Shown here in pieces: positions 1-64,000 of a stretch of DNA of 64,000 bases. The first letter of the stretch is position 1, and each line of letters opens with the position of its first letter. The notes under the pieces are model-generated. The model had not been told where the DNA came from. It made no database searches and worked only from the letters and a program-made list of their open reading frames with translations. The stretch is from Phycisphaeraceae bacterium (GTDB taxonomy: Bacteria; Planctomycetota; Phycisphaerae; Phycisphaerales; UBA1924), in contig JAJTGZ010000002.1 in the NCBI GenBank assembly GCA_021299385.1, positions 1 through 64,000 on the forward strand. Direction: 5' to 3'. The translations under genes and the position numbers were made by a program.

Positions 1-234
1 CTCGCCTCTGTGTGGTCCGCATTCTGTGCGACCGTGGGATTGGCACAATTCCTTGGGTAAAGCGGTGAGAATCATGGCTAGGTAGGCTGAAGGGAGCCCC
101 TCGATCGCCGCCGACGCGTCAGCCTTGGTCCCAACCCTCCACCGACCCTACTGGCACCCCCGCAGCGGTCCCCGGCTCCATTTCTCGCCGCGTCGGCATT
201 CCCCGCTCACTCGCTTGTGCCTAATTCTCCACAA

Positions 235-319
235 TGGCCCCGGTGGGACTTGAACCCACACGCCCAGTTACGGGCCGCGGATTTTAAGTCCGCTGCGTCT
301 GCCGTTCCGCCACGGGGCC
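235..319 (-). tRNA. tRNA-Leu (anticodon UAA)
   Basis: On the minus strand the sequence folds as a class II tRNA. The acceptor stem is GGCCCCG/CGGGGCC with discriminator A at 235. The anticodon stem-loop GGA-CTTAAAA-TCC gives anticodon UAA. A long variable arm and a T arm with GGTTCAAGTCC follow. The length (85 nt) and long variable arm fit Leu. The 3' CCA is not encoded, since TTG follows. Nothing recognisable lies upstream of it at 1-234. Confidence 0.95.
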
Positions 320-391
320 GCGTGCGACGGTAGGAACGCACTCACACACTCTCCCCCACCCCCCACCCTTCCCGCTATCCTTACCCTTGCG

Positions 392-1414
392 ATGCCAGAG
401 GACCCACCAGAACAGACAATCGGCCAGAACCCAGGCATAGCCGGTCCTGATCCCGACACACAGGCTTACCTCGACTCCATCGCCACCGCCGAGCGGCTTG
501 AACGCATCCTTGCCGGGCCGCTGCCGTGCGTTGTCTGCCGGTATGACCTGCGTGGCATCTCGATCCGCGGCCTCTGCCCGGAGTGTGGCACCGCCATCCG
601 CGCCACCATCCTCGCCCGCGTCGATCCACGCGCCGCCGAACTCACACCGATCCGCTTCCCCTGGCTTGTCGCACTCGGGCTGGTCGTCTGGGTCGGCGGG
701 ATGCTCCTGGCCGTGCTGGCGTGCTGGTTCACCGCGCTGGTGCAGATCATCGTCAACTGGAGCACCCCGACGCCGATGCCCGGCTTCCAAGAACAATGGG
801 GGTTGCTCGTCGCTCTGCTGATTTGGACCGCCGGCCTCGGCGCACTCTGCATCTGCCGGCCACACAGGTTGATCCCGCGTTGGATGACCGCCTGCATACT
901 GCTGGGTGCGGCGTTGCACGTCCCCATGGGCATCCTGGCCCTCAAACTCGGCACCATCGCTTCGCACGCCACCGGAGGCTGGCAGGTCGATACCTTCTGG
1001 GAGCCTGCGCCCGACCGCACGCTCCACCGCTGGTCCGCTTGGGTGCTCGGGCTGCTCATCATCGTGCTCATCCGCCCCGTCGCCCGCGCGCTGGTGGCGC
1101 GTTCGCTGGCTATGCGCACCGGGCGCGTCGACCGCCAAACCATGGTCGCCATCGCCGCCGCCGTCGCCGTCGTCTTCCTCGGCGACGGCCTCGGCCTGGC
1201 CAGCGTCGGCTCGGGGATGCCTTATACCGGCATTGGAACCGCCGGCGCAGCGATGGTCCTCATCGGCTCGATCCTGTTGACATTGGGCCTGCTCGGCGGG
1301 CTTGTCGATGCGGTCCGGATCGCCCGCTCGGTCATCACCCCAGGCCCGAGCCTCGATGCCGTGCTCACACCCGCCGGGCTATCGGCTTCTCTTGCAGAGG
1401 GAGCCAAGGTATGA
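392..1414 (+). CDS. Zinc-ribbon multi-pass membrane protein, unknown function
   Basis: The product is a 340-residue protein. A soluble N-terminus carries a zinc-ribbon-like pair, C46xxC49 (in CVVCRYDLRG) and C62xxC65 (in LCPECG), followed by about six hydrophobic segments starting near residue 91. The CRYDLRG...CPECG motif ahead of membrane helices is a recurring planctomycete layout, but I know of no assigned biochemical role. The stop codon overlaps the start of the next gene (ATGA at 1411-1414), so the two are probably translationally coupled. The start is the first ATG after the tRNA and gives a complete ribbon. The function cannot be stated from sequence. Confidence 0.75.
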   Translation: MPEDPPEQTIGQNPGIAGPDPDTQAYLDSIATAERLERILAGPLPCVVCRYDLRGISIRGLCPECGTAIRATILARVDPRAAELTPIRFPWLVALGLVVWVGGMLLAVLACWFTALVQIIVNWSTPTPMPGFQEQWGLLVALLIWTAGLGALCICRPHRLIPRWMTACILLGAALHVPMGILALKLGTIASHATGGWQVDTFWEPAPDRTLHRWSAWVLGLLIIVLIRPVARALVARSLAMRTGRVDRQTMVAIAAAVAVVFLGDGLGLASVGSGMPYTGIGTAGAAMVLIGSILLTLGLLGGLVDAVRIARSVITPGPSLDAVLTPAGLSASLAEGAKV

Positions 1415-1821
1415 CCCCCGAGCTCCGCGCCCGCTTTGACGCCATCGTCCGCGAACTGACCAAAGACCTCCCCGACCAAGCCCGACGGTCGTTGGACCAA
1501 ATCCCCGTCATCATCGAGGACCAGCCCAGCCCGGCTCTGCTGCAAGAACTCCGGCGCGACGGGATCATTGAAGACGCCGACGACGAAATCCTCGGCCTGC
1601 ACACAGGCCGAATGCTCACCGAGCAGGAGATCGAAGCCCCCGCCGAGATGCCCACACAAATCCACCTCTTTAGAACCCCGATCGTCGACGCAGCAGGAGG
1701 CTGGGACGGCACCGATGCCGACGCACGCGTGCGCGAAGAGATCAAAATCACACTCCTGCACGAACTCGGGCACCACTTCGGCCTTGATGAAGATGATCTG
1801 GATCAGTTGGGGTACAGCTGA
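1411..1821 (+). CDS. Metallopeptidase-family (zincin-like) protein
   Basis: The 136-residue protein has a zinc-binding HExxH motif, H117-E118-L-G-H121, in a context (LLHELGHHFGLDEDDLDQLGY) characteristic of the small bacterial zincin-like family (Pfam Zincin_1 type, by recall). The acidic DEDDLDQLGY tail supplies the expected downstream ligands. The ATG at 1411 overlaps the TGA of the upstream zinc-ribbon membrane gene by 4 bp. Longer upstream reading is possible in this frame but runs antiparallel to the membrane gene and is not needed. Substrate unknown. Proteolytic activity has not been firmly shown for this family, so the call is structural. Confidence 0.8.
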   Translation: MTPELRARFDAIVRELTKDLPDQARRSLDQIPVIIEDQPSPALLQELRRDGIIEDADDEILGLHTGRMLTEQEIEAPAEMPTQIHLFRTPIVDAAGGWDGTDADARVREEIKITLLHELGHHFGLDEDDLDQLGYS

Positions 1822-1852
1822 TTACCGCTTGAACTCCAGAACTGCGGGGGGC

Positions 1853-1872
1853 TTACTCAGAGGAGGGAGGGG
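1853..1872 (+). repeat. Short dispersed G-rich repeat, copy 1
   Basis: The stretch beginning TTACTCAGAGGA followed by GGAGGGG recurs almost unchanged at 10314-10333. Both copies lie just downstream of a gene stop. It is part of the 270-bp spacer before the S49 protease, which holds no gene. Confidence 0.4.
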
Positions 1873-1983
1873 CAGAGGGTGTCAGAGGGGATACGAATTT
1901 TTGGTCTACGGTGGCTGATGGTCGCGGTTGGGCGCAAGATCGCGGGGATGCTGGATTTTGGGGTGCAAATGCGTGCAACCTGG

Positions 1984-2003
1984 ATTGTTCCACATGGAAC
2001 AAT
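1984..2003. promoter_or_regulatory. 20-bp near-perfect palindrome, parS-like
   Basis: ATTGTTCCACATGGAACAAT has two perfect 9-bp arms around a central CA. It resembles the ParB-binding parS palindrome (TGTTYCACGTGRAACA type) but has CAT instead of CGT at the centre. It sits about 100 bp upstream of the S49 protease gene, so it could equally be an operator. The palindrome is seen directly; the function is inferred. Confidence 0.4.
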
Positions 2004-2105
2004 GTGCTACCGACCCGCCGTGCGGGGTAGGTGTGTGTGCTGCTAAGATGATTTTCTGTGCGACCTGTGTGCCCGAAGCACCTGTAAACCATGAAAGGCT
2101 CGACC

Positions 2106-4010
2106 ATGACCACTCCCTTTGGTTCCAAACTTCTCAGCCGTGTTGGCGTGCGCGTGTTCTGCTCGGCTGCACTGGCGACGTGCCTGCTCTCCGGGTCGGT
2201 GCTGGCGCAGGGGGCAGCGACCAATGGCGCGGCGCACGCGCAGACCAAGGGCGCGAAAGCGAACAAAGCGACGACCGTCGCGTTCATCGAACTGCAAGGG
2301 AGCCTGGGCGAGCGTGTGCGGTCTGTCGGTCTGGGTGGGATTGCGCAGGGGACGACGCTGCGTGATGTGCTCGATGCGATCAACCTCGCGGCAACTGATG
2401 CCGACTATGCCGGGCTGGCGATTCGGCTGAAGGACGCGGAGTTGACGCAGACGAACGTTGAGGAACTCGGGGCCGCGATCAAGGGTGTGCGGGATGCGGG
2501 CAAGAAGGTTTTCTTGTACGCCGAGGGGTATGACAATGTTTCGCTGGCGCTCGGGTCGTTCTGCGATCAGGTCTATCTGCAGCAGGGCGGGGAGGTGAGC
2601 CTGCCGGGCATTTACATGGAGGAGATGTTCCTGGCGGACATGTTCAAGTGGGTGGGGATCACGCCGGACTTTGTGCAGATCGGCGATTACAAGGGCGCTC
2701 AGGAGATGTTCGCCAACAGCAAGCCCAGCCCGCAGTGGGACCAGAACATCAACTCGCTGCTCGACGGCATCTACGGCAACCTTCGCGGCAAGCTCAAGAG
2801 CGGGCGTGGGCTGAGCGATGCGCAGCTCGACAGCGCGATGGAGCGTGCGTGGATGGCCAGCGGTGAACAGGCTATTAAGGACCGTTTGATTGATGCACAG
2901 GTTGACCTGCCGGACTTGGATACGAAGATCGGCAAGGCGCTGGGGACGTCGCCTGTGGACTTTGACAGCGACATCATGCCCGACAGCAAGGCGAAGCTCG
3001 AGGAGATGGCCGCCAACCCGTTTACGCTCTTTAGCAACCTCTTGAAGACCCCGACGCACACGCCCAAGCGCGACACGCTGGCGGTGCTGCATATTGATGG
3101 GGCGATCGTGGACGGCAACAGCACCGGCGGCGGGCTGTTTGGCGGTGAGGGTTCGGTCGGTTCGCGGACCATCCGGCGTGCGCTTGGCGAGATCGAGGAG
3201 AACGACAAGATCAAGGGTGTCGTCATCCGCATCAACTCGCCGGGCGGCAGCGCGATTGCCAGCGAGATCATCTGGCAAGGCGTGCGTCGCGTGGCGGCGA
3301 AGAAGCCGGTGTGGGTGAGCATCGGCGGGATGGCCGCGAGCGGCGGGTATTACATTGCCGTGTCTGGGGACAAGATTTACGTCAACCCGTCGAGCATTGT
3401 CGGGTCGATCGGTGTTGTGGGTGGGAAGATGGCCTTGGAGGGTGTGTATTCGAAGCTGCACATGAACGTGGTGCCCCGCAGCCGGGGGCCGCGGGCGGGG
3501 ATGTTTGGCAGCGTGTCGCCCTGGAGCGAGGCCGACCGTGCGCTGGTGCGTGGCAAGATGACCGAGACATACGACCTGTTCACCAAGCGTGTCTCGGCCG
3601 GTCGCAAGGGGATCGACCTGGGCAAGACGGCCGAGGGGAGGATTTTTGCCGGGAACCAAGCGATCGACCTGAAGATGGCCGACAACATCGGGGGGATCGA
3701 GGTTGCGCTGGGAGACCTGGCACAGAACCTGACGCTCAAGGATGGTCAGTATGACATCATGGATTACCCGGCACCGAAGACGTTCCAGGAGGTGATGGAG
3801 AACCTGTTCAACGGCGGCGGGATGACGGGGCGTGCGCCGGTCGGGCAGATGCCCATGGTCGGTGGTCCGCTCGCCGAGATGGGTGCGTTGGCCAAGACGT
3901 TTATCGGTGAGGCGAACTTCAGGCAGGTTTCGGCCAGTGCGCAGGCGTTGATGCAGATGCAGAAGGAGCCGGTGGTGCTGGTGTCGCCGAGTGTTTTGAT
4001 TTTCAAGTGA
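2106..4010 (+). CDS. sppA: Signal peptide peptidase SppA-like S49 protease
   Basis: S49-family serine protease with a Ser-Lys dyad, which degrades signal peptides left in the membrane after secretion. It has the duplicated (67K-type) SppA layout. The N-terminal half carries the lysine motif IGDYKGAQEMF (K196). The C-terminal half carries the nucleophile motif GGMAASGGYYIA (S412), followed by NPSSIVGSIGVVGG. A signal peptide or anchor is present at the N-terminus (about residues 8-30, ending SGSVLAQ). An ATG at 2091 would add five residues, but AAAGG lies 7 nt before 2106 and nothing suitable precedes 2091. Length is about 634 aa, matching the long SppA class. It is monocistronic. A repeat-rich spacer separates it from the convergent membrane triad. 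Confidence 0.9.
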   Translation: MTTPFGSKLLSRVGVRVFCSAALATCLLSGSVLAQGAATNGAAHAQTKGAKANKATTVAFIELQGSLGERVRSVGLGGIAQGTTLRDVLDAINLAATDADYAGLAIRLKDAELTQTNVEELGAAIKGVRDAGKKVFLYAEGYDNVSLALGSFCDQVYLQQGGEVSLPGIYMEEMFLADMFKWVGITPDFVQIGDYKGAQEMFANSKPSPQWDQNINSLLDGIYGNLRGKLKSGRGLSDAQLDSAMERAWMASGEQAIKDRLIDAQVDLPDLDTKIGKALGTSPVDFDSDIMPDSKAKLEEMAANPFTLFSNLLKTPTHTPKRDTLAVLHIDGAIVDGNSTGGGLFGGEGSVGSRTIRRALGEIEENDKIKGVVIRINSPGGSAIASEIIWQGVRRVAAKKPVWVSIGGMAASGGYYIAVSGDKIYVNPSSIVGSIGVVGGKMALEGVYSKLHMNVVPRSRGPRAGMFGSVSPWSEADRALVRGKMTETYDLFTKRVSAGRKGIDLGKTAEGRIFAGNQAIDLKMADNIGGIEVALGDLAQNLTLKDGQYDIMDYPAPKTFQEVMENLFNGGGMTGRAPVGQMPMVGGPLAEMGALAKTFIGEANFRQVSASAQALMQMQKEPVVLVSPSVLIFK

Positions 4011-4021
4011 GGTTGGGGTTG

Positions 4022-4197
4022 GGTACCCCCACGCTCCGCGTGGGGGAGTAAAGCAGGTCTGGGTGTTGTGCGTGGCGTGTTGGTGTGCGGCCCCACGCGG
4101 AGCGTGGGGGTACCCGGGGTGCTGGGGGAGTAAAGCAGGTCTGGGTGTTGTGCGTGGCATGTTGGTGTGCGGCCCCACGCGGAGCGTGGGGGTACCC
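4022..4197 (+). repeat. Extragenic palindrome plus 75-bp tandem duplication
   Basis: The stretch opens with the perfect palindrome CCCCCACGCTCCGCGTGGGGG (about 4026-4046). A 75-bp unit then occurs twice, at 4041-4115 and 4123-4197, with one mismatch seen (GGCGTG against GGCATG). Each unit ends in the inverse palindrome CCCCACGCGGAGCGTGGGG followed by GTACCC. No protein is expected here. It may act as the transcript end between the convergent protease and membrane genes. Confidence 0.8.
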
Positions 4198-4217
4198 AGA
4201 TACCCGGGGTACTCGGA

Positions 4218-4580
4218 TTATGTCGGTGGTTGGGGATCGTCTTGTTTGCTTGTGGCGGTCGCTTTGCTGATGCTCTCGGCGATGTGCTTCATGAGCAGGG
4301 GGGCCGCGGCTAGGAGCAGTTGCATCGCGATGTGCCGGAGGGGTGAGGCTTGGCCGGGGTCGGTGCCTGAGTTGGTTGGCTGGTCTTTGCCCGGCTGGGC
4401 GTGCTTGTTGCGTTTGCCGAAGGCCCGGCCGAGGAGCGCGCCCCCGGCCAGGAGGATGCCAGCGCGGACGATGGGGTTGCCCAGCAGGGTGTGCGGTTCG
4501 GCAGGGCGTTGGCCGAGTTCGAGGAGGCGTGCTTTGGCCTCGGCGACGGTTGTCAGCGTGCGGTCTTGCGTGCCAGCCAT
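4218..4580 (-). CDS. Small hypothetical protein, third gene of YqjD/holin-X-like set
   Basis: The 120-residue protein has a hydrophobic patch near residues 35-50 (NPIVRAGILLAGGALLGRAF) and another near 85-98 (IAMQLLLAAAPLLMKHI). A polar, Lys/Gln-rich stretch lies between them. The first ATG lies within the 3' end of the upstream membrane gene (28-bp overlap), so it is likely translationally coupled. Position and size resemble the third member (YqjK-like) of the enterobacterial yqjD-yqjE-yqjK group, but the similarity is positional, not a recognised family match. A membrane-associated role is inferred from the neighbours. Confidence 0.6.
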   Translation of the reverse strand: MAGTQDRTLTTVAEAKARLLELGQRPAEPHTLLGNPIVRAGILLAGGALLGRAFGKRNKHAQPGKDQPTNSGTDPGQASPLRHIAMQLLLAAAPLLMKHIAESISKATATSKQDDPQPPT

Positions 4581-4828
4581 GCGAGCAGCCCTCCAAGGCC
4601 CAGGGCGAGCAGGCCAGTAGTTGCGGCACCGGCGGCGGTGCCGGCGCGCTCGGCGACGGCGATGAAGACCGCCGAGATGATGAAGATGAGGCCCACGGCT
4701 GCCGTGCAGGCGGCGATGATGAGCAGGGCGATGCCCGTCGCCAGGCGCATGGTGGTGGCACGCAGCAGACGGCCCTCGGCCTCGAGGAGGTCGGCGATGC
4801 GGACGACCAGTTCGGTGATCTTCTGCAC
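4553..4828 (-). CDS. Holin-X/YqjE-like small membrane protein
   Basis: The 91-residue protein has an amphipathic N-terminus (residues 1-28) and two adjacent membrane helices (about 31-55 and 62-85), ending in a basic tail (LARKTAR). This matches the putative actinobacterial holin-X / YqjE layout (DUF1469 type, from memory). Translation starts at GTG 4828, 4 nt after the stop of the DUF883-like gene, and overlaps the next gene by 28 bp. The three minus-strand genes therefore form one tight operon. No phage genes are nearby, so a lysis role is unlikely. A membrane-stress or envelope role is inferred from the enterobacterial counterpart. Confidence 0.7.
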   Translation of the reverse strand: MQKITELVVRIADLLEAEGRLLRATTMRLATGIALLIIAACTAAVGLIFIISAVFIAVAERAGTAAGAATTGLLALGLGGLLAWLARKTAR

Positions 4829-4832
4829 GGGG

Positions 4833-5141
4833 TTAGTCTCTGCTGCGCGTCAGGACCAGCCCGACGACGAGGCCAACGGCAAAGGCCGTGGAGAGGGCGA
4901 TGAGCGGATGGGCGGCGACCTGGTGCTCGACGGCCTCGATGGACTCGCGGCCCTTGGCGGCGGCGGCCTTGGCGGTTTTCTCGAACTTGTCTTTGGCCTC
5001 GGAGGCGCCGACCTTGGCGGCGTGGACGGCGTCCTCGGCCAGGTGGGCAAAGTCGCCACGCAGGCGTGAGATGTCGGCCTTGAGGCGGTCGATCTCGCGT
5101 TGCATGGCGGTGGGGTCTTGTGTTGTGGTTGCGGAATCCAT
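4833..5141 (-). CDS. DUF883-like (YqjD/ElaB) membrane-anchored protein
   Basis: The 102-residue protein has a long soluble coiled-coil helix (residues about 13-75, rich in Ala/Glu/Lys) followed by one C-terminal membrane helix (HPLIALSTAFAVGLVVGLVL) and a short basic end (TRSRD). This is the DUF883 arrangement of E. coli YqjD and ElaB, tail-anchored inner-membrane proteins associated with ribosomes in stationary phase. CAGGAG lies about 9 nt before the ATG at 5141. It is the first gene of a three-gene minus-strand operon. The ribosome-tethering function is established only for the E. coli proteins and is not shown here. Confidence 0.75.
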   Translation of the reverse strand: MDSATTTQDPTAMQREIDRLKADISRLRGDFAHLAEDAVHAAKVGASEAKDKFEKTAKAAAAKGRESIEAVEHQVAAHPLIALSTAFAVGLVVGLVLTRSRD

Positions 5142-5351
5142 CGTGAAGGCTCCTGAAAATGCCCGTTCTGTGCCCGGCCTGGGATCAGGCCGGGGCTGCG
5201 GGGCGAGGTTTTGTACATGCCGGGGTCGGTTGCAAGTGATGCACGAGACCGCGGGAACAACACAATAGGAGCCCCTGATGGGTAGGGCGGGCTCTGACGC
5301 GCAACAGAGACGACAGGGTGGGCCAGCGGAGGGTGCGGCAGGGGTGAGGGT

Positions 5352-8111
<2,760 letters not shown>

Positions 8112-8261
8112 GGGTAGGAGGAAGTAGACTCGATGGCCGGTTGACTGCTGTGGTCGGACTATTTTCTGCTGTACGAGCTTGTCTTGCCTGAAGCTGAGGG
8201 CCAGTCATGTCGTGATGGTGCTGCCGAGGGTGATGCTTGGGCGGTGGAGGTTTCAGCCGGG

Positions 8262-8771
8262 ATGTCGCGGGGGAGTGCCGAGCACTTGGCGGAGTTTTAC
8301 CGGTGCTGGTTTGGTCGAGCATACAGATCTGCCCGTCGGGTGACCGGTGGTGATGAGGCGCTCTGCCTGGACGTTGTGCAGGAGGCGATGATGCGGACGG
8401 CAAGGCGTGTGCGTGCGGTGCAGACCTCGGCGGAGTTGGGGGCGTGGTTTGAGCGTGTGGTGCGCTCGTGCGCGATCGACCGGATGCGGGCGGATATACG
8501 GCGGTTGCGGGCGGAGGGTGCGGGGGTGCGTGTGGAGGGTGGTGATGGGCCTGAGCAGGGTGTGGCCGAGCGGTTGGCGTGGTTGGAGGATGCGCTCTCG
8601 CGTGCCGACGAAGTGGACAGGCGGCTTATTCGGCTGCGGTTTGCCGACGGAGCGACACTAGCCCAGGCGGGTGAGGCGACGGGGCTGAGTGGGCCGGCGG
8701 CGCACGGTCGGCTGCGCCGGTTGCTCGATTCGCTGCGGCGCGTAGGGAAGGAGCGGTTTGGAGATGAATGA
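8262..8771 (+). CDS. ECF-type RNA polymerase sigma-70 family factor
   Basis: The short sigma factor is about 170 aa. Region 2 spans LAEFYRCWFGRAYRSARRVTG through DVVQEAMMRTARRV and FERVVRSCAIDRMR. Region 4 follows at about 110-160, with LRFADGATLAQAGEATGLSGPAAHGRLRRLL, a plausible helix-turn-helix. GGAGG lies 11 nt before the ATG at 8262. An upstream TTG at 8184 would add 26 residues with no ribosome site. The 3' end overlaps the next gene, a single-helix membrane protein, suggesting a sigma/anti-sigma operon. The target promoters cannot be told from sequence. Confidence 0.8.
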   Translation: MSRGSAEHLAEFYRCWFGRAYRSARRVTGGDEALCLDVVQEAMMRTARRVRAVQTSAELGAWFERVVRSCAIDRMRADIRRLRAEGAGVRVEGGDGPEQGVAERLAWLEDALSRADEVDRRLIRLRFADGATLAQAGEATGLSGPAAHGRLRRLLDSLRRVGKERFGDE

Positions 8772-9237
8772 GCAAGTGCTGACAGGGCAGGAGGATGTGG
8801 GCGTTACGCTGTCGGCAGCGGGTGAGGCGCGGCGCGAGCGGGTGCTGGCGATGATGCTCGAGGTCGGCAAGGGGCGTAGGCGCCGGCGGATGGTGGCGCG
8901 TGTGGGGGGCGGTCTGGGCCTTGGGCTGATGTTGGTGGTGGCGGCGGTGTGGGTGGTGGTGCCGAGGAACTCGGCGGTGGTGCCGGAGCCGATTGCGGTT
9001 GGGCCGGTTGGGCCAGTTGGGCCGGTGGTGCCTGATGTGTTGCCGAAGGGGCCGGGGGTGGTTCGTGCTGAGTATGTTGTGAGCGATCCGGGGTTGCTGT
9101 CGAGGTTGAGCGTGGCGCCCAAGGGTGTGCGGGCGGTGGAGATCGACGACCTGGAACTTGCCGGGCTGTTCTCGGAATCAAGCCAGACGGCGGTGGTGTG
9201 GGTGAAGGGGCGGATGCTGGTGCTGGGGGGGAAGTAG
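8764..9237 (+). CDS. Putative membrane anti-sigma-like protein
   Basis: The product is about 157 residues. An N-terminal cytoplasmic helix (SAAGEARRERVLAMMLEVG) and a very basic stretch (KGRRRRRM) are followed by one membrane helix (about 45-65) and a periplasmic domain with a Gly/Pro/Val repeat (VGPVGPVGPVV). AAGGAG lies 10 nt before the ATG at 8764, which overlaps the end of the sigma gene by 8 bp. Topology and coupling are those of an anti-sigma factor. However, the N-terminal region lacks the HxxxCxxC zinc motif of ZAS-type anti-sigmas, so the call rests on context. Confidence 0.55.
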   Translation: MNEQVLTGQEDVGVTLSAAGEARRERVLAMMLEVGKGRRRRRMVARVGGGLGLGLMLVVAAVWVVVPRNSAVVPEPIAVGPVGPVGPVVPDVLPKGPGVVRAEYVVSDPGLLSRLSVAPKGVRAVEIDDLELAGLFSESSQTAVVWVKGRMLVLGGK

Positions 9238-9330
9238 GGAGTGCTGGGCGGGCGTCTGCGGGGCGTACGGTTGGGGGTGGTGGATAGTCAGTCCAGCGTG
9301 GTGGGTGTGCAGGCCAAGCCCAGGGGGTCG

Positions 9331-10251
9331 ATGGTGGCTCGGCTGCTGCTGGGACCGGTCTTCATTGGGGTTTTGGTTCTGCTCATGTGGGTGGACTGGT
9401 GGTTTGCGCGGGTGCAGATGCCGGGGGCGTTGCAGTTTTTGAGCGGGGCTGATGGGAGGGGGTTGGTGGGGTTGCCGATGCTGGTGGCGGGTGTGATTTT
9501 GTGCGGGCGGGCGGGGTATGAGTTGTCGCGGCTGTTCCGCAGCAGCGGGATCGCGGCTTCGGCCAAGAGTTTGACGTTCTGCGCGTCGGCGGGGTTGATC
9601 GCCTCGGCGTTGACGGTGGGCGCGTCGGCGCCGCTGCATGGGGAGCAGGCCGGGGCGGTGTTGGCGACGGGGGCGGGGCTTTCGCTTTTTTTAACGATGC
9701 TGGCGTTTGTGCGCGACAAGGACACGCGCGGTGCGGCTGGGGCAGTGGCCGGGGCTGTGGTGGCGTTTGTTTACGTGGGGCTGATGCTCGGCTTTCTGAT
9801 GGCGCTGCGGCGGGACTACGAAGTGTGGGTGATGGTCGGCGTTGTGCTGACGATCAAGGCATGCGATATCGGTGCCTACTTCACGGGCAAGGCGATCGGG
9901 AAGCACAAAATGATCCCGTGGCTGAGCCCGGGCAAGACGTGGGAGGGGCTGGTTGGCGGGATCGCGCTGTCGTGCGTCTGCGGGGCGGTGATGTCGCTGC
10001 TGGCGGGGCGCTGGGGGTGGGAGGGGCTGGAGAGTTTGCGGTCGTTTACGGTGGTGCAGGGGGTCGCGCTCGGCGGGTTGCTCGCGGTGATGGGGCAGTT
10101 GGGAGATCTCTCGGCGTCGGTCTTTAAGCGTGATGCGGGCGTGAAGGATTCTGGGAACATACCGGGGTTTGGGGGGTTGATTGATCTGCTTGATTCGCTT
10201 TTGATTGCCGCGCCGGTGGGGTTTTGGTATTTGTGGATGCTGCGGGGATGA
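9331..10251 (+). CDS. cdsA: Phosphatidate cytidylyltransferase
   Basis: Makes CDP-diacylglycerol from phosphatidate and CTP, the entry to phospholipid synthesis in the inner membrane. The protein is strongly hydrophobic with about seven or eight membrane helices. The C-terminal signature reads SASVFKRDAGVKDSGNIPGF then GGLIDLLDS. It fits the family pattern S-x-x-K-R-x4-K-D, but the usual P-G-H-G-G-x-x-D-R-x-D reads P-G-F-G-G-L-I-D-L-L-D. ATG 9331 gives 306 aa starting at the first helix. A GTG at 9241, right after the upstream stop, would add a 30-residue polar tail. Location behind the sigma pair may be coincidental. Confidence 0.88.
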   Translation: MVARLLLGPVFIGVLVLLMWVDWWFARVQMPGALQFLSGADGRGLVGLPMLVAGVILCGRAGYELSRLFRSSGIAASAKSLTFCASAGLIASALTVGASAPLHGEQAGAVLATGAGLSLFLTMLAFVRDKDTRGAAGAVAGAVVAFVYVGLMLGFLMALRRDYEVWVMVGVVLTIKACDIGAYFTGKAIGKHKMIPWLSPGKTWEGLVGGIALSCVCGAVMSLLAGRWGWEGLESLRSFTVVQGVALGGLLAVMGQLGDLSASVFKRDAGVKDSGNIPGFGGLIDLLDSLLIAAPVGFWYLWMLRG

Positions 10252-10313
10252 GGGAAACGAGTTTTACTCCAGAGGTCCCAGAGGGCCCTGAGGGGAAGCG
10301 CTCAGACGGGGAA

Positions 10314-10333
10314 TTACTCAGAGGACGGAGGGG
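10314..10333 (+). repeat. Short dispersed G-rich repeat, copy 2
   Basis: Second copy of the TTACTCAGAGGA...GGAGGGG stretch seen at 1853-1872, again shortly after a gene stop. It lies in the 541-bp spacer 10252-10792, in which I see no gene. Confidence 0.4.
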
Positions 10334-10402
10334 GGGAGGTTTTCAGAGTGGTTTTTTGGGTCGGCTTTGTGGGGTGACTTCGGCCCCAACGGGGCCGGGG
10401 GG

Positions 10403-10568
10403 TGTAGCCACGGGTGGAGCCCGCGCTTTGGCGGGCGCAACCCGTGGAAGCGCGGCAGTCGATGCGGGCCGCACCGGTAGGGGCGGGGGATTCCGCCGCC
10501 CCTGCCGGGGCGGGGCGCGGTTCTATCACCGCTTCCACGGGTTGCGCTGCGCTCCACCCGTGGCTACA
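10403..10568. repeat. Long imperfect inverted repeat (extragenic palindrome)
   Basis: The left arm (10403-10449) contains TGTAGCCACGGGTGGAGC and GCAACCCGTGGAAGC. The right arm (10531-10568) holds the reverse complements, GCTTCCACGGGTTGC and GCTCCACCCGTGGCTACA. The middle holds smaller GC palindromes. It is flanked by CCCCAACGGGG on the left and CCCCTTCGGGG on the right. It resembles a REP/BIME-type mosaic element. It occupies most of the gene-free spacer between cdsA and apgM, and the remainder shows nothing recognisable. Confidence 0.75.
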
Positions 10569-10792
10569 GCCCGCAACCCCTTCGGGGTTGGAGACGATAC
10601 AGCCTGCAAATTCAATGAGGTTGAATGCGCTGTGGATCAGACCTGGTATTGACTCCGCGTCCCTTCGCCAACCTTCGCGACCTTCACGAACATCTTGAAT
10701 CAGGCGGCTTCGAAGATACCAACCCCACCCCTGCCCCTCCCCTTGGGGGATGGGTTGCGCACTGCTGGTGGCTTGCGTCCTAACCTCGGACT

Positions 10793-12061
10793 GTGAAGTA
10801 TGCGATCATCATCGCTGATGGGGCCGCGGACATGCCGATCGCGGCGTTGGGTGGGCGCACGCCGTTGCAGGTCGCGCGGACGCCTGGGATGGACCGGGTT
10901 GCGCAGATGGGCCGACTGGGGACGGCGCGGACGACGCCTGAGGGTTGGCAGGCGGGTAGTGATGTATGCACGATGAGCCTGCTGGGATATGACCCGACGG
11001 TGTATCACACGGGCCGTGCGCCGCTGGAGGCGGCGTCGCTGGGTGTGCCGATGGGTGGGGCGGACTGGGTGTTTCGGGTGAACCTGGTAACGGTCGGGCA
11101 GGAGGGTTCGGCGGAGGAGGGGTTGATGCTGGACCACTCAGCCGGGGGGATCAGCGATGCGGAGGCGCGGGTGCTGCTAGGGGATTTGGAGGGGTTTTGG
11201 AGGTTGCGTGAGCCGGAGTTGATGTCTGGGCTTGGGGTGTATCCGGGTGTGAGTTATCGGGGGATTTTGCTGGACCGGTCTGGGCGTGGGTATGTGGGTG
11301 TGCGGACGGTGCCGCCGCATGAGATTCCGGGGCTGGGTTGGGACGCGCATTTACCGCACGGGAGCGGCCCGGCGAACGCGAGCAGCGACGTGCTGTGCCG
11401 GCTGATGGAGTTGTCAGCGGAGTTTCTGCCCTCACACGCGGTGAACGTGGCGCGGGTGGGCGCGGGGAAGAGGCCGGCGAATATGGCGTGGATCTGGGGG
11501 GGTGGGACGAAGCCGGCGATGCCGAGTTTTCAGTCAAGGTTTGGGCTGACTGGGGCGATGACGACGGCGGTGGACTTGTTGTCGGGCCTGGCGGCGTTGA
11601 TCGGTTGGAAGAGGCTGGTGGTGCCGGGGGCGACGAGTTACGCGGACAACGACTATGCCGGGCAGGGTCGTGCGGCGTGCGGGGCATTGGATGTGTGCGA
11701 CGTGGTCTGCTGCCAGGTTGAGGCACCGGATGAGCTGAGCCACCAGGGGGACTTTGCGGGCAAGGTGCAGGCGCTGGAGGCGATCGATACGCACGTGGTG
11801 CTGCCGGTGTTGAGGAAGCTCGAGGGTGAGGGGGAGGATTGGCGTGTGCTGGTGATGCCGGACCACTACACGCTGTGCGGGACGCGGAAGCACGACGCGA
11901 CGCCGGTGCCGTTTGCGATGGCGGGTAAGTTTGTGCGTGGGCACAGGACGGGGCCGTTTGATGAGGTGAACGCTGGTGAGAGCGACCTGCATATTGCGCA
12001 CGGGCATGAGCTGATGGAGTTTTTTTTACGTGGTGGTTTGGCGTCGGTCAAGGGAAGATAG
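10793..12061 (+). CDS. apgM: Cofactor-independent phosphoglycerate mutase (archaeal type)
   Basis: Interconverts 3- and 2-phosphoglycerate in glycolysis without 2,3-bisphosphoglycerate. It belongs to the alkaline-phosphatase superfamily. The N-terminus KYAIIIADGAADMPIAALGG supplies the metal-binding aspartate. The motif GSDVCTMSLLGYDP carries the nucleophilic serine region, and the C-terminal LVMPDHYTLCGTRKHD holds further metal ligands (D, H, H). 422 aa is typical of the ApgM class, which is distinct from the larger GpmI. The start is GTG at 10793, immediately MKYAIIIADG. A pyruvate kinase lies 11 kb downstream, not in the same operon. Confidence 0.9.
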   Translation: MKYAIIIADGAADMPIAALGGRTPLQVARTPGMDRVAQMGRLGTARTTPEGWQAGSDVCTMSLLGYDPTVYHTGRAPLEAASLGVPMGGADWVFRVNLVTVGQEGSAEEGLMLDHSAGGISDAEARVLLGDLEGFWRLREPELMSGLGVYPGVSYRGILLDRSGRGYVGVRTVPPHEIPGLGWDAHLPHGSGPANASSDVLCRLMELSAEFLPSHAVNVARVGAGKRPANMAWIWGGGTKPAMPSFQSRFGLTGAMTTAVDLLSGLAALIGWKRLVVPGATSYADNDYAGQGRAACGALDVCDVVCCQVEAPDELSHQGDFAGKVQALEAIDTHVVLPVLRKLEGEGEDWRVLVMPDHYTLCGTRKHDATPVPFAMAGKFVRGHRTGPFDEVNAGESDLHIAHGHELMEFFLRGGLASVKGR

Positions 12062-12075
12062 AAGGGGAGCTGGAT

Positions 12076-12873
12076 ATGGCAGACGAGGCGCGGGCGGGAG
12101 ATGCGGGTGGGCAAGGGTCGCTTACGCCGGGTGGTGAGGTTGTCAAGCCGTTTGAGCTTGATGAGGCGCCGGCACCCCCCCCACCGCTGTCTGCTGCTGC
12201 GCCGGGGAGTGCTGGGGGTGAGTTTGCAAAGCCTGCGCTGGCGCGCGAGGGTGTGAGTGCCGCGGCGGCGGTTGAGCCTGCGAATGCGTTTGTGCGTGCC
12301 GAGCCTGCTGCGCCTGCGGAGGTGGAGTTGGACTTGCACGAGGAGTTCATCAGCCCGCCGGGGGGAGTGCCCAGGGGTGTGGTGATCGGGTTTGGTGTTG
12401 TGCTGGCGTTGAGCGCGGCGTTTTTGGGGGCGTACAACATGGGGCCGATGCAGATCGATACGGGCACGGGGGTTGGGCTGGGTGCGGAGGCGACGGGGTT
12501 GCACCGTGCGGCGCGTGTCTTTGTGGTGCTGGCGGCGGCGGCGATCCACACGGGGACGGGGCTGGTGGCCCTCGGGGTGGCTTGCAAGTTTTTAGGGTGC
12601 AAGTTGGGGCCGCTGGGGTTGGCGGCGGCGCGGGTGTTTGTGGCGGTGTCGGCGTTTTTGGCCGTGATCTGCCTGTCGATCCCGGTGCCGTGGGTGGGGG
12701 GTGTGATCAAGGCGTTGCTGGCGGGTGGTGCGTATTGGGGGATAGTGTTTTTGTTCTTTGGGCATCGGGTGGACCGGGCGAACGTGGTGCTGGGTTTGCA
12801 CGCGGGGATAGCCGGCGTGCTGTATCTGCACATGTGGGTGTGGGCTTGGGTGATGCCGTTTGTTGTGCGATAG
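12076..12873 (+). CDS. Multi-pass membrane protein of unknown function
   Basis: The 265-residue protein has a disordered Ala/Pro/Glu-rich N-terminal 95 residues, then about five membrane helices from residue 98 (GVVIGFGVVLALSAAFLGAY) to the C-terminus. The first loop is Gly-rich (MQIDTGTGVGLG). AAGGGGAG about 7 nt before the ATG at 12076 is a good ribosome site. It follows apgM by 14 bp and is probably cotranscribed. No family is recognised. It has no conserved charged pairs suggesting a transporter, and the short C-terminus leaves no soluble domain. Confidence 0.65.
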   Translation: MADEARAGDAGGQGSLTPGGEVVKPFELDEAPAPPPPLSAAAPGSAGGEFAKPALAREGVSAAAAVEPANAFVRAEPAAPAEVELDLHEEFISPPGGVPRGVVIGFGVVLALSAAFLGAYNMGPMQIDTGTGVGLGAEATGLHRAARVFVVLAAAAIHTGTGLVALGVACKFLGCKLGPLGLAAARVFVAVSAFLAVICLSIPVPWVGGVIKALLAGGAYWGIVFLFFGHRVDRANVVLGLHAGIAGVLYLHMWVWAWVMPFVVR

Positions 12874-12961
12874 GCGGGGGTGGTGTGGTGCGCACATACG
12901 CCCGGCCCGGAGGTCCGGGGTACCCAGGGGTCCCATCGGGGTACACAGAGGATGTTCTGCG

Positions 12962-15058
12962 TTACGCGGGGTTTGGGAGCGTGCCAGGTGGGAGCTGGGG
13001 GGCATCGTCCTGCGCGAGGCTTGGCGCGGGGGTTGGGCGTGCTTTGCGGGCCTCTGCGGCGAGCATGTCGCTGATGGAGGGCTTGCCGATCGGCTCGCCA
13101 CGCATGAGTTTAAGGACGTCAGCGGCGTCGAGGGTTTCGTGCTTGATGAGCGCCTGGGCGACGGCCTCGACCTTGTCCCAGTTTTCGTCTAAGAGTCGCT
13201 CGGCGTCGGTATAGGCCTCGTCGACGAGGCGCTTGACCTCTTCGTCGATGATCTTGGCGGTGGTGTCGGAGTAGTTTTTCTCAGGGATGTAGGATCGGTT
13301 GGTGTCCTCGCCGGCGTAGCGGACGAAGCCGAGTTTGGGGGACATGCCCCACTCTTCGATCATGACGCGTGCGGTGCGTGTGGCGGAGGTGATATCGGCC
13401 GAGGCGCCGGAGGAGATATCGCCTGTGGCGCGGAGCTCGGCGATGCGCCCGCCGCAGCTGATGCGCATGAAGGCGCTGAGCCACTTGAGGCCGAAGCCGT
13501 GGCGGTCGCGCTCGGGGAGGCTGAAGGATGCGCCGCCATAGGGGCCGCGGGGGATGATGGTTACTTTGTGCAGTGGGTCTGCGTCCTTGAGCAGGACATT
13601 GAGGACGGCGTGGCCGGCCTCGTGGTAGGCGGTGGAGCGGTTGTCATCGGCCTCGCGGATGCGGCTCTTGTTGGCGCGGCCGAAGCGGATTTTGTCGCGG
13701 GCCTCTTCGAGGTCCTCGTGCTCGATGAAGTCTTTGTCTGCGAGCGTGGCGGCGATGGCGGCCTCGTTCATGATGGCCATGAGGTCGGCGCCGCTGAAGG
13801 TGGGCGTGGCGCGGGCGACGCGTTCGAGGTTGACGTTGGGGCCGAGTTTTTTACCCTTGGCGTGGACCTTGAGGATTTCGAGGCGGCCGCGGACGTCGGG
13901 CAGGGGCACGGTGATCTGTCGGTCGAAGCGGCCTGGGCGTGTGAGTGCGGGGTCGAGGACGTCGGCGCGGTTGGTGGCGGCGATGACGATGATGCCGTCG
14001 CCGGTGGCGAAGCCGTCCATCTCGACGAGGATGGCGTTGAGCGTCTGCTCGCGTTCATCGCTGCCGCCGGAGTTGAAGCCGCCGCCACGGCGGCGACCGA
14101 CGGCGTCGATCTCGTCGAGGAAGATGATGCAGGGTGCGCTTTCTTTGGCCTGCTTGAAGAGGTCGCGTACGCGTGAGGCGCCGACGCCGACGAACATCTC
14201 GACAAAGTCGCTGCCGCTGATGGAGAAGAAGGGGACGTCGGCCTCGCCGGCGATGGCCTTGGCCAAGAGGGTTTTGCCGCAGCCTGGGTTGCCGACGAGC
14301 AGGACCCCGCGTGGGATGCGACCGCCGAGTTTGGTGAACTTTTTGGGGTTTTTGAGGAACTGTACGATCTCATCGACCTCGCTTCGAGCCTCGTCGATGC
14401 CGGCGACGTCGGCGAAGGTGATGCCGGTTTTTTCTTTTTGCAAGACGCGGTGCCGGCTCTTGCCGAAGTTGCCGAGCATGCCGCCTGGGCCGCCGGTGGC
14501 CGAGCGGAGGCCGCGGATGAACAGGACCCAGAGGAGGACGGCGATGAGGAGGAAGGGGAGGATGGTCCAGAGGGCCTGCTGCCAGACGGGCTGGGTCTCG
14601 ACCTTGTAATCGCTGGCGGTGAGGTCGTCGAGTTTTTTGGTGAAGCTTTCCTGGCCGTTGGTGCGGACGATGACCTCGGAGGGTTGCTCGTTGGCGTCGC
14701 CGGCGGTTGAGCCGCGTGTGGTAGCGCGGACGCCCCAGCCTTGGACGTAGCGGACGGAGGCCTTGTCGATCTGCCCGGCCTCGTACTTGGCGGCGAACTC
14801 TTTCCAGGTCAGTTCCGCGCCGCCGCGGGACATGCCCGGGCTCATGATGAGGATAAAGAGGATGGCGATGGAAACAACGGCGAGCATGCCGAAGAGGCTG
14901 CGTGAGGGTTTGCCGCCTGGGCCTGAGCCTGGGCGGTCGGGGCCTGGGCCGCGTTTTTCGAGGGGTTCGTTGGGCCTGCGGTTGTCGCCCCTGTTGTCGC
15001 CCCTGTTGTCTGGGGGTTGCTCGGGCTGGGATGGGTTGTGTGTGGGGAGTTCGGGCAT
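12962..15058 (-). CDS. ftsH: ATP-dependent zinc metalloprotease FtsH
   Basis: Membrane AAA+ protease that degrades unassembled or damaged membrane proteins. The 698 aa comprise a Pro/Asn/Gly-rich N-terminus and a first membrane helix (about 54-74, [14 protein letters not shown]), then a periplasmic domain and a second helix near 160-180. The AAA domain has Walker A GNPGCGKT, Walker [10 protein letters not shown] and the second region of homology ([19 protein letters not shown]). The protease domain has H479-E-A-G-H483 and the downstream Asp in GASADIT. The tail is long and Pro-rich. It is convergent with the plus-strand membrane protein and lies downstream of the export gene block on the same strand. 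Confidence 0.95.
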
Positions 15059-15193
15059 GGGTCGTTGTCTCTATCGGCGCTGGCCCTGCTGCGGCTCATC
15101 GCGTCTACTCATCATGCGGCGGGGCTGTCGCTGAGAATGATAGGTCAAACGGGGTGCGGGCATCCCTTCGTACGCAAGCTGGTTGGGGGTGGT

Positions 15194-15703
15194 TCAGAGG
15201 CGTGTTGGCACGGGCCTGACGCGGCGGTCGAGCGCGGCGGGGCCTGGGCCGAGGATAGCGATGAGCAGCCCGGCAATCGCGAAGGCGGAGTTGCGGATGA
15301 TGTGGCAGGTGCCCATGGGGGCGTCGCCGCAGAAGAGTTTGAGTTTGCCGAAGCAGGGGCAGTTGACGTCGAGATCGCGGAGCATGAGCGAGGCGATGCC
15401 GACGATGAAGATGAGCATAAGGCCGGCGGCGGCGAGGCCGGCGCCGCGCGCCCAGAAGCCGACGACGAGGAGCAGGCCGACGAGCAGTTCACCCCAAGGG
15501 ACGGCAAAGGTGAGCACACGGATGAGCGTGTCGGGCAGGCCGAGCTGGAAGGCGCGGATGGAGAAGGCGAAGTCGAGTGGGTCCATGGCCAGGGCGTTGA
15601 TGCCCAGGGCCTTGAAGAGGCCGAGTTTCATGGAGCCTGAGAGGATGAGCAGGCCGCCGAGGGAGAGGCGGAGCAGGAATGAGAGCGTGCCAGCGGGGGT
15701 CAT
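15194..15703 (-). CDS. MauE/DoxX-family membrane protein with paired cysteines
   Basis: The 169-residue, four-helix membrane protein of the DoxX/MauE type has its first helix at LSFLLRLSLGGLLILSGSMK, with the characteristic SG..K ending. A loop after the third helix has four cysteines (C115, C117, C125 and C133; NCPCFGKLKLFCGD). Such cysteine-bearing MauE-like proteins are usually linked to periplasmic disulfide or sulfur redox chemistry. Its ATG overlaps the stop of the upstream rhodanese gene by 4 bp, so the two are coupled. The pairing strongly suggests a thiol-linked membrane function, but no substrate can be named. Confidence 0.75.
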   Translation of the reverse strand: MTPAGTLSFLLRLSLGGLLILSGSMKLGLFKALGINALAMDPLDFAFSIRAFQLGLPDTLIRVLTFAVPWGELLVGLLLVVGFWARGAGLAAAGLMLIFIVGIASLMLRDLDVNCPCFGKLKLFCGDAPMGTCHIIRNSAFAIAGLLIAILGPGPAALDRRVRPVPTRL

Positions 15704-16257
15704 TGTGGGACCCCGGGGGTGCTTTGTATGGGCAGGCCGGCGTTGCGCCAGCCGTCAAAGCCGTCTTCGTAGACGTGCAGGCGGGTCAGGCCGAGCTGCC
15801 CGAGGCGGATGGCGACGAGGTGGGAACTCTCACAGGTGCCGCCCGAGCAGTAGATGACGACCGGTAGTGAGCGGTCCAGGGCCAGAGCGGCGGGGGGGAG
15901 GTTGCCGGCGAACATGTCCGGCGAGAGATGCACTGCGCCGGGGATGCTGGAGGTTGCGAAGTCGGCGGCGGAGCGGGCATCGACGAACTGGACCGGCTCT
16001 TGGGCCATGAGCTGCTGGAGTTGGGGCAGGTTGATGAGCAGGCCTGGTGCCGAGGGGGCGGGGGGGGGTGGATTGAAGGTGGGTGTCTGGCCTTGGAGGG
16101 GTGGTGCTGGGGGTGCTGGGGGTTGGGGTTTGACAACCTCGGCGGCGCTGAAGGGGAGGGGGACGACCGCCGCGTGGATCGCGCCGAGGGCGAGCGCGAG
16201 CACGCCGATGGCGCAAGCGCGGTTGAGGGTCAATAGGAAGTGGTTGTTCGCGGCCAT
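15700..16257 (-). CDS. Membrane-anchored rhodanese-domain protein
   Basis: The 185 residues include an N-terminal signal anchor (about 10-33, NRACAIGVLALALGAIHAAV) and a Pro-rich linker (45-72), then a single rhodanese domain (75-180). The active-site loop is Y-C137-S-G-G-T-C-E-S, with the cysteine that carries persulfide in this family. FVDARSAADF and GWRNAGLPI are the usual flanking motifs. The domain is predicted outside the cytoplasm. It is coupled to the MauE-like gene (4-bp overlap) and follows the DUF1573 gene. Activity on a specific sulfur donor is not predictable. Confidence 0.85.
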   Translation of the reverse strand: MAANNHFLLTLNRACAIGVLALALGAIHAAVVPLPFSAAEVVKPQPPAPPAPPLQGQTPTFNPPPPAPSAPGLLINLPQLQQLMAQEPVQFVDARSAADFATSSIPGAVHLSPDMFAGNLPPAALALDRSLPVVIYCSGGTCESSHLVAIRLGQLGLTRLHVYEDGFDGWRNAGLPIQSTPGVPQ

Positions 16258-16294
16258 GTGTGCTCGCCGGTCTGGTGGGGCGATGGGCGTGGCG

Positions 16295-17491
16295 TTACTG
16301 CTTTGGCCCGCCGCCTACGCCTGGGATTGCTTGGGGCACCATCTGCCCGGTCCACATGCCCATGAGGGGGATATCGAGTGTGGGCATTTCTTTGCGGTCG
16401 GTGCGGATGCGGACGCCCCCTTTGATGTCGGTGATGAGGCGTGGCGTGAGGCCGGCGACGCGGACGCGGTAGCTGTTTTTAGTCGTTGGCCCCGAGGGGA
16501 CCAGGTCGACGGTGATCTTCATCTCGGGGAGGGTGTCGTACGGCTCGACGGAGGAGATGGAGAATGGGGCATTGTCGCGCGAGGTGACGACGGCCTCGCC
16601 GATGAAGGGCTGCGCTGGCCCGCTCATGCGGACCAGGACGCGCTCGGGCTGCAGGCGCAGCTCGCCGACGATGATGGCGAGTATGGGGACGTTGATCTGC
16701 GGCTGCTTGGTGTCGTTGGTGTCGATGACAACGACGCTGTTAAAGTTGCCCAGGGGGAGGTCGGTGGGCATGGTCAGGCGGTAGCGGAGGCGGGTGAGGG
16801 TCTCGCCGTTGTCGTCGATGGTGTCGGGTGGGAGGGTTTCGACCTTGACGCGCTCATCGCGGGGGGTGACTTTGTTGACGGCAAAGCCGGGGAAGCGGGC
16901 GGTGATGGTGAAGTCTTGGGTGCGGGTCTGGTCTTTGATCGGGACCTCGCCGAAGTAGACGGTAGATGGTTCGGTCAGGAGCCTGGGAAGGACGACGGAG
17001 CGCAGGCGGAGCTCAATATTGGGGTTTTCTTTGGCGTCGGTCTCGATGGTGATGGTTTTGCGTTCTTCACCACGACGGCCGCGGGGGTCGAAGGTTACTT
17101 TGATCTTGCCGGACTCGCCTGGGGCGAAGGAGCGTTTGTCCCCATCGGGGACGGCGGCGGAGCAGCCGCAGCTGGTGCGGATGTTGGTGATGTTGACGGG
17201 GGCGGGGCCTTCGTTCTTAAAGACGAAGTAAAACTCGACGGGCTTGGCATCGTCGATGCGGCCAAAGTCGTGGGTGGGGACCTCAAACTTCAGTGGCCAC
17301 TTGCTCTGGTCGGGTGGGGCCAGGGGTGCCTGGGCGCTAGCGACCTGGTTGACGGCGGGGTTAAAGGTGGGATTAGGTGTGGGCACGGGCCGGCCCGGGG
17401 CGGGGGGCTGGGCCAGCGCGGTGGAGGTCAGGGGCAGGGCGAGTGCGCAGATCGCAAGGGCCTGGCGAGCGGTGCGGGTGGCGGGCTTCAT
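16295..17491 (-). CDS. DUF1573-domain secreted protein
   Basis: The 398-residue exported protein has a signal peptide at residues 1-28 (ending STALAQ). A DUF1573 domain follows at about 67-155, with the recognisable KFEVPTHDFGRI opening and the conserved TSCGCS core (C108, C110). The C-terminal half looks like two further Ig-like beta domains. ATG 17491 is preferred to an in-frame ATG at 17563 because it begins directly at a Lys-containing signal peptide (MKPATRTARQ) and GGAG lies upstream. DUF1573 has no established biochemical role. Position next to rhodanese and MauE-like genes suggests a periplasmic thiol or sulfur connection. Confidence 0.85.
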   Translation of the reverse strand: MKPATRTARQALAICALALPLTSTALAQPPAPGRPVPTPNPTFNPAVNQVASAQAPLAPPDQSKWPLKFEVPTHDFGRIDDAKPVEFYFVFKNEGPAPVNITNIRTSCGCSAAVPDGDKRSFAPGESGKIKVTFDPRGRRGEERKTITIETDAKENPNIELRLRSVVLPRLLTEPSTVYFGEVPIKDQTRTQDFTITARFPGFAVNKVTPRDERVKVETLPPDTIDDNGETLTRLRYRLTMPTDLPLGNFNSVVVIDTNDTKQPQINVPILAIIVGELRLQPERVLVRMSGPAQPFIGEAVVTSRDNAPFSISSVEPYDTLPEMKITVDLVPSGPTTKNSYRVRVAGLTPRLITDIKGGVRIRTDRKEMPTLDIPLMGMWTGQMVPQAIPGVGGGPKQ

Positions 17492-17755
17492 GGGCGAGCT
17501 CCGGGGAGGGGTTGTGCTTGGGGTGTGTGGGAGGCAGAAAGATACACCAAAGTCGGGGCGCATGCCACACCCGAGAACCTGGGGCGGGGCCTGGCAGACG
17601 GCTCGTAAGTATACGGGAGTTTGGCCGGGAGGTTCTGGTGTGGCTTGGGGGGTGGGTTTAGTGGGTGCGTTTAGTGGGTGCGTTTGGTGGGTGCGTTTGG
17701 GGCGTACTGATAACTCGAGCGGGCCTCGGGTGTGCGTGGTGAGGGTGTGCTTTGC

Positions 17756-20700
17756 TTAAGCCCGAGCGGGGGCCGCCCTGGCCGGGAAGACCTGCGTCTG
17801 GTCCTTGCTCTTGACCCAGACGAGTGGTGCGGCGATGAAGATGGAGCTGTAGGTGCCCGTCAGCACGCCGATCATGAAGGTGAAGGCAAAGGGCCTGATG
17901 GCCTCGCCGCCGAAGATAAACAGGACGATGGTGGCGACCATGGTCAGGCCAGCGGTCATGATGGTCCGGCTGATGGTGCTGTTGACGGCGTCGTTGATGA
18001 TCGCGCGGGTGGCGAAGGGGTTTTTGCCCTTGGTCTCGCGGATGCGGTCCATGACGATGACGGTGTCGTTGAGGGAGTAGCCCAGGATCGTCAGCACGGC
18101 GGCGACGACGTTGAGGTCGATCTTGAACGGCTCGATGCCCAGGGTCTGGGCGAGTTGCGGGTAGCGCTCCACGAGCAGCCCGCACGCGGCCAGCGCGCCG
18201 GTGGCGACGGCGCAGTCGTGCAGGGTGCTGCAGATGGCGCCGATCGAGTAGCGGAAACTCTGGAACCGCAGCCAGATATAGATGATGATGAGCACGCACG
18301 AGAGCAGGACGCTGGTGATGGCCTGCGCGACAAAGGTCTGTGCGATCGAGGCGCTGAAACTCTCGACGCCGGCCAGTGAGTTGCTGCGGCTGAGCGCGTC
18401 GAGGACCAGTTTCCACTCGCTGGACTTCATCGCGGCGGCCCAGCGGTCGGGGTCTTGCAGGAAGCTGACGGCGTCGTCGCGGACGAGCAAAGCGGCGGAG
18501 GAGATGGCGCTCTCGTCGCCGCCGAGGATGACCCAGCGGTGCGTGCGCGAGGCGGCCTGGGTGTGCAGGGGGTCGTTGCGCATCTGGCGGAGGCGCTCTT
18601 CGAGGGTCTGTAGCGTGGGCCTCGGCTCGAGATCGTCGAGGATGATGACCCCGCCGCCTACGAACTCGGCAACGTCGGTGCGGACGGCCGGGCGGTCGAT
18701 GTTGTCGCCCAGGGCCTTCTCGGTGATCGGCTTGATGGGCAACAGGCGCTGCTCGGTGATCTCCATGCCCGCGAACTTGACGGGTGGCTGCTCGTCGAGG
18801 ACGTCCTTGAAGGCCAGGAGGACGGCCTCTTGAACGAGCTTGGTGTTTTGCTCAACGGTTTTGATGGTAAACCGGCTGCTCTTGGCGCGGTTGTCGGGGT
18901 CGGGGTTGATGGCCAGGACCTCGGCGGCGGCCAGGTCAGGGACGCTGGTGAAGTCGGCACCTTTGGTGGTGTTGCGGAAGCGTTCGCGTGCTTCGTCCAG
19001 GTGCATGAGCGTGGGCTTGCCGGTGGCGTCGGCCTTGAGCTGGACGGTTACTTTGGTGCCGCCGCGGAAGTCGTTGTCGAAGACGTCGATGCCGCGTTTG
19101 GCGACGACGACGATGCTGGAGATGACCAGCAGCGCGGAGAGGCCGAGCATGTAGGGGCGGTACTTCATCCAGTCGATTTTGGGGTAAAAGGCCCTGGAGA
19201 TGGCGGGTATCTTGATGGCGAGCATGGTGCCGGAGCGCCAGCCGAGCATCTCGACGAGGATGTGGAAGATGACGCGTGTAACGTAGAGCTGGGTGAAGAA
19301 GGTGGTGATGGAGCCGATGATCATGGTGATGGCAAAGCCCTTGATCTCTTGCGTGCCCGTGAAGGCCAGGACGATGCAGACGATCAGGACGGTAACGTTG
19401 CCGTCGACGATGGAGGGGAGCGCGCGTGCGTAGCCGAGGCGGACGGCGTTTCGGAAGTCGGCGCCGCGTTCCATCTCCTCGCGCATGCGCTCGTAGATGA
19501 GGACGTTGGCATCGACGGCCATGCCGAAGGTGAGCACGACGCCTGCGATGCCCGGGAGGCTGAAGGCGGCGTGGTTGAGGGCCATGAGGCCCAGGATGAG
19601 CAGGCCGTTGATGAAGAGTGCAAAGACTGCGACCATCCCGCAGCCGAAGTAGTAGACGACCATGATCGCCGCGACGAGGGCGAAGGCGATAACGCCGCTG
19701 CGGAGGCCGCGGGCGAGGTTGTCGGCGCCGAGCTCGGGCCCGACGGTGCTCTCGCTGACAGGCTCGGGGCTGAGTTTGGCGGCCATGCTCCCGGCGGCCA
19801 GGACGCGGACGATGTAGTCGATCTCGCTCTGCGTAAACTCGCCGGTGATGCGGCCGGAGTTGCTGATGCGGCTCTGGAGCGTTGGGGCGGTGTAGACCTG
19901 GTCGTCGAGCAGGACGGCCATCTGGCGCTGGACGTTGGCGGCCGTCAGGTCGCCGAGCTTGCTGGCGCCCAGGACGTCCATGGTGAAGCTGATGGCGGGC
20001 TTGCCGATTTCGTCGATGGTCGAGCCAGCGCTGGCGACGCCCCAGTTGCCCTCGGCCTGGGTGAGGCGGAGGCCGGGCAGGTCCCAGGCGAGCATGTAGT
20101 ATTCGCCGTCGTACTCCTCGACGACGTAGCCGAGTGAGCCGAAGTAGGCCGCGGGGCCGAGGGCGGCGAGGGTTTCGTAGGCCTTCTGGTCGTGGAGCCA
20201 CCCGTCGAGTTTGTTGAGCTTGAACCAGCGGGCCTCGGTGGAGCGGACGCCACGGGGGCCGCTGGCGCGGAGCTCGGCACGCAGGCGGGCCTCGTCGGGG
20301 ATCTCGCCACGCCTGGCGGTGATGCGGAAGTCCAGGACGCCGGCTGAGCGGAGGAGCCGGCGGACGTCGGCGGGGTCGTCGAGGGTTTTGCGCTCGGCCT
20401 GGTAGGTGTTCCACTTGCCGATGACCGAGTCGATGAGCGTGTTGGCACCCGGGTGGGCCAAGCGGAGGCGTTTGATCGCCTCGGCACGGGGGCTGGGGAT
20501 CTCGATGACCTTGCCGCCGCCGGCTTGCAGTTTGCGGATGGTGTCGGGCAGTTCGAGCACGCGGCGCATCTCCGCGGCGGAGAGGACGCTGCGCAGGGCC
20601 GAGGTCTTGGCCTGCTCGAAGGCAAGCTCGGCCTTGGCGACCGGCTCGGCGTTGGCGTAGAGGCGGTCCTCGGCTGTGCGGAGGGCCGCCTCCAAGGCCG

Positions 20701-21292
20701 TGATGACCTCGGGTGGGCTGGCGTCCTTTCGGGCAATGTCCAGGACTACCTGGGCCTCGGCGATCGCGGCCTCGATGGCCGGGCGGGCTTGGCGCTCAGT
20801 GGCGCGGGCGGCGGCCCAGAGGTCGTGGGTGGTGGCGGCCTCGGCGAAGAGGCGCTGGCGTTCGGGGTCGCCGGCAGTGATGCGGTCGAGCTCGGCCTTT
20901 CGCTGAGCCTCGGGCAGTTCGAGGATGGCCGAGAGTTGCTCGTCGCGGACCTGGGTGGTGCCGAGTTTTTCGATCTCGGCCTCGAACTCGCGTTTGAGCG
21001 TCTGGACGCGCCGGTTGGGCAGGGGCATCGAGATTTCGATGCGGTTGGTGCCCTGGGTAACGATGTCGATCTCGAGGAGGCCCGAGGGGTCGAGGCGCTT
21101 TTTGATCAGGTCCTTGACCTTGTCGATGGTGCCGATGGGGTCGGTGGGGCGAACGTCGACTTGATAGACGAGCGTCGAGCCGCCGGCGAGGTCCTTGCCC
21201 CGGCGTAGTTTCTCCTCAGGCGGGAGGATCGCCAGCGTGAGGATGACGATGACGGCCAGGATAAGCCCGATGTGCAGGTAGATGTTCCGCAT
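17756..21292 (-). CDS. secDF: Protein translocase subunit SecDF fusion
   Basis: SecD and SecF in one 1178-residue chain, the proton-driven motor that assists SecYEG export. The SecD part starts with helix 1 ([20 protein letters not shown]) and the [12 protein letters not shown] motif. A long helical insert of about 200 residues with Ala/Glu/Arg-rich coiled coil follows, then the P1 base and five helices ([26 protein letters not shown], a SecD hallmark). The SecF part begins near residue 700 ([19 protein letters not shown]) with [11 protein letters not shown], and ends with [17 protein letters not shown] and a final helix. Fusion is common in several phyla. The charged helical insert in the SecD periplasmic region is unusually long. 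yajC lies 124 bp upstream on the same strand. Confidence 0.93.
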   Translation of the reverse strand: [1178 protein letters not shown]

Positions 21293-21416
21293 TCGCCAGC
21301 CTCGATGAAAGGATCATGCGGGGGGCCGGTCCGTGGCGCCCGCGGGGTTGTGGGTCAGAGCAGGAAAGTGCCTGCGGTCGATTGGGCCGTGGGGGTTGTA
21401 CGTATAGAGGGGGCGA

Positions 21417-21896
21417 TTAGGCCTTGGCGGTATCCGCTTTTTTGAGGACATTGGCAACGGCGGACTTGACGATGCGGACGCGGGTGTTGCTGGCGTCGTC
21501 GGTTTTGATGACCAGTTCCCCCTCGTGGATCTCGGCGATCTGCCCGACGATGCCGCCGGTGGTGACGATCCGGTCGTTGCGGGCGAGTTGGCCGAGCATA
21601 TCGACGCGTTTTTGCTTCTCTTTGCGCCCGCCAAACCATTGCATGGCGATCAGGAGGACCAACCCCCCCATGAGGATGAGCGGGAAGAACATCTGGCTGG
21701 TGGCGCTGCCGCCCGGGGGGGGGGTGGATGGGGCGGGTGCGGGCGAGCCTGGTGCGACGGTCGTGCCTGCGGGGACCAGCGGCCTGGCCTCGCCGGAGGG
21801 GACGCCGATGACTTCCTTAGTTACGTTTGCGGCCGGGGCTGGCGCGGCGGTTGGTGCGGGTGCGGTCGGGTTTGCGGGGGTGGTTGGCTGGGCCAT
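21417..21896 (-). CDS. yajC: Preprotein translocase subunit YajC, extended N-terminus
   Basis: YajC accompanies SecDF in the holotranslocon. The core is a single membrane helix (about 70-88, FFPLILMGGLVLLIAMQWFG), then RKEKQKRVDMLGQLARNDRIVTTGG and the C-terminal small barrel (EIHEGELVIKTDD). At about 159 aa it is longer than usual because a 65-residue Ala/Pro/Thr-rich segment precedes the helix. The start is ATG 21896. An in-frame upstream ATG would add only 10 residues. It lies directly upstream of secDF on the same strand and is probably cotranscribed, although the 124-bp gap could hold a separate promoter. Confidence 0.9.
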   Translation of the reverse strand: MAQPTTPANPTAPAPTAAPAPAANVTKEVIGVPSGEARPLVPAGTTVAPGSPAPAPSTPPPGGSATSQMFFPLILMGGLVLLIAMQWFGGRKEKQKRVDMLGQLARNDRIVTTGGIVGQIAEIHEGELVIKTDDASNTRVRIVKSAVANVLKKADTAKA

Positions 21897-22051
21897 GATG
21901 ATTAGACTTGCCGTGCTTGTGGGCACGCTCCTAGGGGTAAACCAAACAAATACCGATCATTATTCGCAAGGGATCGGGTTGAGATATTAGGCTCATGCGT
22001 GGGGGACGGGGCCGGGGTGGCAGGGCGGCTGGGATCGGGTACGCTTGGGGC

Positions 22052-23272
22052 ATGGGTGTTGCATTCCGACAGGCCGTGCTTGACAATGGGTTGACGATTA
22101 TCGGGGAGTGTGATCCCTGTGCACATACGTCGGCGGTGGGGTTCTTTGTCAAGACGGGCGCCCGCGATGAGGATGGGCAGGTCATGGGTGTGTCGCACTT
22201 TCTTGAGCACATGATGTTCAAGGGGACTGCCAAGAGGAGCGGCGAGCAGGTCAACTGCGAGTTTGACGCGATGGGTGCGCGGGCGAATGCGTATACGTCT
22301 GGTGAGATGACGGCGTTCTATGCCGCGGTGCTGCCCGAGCAGTTGCCCAAGGCGGCCGAGCTACTTGCGGACATGATGCGCCCGGCGCTGCGTGAGGAGG
22401 ACTTTGCGACGGAAAAGGGTGTGATCCTTGAAGAGATCGCGATGTATGCCGACGAGCCGGTGTGGGTGCTTAGCGACGCGGTGGGTGAGCGGTACTTCCC
22501 GCAGCACCCCTTGGGGCACCGTGTGCTGGGTACGACGGGGACGATCGGGGGGTTGGGTGTAGAGCAGATGCGCGGGTACTTTGCGCAGCGGTACTCTGCG
22601 GACAACACAGCCGTGGCGCTGGCGGGGCGTGTGGACTTTGACGCGGCGGTGGCGCAACTGGCCGAGTTGTGCGGGGGGTGGAAGCGCACGGGGGCGGGGC
22701 GGGCGCACGGGCAGGTTCGGACGGGTGCGGAGCAGTTTGAACTGACCGATGAGAAGGTCGCGCGGGCGTATCGGATGCTCTCGGCCCCTGCGCCGGCGAG
22801 CGATGACCCTGCGCGATACGCGGCGTTTGTTGCTGCGCAGATATTGGGTGAGCATGACAACAGCCGGCTGCACTGGTCGCTGGTCGAGCCTGGCTTAGCC
22901 GAGGAGGCCGATGCGAGTTATGAGCCGATGGATGGGCTTGGCGTTTATCGAGTTTTCGTGGCGACGGAGCCGGACAAACTTGAAGAGGCCTGGGCCTTGG
23001 TGCACAGGGAGATCGCGTCGCTGGCGCAGAGCATCCAGGCCAGGGACGTAGAGATGGTGCGGTCGAAGGTTGCCACGGGGATCACGGTTGCCGGCGAACG
23101 GCCCGAGGGGCGTATGCACCGGCTGGGGAGGTTGTGGATGTACCTGGGGGAGTATTCATCGCTGGAAGATGAACTGGCGCGTGTGAACGCCGTGTCTGTC
23201 GGGGATGTGCGGGCGCTCTTGGAGCGGTTCCCCTTTGCCCCGGCGACGGTTGGGACGCTGCGCCCGGCGTGA
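22052..23272 (+). CDS. M16-family zinc peptidase (pitrilysin type)
   Basis: The 406-residue protein has the inverted zinc motif H49-F-L-E52-H53 in SHFLEHMMFKGT and the distal glutamate in KGVILEEIAMY. The second, inactive-like M16 domain follows (about 215-400). This is the single-chain processing-protease type found in many bacteria (PqqL/YmxG-like), distinct from the 100-kDa pitrilysins. ATG 22052 gives MGVAFRQAVLDNGLTII, the standard family start. An upstream reading would add an unlikely Gly/Arg-rich tail. No signal peptide is seen, so it acts in the cytoplasm. It is divergent from yajC. Confidence 0.9.
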   Translation: MGVAFRQAVLDNGLTIIGECDPCAHTSAVGFFVKTGARDEDGQVMGVSHFLEHMMFKGTAKRSGEQVNCEFDAMGARANAYTSGEMTAFYAAVLPEQLPKAAELLADMMRPALREEDFATEKGVILEEIAMYADEPVWVLSDAVGERYFPQHPLGHRVLGTTGTIGGLGVEQMRGYFAQRYSADNTAVALAGRVDFDAAVAQLAELCGGWKRTGAGRAHGQVRTGAEQFELTDEKVARAYRMLSAPAPASDDPARYAAFVAAQILGEHDNSRLHWSLVEPGLAEEADASYEPMDGLGVYRVFVATEPDKLEEAWALVHREIASLAQSIQARDVEMVRSKVATGITVAGERPEGRMHRLGRLWMYLGEYSSLEDELARVNAVSVGDVRALLERFPFAPATVGTLRPA

Positions 23273-23305
23273 GGCGGGTGGCCCGGTGGGGGCTTATGCT
23301 CGGTG

Positions 23306-24841
23306 ATGCCCTCACCGAGGCCGACGCTGGCGAAGATTTTGGCGACCATCGGCCCGGCGTCTGAGAAGCCCGAGGTGATCGGCAGGCTGATCGACGCGGG
23401 GGTGGCGTGCTTTCGGCTGAACTTCTCGCACGGGACGCTGGAGGAGCATGCGGTGCGGCTGGCACGCATCCGTGCCGTGGCGGCGGAGAAGGGGGTGCCG
23501 ATCGGGGTGCTGGGGGACCTGCCTGGGCCGAAGATACGGATCGGGAGGGTGCCCGAGGGTGGGATCGGGGTGCAGGCGGGTGAGGACATCGTGCTGGACC
23601 CGAGGCTTGCTTTGGCGGTGGCGTCGCCTGGGGTGGGGGTGCCGAGCCGGTTTGGGTGTACGCACGCGGGGATCAGGGGTGATGTGCGTGTGGGGCACCG
23701 GGTACTGATTAATGATGGGGCGATCCGCGGGTTGGCCGTCGAGGGTGAGGGGGGTGATGGGGGTGGGGTGCTGCGTGTGCGTGTTACGACGGGGGGGCTT
23801 ATCAGCAGTGGCAAGGGGATCAACCTGCCTGAGTCGGAGGTCTCGCTGCCGGCGATCGGGGCGCGGGACCTCGAATGTGTGCAGTGGGCGGTTCGCAATG
23901 GGGTGGACTATCTGGCGCTCAGCTTTGTGCGGACCGCGCGGGAGGTGCTGGAGCTGAAGGAGCAGTTGGCGGGGATGTGCAGTGTTGATGGCGTTGGTGG
24001 TGGCGTGGCGGCTGCGATCCCGGTTATCAGCAAGATCGAGAAGCCGCAGGCGCTGGCGAACATAGAGGAGATCACCGCAGCGAGCGATGGGGTGATGGTG
24101 GCTCGCGGGGATTTGGGCGTAGAGATGGACCTGGCGATGGTGCCGGTGGTGCAGCGGACGATCATCAAGACGGCCGACGCTTTTGGGAAGGTGTGCATCG
24201 TTGCGACGCAGATGCTCGAGAGCATGATCGTCAGCCCGGTGCCGACGCGGGCGGAGGCGAGCGACGTGGCGACGGCGGTGGTCCAGGGGGCCGACGCGGT
24301 GATGCTTAGCGCTGAGACGGCCACGGGGGCGTGGCCTGTGCTGGCCGTCGAGACGATGCGGCGGGTGATCCAGGCGGCCGAGGGGAGCATCGCCGGGGAT
24401 CGCAACGAGGCGCCGACGCCGCCGGCGAAGGTGATCCAGACGGGGTACCGCACCGCGGCGCTGGCGCACGGGGCGTGGTACGTGGCGCACGATATCGGCG
24501 CGGTGCTGATCGTCTGCTGGAGCCAGCGCGGCGGGGTGGCGCGGTACCTGTCGCAGACGGGGCTGGCGATACCGATCATCGCGTATTCGTCCAGTGAGCG
24601 GGAGACTCGGCGGATGGCGCTGCTCAAGGGGGTAACGGCCCTGTGCGTGGCCGCGCCTGCGGGGTCGTCGCTGGCGGAGTGGAACCGACGCGTCGATGCG
24701 GACCTGCTTGGGCGTGGGTGGGCCAAGCCGGGGGAGGGTGTGGTGCTGCTGGCCGGGAGGCCGTTGGGGGTGCAGGGTGCGGCCAACACGCTGGCGGTGC
24801 ATTATGTGGGTGATGAGTCCAGTGGGTTTTATAAGCATTGA
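23306..24841 (+). CDS. pyk: Pyruvate kinase
   Basis: Converts phosphoenolpyruvate and ADP to pyruvate and ATP. 511 aa. The N-terminus TLAKILATIGPASEKPEVIG and CFRLNFSHGTLEEH are the family opening. The B domain occupies about 80-170. The active-site motif is PVISKIEKPQALANIEEI, followed by MVARGDLGVE and MLESMIVSPVPTRAEASDVATAV. The C-terminal regulatory domain ends at about residue 500. ATG 23306 is used; the GTG just before it would add one residue. It lies 33 bp after the M16 peptidase gene and may be cotranscribed with it. Confidence 0.93.
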   Translation: MPSPRPTLAKILATIGPASEKPEVIGRLIDAGVACFRLNFSHGTLEEHAVRLARIRAVAAEKGVPIGVLGDLPGPKIRIGRVPEGGIGVQAGEDIVLDPRLALAVASPGVGVPSRFGCTHAGIRGDVRVGHRVLINDGAIRGLAVEGEGGDGGGVLRVRVTTGGLISSGKGINLPESEVSLPAIGARDLECVQWAVRNGVDYLALSFVRTAREVLELKEQLAGMCSVDGVGGGVAAAIPVISKIEKPQALANIEEITAASDGVMVARGDLGVEMDLAMVPVVQRTIIKTADAFGKVCIVATQMLESMIVSPVPTRAEASDVATAVVQGADAVMLSAETATGAWPVLAVETMRRVIQAAEGSIAGDRNEAPTPPAKVIQTGYRTAALAHGAWYVAHDIGAVLIVCWSQRGGVARYLSQTGLAIPIIAYSSSERETRRMALLKGVTALCVAAPAGSSLAEWNRRVDADLLGRGWAKPGEGVVLLAGRPLGVQGAANTLAVHYVGDESSGFYKH

Positions 24842-24955
24842 GGAGTTGGCGGGCTGGAAGCCCGCCCCACCTGAGGCCGGAGTTGGCGGCGGACTGGAAG
24901 CCCGCCCCACTTGAGGCCGGAGTTGGCGGCGGGCTGGAAGCCCGCCCCACCTGGG
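24842..24955 (+). repeat. Three tandem copies of a ~38-bp palindromic unit
   Basis: GGAGTTGGCGGCGGGCTGGA followed by AGCCCGCCCCACCTGAGGCC is repeated three times with small differences. Copy 1 lacks GGC, copy 2 has GGACTGG and ACTTGA, and copy 3 ends ACCTGGGCC. Each contains the hairpin GCGGGCTGGAAGCCCGC. It directly follows the pyruvate kinase stop. It is a REP-like extragenic element and may also stabilise or end the transcript. Confidence 0.8.
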
Positions 24956-24971
24956 CCGGCAATGATCGTGT

Positions 24972-25751
24972 GTGATCGACACGCACTGCCACCTGACGTT
25001 CCCTGACTTTGCGGGCGTGGTCCCGCAGACACTGGCCGAGGCGCGGCGGGTGGGTGTGGACGGGGTCATCACGATCTCGACGACGACGCAGGATGCGGTC
25101 GAGTGCCTGCGTCTGGCCAAGGCGCACGAGGGTGTGTATTGCTCGGCGGGGGTACACCCGGGGTACGCGGACAGGGGGCCGCACAACTGGGCCGAGCTCG
25201 GGGCGTGCATCGCGCACGCCAAGTGCGTGGCGTGGGGTGAGCTTGGGCTGGACAACCATTACCCAACGCCCGACAAGGGGACGCAACTGGCGGTGCTGCA
25301 CGAGCAGCTGGAGTTTATCGCGGCGGCGCGGGGGAGGGGGGTTGATAAGCCGATCATCCTGCACTGCCGGGAGGCGTTTGATGAGCTGGTGCCGATCTTG
25401 CGGGGCTCGGGGCTATCGACGGAGAAGATGGTCTTCCACTGCTTTACGGGAACGCCGGGGGATATGCGGCTGCTGCTGGATATCGGCGCGATGGTGAGTT
25501 TTACGGGTGTCGTTACGTACAAGAACGCCAAGGGTGTGCGTGAGGCGCTGGCGCTGGCGCCGCTGGAGCGGATCATGATCGAGACGGACGCGCCGTTCCT
25601 GCCGCCTGAGCCTGTGCGTGGGCAGCGCCCTTGCACGCCGGCGATGAGCCGGATCACTGCGGAGTTTGTCGCGCGTGAAAAGGGCGTGCCCTGGGATGTG
25701 TTCCACGCGCAGATCAACGCCAACTGCTCGCGGTTCTTTGGGATCACTTGA
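24972..25751 (+). CDS. TatD-family metal-dependent hydrolase
   Basis: The 259-residue TIM-barrel hydrolase has metal ligands in the opening MIDTHCHLTFPDF (H5, H7), a mid-chain EIGLDNHY-like motif (here GELGLDNHY), HCREAFDEL, FHCFTG and the terminal IETDAPFLPPEP. These are the TatD/YcfH signatures, enzymes with 3'-5' DNase activity in studied members. The start is GTG at 24972, giving the exact family start. It lies just after the palindromic repeat. The next gene, lgt, begins 53 bp downstream, so they may share a transcript. Confidence 0.9.
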   Translation: MIDTHCHLTFPDFAGVVPQTLAEARRVGVDGVITISTTTQDAVECLRLAKAHEGVYCSAGVHPGYADRGPHNWAELGACIAHAKCVAWGELGLDNHYPTPDKGTQLAVLHEQLEFIAAARGRGVDKPIILHCREAFDELVPILRGSGLSTEKMVFHCFTGTPGDMRLLLDIGAMVSFTGVVTYKNAKGVREALALAPLERIMIETDAPFLPPEPVRGQRPCTPAMSRITAEFVAREKGVPWDVFHAQINANCSRFFGIT

Positions 25752-25804
25752 GGGCGTTGCGCAGGCGCACCTGCTGGGGGCGTTGCGCGTAAGGTTGCTT
25801 GTCC

Positions 25805-26848
25805 ATGATCCTTGCGGCTTACTTCAACGCGCTGGACCCGATTGCCGTGCAACTTGGCCCGCTGGCGATCCGCTGGTATGGCCTGGCGTATGTGCTCGGG
25901 TTCACAGGGGGCTATTTCCTGCTCGTTCGGCTGGCTAAGCGGGGGCTGATCGACCTGCCCCCCCACCGCGTGGCCGACGCGCTGCTGCTGCTGGTGCTCG
26001 GGGTGTTGCTGGGCGGCCGGCTGGGGTATGCGCTGGTCTATGACCGGGGCCTGCTCACCGGCGTGAGCTCTTCGTTCCCCTTCTGGAGCCTGCTGGCGAT
26101 ACATAAAGGTGGTATGGCCAGCCACGGGGGGATCGCGGGCGTTGGTGTGGCGTGCTGGTTTATCTCGCGCGGGTTTCGGCGCAGCGACAACCCAGCGCTG
26201 CGCGAAGGGCAGACCAGCTTCTTGCACGTAACTGATATCGTCTCGCTGTGCGGACCGATCGGGATCTTCTTTGGGCGGCTGGCCAACTTCATCAACGGGG
26301 AGCTGCTCGGGCAAATCGTGGCCGGGCCGGGCAAGCCCGCGCCGTGGTGGAGCGTGCGCTACCCGCAGGAACTGGGGACAGCACAAGCCCCGGCACTTGA
26401 CCCGCAGCAGCAGGGCGCGCTAACGGCGCTGGTCGACAAGGTCGCCTCCCCGATGGACGGCTACAACGCGGGCCTGGCCCGGCTGGTCGCCTCGGCGGGG
26501 CGGTACAGGGCGGAACTCGAGCCGCTCGTCTCGGCCCGGCACGCCAGCCAGTTGTATCAGGCCGTGGGGGAAGGGTTGCTGGTGGGTGTGGTGGTCTGGT
26601 TGATCGCGGCCAAGAGGAGGTCGCCCGGGGTGGTCACGGCGTGGTGGCTGATCACCTACGCCGTGGCACGGGTTGTTACGGAGATCTGGAGGTTGCCCGA
26701 CGCGCAGTTTGCCCAGGGCCGGCCGATGGGGTTGTCGCGCGGGCAGTGGCTGAGTGTGGCAATGGCGTTCGTGGGCGCGGGGATACTGCTTTGGGTGCGC
26801 CGGCACGCGGGGGTGAAGAGGCTGGGGTGGGCGGAGCGGCGGGCATAG
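25805..26848 (+). CDS. lgt: Prolipoprotein diacylglyceryl transferase
   Basis: Transfers diacylglycerol to the lipobox cysteine of prolipoproteins in the inner membrane. 347 aa with about seven helices. Motifs: IRWYGLAYVLGF in helix 1, then HKGGMASHGGIAGV, and the Lgt signature GRLANFINGELLGQ with the essential Arg/Asn/Glu. A segment of about 45 residues between the signature and the last helices (DPQQQGALTALVDKVASPMDG) is longer than usual. AAGG lies 10 nt before ATG 25805. An upstream TTG at 25799 would add two residues. The C-terminus carries two further helices. Confidence 0.92.
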   Translation: MILAAYFNALDPIAVQLGPLAIRWYGLAYVLGFTGGYFLLVRLAKRGLIDLPPHRVADALLLLVLGVLLGGRLGYALVYDRGLLTGVSSSFPFWSLLAIHKGGMASHGGIAGVGVACWFISRGFRRSDNPALREGQTSFLHVTDIVSLCGPIGIFFGRLANFINGELLGQIVAGPGKPAPWWSVRYPQELGTAQAPALDPQQQGALTALVDKVASPMDGYNAGLARLVASAGRYRAELEPLVSARHASQLYQAVGEGLLVGVVVWLIAAKRRSPGVVTAWWLITYAVARVVTEIWRLPDAQFAQGRPMGLSRGQWLSVAMAFVGAGILLWVRRHAGVKRLGWAERRA

Positions 26849-26908
26849 GGTGCCTGTGGGAGCACGCTCGGGGTGGCGCGGCCTTGGGCACTTTGGGTAT
26901 GATCGACT

Positions 26909-28189
26909 ATGCCCACCATCGGCAAGCCTGCGGCTTCATCCTTTGAGCTGCTCGCGCAGCGCAGTGAGCAGGTGCGTGTGCGGCTGGTCATCGGCGTGCT
27001 GGTGGCGTTGGCCGTGCTGGCGGTTTTGCGCCGGCTTGCCGGGGGCGTGGTGATGAACTCGCCGGTCTTCTGGTGGACGCTCGGCCTGCTCGGGCTTGGC
27101 GTGGCGTACGAGGCGTGGATGTTGCTGGCGGCGAGGCGGGCCATTGCCGCCGATCGGGTGATCGCGGAGTGGCGTTGGCGCTTGAACGCGGCGATAGAGG
27201 TCCTGATCGCGGTGGGGCTGCTGGTGATTTTGCACCTGCTCTCGCCGAGGGGTGAGGTGGCGGCACTCTCAGCGCCGGCCCTGTTGGTGCTGCCGATGCT
27301 GGTGCTGTTATCGGTGCTCCGGCTGCGGCCGGCGTTCACGCTGTGGACGGGGCTTGCCGGTGCAGGGGCGCACGCGGTGCTGGCGGTGCGGGCGTTTGCC
27401 GTCAGCGGTGCTGAGGAGTCGGCGTTGCCGGTGTACCTCTCTTATTCGGTGGTGCTGGCGATGACGGGTGTGGCCGGCGCGGTGGTGGCTAGGCGTGTGC
27501 GGGGGTATGTCGAAGCGGCGGTGCGCGAGGAGGCCGAGCGTAAGCGTGTGCAGGTGCTGGCACGCAACACGCTGATCTTTGGGCTTGCCAAGCTTGCGGA
27601 GTTTCGGGATACCGATACAGGCTCGCACCTCGAGCGCATCAGCGTCTATTGCGGGCTGCTGGCTCGGCAGATGGCCCCCAGCCGGGCGTTCATTGATGAC
27701 GACTGGGTGCAGACACTGAGCGTGGCCAGTTCGATGCACGATATTGGTAAGGTGGGTATACCGGACGCCGTGCTTTGCAAGCCGGGCCGTCTGACGGACG
27801 ACGAACGGCACGTGATCCAGCGGCACCCGGGGCTGGGGCACAGCGTGCTAGCCGAGGTGCTCGCCCGCAACGGCGGGGACGTGCTGCTGCAGATGAGCGA
27901 CCAGATCGCCGCGTGCCACCACGAGCGGTGGGACGGGGCGGGATACCCATCGGGGCTGGCGGGTGAGGCGATCCCGCTGCCGGCGCGGATCGTGGCGGTG
28001 GCGGATGTCTACGACGCGCTGACAAGCCCGCGCGTCTACAAGCCGGCGATGTCGCATGCGGAGGCGTCGAGGATCATCGGGCAGGGGAGCGGGACGCAGT
28101 TTGACCCCGCCGTGGTCGCGGCGTTCAACGCGGCGGCGGGGGAGTTCGATGCGGCGCGGGGGAGGATGGCGGGGGGCGGCCATAGATAG
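26909..28189 (+). CDS. Membrane HD-GYP domain protein (c-di-GMP phosphodiesterase type)
   Basis: The 426 aa comprise six or so N-terminal membrane helices (about 25-190), a short helical linker (REEAERKRVQVLARNTLIF), then an HD-GYP domain. The metal-binding HD is in SMHDIGKVGIPDAVL (H277, D278), and the signature CHHERWDGAGYPSGL (from about residue 337) is complete, including GYP. This family hydrolyses cyclic di-GMP. It lacks an obvious PAS or response-regulator input, so the membrane part is the likely sensor. Its stop overlaps the next gene's GTG by 1 bp. A role in motility or surface attachment is inferred. Confidence 0.9.
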   Translation: MPTIGKPAASSFELLAQRSEQVRVRLVIGVLVALAVLAVLRRLAGGVVMNSPVFWWTLGLLGLGVAYEAWMLLAARRAIAADRVIAEWRWRLNAAIEVLIAVGLLVILHLLSPRGEVAALSAPALLVLPMLVLLSVLRLRPAFTLWTGLAGAGAHAVLAVRAFAVSGAEESALPVYLSYSVVLAMTGVAGAVVARRVRGYVEAAVREEAERKRVQVLARNTLIFGLAKLAEFRDTDTGSHLERISVYCGLLARQMAPSRAFIDDDWVQTLSVASSMHDIGKVGIPDAVLCKPGRLTDDERHVIQRHPGLGHSVLAEVLARNGGDVLLQMSDQIAACHHERWDGAGYPSGLAGEAIPLPARIVAVADVYDALTSPRVYKPAMSHAEASRIIGQGSGTQFDPAVVAAFNAAAGEFDAARGRMAGGGHR

Positions 28190-28941
28190 TGGTGTATGGA
28201 TGCCTACACTCAAGCTTGTCGCTTTTTCGCCGTCATCCCGGCCTGCTGACGGGTATTTCCGTGCTGCTTTTGGTGGTGTATCTGGTCGCATCCCTAGGCG
28301 TGATTCCGTCGCCGAGGGTCGTTATGGGTTGGTTCGGGCAGATGGTGGGCGAACTCTATCCATGCGAATCCTGCGGCTGCGGGTGCGCGTCGGCCACCGA
28401 ATGCTGGACGCACTGCTGCTGCCACACCGAGCAGCAGCGGCTGGTGTGGGCGATCGAGAACGGGGTGATGCCGCCGCCGGTGGTCGAGTTCAGCGATGAG
28501 CAGTGGATCGCGGCGGCGAACGCCGTGAAGCCGGGAAGTGCTCACTGCGTGATGTGCGTGGAGCGGATCAAGGGCGAGTTGCGGGAGGGCATCGCGACGA
28601 AGCCGATCCACGACCCGTCATGCCTGTGCGATGGCTCATGCGCCGGGGCGTGCGGCAAGTCGTGCTGCGGCACGGCGGTCGCGTCAAATACCGGCAAGGG
28701 CGCCTCGTGTTGCGCTAAGGTCGCTGACGAGGAAGAATCGTCGTGGCCGGGGCCGTCCTTCTCGGCCCTATCCTGCAAGGGTCTGAAGCAGTTGCTCGCG
28801 ATGACGCTGCCGCCCGCGCCGCCGATGCGCGTTGTCGACATCATCCTGCCCGAGCCGGTGCCGTTCGTGCCAGAGTGGCCCAAAGACGCCGAGTACAGCT
28901 CCCGAAGCCTTGATGTGCCCGAGCCGCCGCCGCGAGCGTGA
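28189..28941 (+). CDS. Cysteine-rich single-pass membrane protein
   Basis: The 250-residue protein has an N-terminal membrane helix (about 15-40, HPGLLTGISVLLLVVYLVAS) and an extracytoplasmic part with about 20 cysteines in clusters. The clusters are PCESCGCGCAS...ECWTHCCCHT (near residues 59-80), HCVMC (near 122-126), DPSCLCDGSCAGACGKSCC (near 145-163) and SCC (near 175). The tail is Pro-rich. The pattern suggests metal or Fe-S binding, or a disulfide-rich coat, but no family is recognised. GTG 28189 touches the HD-GYP stop. An alternative start further in would lose the helix. It opens an accessory cluster with pseudopilin-like and PEP-CTERM-like genes. Confidence 0.65.
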   Translation: MVYGCLHSSLSLFRRHPGLLTGISVLLLVVYLVASLGVIPSPRVVMGWFGQMVGELYPCESCGCGCASATECWTHCCCHTEQQRLVWAIENGVMPPPVVEFSDEQWIAAANAVKPGSAHCVMCVERIKGELREGIATKPIHDPSCLCDGSCAGACGKSCCGTAVASNTGKGASCCAKVADEEESSWPGPSFSALSCKGLKQLLAMTLPPAPPMRVVDIILPEPVPFVPEWPKDAEYSSRSLDVPEPPPRA

Positions 28942-29025
28942 TGCGCCTCGATCCGGCGTTGTTCAGCGTCCTTGATGTTGTGGCACGCGATGTGGGACTT
29001 CCCCGCTTCGCGCCGGAGTCATTCC

Positions 29026-29706
29026 ATGGTGTCTGTCCGCACGCGCGGCCGGATCGGCTTCACGCTGATCGAGCTGCTGGTGGTCATCGCGGTGATCGCG
29101 TTGCTTGTCGGGATCCTCCTGCCGTCGCTCGGCAGGGCCCGCGACAGCGCACGGGCCGTCAAGTGTCTGAGCCAACTCAGGGCACTGGGGCAGTTCACGG
29201 CGATGTACGCCGACGGCAACACGGACTTGATGCCGCGGAGCCAGCACTCGGCGTTCCCCAACAGGGTTGCGCCGTGGGGCTATGCGTTCTTCGAGCACGT
29301 CACGGGTTCGGCGTACACCACCAGCGATGCGATGTGGGCGGCCGTGTTCAACGGGCCGTACCGCTGCCCGATGGACCGGCGCACCGAACGCTGGAGCTAC
29401 GGCTACAACGTCTACTTCGAGCTGACCCGCGATGAGGCGCTGGGCCATTCATGGAACCGGATGGGGCAGACGCCCCGTCCGGCGGCGACGGTGGTCTTCG
29501 GAGAGTTGCTCCCCACCGCCAGCGCCGACCACGCGATGGCCCACTTCTGGACGCAGCTCAACGCGCCGCCGGAGATCGATCCCAAGCGCCACAACGACAC
29601 GACCGGCGTGGTGTTCCTGGACGGGCACGCCGCCAACGTCAAGTTCCCGTCCGTGTTCGAACCTTCAACCAGTATCGACAGCTTCAACCCGATGACGGCC
29701 AGATAG
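29026..29706 (+). CDS. Pseudopilin-like protein (prepilin N-terminal domain)
   Basis: The 226-residue protein begins with a short basic leader and the type IV prepilin cleavage region, [20 protein letters not shown]; cleavage is expected after G. A globular domain with ...CPMDRRTE and [14 protein letters not shown] follows. The last motif is typical of planctomycete DUF1559-like/pseudopilin proteins (H-x-G-G-x-N-x-x-F-x-D-G-H type). ATG 29026 lies right before the leader, with CGGAG 6-10 nt upstream; longer starts add an unrelated prefix. Assembly into a type II secretion or pilus-like fibre is inferred. No assembly ATPase or peptidase gene is nearby. Confidence 0.8.
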
Positions 29707-29736
29707 GCCGCGTCAAACCAAGAAAGTGAGCTTTGT

Positions 29737-30357
29737 ATGCAGTCCGTTTCTTCCGTTGTTTCCACGCTCGTCCTCGTGACATTCGCGGGCTCCGCGCTGG
29801 CCCAGACGCCCCGGATGGGCGGCCCCATGAAGCACATCATGGTCACGCTCACCGGGGGCACATCCCTGGAGGCGATGGCCGATCCGTCCGTGCCCACGCC
29901 CGTGATGCAGAACTACGGCCACACGTACACGGGCAACGCCAGCGTGCTCAACGGCACGATGTACAACGCCCAGTACGGCTGGATGGTCGAGGGCTTCTGG
30001 GCCCCGCCCTCCGGCTCGCTGCTGTGGATCGAGCAGTTTTCGGCGACGCCGGGCCTGCTCGCCTATAGCGGCGGCACGATGATGAACCAGGGCACCTTCT
30101 CGCCCATCTTCGGCACCGATGGGTCCTCGCCGCGCATCCAGTGGAGCGGCACCATGCTGCACAACTGGTACGCGGCCAACACGCCGGGCGACTACACCGC
30201 GATCTACCGCGTCTACTTCGGCGATGCCAACGGCGTGGCAACACCGGGCTCCACGGCCGGCGAGGTGACGCTCAACTGGACGGCGGTTCCCGCCCCCGGC
30301 GCGGCCGCCGTGCTCGGGCTGGGCGGCCTGCTGGCGGCTCGCCGCCGTCGGGCCTGA
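29737..30357 (+). CDS. Secreted protein with PEP-CTERM-like sorting tail
   Basis: The 206-residue protein has a Sec signal peptide (1-22, ending GSALAQ) and a beta-rich, Gly/Ser/Asn-rich middle. The C-terminus VPAPGAAAVLGLGGLLAARR plus RRA has the Pro-containing motif, hydrophobic helix and Arg cluster of PEP-CTERM-type sorting signals as found in Phycisphaerae. Such tails are processed by an exosortase, but no exosortase gene is in the window. It is 30 bp after the pseudopilin gene and followed by a strong hairpin. The extracellular or surface function is unknown; the middle has no recognised enzyme domain. Confidence 0.75.
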   Translation: MQSVSSVVSTLVLVTFAGSALAQTPRMGGPMKHIMVTLTGGTSLEAMADPSVPTPVMQNYGHTYTGNASVLNGTMYNAQYGWMVEGFWAPPSGSLLWIEQFSATPGLLAYSGGTMMNQGTFSPIFGTDGSSPRIQWSGTMLHNWYAANTPGDYTAIYRVYFGDANGVATPGSTAGEVTLNWTAVPAPGAAAVLGLGGLLAARRRRA

Positions 30358-30381
30358 CTCTCCGGAAGCACTCTTTACACC

Positions 30382-30423
30382 GATCCCGCCCGGCGGCTCG
30401 ACCGCGGGCCGCCGAGCGGGATC
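30382..30423 (+). terminator. 16-bp stem-loop after first PEP-CTERM gene
   Basis: GATCCCGCCCGGCGGC pairs with GCCGCCGAGCGGGATC (one mismatch) around a 10-nt loop. There is no U-tract, so it may be a transcript stabiliser rather than an intrinsic terminator. Confidence 0.5.
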
Positions 30424-30518
30424 CCCATTCACGCATCACGCCGTCTCGTCGTTGCACGAGAAGGCGGTCTGTTCTCACACGTTCATTTGTTCAACACGCT
30501 CCTGAAGGAGATTCAGAG

Positions 30519-31289
30519 ATGAAGTCTGTTCTTGCTCTTGTCGTTCTGTCCGGTCTGGCCGTCAGCACCGCCAATGCGGCGGAGGTGGGCATCGCCAGTG
30601 GCTCGGCCACCATGTCCTTCGACCTTCCCACGTTTCTCGGGCAATCGCCCTTGAACACGTTCGACGCCGCCTTCGGTGTTACCGAGACCCGCACCCAGGT
30701 GCTCTCGGGCCTGCCGGGGAACAACCCGTCGGCGTCGCAGACCTGGGCCACCAACCCGGTGGGCACGCCCAGCCCCACGGGCCGCACCATCCAGGGCTCC
30801 ACGCTCACCATCGACCCCGCCAACGTGCTCGGCACCTGGGGCGCGGTGGCAAGCGACTTCGGCGCGTTCGCCATCGGCGGCGAGCAGATCGGCTTCGGCG
30901 GAATGACCCGCTGGACGCTCGATCCGGGCATTCCCGGCGTGCTGCTCTTCGGTGACTGGGCGCTGCGTTACTCCCCGGCTCGCGCCGGCACGTTCGCGGG
31001 CTCGACCACGAACATCCGCTCGGGTTTGGTCCTGACCAGCAACATCGACTTTGCCAGTGCCACGTTCGTGGACATCGGCAACGCCAACATCTCGGTGACG
31101 GGCAACACGCTCTCGATCACCGGCGACATGCTCCTGTCCGATGGCCTCATCGCCCTCGGTTTCCCGCAGTCGAACCTGGGCCTGGACGCTGGCGACTTCA
31201 ACTTCACGGCGACATTGGTCCCCGCCCCGGGCGCTGCGGGGCTGCTCGGCTTCGGTGGCCTGCTCGCCGCCCGTCGCCGTCGCGCCTGA
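30519..31289 (+). CDS. Secreted protein with PEP-CTERM-like sorting tail
   Basis: The 256-residue protein has a signal peptide at 1-20 (KSVLALVVLSGLAVSTANAA), a beta-rich body rich in Thr/Ser/Asn, and the same C-terminal tail as the preceding secreted protein (VPAPGAAGLLGFGGLLAARR plus RRA). AAGGAG lies 8 nt before ATG 30519, a strong ribosome site. The body is not similar to the first PEP-CTERM protein by eye, apart from the tail. It is a probable surface or exported matrix protein. It is followed by another hairpin and the second pseudopilin gene. Confidence 0.75.
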   Translation: MKSVLALVVLSGLAVSTANAAEVGIASGSATMSFDLPTFLGQSPLNTFDAAFGVTETRTQVLSGLPGNNPSASQTWATNPVGTPSPTGRTIQGSTLTIDPANVLGTWGAVASDFGAFAIGGEQIGFGGMTRWTLDPGIPGVLLFGDWALRYSPARAGTFAGSTTNIRSGLVLTSNIDFASATFVDIGNANISVTGNTLSITGDMLLSDGLIALGFPQSNLGLDAGDFNFTATLVPAPGAAGLLGFGGLLAARRRRA

Positions 31290-31305
31290 ATCTCTGAGCA
31301 GTCTG

Positions 31306-31333
31306 CTCCGGGGCGTGGAAACACGCACCGGAG
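31306..31333 (+). terminator. Stem-loop after second PEP-CTERM gene
   Basis: CTCCGG and GCGTG pair with CACGC and CCGGAG around a GAAA loop, starting 17 nt after the stop and followed by TCTTGTGTG. It is a plausible weak terminator or mRNA end. Confidence 0.5.
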
Positions 31334-31371
31334 TCTTGTGTGCGTTAAAGTCGCAAAAGAGGGGCATTCCT

Positions 31372-32118
31372 GTGCATCGTCAAAGAACTGCCTTCACGCT
31401 GATTGAACTGCTCGTGGTCATCGCGGTAATCGCCGTGCTGATCGGACTGCTCGTGCCCGCGCTCTCGGGTGCCCGACGCGCGGGGCGGAAGGTCGTCTGC
31501 ATGAACAACATTCGGCAGTTCGCCGCAGCGGACACGCTGTACCTGAACGACAACAAGCAGTTCCCGGCGATGAGTCGATATGTCCCGACGAGCATCAGCG
31601 TCGCGCGTCTCCGGCAGATCGGCGAGTATTTCGGTCTGAGTGTCCCGGAGGGAGAGGCTATCGACTGGCCGCGTCGCCCCGATCAACCGAAATGGATCAA
31701 CTGCCCTTTCGCGCAAACATCGGGGTACGCCGAAGGGCTCACGGTCGGTGGCGGTCTTTACACCGGGTATGCATACGTCGGCGGGCTCGAACATTCGGAA
31801 CTGGTCCGGACGGGCCTGGGTACCGTCGCCAACAAGGGACATGCCGCTGAGTTCCGCGGGATGAATCGCGGTGTGCTGTGGGCTGACATCCTCACTGAGT
31901 TCCCGAGCACCGAAGATCGCCGGTATGAGGTCTTTCACACTGTCCCCAATGCCGCGAGGTATAGCGACTTCCGCTTTCACACCCGAGAGGTCGATGGCAT
32001 CCATCGCGGCTGGTGCGACGGCTCGGTCGAGTGGTTGCCGGGCTCGAAGATCAACCTCAATGGTATCGGAAGCCCGGACCTGCGGTTGCAGACATTCATG
32101 GGCAATTACTACTTCTGA
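31372..32118 (+). CDS. Pseudopilin-like protein (prepilin N-terminal domain)
   Basis: The 248-residue protein starts at GTG 31372 ([20 protein letters not shown]), a short basic leader followed directly by the hydrophobic prepilin helix. Cleavage would follow A in RTA|FTLIELL, unusual because Gly is normally found at that position. The soluble part ends HRGWCDGSVEWLPGSKIN, resembling the W-C-D-G-S-V pseudopilin end motif. AGAGGGG lies upstream of the GTG. It is paired with the preceding PEP-CTERM gene as the first pseudopilin pairs with the other. The role in a fibre is inferred only. Confidence 0.8.
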   Translation: MHRQRTAFTLIELLVVIAVIAVLIGLLVPALSGARRAGRKVVCMNNIRQFAAADTLYLNDNKQFPAMSRYVPTSISVARLRQIGEYFGLSVPEGEAIDWPRRPDQPKWINCPFAQTSGYAEGLTVGGGLYTGYAYVGGLEHSELVRTGLGTVANKGHAAEFRGMNRGVLWADILTEFPSTEDRRYEVFHTVPNAARYSDFRFHTREVDGIHRGWCDGSVEWLPGSKINLNGIGSPDLRLQTFMGNYYF

Positions 32119-32132
32119 ATAATGGAGCACAC

Positions 32133-33026
32133 ATGCAAAGGATTTCGGATTCGTCAAATGAACTAAGCCGACGCGAAGCGATCCTCGCTGGGATCGGGTC
32201 GCTGGGCGCGCTCGCGGGCTTGGCTGCCATCGCCAGCGCTCAGCCGGTATCGCAGCAGCCCGCCACCTCGCCCCGCGCTTCGCAGGGCGCGATGACGCCC
32301 GAGCAGCACGAGGCGATCCTCCGTCCTGGCAAGGAACGCATCGCCATCGTGCTCTACCCGCAGTTCACCGCCTTGGACGTGATCGGGCCGCATCACGTCT
32401 TCATCAACATGGTCGGAGCCAAGGTGCTCTTGGTCGCCAAGACCATCGACCCGGTGCCGAGCGATACGGGCTTCTCGATCACACCCAACGCGACGTTCGA
32501 CCAGATTACCGACAAGCAGACACTGGTACTCGTGCCCGGCGGCACCACCGGCACCCTCGATGCGATGAGAGATGAGGCGACCATGAAGTTCCTTCGTCGC
32601 CAAGGCGCAGAGGCCGAGTGGATCGGCAGCGTCTGCACCGGCTCGCTGGTGCTTGCCGCTGCGGGCTTGCTCAAGGGCTACAAGGCCACCAGCCACTGGC
32701 TCACGCGTGAAGCGCTCAAGGCCGGCGGCGCTGAACCCGTCGCTCAGCGATATGTCCAAGACCGCAACCGCGTCACCGGCGCGGGCGTTACCGCCGGAAT
32801 CGACTTCGCGCTCCATCTGGTGCAGAAGTGGCGAGGCACAACCTACGCCAAGGGCGTGCAGATGTTTATGGAGTACGACCCACAGCCACCGTTCAACAGC
32901 GGTTCGCCCACCAGCCCCGACGCCGAGCCCGCGATGGTGGGCATGCTCTTGGCCATGCACGAGTCGTTCGGTCCCAAATGCGAGGCAGCGATTCGGGCAG
33001 CCCTGTTGGCGCAACGTGATAAGTGA
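32133..33026 (+). CDS. Exported DJ-1/PfpI-family (isonitrile hydratase-like) protein
   Basis: The 297-residue protein has a probable Tat signal (SRREAILAGIGSLGALAGLA, about 12-36). It continues into a DJ-1/PfpI fold: RIAIVLYPQFTALDVIGPHHV, LVLVPGG, and the nucleophile elbow IGSVCTGSLVLAAAGLL with C168. ATSHWLTREAL follows as in isonitrile hydratase/GATase1-like regulators' N-terminal domain. GGAG lies 5-8 nt before ATG 32133. Unlike AraC-type relatives it has no DNA-binding domain. An exported form is uncommon. The substrate is unknown. Confidence 0.8.
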   Translation: MQRISDSSNELSRREAILAGIGSLGALAGLAAIASAQPVSQQPATSPRASQGAMTPEQHEAILRPGKERIAIVLYPQFTALDVIGPHHVFINMVGAKVLLVAKTIDPVPSDTGFSITPNATFDQITDKQTLVLVPGGTTGTLDAMRDEATMKFLRRQGAEAEWIGSVCTGSLVLAAAGLLKGYKATSHWLTREALKAGGAEPVAQRYVQDRNRVTGAGVTAGIDFALHLVQKWRGTTYAKGVQMFMEYDPQPPFNSGSPTSPDAEPAMVGMLLAMHESFGPKCEAAIRAALLAQRDK

Positions 33027-33454
33027 GCATCACCCATCTTCGACAAAGTTCAAATCCTGCCCGTGGAACGAGAAAGCTCTTCGACACGCTCGTCAAAGGG
33101 CTTGATCTCTCGAAAATCGGGGTGACAAGACACGGTTTGAACTATTTGTCCAGGGAATCCGCCTATGGGAGCCAGAAACGCGGTTTTTGCTGAGCGTGAA
33201 ACCGTGAATGTCCAGAGGGGCAGGCAGCCCGCTTCTGCTTGCCACGCCTCCGGACCGGAACAGGACGACAAATGCCGGCAAGCCCGCAGGCGCACTGGGG
33301 GCCGAGGTATGGGTAATCCATACAGAGTGGTTTCCAGTCGCAATAAGGCACGTCCTGCGCTTGTCGACAGTATTCGCATCGGTTCCGTCGACCTAAACAC
33401 TGGCGAACACCGGAACTGTCAAAACTGGCCCATCGCTTCGTTCCCGTCGTCCGC
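33027..33454. other. Gene-free spacer with att-like repeat
   Basis: This stretch separates the DJ-1 gene from the oligopeptidase. It contains the 44-bp direct repeat (33079-33122) and, near 33048-33063, AGTTCAAATCCTGCCC, which reads like a tRNA T-arm. Otherwise I see short reading frames only, none with a convincing start and family features. Confidence 0.4.
33079..33122 (+). repeat. 44-bp direct repeat of tRNA-Pro 3' flank (att-like, left copy)
   Basis: The stretch running CTTCGACACGCTCGTC, AAAGGGCTTGATCTCTCG, AAAATCGGGG is repeated at 35991-36035, next to and into the 3' end of tRNA-Pro, with one substitution and one extra A. Immediately after it, GGTGACAAGACACGGTTTGAAC reads like a degraded minus-strand tRNA-Pro 3' end. 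It brackets the oligopeptidase segment. Confidence 0.65.
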
Positions 33455-35563
33455 TCACTTTTCCATCGCCTGAATCAAAAACGCGAAGTCTTCCGCCCGC
33501 TCGCGTATCGCTTTGTAACGGTCGCTGAATCCCCCGTGACCAGACTCCATATTCGTCATCAGCAACACCGGATTTCCGCTCGTCGTGTTCTCGCGCAGCT
33601 TCGCCGCCCACTTCGCCCCTTCCCAGTACGACACATTCGTGTCGTGGAAGCCCGTCCTGATCAGCATCCGCGGGTAGGCCTTCCTCCCCACGTTTTCATA
33701 GGGCGAGTAACTCAGCATGTACTCGAACGCCGCTTTCTCATTGGGGTTCCCCCACTGCTCATACTCGGTCACCGTCAGCGGCAGATCAGGGTCCAGCATC
33801 GTGTTCATGATGTCCACAAAGGGCACCTGGGCCACGACCGCTCGGAACAAGTCCGGCCGCATGTTCGCCACCGCCCCCACCAAGAGCCCGCCCGCCGATC
33901 CACCCTCAATTGCAAGCTTCGCCGGAGTGGTCCACTTCTCCTTGACCAGGAACTCGCCGCAGTCAATGAAGTCGTTAAACGTGTTCCGTTTGTTCATCAA
34001 ACGCCCGTCTTCGTACCACCCGCGGCCCTTGTCGCTCCCGCCGCGGATCTGCGCCACTGCAAACACCCACCCGCGATCCAGCAGCGAGATCACCGCCGAC
34101 CGGAACCCCGCATCCTGCGTGACCCCGTACGAACCGTACCCGTACATCAGGGTCGGGTTCGCCCCGTCCGCCTTCAATCCCTTCTGTCTCACGATCGTCA
34201 AAGGCACCTGCTGACCGTCGCGTGCCGGTGCCATCAGACGCGTCACCTCGTACTTCGTGCGGTCATACCCGCCCAGGACCGCCTGCTCCTTCAGAAGCTT
34301 CCGTTCGCCCGACTTCAAGTTCTCCTCGAACACAGACTGGGGCGTCACCGGGGAGCTGTATCCGAACCGCAGCACCGCCGTGTCATATTCTGCGTTCGAT
34401 GAAAGTCCGAGCGTGTAGCTCGCTTCGGGCATCGTGATCAGCCGACCAGTCTCCTTCGCGCCGTACCCCCGCACGCGAATCACCGGTAGCCCGTTCTCCC
34501 GCGCCTGCACGATCAGATAATCCTTCAGCGGCAGCACGCCCTGCACATACACATCTGGTGAGTGCGGTATCAGCGGCGTCCAGTGCTCGCGCATGGGCGT
34601 TCGCACCGGCGCGGTCTCCACTTGAAAGTTGATAGCTTGGTCGTTGTGGGTGATTAGGAACACACCGTCGTGATGCTCCACCGAATACTCAACGCCCTGT
34701 TTCCTCGGCGAGATCACCGTGAGGGCCTCCGCCGGCTTGTCCGCAGGAACGTACCACGTCTCAGTCGTCTTCATGCTGTACAGCGACATGAACACATACT
34801 TCTCGTCCTGCGAAGAGCCCACCCCCACAAGGTACTTCTCGTCCACCTCGTGATGTATCAGTTCCGGCTTCGCGCCTCCGTCCGCGGACCCTAGCACATA
34901 CCGCCACGCCTTGTCGCTACGGATCGCCGGGTCCAGCGTGTTGAAAAACACCGTTTTGTTGTCCGCCGCAATCACCACGTCCCCCGCTGCGTTCTGCAGT
35001 TTGTCTGGTAGGTCCTTTCCCGTGTTCAAGTCCCGAAAGCGGATCGTGCTCACCCGCCCGCCGGTAGGATCAACCGCGTACGCCATGATCTGAGAGTTTG
35101 GGCTGATCACCACCGGACCCGCGTTCACATTTGGGTATTCGCCCGCAAGCACGTTCACGTCCAGCAGCACCTCTTCCGCCGACTCCAGCGTTCCCTTCTT
35201 TCGGCAATAAATCGGGTGCGATTGTCCCTCCACCGTCCGTGCGTAGTACCAATACCCACGGTACGGATACGGCACCGACAAATCCGTTTGCTGGATGCGT
35301 CCAAGCATCTCGTTGTACAGAGTTTCCTGAAGCGCCTTCGTCGGCACCAACACCGCTTCGGCGTAGGCATTCTCCGCCTCCAGGTGCTTCACCAACTCGG
35401 GGTTCTTGCGCTCCCGCATCCAGAAGTACGGATCAACGAGCTTCTGTCCGTGCATCTCCATCACGTGCTCATGCTTTGCCGGCACAGGAGGCTGGTGAAC
35501 GCCCGCAAACGCCGAACACACGAGCTGGAACGAGAGCATACTCGCGAGTAGGAACTGTTTCAT
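33455..35563 (-). CDS. Oligopeptidase B-like S9A serine peptidase
   Basis: The 702-residue prolyl-oligopeptidase family enzyme has an N-terminal signal peptide (MKQFLLASMLSFQLVCSAFAG), a seven-blade propeller domain (about 80-420), then the alpha/beta hydrolase domain. The catalytic triad is visible: Ser556 in IEGGSAGGLL, Asp in RTGFHDTNVSYWE and His in MESGHGGFSDRY. The GGSAGG context and PQGGSDKGRGWYEDG-like loop (RGGSDKGRGWYEDG) fit the PtrB/oligopeptidase B group. ATG 35563 is preferred because a 12-residue extension breaks the signal peptide. Base composition is less extreme than in the neighbours. It sits alone between direct repeats beside tRNA-Pro, which suggests acquisition by transfer. 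Confidence 0.92.
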   Translation of the reverse strand: MKQFLLASMLSFQLVCSAFAGVHQPPVPAKHEHVMEMHGQKLVDPYFWMRERKNPELVKHLEAENAYAEAVLVPTKALQETLYNEMLGRIQQTDLSVPYPYRGYWYYARTVEGQSHPIYCRKKGTLESAEEVLLDVNVLAGEYPNVNAGPVVISPNSQIMAYAVDPTGGRVSTIRFRDLNTGKDLPDKLQNAAGDVVIAADNKTVFFNTLDPAIRSDKAWRYVLGSADGGAKPELIHHEVDEKYLVGVGSSQDEKYVFMSLYSMKTTETWYVPADKPAEALTVISPRKQGVEYSVEHHDGVFLITHNDQAINFQVETAPVRTPMREHWTPLIPHSPDVYVQGVLPLKDYLIVQARENGLPVIRVRGYGAKETGRLITMPEASYTLGLSSNAEYDTAVLRFGYSSPVTPQSVFEENLKSGERKLLKEQAVLGGYDRTKYEVTRLMAPARDGQQVPLTIVRQKGLKADGANPTLMYGYGSYGVTQDAGFRSAVISLLDRGWVFAVAQIRGGSDKGRGWYEDGRLMNKRNTFNDFIDCGEFLVKEKWTTPAKLAIEGGSAGGLLVGAVANMRPDLFRAVVAQVPFVDIMNTMLDPDLPLTVTEYEQWGNPNEKAAFEYMLSYSPYENVGRKAYPRMLIRTGFHDTNVSYWEGAKWAAKLRENTTSGNPVLLMTNMESGHGGFSDRYKAIRERAEDFAFLIQAMEK

Positions 35564-35599
35564 CGACCCACTGTACACCGCCGCGGCCTTACCCGACAC

Positions 35600-35990
35600 C
35601 CGCCCCGCTCACCCTTGAACAAGCCGCTCCCCTTTCCCCAACTGACGTACGAGATGCGCTGAAAATCCCGGCATTAGCCCGATCGACCTTGCGCCTGTCG
35701 TATTCCTTCCGCCAGCGGCAGAGCGTCGGCGATGACCTGAATCAGTACACCTTCGCCCGGAAGCCCAGCGAACTCCGGGACAGTCTTCCGGCGATCAACC
35801 TGCAATTGGAGGCTCCAGATCGCTCCCACCACGAAACCACCAAGCTCACAGCCAAGGTGTTCGAACTCTCCCAAACACTGCGTAATCTGGCGGTTTCTGC
35901 CGATTGATCCACAAAGCGGCGATTCCTCGAAATCGTATGTTTGAACTATACACTCGATGGCGCAAGTGCCATGTTTTCAACAACAAGGCC
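35600..35990. other. Gene-poor spacer upstream of oligopeptidase
   Basis: About 390 bp between the oligopeptidase start and the right repeat. Short frames are present on both strands (for example about 66 residues on minus at 35674-35874), but none has family motifs or a ribosome site, so I call no gene. It probably holds the oligopeptidase promoter and remnant sequence of the integrated segment. Confidence 0.35.
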
Positions 35991-36035
35991 CTTCGACGCG
36001 CTCGTCAAAGGGCTTGATCTCTCGAAAAATCGGGG
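35991..36035 (+). repeat. 45-bp direct repeat at tRNA-Pro 3' end (att-like, right copy)
   Basis: The stretch running CTTCGACGCGCTCGTC, AAAGGGCTTGATCTCTCG, AAAAATCGGGG matches 33079-33122 with one base change and one added A. Its last six bases are the tRNA-Pro 3' terminus. Together with the left copy it bounds a 2.9-kb segment holding one gene. Confidence 0.65.
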
Positions 36036-36103
36036 CGAGAGGATTTGAACCTCCGACCTTCTGGTCCCGAACCAGACGCGCTACCAAGCTGCGCTACGCC
36101 CCG
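36030..36103 (-). tRNA. tRNA-Pro (anticodon CGG)
   Basis: On the minus strand CGGGGCGTAGCGCAGCTTGG opens a 74-nt cloverleaf. The acceptor stem is CGGGGCG/CGCCCCG with discriminator A. The anticodon stem-loop CTGG-TTCGGGA-CCAG gives anticodon CGG, and the T arm is GGAGGTTCAAATCCTC. The 3' CCA is not encoded. Its 3' end forms part of a direct repeat shared with 33079-33122. Confidence 0.95.
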
Positions 36104-36309
36104 TCTGTGGCGGACTATACACGCCCCGCTCCCTCCAAGCGAATCCCCCGGCCGCGATGCCCATGTGCGGGTGCCGGGGCCTATCCTTGGGTCGTGGCGT
36201 GCGGCATGGGAGGTTGCACCCACGTCGGCCTGGCCGGGGTGTCCCGGTGGTCGGTCTTTGATCGATTCGCTAGATCGGTGCGCCGCCCGCCGCACCATGC
36301 AAACGGGCC

Positions 36310-39228
36310 ATGTCCATGAGCAGCACGAGTACCACCCTTGCCGCCACGCCTGCATCGGTCAACGGCTGGAACGCCGAGTATCTCCAGGGGCAGTATGAGC
36401 AGTACCAGGCCGACCCGGGCTCGCTGACGAGCGAACTGCGCTCGTTCTTTGCCGGCTTTGACCTGGCGATGCGATCGGTGCCGGGTGGGGCTGCTGGCCC
36501 GGCTGCAAGTGGTGGCCCCGCGCCCGCCGGGGGGGAGTTGCGCGAGGCCCTTCGTTTGCACGCCGGGGTTGCCTCGCTGATCTCGGCATACCGCCGCTTC
36601 GGGCACTTTGCGGCACAACTCGACCCCTTCAAGCGGCCCCGCGCGGGGCACCCGGAGTTAGACCTTGCAGCGCACGGCCTGACAGCCGCCGACCTGAACA
36701 AGATCGTCGATGCTGGGACTCTGCCCGTCGGTGGTGCCGCGTGCACCCTCGCGGCAGTGCTCGACACGCTCAAGTCAATCTACTGCGGCAGCGTGGGCGT
36801 GCAGTACATGCACATCGCCGAGGTAGCCCAGCGCACGTGGCTGCAAGAGCGCATTGAGCAGTCGCGATTGGCCATTGCCCTGAGCACCAAAGAAAAAGCC
36901 GGCATCTTTGAGGCCCTCAACAAGAGCGAGCAGTTCGAGAAGTTTTTGCAGGTGCGTTACCCCAGCGACAAGCGATTCAGCCTTGAGGGTGCCGAGACAC
37001 TCATACCCGTCCTCGACCGCCTGATGCTCGCCGGCAGCGAGCTGGGCGTGAGCGAGTTGATGATGGGCATGCCCCACCGCGGGCGCATCAACGTGCTCAT
37101 CAACACGCTGGGCAAGACCTACGAGCAGATCTTCACCGAGTTTGAGGGGACATTCCCGAGCGACTACGCCGACGGCGGCGGGGATGTGAAGTATCACAAA
37201 GGCTTCTCCGGCGAGCGGCTGCTGCCCAACGGCAAAACCATGGGCCTCGCCCTGGCAAGCAACCCGAGCCACCTTGAGAGCGTCGGAGCCATTGTCATGG
37301 GGCGCTGCCGGGCCAAGCAACGCCTGCGCAACGATACCGAACGCCGGCAGGTCGTCCCGGTCGTGATGCACGGCGACGCGGCGGTGATCGGGCAGGGGAT
37401 CGTCGCAGAGCTTGCCAACATGAGCCAGCTCGAGGGGTACACCGTCGGCGGGGTCATCCACGTGGTGGTCAACAACCAGGTCGGCTTCACGACCGTGCCC
37501 GAGGATGGGCGCAGCAGCCCCTACTGCACCGACATCGCGTTGCAGAACGACGCGCCAGCGTTCCATGTTTGTGCCGACGACCCCGAGGCCGCCGTGGCGG
37601 TGGCGCAGATTTGCATGGAGTTCCGCCAGCGGTTCAAGCGCGACTGCTGGGTGGACCTGGTCTGCTACCGCAAGTACGGGCACAACGAACAGGACGAGCC
37701 GGCATACACCCAGCCTGTGATGGCCGGGATGATCAAGGCCAAGGCCAGCCCCGTGGCCATCTATGCCGAGCGGCTGGTGCGCGAGGGCGCGCTGAGCGAG
37801 GGGGCGATGGCCACGCTACGCGAGTCGCTGATGGCCCAGCTCAACAGCGCCCAAGACCTGGCCAAGAGCAAGGGCAAGCCGCCGAGCATCGACCCCGGCG
37901 GTCGGCGTTGGAAGGGGTATGGCAAGCAGTTCACCTTCCACCCGGTCAAGACGGCAATCTCAAAGGCCACACTCAAGGAAGTTTGCGATGCGCTGGGGCA
38001 CGCGCCCGAGGGGATGGACCTGCACAAGAACGTGCGTGCCCTGATGGCCGCGCGGCAGGCGCTTGGCGCGGGGACGGGTCCGATCAGTTACGCCGATGCT
38101 GAGAGCATCGCGCTCGGGGCACTCCTGCTGCAGGGTGTGGCCCTTCGCCTGAGCGGGCAGGACTGTCGCCGGGGCACCTTCAGCCACCGCCACGCGGTGG
38201 TGCGCGATCAGAAGACCGGCGAACCCTTCACCCCGCTCAACAACATGCGCCCAATCAGCGCACTGCCCGACGATGCCGGGAAGCCTGACCCCGACGGTAA
38301 GCCAACGCAGGCGCGGCTGTGCGTCTACGACTCGCCCCTGAGCGAAGAGGCCGTGATGGGCTTTGACTACGGCTACTCCCTGGCCGACCCGAACATGCTG
38401 GTGATGTGGGAGGGTCAGTTTGGCGACTTTGTCAACGGCGCTCAGGTGCTCATCGACCAGTACATCGCCAGTGCAGAGTTGAAGTGGAACAGGTGGTCGG
38501 GGTTGACGCTCCTGCTGCCACACGGGTACGAGGGGGCGGGGCCTGAGCACAGTTCCTGCCGGATCGAGCGGTTCTTGCAGTTGTGCGGCAACGACAACAT
38601 TCAAGTAACAATGCCGAGCACGGCAGCGCAAATCTTCCACCTGCTGCGCCGCCAGGGCAGCCCCGACCGCAAGTTCCGCAAGCCGCTGATCGTCGCGACG
38701 CCCAAGAGCATGTTGCGCGTGCAGACGAGCAAGGCCGAGGAGTTGCTGACGGGCACGTTCAGCGAACTGCTCGATGACCCGCTCTTTGCCGGGGCTTCGG
38801 GCACCAATGGCAAGCAAGGGCCGGACCGCAAGGGCGTCGGGCGTGTGGTGCTCTGTGCCGGGAAGATCTATCACGAGTTGGCCAAGCGGCGCGAGGAGTC
38901 CAAGAAGTTTGACACGGCCTTGGTGCGTGTCGAGCAGTTCTACCCCTTCCACGCGGACCTCTTTGCCGAGATCATCAAGGCCTACCCGGCCAAGGCGGAG
39001 CTGGTCTATTGCCAGGAGGAACCGCGCAACGCCGGGGCTTTCCTGTTTATAGACGATGTGCTGCGCAACCAGTGCGGGGTCAAAGCCCTGCGTTATATCG
39101 GCCGGCCGAGCAGCGCGGCCCCGGCGACGGGGAGCAAGAAACTCAGCGAGAAGCAGCAAGAGGCGATCCTGGCCGAGGCCATCGCCCCCGCCACGGGCAA
39201 GGACGCCAGCAAGGCGGTCAAGGCGTAG
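36310..39228 (+). CDS. sucA: 2-oxoglutarate dehydrogenase E1 component
   Basis: Thiamine-diphosphate enzyme that decarboxylates 2-oxoglutarate in the TCA cycle and passes succinyl to the E2 lipoyl arm. 972 aa, the usual SucA length. The N-terminal E2-binding segment has NAEYLQGQYEQYQADPGSL. The TPP/active-site motif is MMGMPHRGRINVLINTLGK, then SNPSHLESVG, HGDAAVIGQGIVAE, VNNQVGFTT and DLVCYRKYGHNEQDEP. The transketolase-like domain begins near 600 (RRGTFSHRHAVV, FDYGYSLADPNMLVMWEGQFGDF). ATG 36310 or 36316 could be used. sucB follows 91 bp downstream. The E3 subunit gene is not in the window. Confidence 0.96.
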   Translation: MSMSSTSTTLAATPASVNGWNAEYLQGQYEQYQADPGSLTSELRSFFAGFDLAMRSVPGGAAGPAASGGPAPAGGELREALRLHAGVASLISAYRRFGHFAAQLDPFKRPRAGHPELDLAAHGLTAADLNKIVDAGTLPVGGAACTLAAVLDTLKSIYCGSVGVQYMHIAEVAQRTWLQERIEQSRLAIALSTKEKAGIFEALNKSEQFEKFLQVRYPSDKRFSLEGAETLIPVLDRLMLAGSELGVSELMMGMPHRGRINVLINTLGKTYEQIFTEFEGTFPSDYADGGGDVKYHKGFSGERLLPNGKTMGLALASNPSHLESVGAIVMGRCRAKQRLRNDTERRQVVPVVMHGDAAVIGQGIVAELANMSQLEGYTVGGVIHVVVNNQVGFTTVPEDGRSSPYCTDIALQNDAPAFHVCADDPEAAVAVAQICMEFRQRFKRDCWVDLVCYRKYGHNEQDEPAYTQPVMAGMIKAKASPVAIYAERLVREGALSEGAMATLRESLMAQLNSAQDLAKSKGKPPSIDPGGRRWKGYGKQFTFHPVKTAISKATLKEVCDALGHAPEGMDLHKNVRALMAARQALGAGTGPISYADAESIALGALLLQGVALRLSGQDCRRGTFSHRHAVVRDQKTGEPFTPLNNMRPISALPDDAGKPDPDGKPTQARLCVYDSPLSEEAVMGFDYGYSLADPNMLVMWEGQFGDFVNGAQVLIDQYIASAELKWNRWSGLTLLLPHGYEGAGPEHSSCRIERFLQLCGNDNIQVTMPSTAAQIFHLLRRQGSPDRKFRKPLIVATPKSMLRVQTSKAEELLTGTFSELLDDPLFAGASGTNGKQGPDRKGVGRVVLCAGKIYHELAKRREESKKFDTALVRVEQFYPFHADLFAEIIKAYPAKAELVYCQEEPRNAGAFLFIDDVLRNQCGVKALRYIGRPSSAAPATGSKKLSEKQQEAILAEAIAPATGKDASKAVKA

Positions 39229-39319
39229 GCCCTTGGGGGGCGCGCCGAGTTTGGGATCGGGCCAACGAGTCTGTTTGACGATGCACCCCGGCACGCCGGC
39301 GTGCCGATAGAGAGCCACC

Positions 39320-40612
39320 ATGCCAGCCGACATCATCATCCCCGAGTTTGGCGAGTCTGTTACCACCGGCGTCATCAGCCGGTGGCTGGTTCAGGACGGG
39401 CAGACCGTCGCGCGCGACCAGCCCGTGCTGGAACTGGAGACAGACAAGGTAACCGCCGAGGTCGTCGCCCCCGCTGCGGGCGTGCTCAAGCACGCGGCCA
39501 AGGCGGGGGACACGGTGCCCGTCAAGAGCACCGTCGGGCAGATTCTCGACAGCGGCGCAACCCCCGCAGCCGCGAAGGGCACACCCGCCGGACCGGCACC
39601 GACAGCCATGCCCGCCGAGGCCCCCACTGCTTCCCAGGCACCAGCAGTCAAGCCCGCCCCGGCCGCGGCTGCCGAGACCAACGGCCACGCCGAGGTCCGC
39701 GCCACGCCCCTGGCCCGCAAGGTCGCCGATGAGCAGGGTGTGGACCTCGCCCGCGTCCCGGGCACCGGCCCGGGCGGGCGCATCCGCGAGAGCGACGTGC
39801 TCGCGGCGGCCTCGGTGGTCGGCAAAGCGCAGGCCATCGGCTCCGGTGGCATCGCCGCCGGTGCACCCCCCAAAGGAACCCCGGCAGACAAGCCCGGCAA
39901 CCGGCGCGAGAAGCTCAGCCCTCTGCGCCAGCGGATCGCCGCACGCCTGGTCGAGGCGCAGCACAACGCCGCGATGCTCACGACCTTTAACGAGGTCGAT
40001 ATGTCAGCCGTCATGGCGATACGTAGCAAGCACAAGGAAGAGTTTGAGAAGAAGCACGGCGTCGGGCTTGGCTTCATGTCCTTCTTCATCACCGCCGCGG
40101 CCAACGCGCTCAAGCAAATCCCCATTGCCAACGCCTATCTCGTCCAGGGACAGACCGGCCTGGAAGTTGAGTACCACCAGTCGCAGGACATCGCCGTCGC
40201 CGTCAGCACGCCCAAGGGGTTGACGGTGCCGGTGCTGCGCAACTGCGGTCAACTCTCTTATGCGGGCATCGAGCGCGGGATCAAGGACTTGGCCACCCGC
40301 GCCCGCGAGGGGAAGCTCACGCTCGACGACCTGCAAGGTGGCACCTTCACGATCACCAACGGCGGCGTCTTCGGCTCGCTGATGAGCACGCCGATTCTCA
40401 ACGCCCCGCAGTCGGCGATCCTGGGCATGCACACGATCAAGAACCGCCCCGTCGAGAACCCCGATAAGCCCGGCGAGATCACGCTGCGCCCGATGATGTA
40501 CCTGGCCCTCTCCTACGACCACCGCCTGCTCGATGGCTCTGATGCAGTTACGTTCCTCGTCTCGATCAAGAACGCTCTGGAGCGCCCCGAACGGCAACTG
40601 CTTGAGTTGTAG
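39320..40612 (+). CDS. sucB: Dihydrolipoyllysine succinyltransferase (2-OGDH E2)
   Basis: The E2 core of 2-oxoglutarate dehydrogenase. The 430 aa start with a lipoyl domain (1-78) carrying the lipoylated lysine K43 in [11 protein letters not shown], followed by an Ala/Pro-rich hinge. The peripheral-subunit-binding domain is at about 129-165 ([33 protein letters not shown]). The catalytic domain runs from 195 and ends in [17 protein letters not shown] with the active-site His and Asp. [11 protein letters not shown] and [19 protein letters not shown] are typical SucB motifs. It is in an operon with sucA. Confidence 0.95.
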
Positions 40613-40808
40613 CGGCGTGTTATGACACCATGCTTGCAACGGGCCGATGGGGGCCAGACGCCAGGCCGTTGTATGCGGACCTTGGGGTCGATCTGTAGGG
40701 GCAAGAGAAACTCCGCCGGCGGTTTGTGGGGCATCTTTTTTGGCCGACCGGTCTAAAAATGCCGCACTTTCATGGATCAGTCGGCGTATGCACTACGGAG
40801 ATATACAC

Positions 40809-41603
40809 GTGATCAAGACTCAATACGTATCGTCAGCCGTGGGCTTGGAGGGTCGAATGCCTGCATCTGCATCTATTTCTGGGTTGGCGGGGACCAACCC
40901 TCTGCCGAATGATCTGGCCGAGGTCTGGCATTGTCTGAACACTGATTCCGGCGCGGACGTTGCGATCTGCAGCGCCGACGGGCGCATCCACTTCATCAGC
41001 TCCGTCCTGTCATGGTGGGCTCCGATCCGTGCCTCTGACGACCTCATCGGCAAGAACCTGCTGGAGGTCTTCCCCAGGCCCATTGCCGAGGAACGCATCA
41101 CGCTGATCAAACGCGTCATCGAGACGGGCAAGCCCGTGATGCTGCACGCGGCGTGGAAGGGGATCCGCACCCGCACGGTGATCCGCCCCCTCCGCTCACC
41201 CGCCGGCACGATCGACCGCGTGCTGATCGTCGGCCGGGGGACAGTCCCATCCGATGAGACGCGAGCGGCACAGGCCGACTTTGAGGTCGTCCAGGCGCAG
41301 CACGTCGACAAGGGGCAGCTCGCCCACCTCACGGCCCGCGAACTGGAAATCCTGGCCCTGATCGGCCAGGGCCTAACGACCGCAGCGATCGCTGACCGCC
41401 TCTACCGCAGCCGCAAGACCATCGAGGCGCACCGCCTGAGCCTGGGCATCAAGCTCAAGGCGCGCAACCGTGTGGACCTTGCCCGCATCGCGGTCCAGAG
41501 CGGGCTGGTCGCCCCTTCCGAGACGACTACTCCCGAGCGCAGCCGGCGCGGGCCACGTTCCAGCGGCCGGTCCCCTGGCCCCGGCGCAGGCCCGAAACTC
41601 TGA
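40809..41603 (+). CDS. PAS-LuxR family transcriptional regulator
   Basis: 264 aa. A PAS-like sensor domain lies at about 35-140 (ADVAICSADGRIHFISSVLS, GKNLLEVFPRPIAEERITLI). A LuxR helix-turn-helix follows at about 175-235: LTARELEILALIGQGLTTAA then IADRLYRSRKTIEAHRLSLG. The end is a basic, Pro/Ser-rich tail. GTG 40809 is chosen because GGAG lies 8 nt upstream. An ATG at 40788 lacks a site, and a longer frame from 40647 adds unrelated residues. It lacks a response-regulator receiver domain. Its signal and targets are unknown. It sits downstream of sucAB and upstream of lipid/glycan genes. Confidence 0.85.
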   Translation: MIKTQYVSSAVGLEGRMPASASISGLAGTNPLPNDLAEVWHCLNTDSGADVAICSADGRIHFISSVLSWWAPIRASDDLIGKNLLEVFPRPIAEERITLIKRVIETGKPVMLHAAWKGIRTRTVIRPLRSPAGTIDRVLIVGRGTVPSDETRAAQADFEVVQAQHVDKGQLAHLTARELEILALIGQGLTTAAIADRLYRSRKTIEAHRLSLGIKLKARNRVDLARIAVQSGLVAPSETTTPERSRRGPRSSGRSPGPGAGPKL

Positions 41604-41714
41604 CCGATCATCCAAGCACCGTTCCCCCCGCGCCCGGCCCCGTGATGGGCGCTTTCGTACCCGCTGGCAACCCAGCAAACGACCAACTGCCGGGCGTGCG
41701 CGACGTGCGGATAC

Positions 41715-42527
41715 TTGTCCGTGCCCCCAACCACTCCGCAGGCCAGCCAGGTTGTCCCCGCTGAGCTCAAGCCCTGGATGCTCAACTTCTTTAACGCCCG
41801 TGTGCTCGGGCCGATGGTCCGCCGGGCCTGGCACGCCGTGCGCTTGGCTGCCGACACTGGCGATCAACCCCTGCATGATCTGGCCGCTCACAAGGGGCCT
41901 GCGATCGTGGCGATGAATCACCACTCCTGGTGGGACCCGATGCTCGGGCTCTGGCTGTCGGGCAAGTACCTCCCGGGGCGTCCTTGCTATGCCCCGATGG
42001 AGCGGGCACAACTGGCCAAGTTTGCCATCCTCAAAAAACTCGGCATCTTCGGCGTCGATCCCGACGACCCCGCCACCCTCCCGTTGATGTCGGCCTACCT
42101 CGGGCAACTTTGGGCACGCGACCGCAGCGCGGTGTTGTGGATCACCCCGCAGGGCCAGTTTGCCGACCCGCGCGTGCCGATCCACCTGCGCCCGGGCGCC
42201 GCCGCGGTGGCCGCCTCACTGCCGACGCCCCCGCTGGTCGTCAGCCTCACCACCGAGATGGTCTTCTGGACCGACAAGAAGCCCGAGCTGCTCATCCGCG
42301 CCGCGGCCGTTGCGGCCCCGCTCTCGCCCAGCACCCCCTCCTGGCACCGCGCCCTGACGCGGGCGATGCAGGCGAACGCCGATGCCTTGCGCGACTTGGC
42401 CATCACACGCGACCCCGGGCGTTTTATCGTCATAGGCGGCGGCGGTGCCGCACGCACAAATATTTTCTACGACGCCTGGCTTACCCTACGCGGGCGGGGC
42501 AACCGGATCACCCCCACGCCGCGATAG
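41715..42527 (+). CDS. PlsC-like lysophospholipid/glycolipid acyltransferase
   Basis: The 270-residue PlsC-type acyltransferase has the catalytic HX4D motif at H69-H-S-W-W-D74 in IVAMNHHSWWDPM. A second block reads LGIFGVDPDDPATLPLM and a third WITPQGQFADPRVPIHLRPG, the substrate-binding P-x-G-type region. It starts at TTG 41715 or GTG 41721; no strong ribosome site separates them. It is followed 77 bp downstream by a glycosyltransferase. The pair resembles the glucosyltransferase/acyltransferase sets that decorate carotenoids (CrtQ/CrtO or CruC/CruD type), but this is inference; phospholipid acylation is the alternative. Confidence 0.8.
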   Translation: MSVPPTTPQASQVVPAELKPWMLNFFNARVLGPMVRRAWHAVRLAADTGDQPLHDLAAHKGPAIVAMNHHSWWDPMLGLWLSGKYLPGRPCYAPMERAQLAKFAILKKLGIFGVDPDDPATLPLMSAYLGQLWARDRSAVLWITPQGQFADPRVPIHLRPGAAAVAASLPTPPLVVSLTTEMVFWTDKKPELLIRAAAVAAPLSPSTPSWHRALTRAMQANADALRDLAITRDPGRFIVIGGGGAARTNIFYDAWLTLRGRGNRITPTPR

Positions 42528-42604
42528 CACCGGGCAACCTTGAGCAAACAAACCGATTTATACCACTACCCTCTCACACGCCCCGGCGGGCAAGGAAAGG
42601 CAGG

Positions 42605-43825
42605 ATGATGACAGCAGTCGATTGGGTGCTCGCGTCCGGGGCCTTCATGGCGATCGTCGCCCTGGTGATGACGTGCATCAACCTGCGCCTCTACCAACCC
42701 GCGCCGGCTGCGGGCCCGGGCGTTGTCGGTGGCTCTGGCGGCAGGGATTCCGAGCCGGTCGTCTCAGTGTGCATCCCCGCGCGCAACGAGGCGGCGAATA
42801 TCCGCGCGTGCGTGCAGTCGCTGCTGGGCGGTACGCTAGAGCACATCGAGGTGCTCGTCTACAACGACCAGAGCACCGACGGGACCGGGGCGATCCTCGC
42901 CGAGATGGCCTCTCTCGACGGCCGGGTTGTCCTTCCCCCCACCCGCGCGCTGCCCGCAGGGTGGAACGGCAAGCAGTTTGGGTGCGACACCCTGGGCCGA
43001 TCGGCACGGGGCGACTGGCTCCTGTTTACCGACGCCGACGTGCGCTTCCACCCCGATGCCCTCGCCCGCACGCTCGCCCAGGCACAAGCCATGCGCCTGG
43101 ACCTGCTGAGCACCTTCCCCCGCCAGATCACCGGCACCCTCGGCGAGCGCCTCGCCGTGCCGATGATCTTTTTTATCCTTTTTTCCTACCTCCCTTTCCC
43201 GCGCATGCGGCGTACAAACGACCCGGCGGCCTCAGCCGGGTGCGGGCAGTTCCTCTTCGCCCGGCGTGAGGCCTACCTCGCCAGCGGTGGGCACGCGGCG
43301 TTCAAGGACTCCATGCACGACGGCGTGAAAATGCCCCGCACCTTCCGCCGGGCTGGGTTCAAGACCGACCTCTTCGACGGCACCGATCTCTGCTGTGTCC
43401 GCATGTACACCGGCTTGGCCCAGACCTGGCGCGGCTTCACCAAAAACGCATTCGAGGGCCTCGGCTCGATCGGGCTGCTGGGGTTCATCACGCTCGTGCA
43501 CCTGCTGGCGCACGTGCTGCCGTGGGTGGTGGTGCTGCTCTGGGTCTTCATCCCGGCGTTCGTTACGGTGGCACCCCATGACGAACTCGGCATGGCGCGA
43601 TTCGCTGCCACGGGGCTTGTCTTTGCCGCCCTTGCCGTGCTGGCCAACATCCTCCAGCGCACGCTGCTGATGGTCCGCTTCCGCCAGCCCATCGTCGGCG
43701 TCCTGCTGCACCCCATCGGCGTGCTGCTGATGACGGCTATCCAGTGGCGCAGCTGGTGGCTGCACATCACCGGCCGGCGCGTCTGGCGCGGGCGCGTCGC
43801 TGGTGAGCCTACTTCCGCTTCTTAA
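42605..43825 (+). CDS. Family 2 glycosyltransferase with membrane anchors
   Basis: 406 aa: an N-terminal helix (about 8-28), a GT-A domain opening VVSVCIPARNEAANIRACVQ, VLVYNDQSTDGTGAIL, LLFTDADVRFHP (DxD metal site) and AGCGQFLFARREAYL. Four C-terminal membrane helices lie at about 295-405. AAGGAAAGG lies about 9 nt before ATG 42605. The layout matches membrane-anchored processive-like GT2 enzymes and the carotenoid glucosyltransferase CrtQ/CruC group. Its 3' end overlaps the convergent ffh by 17 bp. Acceptor and sugar are unknown; pairing with the acyltransferase suggests a lipid or carotenoid acceptor. Confidence 0.85.
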   Translation: MMTAVDWVLASGAFMAIVALVMTCINLRLYQPAPAAGPGVVGGSGGRDSEPVVSVCIPARNEAANIRACVQSLLGGTLEHIEVLVYNDQSTDGTGAILAEMASLDGRVVLPPTRALPAGWNGKQFGCDTLGRSARGDWLLFTDADVRFHPDALARTLAQAQAMRLDLLSTFPRQITGTLGERLAVPMIFFILFSYLPFPRMRRTNDPAASAGCGQFLFARREAYLASGGHAAFKDSMHDGVKMPRTFRRAGFKTDLFDGTDLCCVRMYTGLAQTWRGFTKNAFEGLGSIGLLGFITLVHLLAHVLPWVVVLLWVFIPAFVTVAPHDELGMARFAATGLVFAALAVLANILQRTLLMVRFRQPIVGVLLHPIGVLLMTAIQWRSWWLHITGRRVWRGRVAGEPTSAS

Positions 43826-45368
43826 ACTTACTCTTGATGCTCGGCGTGAACGTCGAGCCCCGCTGCTGGGCCAGCCCGGGCATCCCCGACAGCCCCGGCA
43901 GCAGGCCGCCACCGCCGCCCATCCCTTTGACGGCGTTGACCCGGTCCGCCGCGCTCATCCCCCCGAACTGCTGCATGAGTTTGCTGACGGTCTTGAACTG
44001 ATTAACAAGCCCCCCGACCTGCTCGACCTTGGTCCCCGACCCGCGTGCCACACGCCCACGCCGGCTGTTGTTCAGCAGCGACACGTCGCGCCGCTCCCTG
44101 GGGGTCATGCTGTGCACGATCCCCTCGACCTGGTCGATCTGCTTGTCATCGATGTGCAGGTTTTTCATCTCGTTGCCCACGCCGGGCAGCAGGCCCATCA
44201 ACTGCTTGAGCGGGCCCATGCGGCGCAGGCTCTTGAGCTGGGCCAAGAAGTCGTCCATCCCCATCTGCCCCTTAGAAATCTTCTCCTCAAGGGCCTTGGC
44301 CTCGTCGTCGCTGACCTGCTCCTTGGCCTTCTGCACCAGGCTGAGCACGTCGCCCATGCCCAGGATGCGCCCGGCTATACGCGCGGCATGAAACTCCTCG
44401 ATCTGGTCCAACTTCTCACCCGTGCCGATAAACCGGATCGGCGCGCCGGTAACGGCCTTGACCGACAGGGCCGCCCCGCCACGCGTGTCGCTGTCAAACT
44501 TCGTCAGGATCAGCCCGTCGACTTGCAGACGCGCGTGGAAGGCCTTGGCGCTCTTGACGGCGTCCTGCCCGGTCATCGCGTCGGCGACGAGGAAAATCTG
44601 GTGCGGGCGCAGCGCCTTGTTCACCTGCTCGAGTTCGCCCATCAGTTCGTCGTTGACGTGCAGGCGGCCGGCGGTGTCGAGGATCACCGTGTCGATCCCC
44701 TCACGCCGGGCCTGCGCGAGCGCTCGCTGGCAGACCCCCACAGCCACGCCCACCGCCTGGCCATACTCGGCGGCCTTGTCAGGCTCACCATAAAACACAA
44801 CCTTCCCAACGCCAGCCCCACCGCCGGGCCCACTGCCGGGGATTGCCCCAACCTGCTCGGCCAGCGTCCGCAACTGCTCGATCGCCGCGGGGCGTTGCAG
44901 GTCCGCCGCCACCAGCATCACCGAGCGGTTGCGTTTGCGTAGCCACCCGGCCAGCTTGCCGCAGGTGGTCGTTTTGCCGCTGCCTTGTAGCCCGCACATC
45001 ATCACCACCGTCGGGCCCGGGGTGATCTGCAGCACGCCCGGGCCGTCTTGCATCATGACCTCGGCGGCCTGCTGGGGCGTAGCCCCCGCGGGTATTGCCG
45101 GGGCATCGCCGAGCAGCGCGACGAGCTTGTCGTAGACGATCCCGATCATCTCCTGCCCGGGCTGCAGACTCTTGGTTACCTCCTTGCCCACCGCCTCTTG
45201 CATCACCTGGGTCGTAAAATCGTTGATGACCTCCAGCGAAACGTCCGCCTCGAGCAGACTGGTGCGGACCTCGGCAACCGCATCGGCAATGTTCTTCTCG
45301 CTCAACTTGGCGTTGCCCGAGAGTTTGCGGAAAAGCCCGTTGAACGAGTCGGTCAGGCGGTCGAACAT
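43809..45368 (-). CDS. ffh: Signal recognition particle protein
   Basis: GTPase that targets nascent membrane proteins to FtsY and SecYEG together with SRP RNA. 519 aa. The N domain starts MFDRLTDSFNGLFRKLSG. The G domain has GLQGSGKTTTCGKLA (P-loop), DTAGRLHVNDELM, TKFDSDTRGGAAL and GTGEKLDQIEEF. The M domain is at about 310-519 with the Met/Gly-rich end (MGGGGGLLPGLSGM) and the basic KFKKRK tail. Near residue 170 a Gly/Pro-rich insert (GSGPGGGAGVGK) lengthens a loop of the G domain relative to standard Ffh. It ends convergent with the glycosyltransferase. Confidence 0.94.
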   Translation of the reverse strand: MFDRLTDSFNGLFRKLSGNAKLSEKNIADAVAEVRTSLLEADVSLEVINDFTTQVMQEAVGKEVTKSLQPGQEMIGIVYDKLVALLGDAPAIPAGATPQQAAEVMMQDGPGVLQITPGPTVVMMCGLQGSGKTTTCGKLAGWLRKRNRSVMLVAADLQRPAAIEQLRTLAEQVGAIPGSGPGGGAGVGKVVFYGEPDKAAEYGQAVGVAVGVCQRALAQARREGIDTVILDTAGRLHVNDELMGELEQVNKALRPHQIFLVADAMTGQDAVKSAKAFHARLQVDGLILTKFDSDTRGGAALSVKAVTGAPIRFIGTGEKLDQIEEFHAARIAGRILGMGDVLSLVQKAKEQVSDDEAKALEEKISKGQMGMDDFLAQLKSLRRMGPLKQLMGLLPGVGNEMKNLHIDDKQIDQVEGIVHSMTPRERRDVSLLNNSRRGRVARGSGTKVEQVGGLVNQFKTVSKLMQQFGGMSAADRVNAVKGMGGGGGLLPGLSGMPGLAQQRGSTFTPSIKSKFKKRK

Positions 45369-45536
45369 CAGCGGTGGTCCGTGAAAAGAGTGCGGTTGCG
45401 GGGTTGCGGGCGGGTGCGTGCGTGGTGCACGCCAAGGCGGAACAATAGCAATCTACCCCACAGGCCAGGCCAGATCGGCTAGACTTGACCGGCATCGCTT
45501 GGGTTTTTCCATTCACCGCTTTGATGGAGGTGTTCG

Positions 45537-46019
45537 ATGGGCAAGTTCATTGCGTTCCTGCTGGTTCTTGGTCTGGGCATCGGCGCGTGGTACTTTGTTG
45601 CCGGGCCTGGCAAGGGCAGGCTTGGCGGCGGGTCGTACAGTGGTGGTCAGAGCGATCAGGCCTCCTCCGGCGGGCATGGCAACCTCCCGGCGGTCTTCGC
45701 CGATCTCTCCTTCGAGAAGGCCCTGGCTGAGAACGCCACCAGCGGCAAGCCCCTGGTCGTCAACATGTCCGCCAGCTGGTGCCCACCCTGCCAGCAGATG
45801 AAAAAACAAGTCTGGCCCGATCCCAAAGTTGCATCCTGGTTCGCTACCAACGGCAAGGCGATCTATGTCGATGTCGATCAAGACAAGGCCGTGGCCAGCA
45901 AACTAAACATCAAGTCGATGCCCACAATGGTCGTCTTCAAGAACGGCAAAGAGGTCTCCCGCACCTCCGGCGGGCGCGGGGCCAGCGACCTGATCTCCTG
46001 GCTCGACAAATACAAGTAA
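45537..46019 (+). CDS. Membrane-tethered thioredoxin-fold protein
   Basis: 160 aa: an N-terminal anchor (FIAFLLVLGLGIGAWYFVAG, 4-23), a Gly/Ser linker, then a thioredoxin domain with the redox pair C82-P-P-C85 in MSASWCPPCQQMKK and the cis-Pro loop KSMPTMVVFKNGKE. The domain faces the periplasm. GGAGG lies 6 nt before ATG 45537. A clear intrinsic terminator follows 22 nt after the stop. The WCPPC sequence and the PDPKVASWFATN stretch resemble thioredoxin-like DUF953/Thioredoxin_7 reductases. The partner is unknown. Confidence 0.87.
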   Translation: MGKFIAFLLVLGLGIGAWYFVAGPGKGRLGGGSYSGGQSDQASSGGHGNLPAVFADLSFEKALAENATSGKPLVVNMSASWCPPCQQMKKQVWPDPKVASWFATNGKAIYVDVDQDKAVASKLNIKSMPTMVVFKNGKEVSRTSGGRGASDLISWLDKYK

Positions 46020-46041
46020 ACCCCTCGGCAATCGCCTCAAT

Positions 46042-46064
46042 ACACCCTGCGATAGGGTGTTTTT
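46042..46064 (+). terminator. Rho-independent terminator of thioredoxin gene
   Basis: ACACCCT-GCGAT-AGGGTGT is a perfect 7-bp stem with a 5-nt loop, followed by TTTTT. It starts 22 bp after the thioredoxin stop. The right arm overlaps the apparent GTG start of the next gene. Confidence 0.85.
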
Positions 46065-47052
46065 CTACAGCCTCACCACCCCCCGGCACGATACTGCATA
46101 CAAGCCCCAAGGGGACCTGCCGGCCAACCTGGTCCTAGCGTACTACTACGTCCGCCCACGCAACAGCGAGGGCGTAACCGGCCTGACGCCCGAGGCCTTC
46201 AGCGAGCAGCTCCGCCAGGTCAAAGCCCACTACCGCATCGTCGGCGTCGATGAGTTTGTCGCCCGGCAGGCGCACGAGGCAGGCCTTGCCCTGGTGACGT
46301 TTGACGACGCGGTGCTGGACCAGTACCAATATGCCGGCCCCGTGCTGGCCGAGCACAATGCCCCGGCGGTCTTCTACGCCCCCATGCGCCCGATCGCCGA
46401 GGGCGTTGACTTTGCCAACCTCGAGGCCGCCAAAGGCCAAGCAGACCCCGCCGGTCGCAGCGGGTGGTGCACCCAGCACCTCCTGCACGCGCTGGCGCAG
46501 GAACTCGGCTTCGCCCGCCTGGAAACCCTCGTCCGCAAGGCCCTCTCAAACCGCCCCGGCGACATCCCAAGCATCGATACGCAGGCGATGGACCGCCTCT
46601 ACCACTATGAGGCCCCGCACAAACGCTGGCTGAAATACCTGATGGCCTTCGCCCTCACCCCCGCTGAAAGCTCGGCGGTGCTGCACGCCGTCAACGCCCA
46701 GGTCGGGCACCTCGACCATCGCGACTGGTTCTGCTCGGCCGAGCAACTCCGCGAGTTGCAAAGCGCCGGGCACGCCATCGGCGCGCACGGCTTTGACCAC
46801 CTGCCCTACAGCACCCTCAGCGCGGCCGCCCAGGCCGCCGACATGCGTACCGCCAAGGGGACCATGGACCGCCTGCTCGGCGCGCGCCCGCGCACGATCG
46901 CCTTCCCGTTCGGGCGTGCTGATGAGACGACCTATCGCCTCGTCGCCGAACTGGGATATACGCACAGCTTCACCACGGCCCAGCGGACCGACTGTGCCGC
47001 GCTGCCCGCGCTTCTGCCAACAAGCACAGCCGCCCAACCCGCCAACGTCTAA
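46057..47052 (+). CDS. Polysaccharide deacetylase (NodB-like) family protein
   Basis: About 331 aa. The NodB-type domain is visible as LVLAYYYVRPRNSEG, VTFDDAVLDQYQYAGPVL (metal-binding D-D), APAVFYAP, and the histidine pair in IGAHGFDHLPYSTLS, then RTIAFPFGRADETTYRLVAE and LGYTHSFTT. The first in-frame start, GTG 46057, falls within the terminator hairpin of the upstream gene and has no ribosome site; a later non-ATG start near residue 21-25 is possible. No signal peptide, so it may act on a cytoplasmic sugar or lipid precursor. A GNAT acetyltransferase follows 27 bp downstream, giving an opposed acetyl-removal/acetyl-addition pair. Confidence 0.82.
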   Translation: MFFYSLTTPRHDTAYKPQGDLPANLVLAYYYVRPRNSEGVTGLTPEAFSEQLRQVKAHYRIVGVDEFVARQAHEAGLALVTFDDAVLDQYQYAGPVLAEHNAPAVFYAPMRPIAEGVDFANLEAAKGQADPAGRSGWCTQHLLHALAQELGFARLETLVRKALSNRPGDIPSIDTQAMDRLYHYEAPHKRWLKYLMAFALTPAESSAVLHAVNAQVGHLDHRDWFCSAEQLRELQSAGHAIGAHGFDHLPYSTLSAAAQAADMRTAKGTMDRLLGARPRTIAFPFGRADETTYRLVAELGYTHSFTTAQRTDCAALPALLPTSTAAQPANV

Positions 47053-47079
47053 CGCACACACACCGATCACGGACCACAC

Positions 47080-48027
47080 ATGAGCACGCATACCAAGCTG
47101 CAAGCCGCCCCCCCCACTGCTGCCACCCCGGCCAAGTTCACGATCGAGCCGGTGCGAGACGCAGAGCAACTCCGCCAATATATCGACCAGCACTGGCGAA
47201 CCGGGCACGTGCTGGCGCGCGATGAACGGATGTTTGACTTCCAGTACCGCACCAAGTGGGTCGATAAGCGCCTCTTCCCCCTCGGCGTCAGCGTCCTCGG
47301 TGCATATGAGGGATCCGAGCTCGTCGGGTTCCTCGGCGCGATCATCGCGCCCTACCCACGCCCGCAGAGCTACTGGCTCGCCCTCTGGCACGTCCTGCCC
47401 ACACTCAAAGGTGGTGGCCACGGCGGCAAACTGCTCAACGAGATGCAACGCCTAGCCGTCGGCACCGACGGGCGCGGCAAGGGTTGGATCGGCACCTTCG
47501 GCGCAGGCCCAGAAGCGCTGCCCGTCTACCTCAAACGCGGCTACGCATGCCGGGCCGTTCGACGCTGGGTCTACACCAACCCCATCCCCGACCCCACACC
47601 ACCGCCACAATCCCTGCACGCCGGCGAGGTGCGCCCGCCCGAAGAGTGGCTCGCCTACCGCTACGACGCGCACCCCATCTTTACCTACGAACGCCGGCGT
47701 GCGGGCATCTTCCGCACCGAGCAGAACGCCTGGGGCATCGTCACCCACGTCCTACGCCTAGACGACCAAACCCCCGGCGGGTGGCGCGACGACGTCAACG
47801 AAGTCTTCCTCCGCGACTCCGCACGCGCCCTCGCCGCCGGGTGCAACTACCTCATGGACGCCTGGGCCATCGACCCCCCCGGCACAGGGTGGACACTCGC
47901 CCCTGACGACCTGCCCAGCGTCTTCCACCCCCCCACCGCCCGTGGCAACCTCATCTACACCGTCGGCCGGCCGTTCGTATGCGGGGATGTGCAAAAGGGT
48001 GAGTGCGATCAGGACCGGCCGAACTAA
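47080..48027 (+). CDS. GNAT-fold N-acetyltransferase
   Basis: 315 aa. A GNAT domain lies in the first 180 residues: IEPVRDAEQLRQYIDQHW, SELVGFLGAIIAPYPRP, and the acetyl-CoA loop LKGGGHGGKLLNEMQRLAV (Q/RxxGxG/A-like, here GGGHGG), then GAGPEALPVYLKRGY. A second half (190-310) is less clear and may be a repeated, degenerate GNAT domain. It is 27 bp after the deacetylase gene, with which it is probably cotranscribed. The substrate is likely a sugar or lipid-linked precursor given the neighbour, but this is inference. Confidence 0.78.
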   Translation: MSTHTKLQAAPPTAATPAKFTIEPVRDAEQLRQYIDQHWRTGHVLARDERMFDFQYRTKWVDKRLFPLGVSVLGAYEGSELVGFLGAIIAPYPRPQSYWLALWHVLPTLKGGGHGGKLLNEMQRLAVGTDGRGKGWIGTFGAGPEALPVYLKRGYACRAVRRWVYTNPIPDPTPPPQSLHAGEVRPPEEWLAYRYDAHPIFTYERRRAGIFRTEQNAWGIVTHVLRLDDQTPGGWRDDVNEVFLRDSARALAAGCNYLMDAWAIDPPGTGWTLAPDDLPSVFHPPTARGNLIYTVGRPFVCGDVQKGECDQDRPN

Positions 48028-48117
48028 TACTTCCCCCGGCAAAGCCGAAACTAAAAATATTTTGCACAAAATCCATTCCACCCCTTGACAAACCCCAAAG
48101 TTGGAAGCAGTCTGAAA

Positions 48118-48176
48118 TCGTCCTGTCCCGCGGAGCAGTCGTCCTGTCCCGCGGAGCAGTCGTCCTGTCCCGCGGA
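48118..48176 (+). repeat. Three tandem 21-bp repeats
   Basis: TCGTCCTGTCCCGCGGAGCAG occurs at 48118-48138 and 48139-48159, with a third, truncated copy at 48160-48176. It ends 28 bp before the GTG of the next gene. A reading frame passes through it (SCPAEQ repeats), but the ribosome site that decides the start lies after the repeat. Confidence 0.8.
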
Positions 48177-48204
48177 ATTCGGACTATTCCAAGGGAGGTC
48201 TGCC

Positions 48205-49821
48205 GTGTTTACCAGTCCGCACCCATGTCTAGCTCGATTTTTGCATCGAACGATCGTTGCCTTGGCCATTGCATGCTCGGCGTGCCTCTGGCCAGCAAGT
48301 GCCAACGCCCAGCAACTCGGCGTGAAAAGCCCCGGCTGGGACTACCTCGATCCGGTGAACATCGCCGAGTCGCGCGTCTACGCCCGGCTGTTCTTCGAGT
48401 TCAAGGACACGGGCGTCATGTCGCCGGAGTTCCAGAACTTCCGCTTCACCAACCCCGCCCCCACCGGCGTGATGACCCCCTTCTATGGCGCAGAGGTTGT
48501 GTTCGAGAAGATCTATGCGCATCGCCTTGCGCAATTCGACCGGGTTACGCGTATGTCCTACACGCTCAGCGACCTCCGCCGCGATGACCCGGCTGTGGAG
48601 GCCGCCTTCAGGCTGTACGCCACGACAGGCAAGCTACCAACCCCGATTGCCGTCGACACCACCGCTGGCACCTCCCCCCTCAACAGCATTGAGCAGCAAA
48701 AGCCAATCGGCAAGGGCGCATTTGATAAAACTCTCACAATCCGCATGGTGGGATACGAAGGCCTCGATCCCACCTTGCGGACCCGGGACTTTGACCGCGT
48801 CAACTCGGTTCTGAAGGCCGACGGTGGGCCGATCGGGTGGCCGGTTCGCGCAGTCTATACCCCTGGCTCACTGGAGAACTTCCCCAACAGTGCCGGCACA
48901 CTCACGGCCACAACCGAGCCGGTCCCGGTGTATGTCTTGGTCGACCCCGCCGAGATCGATCGTGCCTGGCTCGCATCACCCGAGCACGATGACGCCGAGA
49001 ACGCGCCGCACAAGCGTCGCTTCCCTGTGCTCGATGGGCCGGCGACATCCTGTATCATAGTGCACATAGCACCCACGACCTTGAAATCATCTTACTCTTT
49101 TCTCGCGCCTCCATGGCCGCGCTGGGCCGATGTCGTCTTTATCAAGAAAAGGGATGTCAGACCTACAACAATCGCCAACAACCGTTGGTCTGTCCTCACA
49201 ACTACCTGGCTGCGATACACCAACTACTTAGGGCGGGTTCTCGCTGACTTGGGCATCAATCACGGATCGTTCATGGCCTACGGCGTCTCCCCTTCAATAG
49301 CAGGCATAGTTGTGCGGCGCGGGGAACCCGGCGTGCCCTTTGAATACCAAACCCCGCCGCCTCGCGGCGACCTCGTCTTTGCCTTGTGGGAGAGCACGGG
49401 CCTGCTCCGCGACGCGGAGAGCGACCCGTGGAAGGATGAACGCAACGGGCCGATGAGTGCGCATGTGAGCTCCCCTGACTTTGACTGGAAAGTCCGCGGG
49501 CGTACGTCATTTGTCCTCCCGGCCCCGTTTGCGGATGTGCTCGCCCCACGGCGTGAGTATGTCATCCTGCCCGAGTCGTTCAGCAAGGAAAAAGTCCCGA
49601 TCATCAGCGTCTACGCCGACAAATCCTCCAAGCCCCTGGCCGAGGATTATGTTTTCAAGGTTGGCCCGCCGACCACCGCCGTGGACCTGCTGGCGATCTG
49701 CCTCTTTACGACCTGCAGCGACGAGCAAATCCGCTCGATCCCAGCCGCGCTGCGGGCGGCGGAAATCCGAAACTCACCCCCTCCCCAACCACCAGCCCCA
49801 CCACCACCCGCTTCCCCCTAG
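48205..49821 (+). CDS. Large secreted protein of unknown function
   Basis: 538 aa. Signal peptide at 1-35 (HRTIVALAIACSACLWPASA, ending NAQ), then a mature part without recognised domains. It has an AESRVYARLFFEF stretch, a Tyr/Phe-rich middle and a Pro-rich C-terminus (SPPPQPPAPPPPASP). GTG 48205 is chosen because AAGGGAGG lies 6 nt before it. A longer reading to ATG 48085 would include the SCPAEQ tandem repeat and has no ribosome site. Cysteines are few in the mature part, so it is not disulfide-rich. The base composition is slightly less GC-rich in the middle (about 49070-49250), which may mark a divergent insertion. Confidence 0.7.
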   Translation: MFTSPHPCLARFLHRTIVALAIACSACLWPASANAQQLGVKSPGWDYLDPVNIAESRVYARLFFEFKDTGVMSPEFQNFRFTNPAPTGVMTPFYGAEVVFEKIYAHRLAQFDRVTRMSYTLSDLRRDDPAVEAAFRLYATTGKLPTPIAVDTTAGTSPLNSIEQQKPIGKGAFDKTLTIRMVGYEGLDPTLRTRDFDRVNSVLKADGGPIGWPVRAVYTPGSLENFPNSAGTLTATTEPVPVYVLVDPAEIDRAWLASPEHDDAENAPHKRRFPVLDGPATSCIIVHIAPTTLKSSYSFLAPPWPRWADVVFIKKRDVRPTTIANNRWSVLTTTWLRYTNYLGRVLADLGINHGSFMAYGVSPSIAGIVVRRGEPGVPFEYQTPPPRGDLVFALWESTGLLRDAESDPWKDERNGPMSAHVSSPDFDWKVRGRTSFVLPAPFADVLAPRREYVILPESFSKEKVPIISVYADKSSKPLAEDYVFKVGPPTTAVDLLAICLFTTCSDEQIRSIPAALRAAEIRNSPPPQPPAPPPPASP

Positions 49822-49843
49822 CCGGTGTTTGGCACCCCGCCCC

Positions 49844-51016
49844 TTACCCCCTGGGCAGTTTCCGTGCCTCGGCCAGGTACCACTCCATCTGCCCGCGCAC
49901 CTCGTGCAGCGAGTCGCCGCCGAACTTCTCACGCAGGCAACGCCCGACCTCGAAGGCCACAACGTTCTCCAGCACCACCCCCGCCGCGGCCACGGCTGAG
50001 ACGTCCGAACGCTCGTACGCGCTCGGCGCGCCCTGCTTGGTGTTCAGGTCCACAGAGGGCATGCCGCGCAAAAGCGTGGCGATCGGCTTCATCGCCGCCC
50101 GCACCACCACCGGCGCGCCGTTGCTCATCCCACCCTCGGTCCCCCCGGCGTTGTTGCTCGGGCGCACAAACCCCAGCCCCGGCGTTTCGAGCCTTGCGCG
50201 GTCAAACGCGATCGGGTCGTGCACCTCATGCCCGAACCGCCCGGCTGACTCAAACCCCAGCCCGATCTCGACGCCCTTGATCGCCTGGATACCCATCACC
50301 GCATACGCCAGGCGCGCGTCGAGCTTCTCGAACCAGTGCATCGTGCTGCCGATGCCCGGCGGCAGGCCGAAGACGTGCGCCTCGATCGTTCCCCCGGCGG
50401 TCGTCTTGTCAACCTTGGCCTGGTGGATCGCCTCCTCCTGCCGTTTGCTCGCCGCCGCGTCTGGGCAATAGGTATCGCTCGCGTCGCGTGCTGCTCGCAT
50501 CTGCTGCCAGTTGGCCTCGGTGATGGTTACGTCCGTCCGCGCCTGGTGCACGCTGCGCGTAAACGCAAAGACCTCGATGCGCAGTTCCCGCAGCAGGCAC
50601 CGCGCCAGCGCACCCGCCGCCACGCGTGCGGCGGTCTCACGCGCGCTGGCACGCTCGAGCGTCTCGCGGCAGTCGGTCGTCAAATACTTCATACTCCCCG
50701 CCAAGTCGGCATGCCCAGGGCGCGGCGTGTGGACCGCTGGCGTGCGGGCAAGGTCATCTAGCCGAGAGTCCTTGTTGGGCACCTGCAGCGCGACGGGCGC
50801 ACCAGTCGTCTGCCCCAGGCGCACGCCCGAGAGCACCGTAACAGCATCGGCCTCGATCCGCTGTCGGCCACCACGCCCATACCCACCCTGCCGGCGACGC
50901 AACTCGGCATCGATAAACGCCACGTCCACCGGCACGCCCGCGGGCATACCAGAGACCAGCGCCAGCAGCGTTGGACCGTGCGATTCACCGGCCGTTTGAT
51001 AGTCCATGCGTGCCAT
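49844..51016 (-). CDS. aroC: Chorismate synthase
   Basis: Last step of the shikimate pathway, EPSP to chorismate with reduced FMN. 390 aa. The N-terminus YQTAGESHGPTLLALVSGMP carries the FMN/active-site G-E-S-H-G. GGYGRGGRQRIEADAVTVLSG, RASARETAARVAAGALA and DLNTKQGAPSAYERSDVSAV are family signatures. The start is ATG 51016 or 51007. It lies 6 bp after the ABC ATPase gene on the same strand and probably shares its transcript. The convergent gene is the secreted protein. Confidence 0.95.
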   Translation of the reverse strand: MARMDYQTAGESHGPTLLALVSGMPAGVPVDVAFIDAELRRRQGGYGRGGRQRIEADAVTVLSGVRLGQTTGAPVALQVPNKDSRLDDLARTPAVHTPRPGHADLAGSMKYLTTDCRETLERASARETAARVAAGALARCLLRELRIEVFAFTRSVHQARTDVTITEANWQQMRAARDASDTYCPDAAASKRQEEAIHQAKVDKTTAGGTIEAHVFGLPPGIGSTMHWFEKLDARLAYAVMGIQAIKGVEIGLGFESAGRFGHEVHDPIAFDRARLETPGLGFVRPSNNAGGTEGGMSNGAPVVVRAAMKPIATLLRGMPSVDLNTKQGAPSAYERSDVSAVAAAGVVLENVVAFEVGRCLREKFGGDSLHEVRGQMEWYLAEARKLPRG

Positions 51017-51022
51017 GCGGCA

Positions 51023-51745
51023 TTATCGGCTAGAAGCACCCCCGGCGTGCGTCGGTACCCCCACACCCACACCCGCCCCCACGCCCCGCGCCAAATCCCC
51101 CATCGTTACACGCCGGGCAAAGCGCGGCGAGATCGACACATCGTGGCTGACGCAGACCAACGCCGCGTTCACCTCCCGGCACGCGCTCTGCATCAACTCC
51201 ATCGCCTGCTCGGTGTTCTGCGGGTCCAGCGAGGCCGTCGGCTCGTCGGCCAGCACCAGCGCAGGCCTGCACGCGACCGCGCGGGCAATCGCCACGCGCT
51301 GCTGCTGGCCCACGCTCAACTTCTCAACGGGACGCCTCGGGTGGGTAATCCCGAGCTTCTCCAATAGTTCCAGCGCACGCGCCCGATGTTCCGCCGGTGG
51401 CATCGTGCCAAACAAGAGTGCCAACTCCACATTCTCGATCGCGCTCATGCCGGGCAAGAGGTGGAAGGTCTGAAAAATCATCCCGATCTGCCGGCCCCGC
51501 AGCGCATCGCGGGCCGGCCCGTGCAGGGCTTGGATATCCCTGCCCGCAACCGCAACCGAGCCGGCATCGGCATCGAGCAGACCGGCGATCAGGTGCAGCA
51601 GCGTGCTCTTGCCAACCCCCGACGAGCCGGTGATCAGCAACTCCCCGCCCGGTTCAACCTCCAGCTCGTGCACGGCCAGCACAAAGTGCCCATCCTCAGC
51701 GCGGTAGGAAAAACGAAGATCACGCACAGCAAGAGCAGGGACCAT
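51023..51745 (-). CDS. ABC transporter ATP-binding protein (LolD/MacB-like)
   Basis: 240 aa. Walker A GSSGVGKST, Q-loop MIFQTFHLLPGMSAIENVEL, signature LSVGQQQRVAIARA (C-loop), Walker B PALVLADEPTASLD and the H-loop VCVSHD. The KRFDD-type D-loop and the LLPGMSAIENV segment place it near LolD/MacB-type export ATPases. No permease gene lies nearby; aroC is downstream and tRNA-Gly upstream. The C-terminus has a Gly-rich low-complexity tail (RGVGAGVGVGVPTHAGG). The partner must be encoded elsewhere. Confidence 0.9.
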   Translation of the reverse strand: MVPALAVRDLRFSYRAEDGHFVLAVHELEVEPGGELLITGSSGVGKSTLLHLIAGLLDADAGSVAVAGRDIQALHGPARDALRGRQIGMIFQTFHLLPGMSAIENVELALLFGTMPPAEHRARALELLEKLGITHPRRPVEKLSVGQQQRVAIARAVACRPALVLADEPTASLDPQNTEQAMELMQSACREVNAALVCVSHDVSISPRFARRVTMGDLARGVGAGVGVGVPTHAGGASSR

Positions 51746-51825
51746 GCACCACCCTCAAAGCCCTCGGCACAGGCCCCAGAGCGGGCCGGGGGCCATGACT
51801 AAATCGCCACCGACAGGCCAGAAAA

Positions 51826-51897
51826 AGCGGGCGACGAGGCTTGAACTCGCGACCTACGCGTTGGGAACGCGTCGCTCTACCACTGAGCTACGCCCGC
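51826..51897 (-). tRNA. tRNA-Gly (anticodon CCC)
   Basis: On the minus strand GCGGGCGTAGCTCAGTGGTA opens a 72-nt cloverleaf. The acceptor is GCGGGCG/CGCCCGC with discriminator U. The anticodon loop TTCCCAA gives CCC, and the T arm is GCGAGTTCAAGCCTCGT. The 3' CCA is not encoded. Confidence 0.95.
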
Positions 51898-52039
51898 ACA
51901 TACCCATCATACCACCCTGGCCACGCCGCAACAAGCGACAGGGCAGGCCCACACTACCACACTGCGGTACACTCACATCCCCCCGGCTATCCTCCACCCC
52001 AACGCCCGCTCAATCCGCCCTGCAAAGGCCCGTTCCGCC

Positions 52040-52498
52040 ATGAACCTTCTGGACATCCTTCAGCCCGAATGCGTCAAGGCACCCCTGGTTGCCACGGGCA
52101 AACGCGGGTGCATCGATGAACTCGTCGACCTCATGGCCGCCACCGGCAAGGTCGCCGAGGTGCAAACACTCAAAGACGCCATCTGGACCCGCGAGCAGAC
52201 ACGCACCACAGGCATCGGGCACGGGCTGGCCATCCCCCACGGCAAGTGCGCCGGCGTCGGCGGGATCATCATGGCCATAGGCAAGCCCGCAGAGCCGATC
52301 GACTTTGGCGCAATCGACGGCAAGCCCGTCCGCCTCATCATCATGCTCGCCAGCTCGCCCGACCGCAACAGCGACCACATCCAGGCACTCGCTCGCGTCA
52401 GCCGCATCATGATGCTCGCCGACTTCCGTGAACGCATCTATCAGGCCGCCACCGGCCAAGAACTCTTCGCCCTGCTCAAAGAGCAAGAGTCGCGCTAG
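52040..52498 (+). CDS. PTS EIIA (fructose/nitrogen-type) domain protein
   Basis: 152 aa, a stand-alone EIIA of the mannitol/fructose/Ntr superfamily. The phosphoacceptor is H67 in GIGHGLAIPHGKC; H61 is the second conserved histidine. FGAIDGKPVRLIIMLASSPD and HIQALARVSRIMML complete the family pattern. No EIIB, EIIC, HPr or EI gene is nearby, so a PtsN-like regulatory role is more likely than sugar transport. It precedes the prenyl synthase gene by 9 bp and is probably cotranscribed with it. Confidence 0.9.
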   Translation: MNLLDILQPECVKAPLVATGKRGCIDELVDLMAATGKVAEVQTLKDAIWTREQTRTTGIGHGLAIPHGKCAGVGGIIMAIGKPAEPIDFGAIDGKPVRLIIMLASSPDRNSDHIQALARVSRIMMLADFRERIYQAATGQELFALLKEQESR

Positions 52499-52507
52499 GG
52501 CCTGCAC

Positions 52508-53401
52508 ATGCCCACCACCTCATCAACAACCTACCCCCCGGCTACCTCGGCCCCTGCGCCAACCATCGATGCCTATCTCGCCGCCACCGTCGATGGACTG
52601 GACATCCCGTCGAACCTCAAAGAGGCACTCCGCTACTCCCTCCTCGGCGGGGGCAAACGCCTGCGCCCCGTCCTCGCCTGGCACTGCTGCGCAGCCGTCG
52701 GGGGCAACCCGGCAGACTCCCTGCCCGCGGGCGCGGCCGTCGAACTTGTCCACGCCTTCAGCCTCGTGCACGACGACCTGCCCGCGATGGACGACGACGA
52801 CTTCCGCCGGGGCCGGCCCACACTGCACAAGGCCACCAGCGAAGCCATGGCGGTCCTCGCCGGCGACGGGATGCTCACCCTCGCCTTCGGGGTCCTGGTC
52901 CAGAAGAGCACCCACCCGTCCCTAGCCGCACGCCTGGTCGCCGAACTCGCTCTGGGCACACAAGCCATGATCGCCGGGCAGGTCTACGACACCCTCGGCG
53001 GCCTGCCCGCAGGCCTGAGCGACCAGGAACGCCTGGACCTCATCCACCGCAACAAAACCGGCGCACTCCTCCGCGCCGCATGCCGCATGGGCGCACTCTG
53101 CGGGCACGCCAGCGAGCGCGCCGTCCACCTCCTCTCGCACTACGCCCAGGCCGTCGGCCTGATGTTCCAGATCGTCGATGACGTTATCGACGTAACCCAA
53201 GAAGCACACCACGCAGGCAAACAAACAGGCAAAGACGCCGCCAAGGGCAAACTCACCTACCCGGGCCTGCTCGGGCTAGACGCCTCGCGCTTGGCCATCG
53301 CTCGCCTGGAGGGCGAGGCCCTCGACGCCATCGCACCCTTAGGCCCAACCGCCGCGCCACTGGCCGAACTCGCCCGGTACATGGCCGTGCGCACGCACTA
53401 A
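52508..53401 (+). CDS. ispA: Polyprenyl synthetase (farnesyl/geranylgeranyl diphosphate synthase type)
   Basis: 297 aa. The first aspartate-rich motif is LVHDDLPAMDDDDFRRGRPT (DDxxxxD type, D89-D90...), and the second is QIVDDVIDVT. KRLRPVLAW is the substrate-binding block, GGGKRLRP. Length and motifs match bacterial IspA-type short-chain synthases, which supply FPP or GGPP for quinones, carotenoids and undecaprenyl phosphate. The N-terminus is about 20 residues longer than typical and Thr/Pro-rich. Chain length cannot be fixed from sequence. queA follows 9 bp downstream. Confidence 0.9.
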   Translation: MPTTSSTTYPPATSAPAPTIDAYLAATVDGLDIPSNLKEALRYSLLGGGKRLRPVLAWHCCAAVGGNPADSLPAGAAVELVHAFSLVHDDLPAMDDDDFRRGRPTLHKATSEAMAVLAGDGMLTLAFGVLVQKSTHPSLAARLVAELALGTQAMIAGQVYDTLGGLPAGLSDQERLDLIHRNKTGALLRAACRMGALCGHASERAVHLLSHYAQAVGLMFQIVDDVIDVTQEAHHAGKQTGKDAAKGKLTYPGLLGLDASRLAIARLEGEALDAIAPLGPTAAPLAELARYMAVRTH

Positions 53402-53410
53402 CAACCCACC

Positions 53411-54598
53411 ATGCTCCCCACCGCCGCGCTGCAGTACGACCTGCCCGAAGACCTCATCGCCCGCCAGCCGGCCGACCCGCGCGACTCGGCCAGGATGCTG
53501 GTCGTCTCCCGCACCAACCCCACCCGCATCACGCACGCGCACGCACGCGACCTGCCCAGTTTCCTAAACCCCGGCGATGCGATGGTCGTCAACGACTCGC
53601 GCGTCCTGCCCGCACGCCTCACCGGCGCACGCAACGACACCGGGGGTAAGGTCGAGGGCCTCTTCCTGGCCACAGCCGGCGATGAACGCACCTGGCGCGT
53701 CATGCTCAAGGCCAAACGCCCCCGCGTCGGCAGCCGCATCGACCTGACCGACCCCGCCGGGCTGGACACCGGCATCTCCCTAGAGCTGCTCAGCCGCACC
53801 AGCACCGAAAACCATCGACATCAAGCCGAGGATCAAACCGCCGAGCAAACGAGCAACGACGCCGCCTGGATCGTCCACGCCCTCGGCCGCCCAGACCTCA
53901 CCACAGCCGTGGCAATCCTCGACGCCGTCGGCAGCACGCCCCTGCCACCCTACATCCGCGCCGCCCGAACGCGTGGCGAGCACCCCCCCACCCCCAAACT
54001 CGACGCACACGACCGCGCCGTCTATCAGACCATCTACGCCAACAGCGCCATGACCGGCTCCGTCGCCGCCCCCACCGCCGGCCTGCACTTCACACCCCAA
54101 CTCCTAGCCGCGTTGCAGACAGCAGGGATCTCCCGGCATGCCGTGACGCTGCACGTCGGCCTGGGCACGTTCAAGCCCGTGCAGGCCGAGTTCGTCGAGC
54201 AGCACCCGATGCACGCCGAGTGGTGCACGATCCCCCCCGCAACCGCCGCCGCCCTCACCGCCACTCGCAAGACCGGCGGGCGCATCCTTGCCATCGGCAC
54301 CACCAGCGCACGCACGCTCGAGAGTTTCTCACCCCACCACCTCACCACCGGCGGCGAGCATTGGACACGCCTGCTCATCACCCCAGGGCACACCTGGCAG
54401 AACGCCGACGCCCTCCTGACCAACTTCCACCTCCCCGGCACCACGCTCATGGCGATGGTCGCCAGCCTGCTCGGCGGCCCGGGGGATGCCCATACCCCCG
54501 CCTCGGGCGTCGCACGCCTGCAGCACCTCTACGCGCTCGCCATCGCCGAGCGCTATCGCTTCTATTCCTTTGGCGACGCGATGCTCATCCTCCCCTAA
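53411..54598 (+). CDS. queA: S-adenosylmethionine:tRNA ribosyltransferase-isomerase
   Basis: Makes epoxyqueuosine in queuosine synthesis by transferring ribose from SAM to 7-aminomethyl-7-deazaguanine in tRNA. 395 aa, a normal length. Motifs: YDLPEDLIARQPADPRDSAR at the N-terminus, MVVNDSRVLPARL, NSAMTGSVAAPTAGLHFTP, HVGLGTFKPVQ, HAEWCTIP, GTTSARTLES, TNFHLPGTTLMAMVASLLGG and the final YRFYSFGDAMLIL. A linker at 140-160 is enriched in Glu/Thr. The 3' end overlaps the convergent thiE by 14 bp. Confidence 0.95.
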   Translation: MLPTAALQYDLPEDLIARQPADPRDSARMLVVSRTNPTRITHAHARDLPSFLNPGDAMVVNDSRVLPARLTGARNDTGGKVEGLFLATAGDERTWRVMLKAKRPRVGSRIDLTDPAGLDTGISLELLSRTSTENHRHQAEDQTAEQTSNDAAWIVHALGRPDLTTAVAILDAVGSTPLPPYIRAARTRGEHPPTPKLDAHDRAVYQTIYANSAMTGSVAAPTAGLHFTPQLLAALQTAGISRHAVTLHVGLGTFKPVQAEFVEQHPMHAEWCTIPPATAAALTATRKTGGRILAIGTTSARTLESFSPHHLTTGGEHWTRLLITPGHTWQNADALLTNFHLPGTTLMAMVASLLGGPGDAHTPASGVARLQHLYALAIAERYRFYSFGDAMLILP

Positions 54599-55640
54599 CC
54601 GCCGCCACCAACGCCGCCGTCGCACCCGCCGGGTCCGCCGAGCCGCACACCGCCGCGCACACCGCCACCCCCGCGCACCCCGCCGCCCGCAACTGACCGA
54701 CGTTGTCCAGCGTGATCCCCCCGATCGCCAAATGCGGCAGCCGCGCAACCTGCGCATCAGCAAGATACTCCCGCAGATACCCCGGCCCACTGACAACCCT
54801 CGGCTTGGTCGCCGTCGGGAACATCGCCCCCACGCCGCAGTAGTCCGCACCATCCTCAGCCGCGGCACGCGCCTCGCGCAGGTCGTGCGTCGATACACCC
54901 ACCAGCAACCCCTCCCCCGCCAGTTTGCGCACCCCCCACACAGGCACATCCTCCTGCCCAACATGCACACCATCAGCCCCGGCCAGCAACGCAATGTCCG
55001 CCCGATCGTTGATAATCACCGCCACACCCGCGGGCCTGGCAATCTCCACGAGCGCACGCGCACGCCCAAGCAACTCCGCCGAGTCGAGTTCCTTCTCCCG
55101 CAACTGCAAGCACTCAGCACCCCCGGCAATCGCCCCGCGCACCACCTCCTGCCATGGTCGCTTGCACGCCGACTCTGTTACCAGCACGCACACCCCCCAC
55201 TGCCTCGCCCGCACGCCCCCGCCCATCGCCAGCAGCAACCTCTTCTCAACCTCATACGACGCGTACCGCATCTGCTCGACACGCCGGGCCAAGCCCGCGT
55301 CCTTACTCACCCCCGGCATCTTCAAGCACTCTTCGATCACCCGCAGAGCCTCGGTCAATCTCTTGCACGCCGCGCTGGCGACCTGATACAACCCGCTGCG
55401 CCTCCCCTCCGCCTCGGTGCTGATCCCCGTGCCCACATCCCCGGGCGTATCCCGCCACGCCAGCAGCAACGCTGGCTCGCCCACGCCCGCCGCCACCGCC
55501 GCGACCTCATGCCGGAGGCTTTTGAGGCGCCCGCACAAATCCTCGCTCTGGAGGCAGAACCGCGCCACATCCTCCATCACGCGCAGCGCCTCCCGCGCGC
55601 GGTTGAGGTTGGCGTCAAGCATCCGCAGAGCCTGATTCAT
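54585..55640 (-). CDS. thiE: Thiamine phosphate synthase with N-terminal ThiD2-type domain
   Basis: 351 aa from ATG 55640. The first 130 residues are a helical domain (MLDANLNRAREALRVMEDVA, LKSLRHEV) found fused to ThiE in some bacteria. The ThiE barrel starts near 145 with VCVLVTESACKRPWQEVVRG. Its motifs are LQLREKELDSAELLGRA, NDRADIALLAGADGVHVGQE, STHDLREARAAAEDGADYCG and GAMFPTATKPRV, then LPHLAIGGITLDNV. This joins HMP-PP to the thiazole. The start MNQALRMLD is chosen because the 15 residues before it are unrelated. Confidence 0.9.
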   Translation of the reverse strand: MNQALRMLDANLNRAREALRVMEDVARFCLQSEDLCGRLKSLRHEVAAVAAGVGEPALLLAWRDTPGDVGTGISTEAEGRRSGLYQVASAACKRLTEALRVIEECLKMPGVSKDAGLARRVEQMRYASYEVEKRLLLAMGGGVRARQWGVCVLVTESACKRPWQEVVRGAIAGGAECLQLREKELDSAELLGRARALVEIARPAGVAVIINDRADIALLAGADGVHVGQEDVPVWGVRKLAGEGLLVGVSTHDLREARAAAEDGADYCGVGAMFPTATKPRVVSGPGYLREYLADAQVARLPHLAIGGITLDNVGQLRAAGCAGVAVCAAVCGSADPAGATAALVAAVRGG

Positions 55641-55710
55641 CGCCGATCCTATCGCCCCACGCACGCCGTCTTGCCACGCACCCACCCTGGACGCGGGCTA
55701 ACCTCGTGCG

Positions 55711-56589
55711 ATGGAAGACCTTTCCAGATCCGTCGCCCGCGCCGCCGCCAAAACCGGCCTAGGCAAGCTCAGGCCGACGGCCTGGCTCCGTAGCATCGTC
55801 GAGGTCATCGGCTCCAAAACCATCAGCATTATCGAGCAGGTCGGCGCCACCGCCAACCTCCTGCTGCAGATCATCAAGTGGATCTACCGCTCGATCGTCC
55901 GCCCCAAGGTCCGCATCGGCCGCCCGAACGTGATCGCCCAACTCGTCCGCGTCGGCGTCCGCAGCATGTTCATCGTCTCGCTTGTCTCGGGGTGCGTGGG
56001 CCTCATCCTCGTCCTCCAGATGGCCCCCCCGCTCGACGACTTTGGCCGCAAGGACCTCTCGGCCAACATCCTTGGCGTCTCCGTCCTCCGCGAGCTCGGC
56101 CCGCTCATCGCCGCCATGGTCCTTACAGGCTTCGCCGGCGCCGCCATCGCTGCCGAGCTGGGCACCATGGTCGTCGGCGAAGAGATCGAGGCCCTCGAAG
56201 CCCAGGCCCTCAACCCCATCCGTTTCCTCGTCGTCCCGCGCGTACTCGCAACGATCATCGGCCTAGCCGTGCTCACCGTGCTCAGCAACGTCGTCGCCAT
56301 CCTGTCGGGCTTCGCCGTCGCCGTAACCATCGTCGATATCCCCGGCCAGACCTTCTGGGACAACCTCATGGAGCAGGCCAAGCCCATCGACTTCATCACC
56401 GGCATGACCAAATCCCTCATCTTCGGCCTGCTCATCGGCCTCATCGCATGCAGCAACGGCATGCGCGTAACCGGCGGCGCGGCCGGCGTAGGTAAGGCAA
56501 CCACCCAAACCGTTGTGCAGTCCATCGTCTGCATCGTCATCGCCGACATGATCTTCACCATCCTCTTCTTCGCCCTCAAACTCAACTAG
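55711..56589 (+). CDS. MlaE-family ABC transporter permease
   Basis: 292 aa with five or six membrane helices. The MlaE/YrbE signature region reads RELGPLIAAMVLTGFAGAAIAAELGTMVVGEEIEALEAQALNPI, with typical LVVPRVLATIIGLAVLTVL. MlaE is the permease for phospholipid or sterol transport between membranes in Gram-negative cells. The matching ATPase and MlaD genes are not seen nearby. The N-terminus (1-45) is soluble and helical. It is divergent from thiE, and its transcript probably runs through the next gene-poor region to the terminator at 57229. Confidence 0.88.
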   Translation: MEDLSRSVARAAAKTGLGKLRPTAWLRSIVEVIGSKTISIIEQVGATANLLLQIIKWIYRSIVRPKVRIGRPNVIAQLVRVGVRSMFIVSLVSGCVGLILVLQMAPPLDDFGRKDLSANILGVSVLRELGPLIAAMVLTGFAGAAIAAELGTMVVGEEIEALEAQALNPIRFLVVPRVLATIIGLAVLTVLSNVVAILSGFAVAVTIVDIPGQTFWDNLMEQAKPIDFITGMTKSLIFGLLIGLIACSNGMRVTGGAAGVGKATTQTVVQSIVCIVIADMIFTILFFALKLN

Positions 56590-57008
56590 CCCCGGCTACC
56601 CCGATCAGGCACCCCCAGGCTTGCCCATCTTTACACCCCCAACCAACCTTCCCGACCACCCCCCGCGCCGGGTCGCAAAAAATCCTCAAATCCCTCGAAC
56701 CAAAGCCCCTTGGCAACCGAAGATACCTTCGCTAGAGGCCCACGCAAATCCCGACGGCCACACACGAACCCGTCCAAGATTCCCGCGTCAAGGCCCGTGA
56801 TTTCACCCGTCCTGTCAGCCGTATCTGTTGGAAGTTCTGGCCCGGCCACCTTGGGATGGTCCCAGGCAAACCAGGCCAGAGTGTGCCGTGGGCGACGGCC
56901 TGCGGAAAGAAAGCTGGGCGACCGGCGATCCCCGGTGTCGGCTCGGCAAGGCCACTGCCTGGCACTGTTTGGCACAAAGCCAAACACCCACGCCCGGCAG
57001 GCATTGAA
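56590..57008 (+). ncRNA. Gene-poor transcribed-like region with several hairpins
   Basis: No long gene is convincing here. Local stem-loops are visible: GCCGTGGGCGACGGC (near 56884-56898), ACCGGCGATCCCCGGT (near 56920-56936) and TGTTTGGC-ACAAA-GCCAAACA (near 56966-56986). The region lies between MlaE and the mini-ORF/terminator on the same strand, so it is probably 3' UTR or an unannotated structured RNA. I could not match RNase P, tmRNA, SRP RNA or a riboswitch. Low confidence that it is a discrete RNA. Confidence 0.3.
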
Positions 57009-57023
57009 AAGGAGGTGATCCAG
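57009..57023 (+). promoter_or_regulatory. 15-nt extended Shine-Dalgarno (16S 3'-end complement)
   Basis: AAGGAGGTGATCCAG is the exact complement of the last 15 bases of typical bacterial 16S rRNA (CTGGATCACCTCCTT). The core AGGAGG lies 7 nt before GTG 57023. The rest of a 16S gene is absent, so this is not an rRNA end. Confidence 0.6.
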
Positions 57024-57088
57024 TGCAGAACTCTTTCGGATCATGTTTCGCTGCGAAGTACGCAGGAGGGCTTGGCCTGAAGCCCTAA
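57023..57088 (+). CDS. Putative 21-residue small protein behind extended SD
   Basis: GTG 57023 opens a 21-residue reading frame, MQNSFGSCFAAKYAGGLGLK then P, closed by TAA. It follows the perfect SD at ideal spacing, and a strong intrinsic terminator lies 140 bp downstream. The peptide has no recognised family and no membrane helix, with one Cys. It may be a real small protein, a leader peptide, or a mimic of the anti-SD target. The coding claim rests only on SD strength and spacing. Confidence 0.4.
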   Translation: MQNSFGSCFAAKYAGGLGLKP

Positions 57089-57228
57089 AGCTTCAGAGCC
57101 GCTCGACGGAGCTGGCTTGTTCACACCCCGCGTCGGCCACGGGCCGCACAAAGGGAAACTGAACGGCCCAGCCCTGGAAACAGCTGCGGGTTCATCCCCA
57201 CAGCCAATAACAAAGCATGCCTTCATGC

Positions 57229-57260
57229 ACGGCCCGCGCCCCACAGCGCGGGCCGTTTTT
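57229..57260 (+). terminator. Rho-independent terminator
   Basis: ACGGCCCGCG pairs with CGCGGGCCGT (10 bp, 8-nt loop) followed by a T-tract (TTTTT, 57256-57260). It ends a plus-strand transcript that includes MlaE and/or the mini-ORF. Between it and fliA (57261-57430) I see nothing coding. Confidence 0.9.
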
Positions 57261-57430
57261 ATACGTATCGCACAAGTGTCTTATTCAGAACTCCTCCCCC
57301 GGAACGTTCTGGCGGGGAGGGGCTGGGGTGGGGTTATCCACTTCGGACGCACGAAATTCAGCGGCGATCCATCTCACATCCCCGCGCAGCAAACAACACC
57401 CACCTACGCACACTGTCTACAACCCCAACC

Positions 57431-58468
57431 TCAATCCTCCCGATCATCCGGCTCAAGCTCATCCGTCCGGTTCTGCAACTGGCTCTTGAGCCGTGCCAAA
57501 ATCAGGCTGTGCATCTGGCTCACCCGGCTCTCAGAGAGGTCGAGCGTCGAGCCGATCTCCTTCATCGTCATTTCCTCGTAGTAATAGAGGATCACGATCA
57601 ACCGCTCGGCACGCGACAACCCGCGTGTGAGCATCTCCTTGATGTCCCGCCGTTGCGTCTCCAGCAGCGGGTTCTGCTGCGAGTGGTCCTTGAGCACGTC
57701 GATCTCGGTTACTTCCTTGTTCCCGTCGCTGTTGAACGCCTTGCGGTTCAGCGACACCGTCATCACCGCACCCGAGTCCTTGAGGATCTTCTCCAGGTCC
57801 TCACCCGTCGCCCCTAGCGCCTGTGAAACCTCGTCGTCCGTCGGCGAACGCCCGTTGCGCATCTCAAACTTGTCGCGGATGACCGAGACCTTCGCCGTCC
57901 GGTGCCGAACAAGCCGGGGCACCCAGTCCATCGCACGCAACTCGTCGATGATCGCCCCCTTGATGCGCGTGGCGCTGTACGTCTCAAACTTCACACCCTT
58001 GGCCAGGTCAAACGCATCGATCGCGTCCATGAGCCCAAACTGACCGGCGGACATCAGGTCCCCAACGTCCACCTCATCGGGCAGCCGGGTGTACGTCTTC
58101 TCGGCAATGTACCGCACCAGCGGCAAGTACCGCTCCCAGAAATAGTTCCGTATGTCCGGCCTCTGCGTCTTGGCATACTCCGCCCAGATCTCATTAACCG
58201 GCAACTGGTCAAACTCCACCTTGCTGCAAGCGTTCGCCGCCGTCAGACGCTTGCGCGTCCCACCCTTCATCGCCGGCTTCCCGTTGTTGCTCCCACCCCC
58301 ACCCTTGCCACCGGGCACAACACCCTTGCCAATCGAGGGCTTCACAGGCAGGCCATCCGTCTGCGCAAGAGAACGAACCGCAACAACCCGTGCAGAAGCG
58401 CCCCTACCGGCACCCCCACGCACGGCGGAACTGCGAACACCAACCGCTGAAGCCTTCATCCGAGACAT
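57431..58468 (-). CDS. fliA: RNA polymerase sigma factor FliA (flagellar/WhiG family)
   Basis: 345 aa from ATG 58468, with AAGGAG 7 nt upstream. An N-terminal 90-residue Gly/Ala/Arg/Lys-rich tail is unusual. Region 2 (NEIWAEYAKTQRPDIRNYFW, LPLVRYIAEKTYTRLPDEVD, AGQFGLMDAIDAFDLAKGVK, FETYSATRIKGAIIDELRAM) carries the FliA motif. Regions 3 and 4 follow to LIVILYYYEEMTMKEIGSTL and LSESRVSQMHSLILARLK. The family transcribes late flagellar genes. It is the last gene of the minus-strand flagellar block, downstream of flhA-flhF-flhG and a small membrane gene. Confidence 0.93.
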   Translation of the reverse strand: MSRMKASAVGVRSSAVRGGAGRGASARVVAVRSLAQTDGLPVKPSIGKGVVPGGKGGGGSNNGKPAMKGGTRKRLTAANACSKVEFDQLPVNEIWAEYAKTQRPDIRNYFWERYLPLVRYIAEKTYTRLPDEVDVGDLMSAGQFGLMDAIDAFDLAKGVKFETYSATRIKGAIIDELRAMDWVPRLVRHRTAKVSVIRDKFEMRNGRSPTDDEVSQALGATGEDLEKILKDSGAVMTVSLNRKAFNSDGNKEVTEIDVLKDHSQQNPLLETQRRDIKEMLTRGLSRAERLIVILYYYEEMTMKEIGSTLDLSESRVSQMHSLILARLKSQLQNRTDELEPDDRED

Positions 58469-58811
58469 GGTCGACTCCTTGACCCATCTACACAGCCGGC
58501 AACAACTACCCTGCACAGCCCCGTCGGCCTCCCGGCCTCTAGCACTATGCACGATCCTGTGCCCGCCGCAACCAGAGTGGGCGAATGCCCAGCTCCTGGC
58601 CGCCCGGTGCGCTCAGCACCGAGCTTTGTCGTACACCACCGAGCAAAGGCCCAGAAAAGAGCCCCGCCTGATGGTCCACTTGCCTGTCCGCCCGTCCGTG
58701 GGTTTTCAGACGGATAGAGCGTAACAGCCGAAAAGAAATTTTCAAGTCCTCACACAACTATCAACAAGTCATCCACAATCTACCCACACCGATTGGCACA
58801 GAAACACCCCA
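58469..58811. other. 343-bp spacer upstream of fliA
   Basis: No gene is seen. On the minus strand TTGAAA and TACGCT, 16 nt apart near 58738-58711, are a weak candidate promoter for fliA. The part near 58740-58810 is AT-richer than its surroundings. Confidence 0.3.
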
Positions 58812-59120
58812 TCACCCCGACGCCGGCTCCTCCTGAGCCTCCTTGGCCCTCTGCCCAACCTCCGCCAACGCCTGCTCCGCGGCCAGGCGCGAGGCCTCCT
58901 TCGCCTGCTCGGCACGCTTGAAGATCGTTTCACTGATCACCCCCGTGCTGATCCGCCCGATCACGTACCCCACGACCGAGCAGACGACCATCGCCATGAT
59001 CGCCCTTGGCACCGCCACCTCGATCGGGTTGGAGACCGACATGTTCGCCAGCATCGCCACCACAAACCCCGAAAGGCCCGTGCACGCGGCGATGCACTTG
59101 GTTGCGTCTTGATCGTGCAT
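58812..59120 (-). CDS. Small two-helix membrane protein in flagellar block
   Basis: 102 aa. Two membrane helices (about 12-28, LSGFVVAMLANM...; 38-58, AIMAMVVCSVVGYVIGRIST) and a C-terminal Ala/Glu/Gln/Lys-rich helix (68-100, RAEQAKEASRLAAEQALAEV) that looks like a short coiled coil. It lies between fliA and flhG, on the same strand; a 165-bp gap separates it from flhG. No family is recognised. Position suggests a flagellum- or motility-linked membrane factor, perhaps an adaptor, but this is inferred from context only. Confidence 0.6.
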   Translation of the reverse strand: MHDQDATKCIAACTGLSGFVVAMLANMSVSNPIEVAVPRAIMAMVVCSVVGYVIGRISTGVISETIFKRAEQAKEASRLAAEQALAEVGQRAKEAQEEPASG

Positions 59121-59285
59121 CTGATGATCTTCCTACAACCACCCAGCCCATTGAGTGCGTGCGCACGCACCGCCGGTGGCACTTGAGGTCTTTCGGCCAG
59201 CGTCGGACGCTCCTGAAGCCGCAACTGCCGGGCCAAGCGAAAATTGCCGTTGTTTTTTGCCCGCTGGGCAACCCCACCCCCGACC

Positions 59286-60251
59286 TCAACCCACACGCCC
59301 ACCAACCAAACGGGCCAAACGATCCCAAAACCCGATCGCCGGGGGAAGGCGGTTGGCATCGCGTACGGCCACCTGCAACACCCCTGCCAAGTGCGTCGCC
59401 AACTGCCCCACTGCCAGGCTCGCCCCCGAGGCCGGCGCACCGAGCACAAACGGGCACCTCGCCCGCACCCCCTGCGGCACCGCAACATCCTGCATCAACG
59501 CCCCGGCCAGGGGCAACTGGACCCCCAAAAACCTTGCCCCCACCGCCGAGACGCGACCGGCCACCTCTGCCGCCTCCTGTGGTGAGAGTGCCTGGTTGAC
59601 CACCAGTTGCGGCGGCGCAAAGTTGGTGCCCATCCGCCGGGCCGATTGGCAGAGCGTTTTGATCAGCGCGTACGCATCGGCAATGCTCGTCGGCTCGGGT
59701 GTTACGACCACCAGCGTCAGGTCCGCGCACAACGCGCTGGCCCGCACCAACTGCCCCATCCCCGCGCCGGTATCCAGCAGCACCACATCCGCCCCGGCCA
59801 CGCTTGCACGCAAGTTGCGCAGCAGGGCCACCTGCTGGTGCTCGGGCAGATCGGGCAATCGCCCCATCCCGACCGCACCGGGTATAAGCCGAAACCCTCC
59901 CGGCGCGGCCATCGCCAGTTCTTCAATCGGGCAGGCCGGGTCGAGGGCGGCATCGAGCCTTGCACGCGGCGAAAGCCCGCACAAAACATCCGCGTTGGCC
60001 AGGCCAAAGTCCATGTCCACCAGCGTCGTCCGCACCGACCGCGCCGCCAAGGCCGCCGCCAGGTTCACCGCCAGCGACGTTTTGCCCACACCACCTTTTC
60101 CCGATGTAATCGTAACGATCCTCGGCCCGACCACCGCCGGCGCGTCAATGGGCCACGCCTGCCGGCGTCCCGCCCCGGCCATCGCGCGCAGACGGGCCGC
60201 CTGGTCATCCAAGGCACCCGCCGTGCCCGGGTTGGTCCGCAGGGCCGTCAT
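59286..60251 (-). CDS. flhG: FlhG/FleN-type MinD-family ATPase
   Basis: 321 aa. A deviant Walker A SGKGGVGKTSLAVNLAAALA, then TLVDMDFGLANADVLCGL, DVVLLDTGAGMGQLV and VTPEPTSIADAYALIKTL. This is the ParA/MinD superfamily member that partners FlhF to set flagellar number and position. The C-terminal membrane-targeting helix of MinD is not evident; instead IGFWDRLARLVGGRVG forms a basic amphipathic end. Its start overlaps flhF by 4 bp. The N-terminal 35 residues are extended and Ala/Arg-rich. Confidence 0.92.
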   Translation of the reverse strand: MTALRTNPGTAGALDDQAARLRAMAGAGRRQAWPIDAPAVVGPRIVTITSGKGGVGKTSLAVNLAAALAARSVRTTLVDMDFGLANADVLCGLSPRARLDAALDPACPIEELAMAAPGGFRLIPGAVGMGRLPDLPEHQQVALLRNLRASVAGADVVLLDTGAGMGQLVRASALCADLTLVVVTPEPTSIADAYALIKTLCQSARRMGTNFAPPQLVVNQALSPQEAAEVAGRVSAVGARFLGVQLPLAGALMQDVAVPQGVRARCPFVLGAPASGASLAVGQLATHLAGVLQVAVRDANRLPPAIGFWDRLARLVGGRVG

Positions 60252-61642
60252 GCCGGCAAAGCCCCCTCCAGCACCAGCCGGGCCATCCGCTCGGCCCGCG
60301 TCGGCTCGATGTCGTCGGGCACTTCCTGTCCGGTGGTTACGTAACTCAGCCGCACGGGCAGCTTCGCCTGCACGCGTGCGGTTACATTGACCAGCAGCCC
60401 GAAGTTCACGGCCTCGTCGAGTTTGGTAAAGATCAAATGGTCCGGCTTGAGCCGTGCGAACCGCTCAGCCGCACGCGTCAGGCTCCCCTGCCCGGCGACG
60501 CTCGACAGCACCAAGTGCGTCTGGTCGGGCTGGGCGGCCTCCAAAAACTCGGCCAGTTCATCAAGCCTTGCCGAGTCCCCAGGGGACCGCCCGGCTGTGT
60601 CGATCAAGATCACGTCGCAGTCGGCCAGCTCCGCGCACGCCGAGCGCAACTCCTCGGGCGTCAGCACCACCTTGAGCGGAACGCCGATGATGTTGGCATA
60701 TGTCCGCAGCTGCTCAACGGCGGCGATGCGGTACGTATCACACGTGATCATCCCGACACGCTTGCCGTGCCTGAGTTTGTGCGCCGCGGCGAGTTTGGCC
60801 AGCGTCGTCGTCTTGCCCACACCCGTCGGCCCGACCAGCGCGAGCGTAAACGGCCTTCCAGAGGCCGGCCTTGGCGGTGGAACGTGCAGATTCGCCGAGG
60901 GAAACAGCCCTTCCAGACGCCGGAGCATCCCCTGCCGCACGGCCTGGGCGTCGTTCAGTTCCGCCGGGGTCAGTTCATCGCGCAACTGCCCGACGATCTG
61001 GTCGGCCAGTTCCCGGCTGACCTCCGCCTCGATCAACCTGAGGTAATGGTCAAGCAGCGCCGAGGGCATCGGTGCCGCACCCGTCGGGGTCGTTTGCAGC
61101 ACCTGCCCGACCATGCGCTTGATCGCCGCGAGTTCGTCGCGGAGCGACTCACCCTCGACCGGCACCAGCCTGGGGCCAGGCTTGTCGAGCACGGCGGCCT
61201 CAAGCGCGATCGCCGCGACTTCTTTGGCCGGGTGGGACTGTGCAGGCACGCTGGGTGCAGCCGGGCCGTTGTTAATGCTGGGTTTGGCGGCGTTGCCAAT
61301 GCTGGCCGCATACGCCCGAGCGAACCCCGACCGGGCTGGGGGTGGTGCAGAGGCGGTGGCTGCCGGCATCGCCTCGACCTGCGCACCGACAGCGTTGCCG
61401 ACAGTGGCGCCGACAGCGGCAAGTTGGGGCTGCGCCTGCGGCCTCCGCCGCGGCGGCATGGTGTTGACCCCAATCGTCGCGGTAACCTCTACCTGCGGTC
61501 TGCCGCCAAGGCCAAAGATCGTGCCGACCTTGTAGACGCGGGTGTGGAGGATCACCGCCTCTTTGCCCAGGTCTTTCTTGACCAGCACGAGCGCATCGGC
61601 CATGCTCGGTGCGCGGTACGTCTTCAATCGCATATCTGCCAT
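60248..61642 (-). CDS. flhF: Flagellar SRP-like GTPase FlhF
   Basis: 464 aa from ATG 61642. MRLKTYRAPSMADALVLVKK is the family opening (B domain). A disordered Ala/Pro-rich section lies at about 85-160. The NG domain has GPTGVGKTTTLAKLAAAHKL, DTYRIAAVEQLRTYANIIGV, VILIDTAGRSPGDSARL and FTKLDEAVNFG. FlhF places the flagellar base and acts before FlhG, whose gene overlaps its end. GAGGG lies about 8 nt before this ATG. A second ATG at 61633 is 3 codons further in. A longer reading upstream adds an Arg-rich tail and is unlikely. Confidence 0.93.
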   Translation of the reverse strand: MADMRLKTYRAPSMADALVLVKKDLGKEAVILHTRVYKVGTIFGLGGRPQVEVTATIGVNTMPPRRRPQAQPQLAAVGATVGNAVGAQVEAMPAATASAPPPARSGFARAYAASIGNAAKPSINNGPAAPSVPAQSHPAKEVAAIALEAAVLDKPGPRLVPVEGESLRDELAAIKRMVGQVLQTTPTGAAPMPSALLDHYLRLIEAEVSRELADQIVGQLRDELTPAELNDAQAVRQGMLRRLEGLFPSANLHVPPPRPASGRPFTLALVGPTGVGKTTTLAKLAAAHKLRHGKRVGMITCDTYRIAAVEQLRTYANIIGVPLKVVLTPEELRSACAELADCDVILIDTAGRSPGDSARLDELAEFLEAAQPDQTHLVLSSVAGQGSLTRAAERFARLKPDHLIFTKLDEAVNFGLLVNVTARVQAKLPVRLSYVTTGQEVPDDIEPTRAERMARLVLEGALPA

Positions 61643-61746
61643 CCATGGCCCTCGCAAACGCCGGCGTCCTGCCCGCGCAAGCATGCATCATCGGCCATCG
61701 GTGCGCGATGCGTGCAGACTTGACGCACCACGCGCAACTCGTGCGC

Positions 61747-63906
61747 TCACGCCGCCGCCTGGGGCGACCGCGCACCCTCACCCGTGCTCAGCGCAGGCAC
61801 CAGCGCGACAGACTCGGCATCCACCCCGGGCACGATCTCGTTGTACCCCAGCACCACCGCCCCAGGCGCACCCTGCTCGATGATCTGCCGGACCACCGCA
61901 CGCACCGTCGGCGAAGCAATCACAATCGGCGTGTGCCCCCCGGCTGTAACCTGCTGCAACCCACGCGTGATCTGGTCGCTGACACGCTGGGCAACCCCCG
62001 CGGGCATCGTCAGGCTCGTCCCCGCAGCCGAGCGGTCGATATACGCGTTGATCTGATCCTCCAGCCCCGGGTCCAGCGTGCAGCAAACAATCCTCGGCCG
62101 GCCGTTCTCCCCCGTCGTCGCGTGCTGCTGGCAAATAGCCCGGCGGAGGGCGTTGCGCACATACTCCGTCAGCACGTCCAGGTCCTTGGTCTTGCCGATC
62201 CAGTCCGCCAGCGTCTCCAGGATCGTCTCGGTGTCGCGGATCGGCACACGCTCGCGCAGCAGGTTTTGCAGCACGCGGTGCAGGTCCGCCGTCCTGACCG
62301 CGCCGGCCATCGCCTCCTCGACGAGTTTCGGGCTTTTGACCTTGAGCTGCCCGACGAGTTCCGAAACCTCCTGCCGGCTGAGCAGGTCCGCCGCGTGGGT
62401 GCGGGCCGTCTCCGTCAGGTGCGTGGCCAGCACCGAGACGGGGTCGACAACGGTGTAGTTGAGCGTCTCGGCCTTGGTCTTGAGCGTTGGCTCGATCCAG
62501 TACGCGTCCAGCCCGAACGCCGGCTCCTTGCCGGGCATCCCCTCGATCGGGCCGGTAGAGATGCCCGAGTCGATCGCCAGCAGTTTGCCCGTGATCGTCG
62601 TGCCGCGGGCAACGACCGCGCCCTTGATCTTGATGCGGTAGTCGTTGGGCTGCAACTGCAGGTTGTCGCGGATGCGGATCGGGGGCATGATGATCCCCAG
62701 TTCCCCGGCCAGTTGCCTGCGGATTGCAGAGATTCGGTCGAGCAGGTCTCCGCCACGTGTGGTGTCGACCAGAGTAACTAGCCCGAAGCCGATTTCCAGT
62801 TCCATCGTGTCGAGCTTCAGGAATGTTTCCGGCGCGGGCGCCTCGGCCTTGACCTGCTGGGCGTGCTGCGTCTGCGCCACCACCGCCGCCGCACGCTGCG
62901 TTTTGCCACGCACGAGCATCACACCCAGCAGCATCAGCACCGCGGCCGTTGCAAGCAGGGGCATCGTCGGCAACGGCGTCAACGCCAGCAGCATCAGGAA
63001 GCCGGCGGTAACAAACAGCCCCGTCGGCTGGCTGATGATCTGGATGCTCATCGCCTCGCCCAGTTCACCCTTGGCACCCGAGCGCGTAACGATCAACGCC
63101 GAGGCTATCGCAACAACGAACGCCGGGATCTGGCTCGTCAGCCCGTCGCCGATGGTGAGTTTGGTAAAAACCTCGACGCTCTGCACAACCGGCCACCCGC
63201 GGTCGAGCACCCCGATAGCGATCCCACCGATGACGTTGATCAGCGTGATGATGATCCCGGCGATCGCGTCCCCACGCACAAACTTGGATGCACCGTCCAT
63301 CGCACCGAAGAAGTCCGCCTCTTGCGCGATACGCTCGCGCCGACGCTTGGCCTCCACATCGTTGATCGCACCCGCGTTCAAGTCCGCGTCGATAGCCATC
63401 TGCTTGCCGGGCATCGCGTCGAGGGTGAAACGTGCGGCCACCTCGCTAATACGCGTGGCACCCTTGGTGATCACGATAAACTGCACGATCACCAGGATCA
63501 GGAAGATGATCACGCCGACGATGATCGACTCGCCGGCGACAAAGTGCCCGAACGCCGAGATCACATGCCCGGCGACGGCCTCGGCCTCCTCCGGGCTGCT
63601 CGCGTCGGCTGTCAGAATCAGCCGTGTGCTCGCGACGTTGAGCACCAGACGGAAGAGCGTCGTCGCCAACAGCAGCGACGGGAAGACCGAAAAATCCAGC
63701 GGCTCACGCATGTACATCGTCGTCATCAAAATCACCACCGACAACGCGATGTTCAAGCAGATCAAGAGGTCCAGCATGAACGGCGGCAGCGGCACCACCA
63801 CCACCATCATCAGCAGCACAAAGCCCACAGGCAAAATCAGCCCGCGGTACTTCTGGATCATGTTGACCCACGCAGGTGCACTCGGATTCAAAGGCAGGTC
63901 AGACAT
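61747..63906 (-). CDS. flhA: Flagellar export apparatus protein FlhA
   Basis: 719 aa. Eight N-terminal membrane helices (from GLILPVGFVLLMMVVVVPLP), the conserved loop MPGKQMAIDADLNAGAINDV and EAKRRRERIAQEADFFGAMD, then a large cytoplasmic domain. EIGFGLVTLVDTTRGGDLLD, IRDNLQLQPNDYRIKIKG and DPVSVLATHLTE are typical FlhA motifs. FlhA is the export gate platform of the flagellar type III system. ATG 63906 is preferred; the GTG at 63912 lies upstream of a weaker start. flhB or other export genes would lie beyond the window edge. It heads the minus-strand flagellar block. Confidence 0.95.
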   Translation of the reverse strand: MSDLPLNPSAPAWVNMIQKYRGLILPVGFVLLMMVVVVPLPPFMLDLLICLNIALSVVILMTTMYMREPLDFSVFPSLLLATTLFRLVLNVASTRLILTADASSPEEAEAVAGHVISAFGHFVAGESIIVGVIIFLILVIVQFIVITKGATRISEVAARFTLDAMPGKQMAIDADLNAGAINDVEAKRRRERIAQEADFFGAMDGASKFVRGDAIAGIIITLINVIGGIAIGVLDRGWPVVQSVEVFTKLTIGDGLTSQIPAFVVAIASALIVTRSGAKGELGEAMSIQIISQPTGLFVTAGFLMLLALTPLPTMPLLATAAVLMLLGVMLVRGKTQRAAAVVAQTQHAQQVKAEAPAPETFLKLDTMELEIGFGLVTLVDTTRGGDLLDRISAIRRQLAGELGIIMPPIRIRDNLQLQPNDYRIKIKGAVVARGTTITGKLLAIDSGISTGPIEGMPGKEPAFGLDAYWIEPTLKTKAETLNYTVVDPVSVLATHLTETARTHAADLLSRQEVSELVGQLKVKSPKLVEEAMAGAVRTADLHRVLQNLLRERVPIRDTETILETLADWIGKTKDLDVLTEYVRNALRRAICQQHATTGENGRPRIVCCTLDPGLEDQINAYIDRSAAGTSLTMPAGVAQRVSDQITRGLQQVTAGGHTPIVIASPTVRAVVRQIIEQGAPGAVVLGYNEIVPGVDAESVALVPALSTGEGARSPQAAA

Positions 63907-64000
63907 ATTCACTCGTCCCGAACCAGATCTAGAAACTCAACGCCGCCCTCGGCAGATGCACGTCTTAAACATCACTCACGCCGCACGACCCTGCAACCGG

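Follow-up and report, generated by a model that had tools for sequence, protein, structure and literature searches.

Described systems closest to the locus

The nearest named family is CC2171 (Rfam RF01867), which is alphaproteobacterial, is typed as an sRNA by Rfam and is tabulated, without a function, in the Rfam 15 publication (PMC11701678). It is also listed, again without a function, as an identified sRNA in a survey of Mesorhizobium huakuii (PMC5596092), and no functional paper on CC2171 was found in the literature searched. Ribosome profiling in Caulobacter revealed translation of two RNAs earlier described as non-coding, which are unnamed in the relevant passages of that report (PMC4117421). 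The locus analysed here, within a 64,000-nt stretch of DNA from a Phycisphaeraceae bacterium (the window), shares with CC2171 the AAAGGAGGUGAUCCAGUG core, a GUG start, a short ORF with its stop and a 3′ terminator, and alphaproteobacterial copies also have a Shine-Dalgarno (SD)-like element before the stop. In contrast, CC2171 starts about 25 nt before the SD, as judged from promoter-like sites, and is devoid of the long 5′ domain of the window RNA.

Leader peptide or uORF attenuators similarly combine a strong SD, a tiny ORF, stems and a terminator, but the window RNA is a single standalone locus with a convergent neighbour and no conserved downstream gene. In recoding sites of the prfB type, a sequence resembling an SD directly precedes the stop codon and pairs while this stop is in the A site. 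Most RNAs of the window type also carry an SD-like element close before the stop; however, the spacing is about 6 nt in the former and about 9 nt here, and here a mini-ORF is present with no continuing frame required. tmRNA, too, is a housekeeping-type structured RNA whose reading frame is very short. As an identity for the locus it was rejected: there is no RF00023 match at this position, and the real tmRNA lies on another contig (C36, 165 bits). tmRNA was found in all seven genomes compared (this one and six relatives), and the Rfam 6S model gave no match either in these seven genomes or at the RNA locus. Finally, extended SD sites of Staphylococcus aureus pair past the canonical SD towards the start codon (PMC13009471). 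Those belong to ordinary mRNAs with shorter complements, whereas here the whole tail is matched within a conserved structured RNA.

A complement of the entire 16S tail reaches into the start codon

The window carries AAGGAGGTGATCCAG at positions 57009-57023 (+ strand, as for all features of the RNA given below). The 16S gene of the same genome (G000:C7, L283:31-1514; Rfam SSU, 1452.9 bits) ends in ...GCGGCTGGATCACCTCCTTTCTAAGG (also given as ...CTGGATCACCTCCTTTCT). An earlier note on this DNA had described a perfect 15-nt complement of the 16S 3′ end and named comparison with the organism's own 16S as a check; this comparison bears the description out, with a match of 15 nt, or 16 nt when A57008 is counted (AAAGGAGGTGATCCAG). 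The element, hereafter SD1 (57008-57023), is a perfect 16-nt complement of the 16S 3′ tail, and the predicted energy of the duplex is -29.4 kcal/mol. Its complementarity covers the entire single-stranded 16S tail, reaching the edge of helix 45. The match had also been placed 7 nt before a GTG, which holds for the GGAGG core, but the full match enters the G of the GTG (57023-57025), this G being the last base of SD1. Because the match contains the start codon's G, full 15-16-nt pairing and decoding of the GTG in the P site would be mutually exclusive and cannot coexist. Pairing and initiation would have to follow one another or be partial, and a two-step process, docking and then initiation, is therefore likely. 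Recruiting or holding ribosomes appears the best reading of such a long SD.

In a whole-genome search, the 13-mer AAGGAGGTGATCC had only two sites, SD1 and, on the opposite strand, the 16S 3′ end; the chance expectation for a given 15-mer is about 0.005 in 2.63 Mb (both strands, uniform bases, calculated by hand). The earlier view that the locus is not an rRNA remnant stands: the 16S gene lies on another contig, Rfam gave no SSU or other rRNA family match at the locus and no SSU match in the window, and the sequence flanking the 15-mer differs from the own 16S. Single-sequence folding gave an unpaired probability of 0.37 for SD1 against 0.33 elsewhere, which is not clearly more open.

Extent and parts of the RNA gene

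The mini-ORF block is the middle part of a longer structured RNA gene, which probably begins about 180 nt upstream. The whole gene would occupy about 56830-57261, with the 3′ end taken from the terminator and the 5′ end from conserved -10-like sites that were spotted by eye in relatives (GATAAT/GATACT, some 180-190 nt ahead of the SD). A promoter scan of the window gave no consensus promoter and nothing above chance.

In the 5′ part, hairpin P2 (56886-56905; CCGTGGGC-GACG-GCCTGCGG) shows a GACG loop and a covarying stem across the class. It is followed by stem P3 (56913-56947), formed by GCTGGGC/GCTCGGC around CCGG/CCGG, which covaries with a same-genus copy (L003, GTCAGGC/GCTTGAC). A small hairpin, GGGCTT/AAGCCC (57068-57085), lies just before the stop, and on direct reading both same-genus copies allow a pre-stop hairpin of other sequence. 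Hairpin P5 (57097-57117) reads AGCC-GCTC-GACG-GAGC-(T)-GGCT; its 13-mer CGCTCGACGGAGC does not vary within the genus, and the GACG loop occurs widely. The gene ends with a GC-rich intrinsic terminator (57229-57261). The strong terminator with T-tract noticed earlier is present, but its hairpin (57229-57256, then TTTTTAT) has 11 bp and not 10.

Two genomes of the same genus (G001 and G003) retain the block despite low overall identity, including the SD, the GTG, CGGATC, CGCTCGACGGAGC, the upstream GCC..GGGYGACGGCC hairpin and the following stem. Alignment of 22 copies yielded a consensus with a pair of 5′ stems, the SD, a long-range stem opening inside the ORF and closing beyond it, and a GACG-loop hairpin.

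The structure covaries across the class

From these 22 copies, all carrying the exact SD and not including the window, we built a covariance model, R1. It matched 97 of the 112 family genomes with a completeness of 90% or more, and 102 of 297 class genomes, nearly always in single copy, and copies without the exact SD may be missed with such seeding. On the window, R1 aligned to 56883-57037 (G000:C54) with 46.4 bits and an E value of 1.6e-11; the longer linker and ORF of this genus make for a poor fit in the 3′ half. In the 102 aligned hits, 94.9% of paired cells formed standard pairs, two-sided compensatory changes were seen in 32 of 35 base pairs, and 516 cells were changed on both sides as opposed to 130 in shuffles, while sliding the partners by one column brought pairing below 50%; this alignment was fitted to the model and its pair counts lean towards it, yet the contrast with the slid and shuffled controls is large. 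The named loci of the SD-GTG R1 type belong to Phycisphaerales, and R1 scores on other Planctomycetota loci were 55.6 (L287), 52.6 (L078) and 30.7 bits (L286). Rfam 15 contained no Phycisphaerae RNA of this kind: searches at gathering thresholds (window) and at permissive ones (locus and relatives) returned sub-threshold CC2171 and chance matches. Comparison between genomes thus shows a structured RNA gene, hitherto undescribed, that nearly all genomes of the family have in one copy and that occurs across the class; a covarying RNA of this distribution that is absent from Rfam is of interest in itself.

Conservation in relatives had been named as a check in the earlier note, and the SD-GTG block was indeed found: pattern AAGGAGGTGATCCAGTGCARA (up to 2 mismatches) had one site per genome in 48 of 150 family genomes, and read backwards it had no match in the same 150. 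Across 100 R1 hits, GGTG was invariant, as was the T two positions further on, and the position between them was A or the wobble-compatible G in 99. As judged from these hits, conservation of SD1 appears to extend several bases past the canonical SD, and is partly ascertained because the seeds were exact-SD copies only. GTG is the start codon in most hits, with ATG or TTG in distant families. In the latter the start is one base closer (GATCCGTG) and the complement shorter at its 3′ end, with the ORF kept.

The reading frame is kept and the peptide appears barely constrained

The mini-ORF (57023-57088) starts at the GTG and comprises 21 codons and a TAA (57086-57088), encoding MQNSFGSCFAAKYAGGLGLKP; the 21-residue frame proposed earlier is thereby confirmed. 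In the two same-genus copies it has 16 (G001) and 18 codons (G003). The start-codon frame stopped after 6-21 codons (mode 12) in all 98 scored class hits, as compared with stops at 5-26 codons in 12 and 9 of the 98 for the other two frames. Similarly, in a pattern-selected set dominated by Alphaproteobacteria (ORFs of 9-26 codons), 103 of 107 had the in-frame stop, against 38 and 24 for the other frames. Since early in-frame stops are conserved, translation seems selected.

The peptide itself behaved differently, with pN/pS values of 0.73 in the class and 0.81 in the alphaproteobacteria-dominated set. Cys codons were TGT in 98 cases and TGC in 11, in RNAs that are GC-rich. These figures point to a barely constrained peptide, the constraint being at the RNA rather than the peptide level. 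The Phycisphaerae peptides have a loose common end, (D)C(T/M/I)(K/R)GLR, in which K-G-L-R would largely follow from the AAGGGGCTGCGC stem/SD2 sequence (see below); between groups, the peptides are unrelated. Ribosome loading, rather than the encoded peptide, thus seems to be what the RNA is maintained for. Two order-level relatives (L223 in G376 and L235 in G053) carry very Cys-rich mini-ORFs of 32-33 codons, VIEDCTTCPSDCCTRTPYHCSDCCGQKQSGLR and VIELCTPRPGGKCCCGDSCDGNCCCGRKRIGLR.

A second SD-like element lies before the stop

Upstream of the stop, the window RNA has a further anti-SD-complementary element, AGGAGGG (SD2, 57064-57070; about -10.8 kcal/mol). It is situated 15 nt before the stop, with the small hairpin between, whereas in most relatives the distance is about 9 nt. 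We scanned 8-nt windows against the 16S tail, with a cut-off of -4 kcal/mol or lower and window ends 7-10 nt before the stop. Such an element was detected in 76-78% of the ORFs in the class and in 65-75% of those in the alphaproteobacteria-dominated set, as compared with 16-18% of codon-shuffled ORFs and 12-16% of the ends of long ORFs at the same loci. Examples are AAGGGG-CTGCGCNNN-TAA in Phycisphaerae, GAGGTG-9 nt-TAG in Myxococcota, Acidobacteria and Krumholzibacteriia, and GGAGGG-9 nt-TAA in one Rhodobacteraceae copy. Because ORF lengths vary (9-26 codons), the position of SD2 appears to be anchored to the stop and not to the start, as judged by comparison of relatives. When the stop occupies the A site, SD2 would mostly be 4-8 nt from the P-site codon, close to the 6-7 nt between SD1 and the start. 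SD2 frequently falls on the 5′ strand of a stem, and its G-richness could therefore be structural in origin.

Genomic context

Upstream of the RNA, on the same strand, the window carries an MlaE permease gene, also found upstream in G001. An ABC-3 metal-type permease precedes the RNA in G003 and in about half of 60 distinct family loci, and other neighbours vary. Downstream lies a convergent sigma-factor gene, which, together with the RNA's own terminator, supports a self-contained or trans-acting RNA. Since it has this terminator and no conserved downstream gene, the RNA is best seen as standalone. The ORFs on the strand opposite to the RNA form an apparent flagellar cluster, with a sigma-70 family gene (FliA-type by context) beside MinD-like, FlhF-like and FlhA-like ORFs (57431-58552 and 59286-63912, - strand).

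Proposed mode of action and alternative explanations

We consider that the locus encodes a standalone structured mini-mRNA that captures ribosomes and acts through ribosome occupancy, not through its peptide, a reading to which sequence comparison leads us to give roughly even credence. The folded 5′ domain would present SD1, complementary to the whole single-stranded 16S tail; SD1 would capture a 30S subunit with extreme affinity and the GTG would be placed in the P site. The ribosome would make a very short peptide and arrive at the stop, where SD2 could re-pair with the 16S tail, and it might then be held at termination or kept near enough to restart. The output would be the ribosome-occupied as opposed to the free or folded state of the RNA, which could serve as a trap, a parking place or a sensor of availability. 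Comparison establishes the gene, its fold, SD1, the mini-ORF and, in most relatives, the position of SD2; we infer that the RNA is expressed in this organism, captures ribosomes, retains them at termination and has such a physiological role. If ribosomes are indeed captured and held, bacteria would possess an RNA dedicated to buffering free ribosomes or reporting on them, and its conserved use of the whole 16S tail would be a natural experiment on useful SD length.

The locus might instead be a small mRNA for a functional micropeptide, in which the long SD is a very strong ribosome-binding site and the fold protects the message. The conserved frame, the loose common end of the Phycisphaerae peptides, the Cys-rich ORFs of the two order-level copies and the ordinary 28-120 codon genes driven by the same 17-mer in viral contigs all fit such an mRNA. 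We nevertheless hold it to be unlikely, if conceivable, in view of the pN/pS of 0.73-0.81, the TGT-biased Cys codons, a K-G-L-R that would come largely from the AAGGGGCTGCGC stem/SD2 and the lack of relationship between the peptides of different groups. Another explanation makes pairing itself the function: an antisense RNA to the 16S 3′ tail, involved in 30S maturation, storage or hibernation, with incidental translation. It would account for a complement spanning the whole tail and the start codon's G, beyond what initiation can use, and for GTG outnumbering ATG as start. It leaves unexplained, however, the 98 of 98 early in-frame stops and the stop-anchored SD2, and distant class members shorten the complement, shift the start one base closer and keep the ORF; we thus find it rather unlikely.

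A cis-acting leader or attenuator of the leader-peptide type, controlling a neighbouring gene, is suggested by the SD, short ORF, stems and terminator, and some genera do have a same-strand gene shortly downstream. In the window, the convergent sigma-factor gene contradicts such a role; moreover, flanking genes differ between genomes and no alternative anti-terminator was seen, leaving this explanation a small probability. The 15-mer is identical to part of a standard 16S reverse primer site, as would be expected of a degenerate rRNA fragment, but the adjacent sequence does not belong to 16S, whose gene lies on contig C7, and about a hundred genomes keep the element together with its covarying structure. 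Such a fragment, or a chance match, is refuted by conservation, covariation and the uniqueness of the 13-mer outside the 16S gene, and its probability is practically nil.

Relation to CC2171 and wider distribution

CC2171 scored 18.7 bits on the window against a gathering threshold of 75 bits, and at threshold it was found in none of 298 class genomes, the best Phycisphaerae copy reaching 48.5 bits. The window nonetheless has the CC2171 layout, with the AAAGGAGGUGAUCCAGUG core aligned at the same place, the GUG and the short ORF. Conversely, R1 gave 11.7-19.5 bits on CC2171 and other alphaproteobacterial loci, a good part of it from the SD, and in the majority of alphaproteobacterial copies it recognised hardly anything besides the SD; most Rhizobiales and Caulobacterales copies scanned are Rfam CC2171 (79-92 bits). 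The shared design of the two RNAs is clear on comparison, and either homology or convergence may underlie it. The RNA has a CC2171-like layout but falls outside CC2171 at the Rfam threshold, and a categorically new mechanism is conceivable. The layout of the Phycisphaerae RNA gives the uncharacterised CC2171 family a testable function.

We then scanned GTDB contigs for AAGGAGGTGATCCAGTG. Among the matches listed, most were from Alphaproteobacteria, several from Phycisphaerales, and a few from Krumholzibacteriia, Myxococcota, Acidobacteria and others, and an ORF of 9-26 codons followed nearly all of them. It is tentatively conceivable, and we hold it with clearly less than even confidence, that there exists a cross-phylum class of housekeeping-like 'two-SD' RNAs that would hold ribosomes in a cycle of loading, termination and reloading and would thereby buffer or sense the free ones. 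Such a class would comprise loci of Phycisphaerae and other Planctomycetota, Alphaproteobacteria and a few Krumholzibacteriia, Myxococcota and Acidobacteria, and its sole common design would be a mini-ORF with a full 16S-tail complement where it begins and a second SD where it stops.

Six loci, from Krumholzibacteriia, Acidobacteria and Myxococcota and including an unnamed one (L077, L089, L091, L101, L114 and L148), have the SD-GTG block in a different fold, with GAGGTGG before the stop; R1 is weak on some of them (13.5-26 bits). In Rhodobacteraceae, the RNA directly follows a Vut_1 (YhhQ-like) gene at L056, L058, L062 and other loci, and at several loci it stands just before an RF-1-domain gene (ArfB-like, by Pfam). 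In Bosea and Microvirga, RNase R or RF3 genes adjoin the RNA, as seen by eye. A link of these alphaproteobacterial neighbours to ribosome rescue is possible but lineage-bound, since each occurs in no more than one or two lineages, and our reading does not draw on them.

Some exact 15-mers from other parts of the phylum are chance matches within genes (L288, L291, L299 and L301). The same 17-mer is also present in viral contigs, where it is mostly followed by ordinary phage genes (28-120 codons), and the long SD alone is therefore not diagnostic. One 43-aa phage protein (VPGKHYGRGSGYMNGSSTTRS...) was repeatedly found behind the full 17-nt SD-GTG block in these contigs (L306, L311, L312, L313, L320 and L323).
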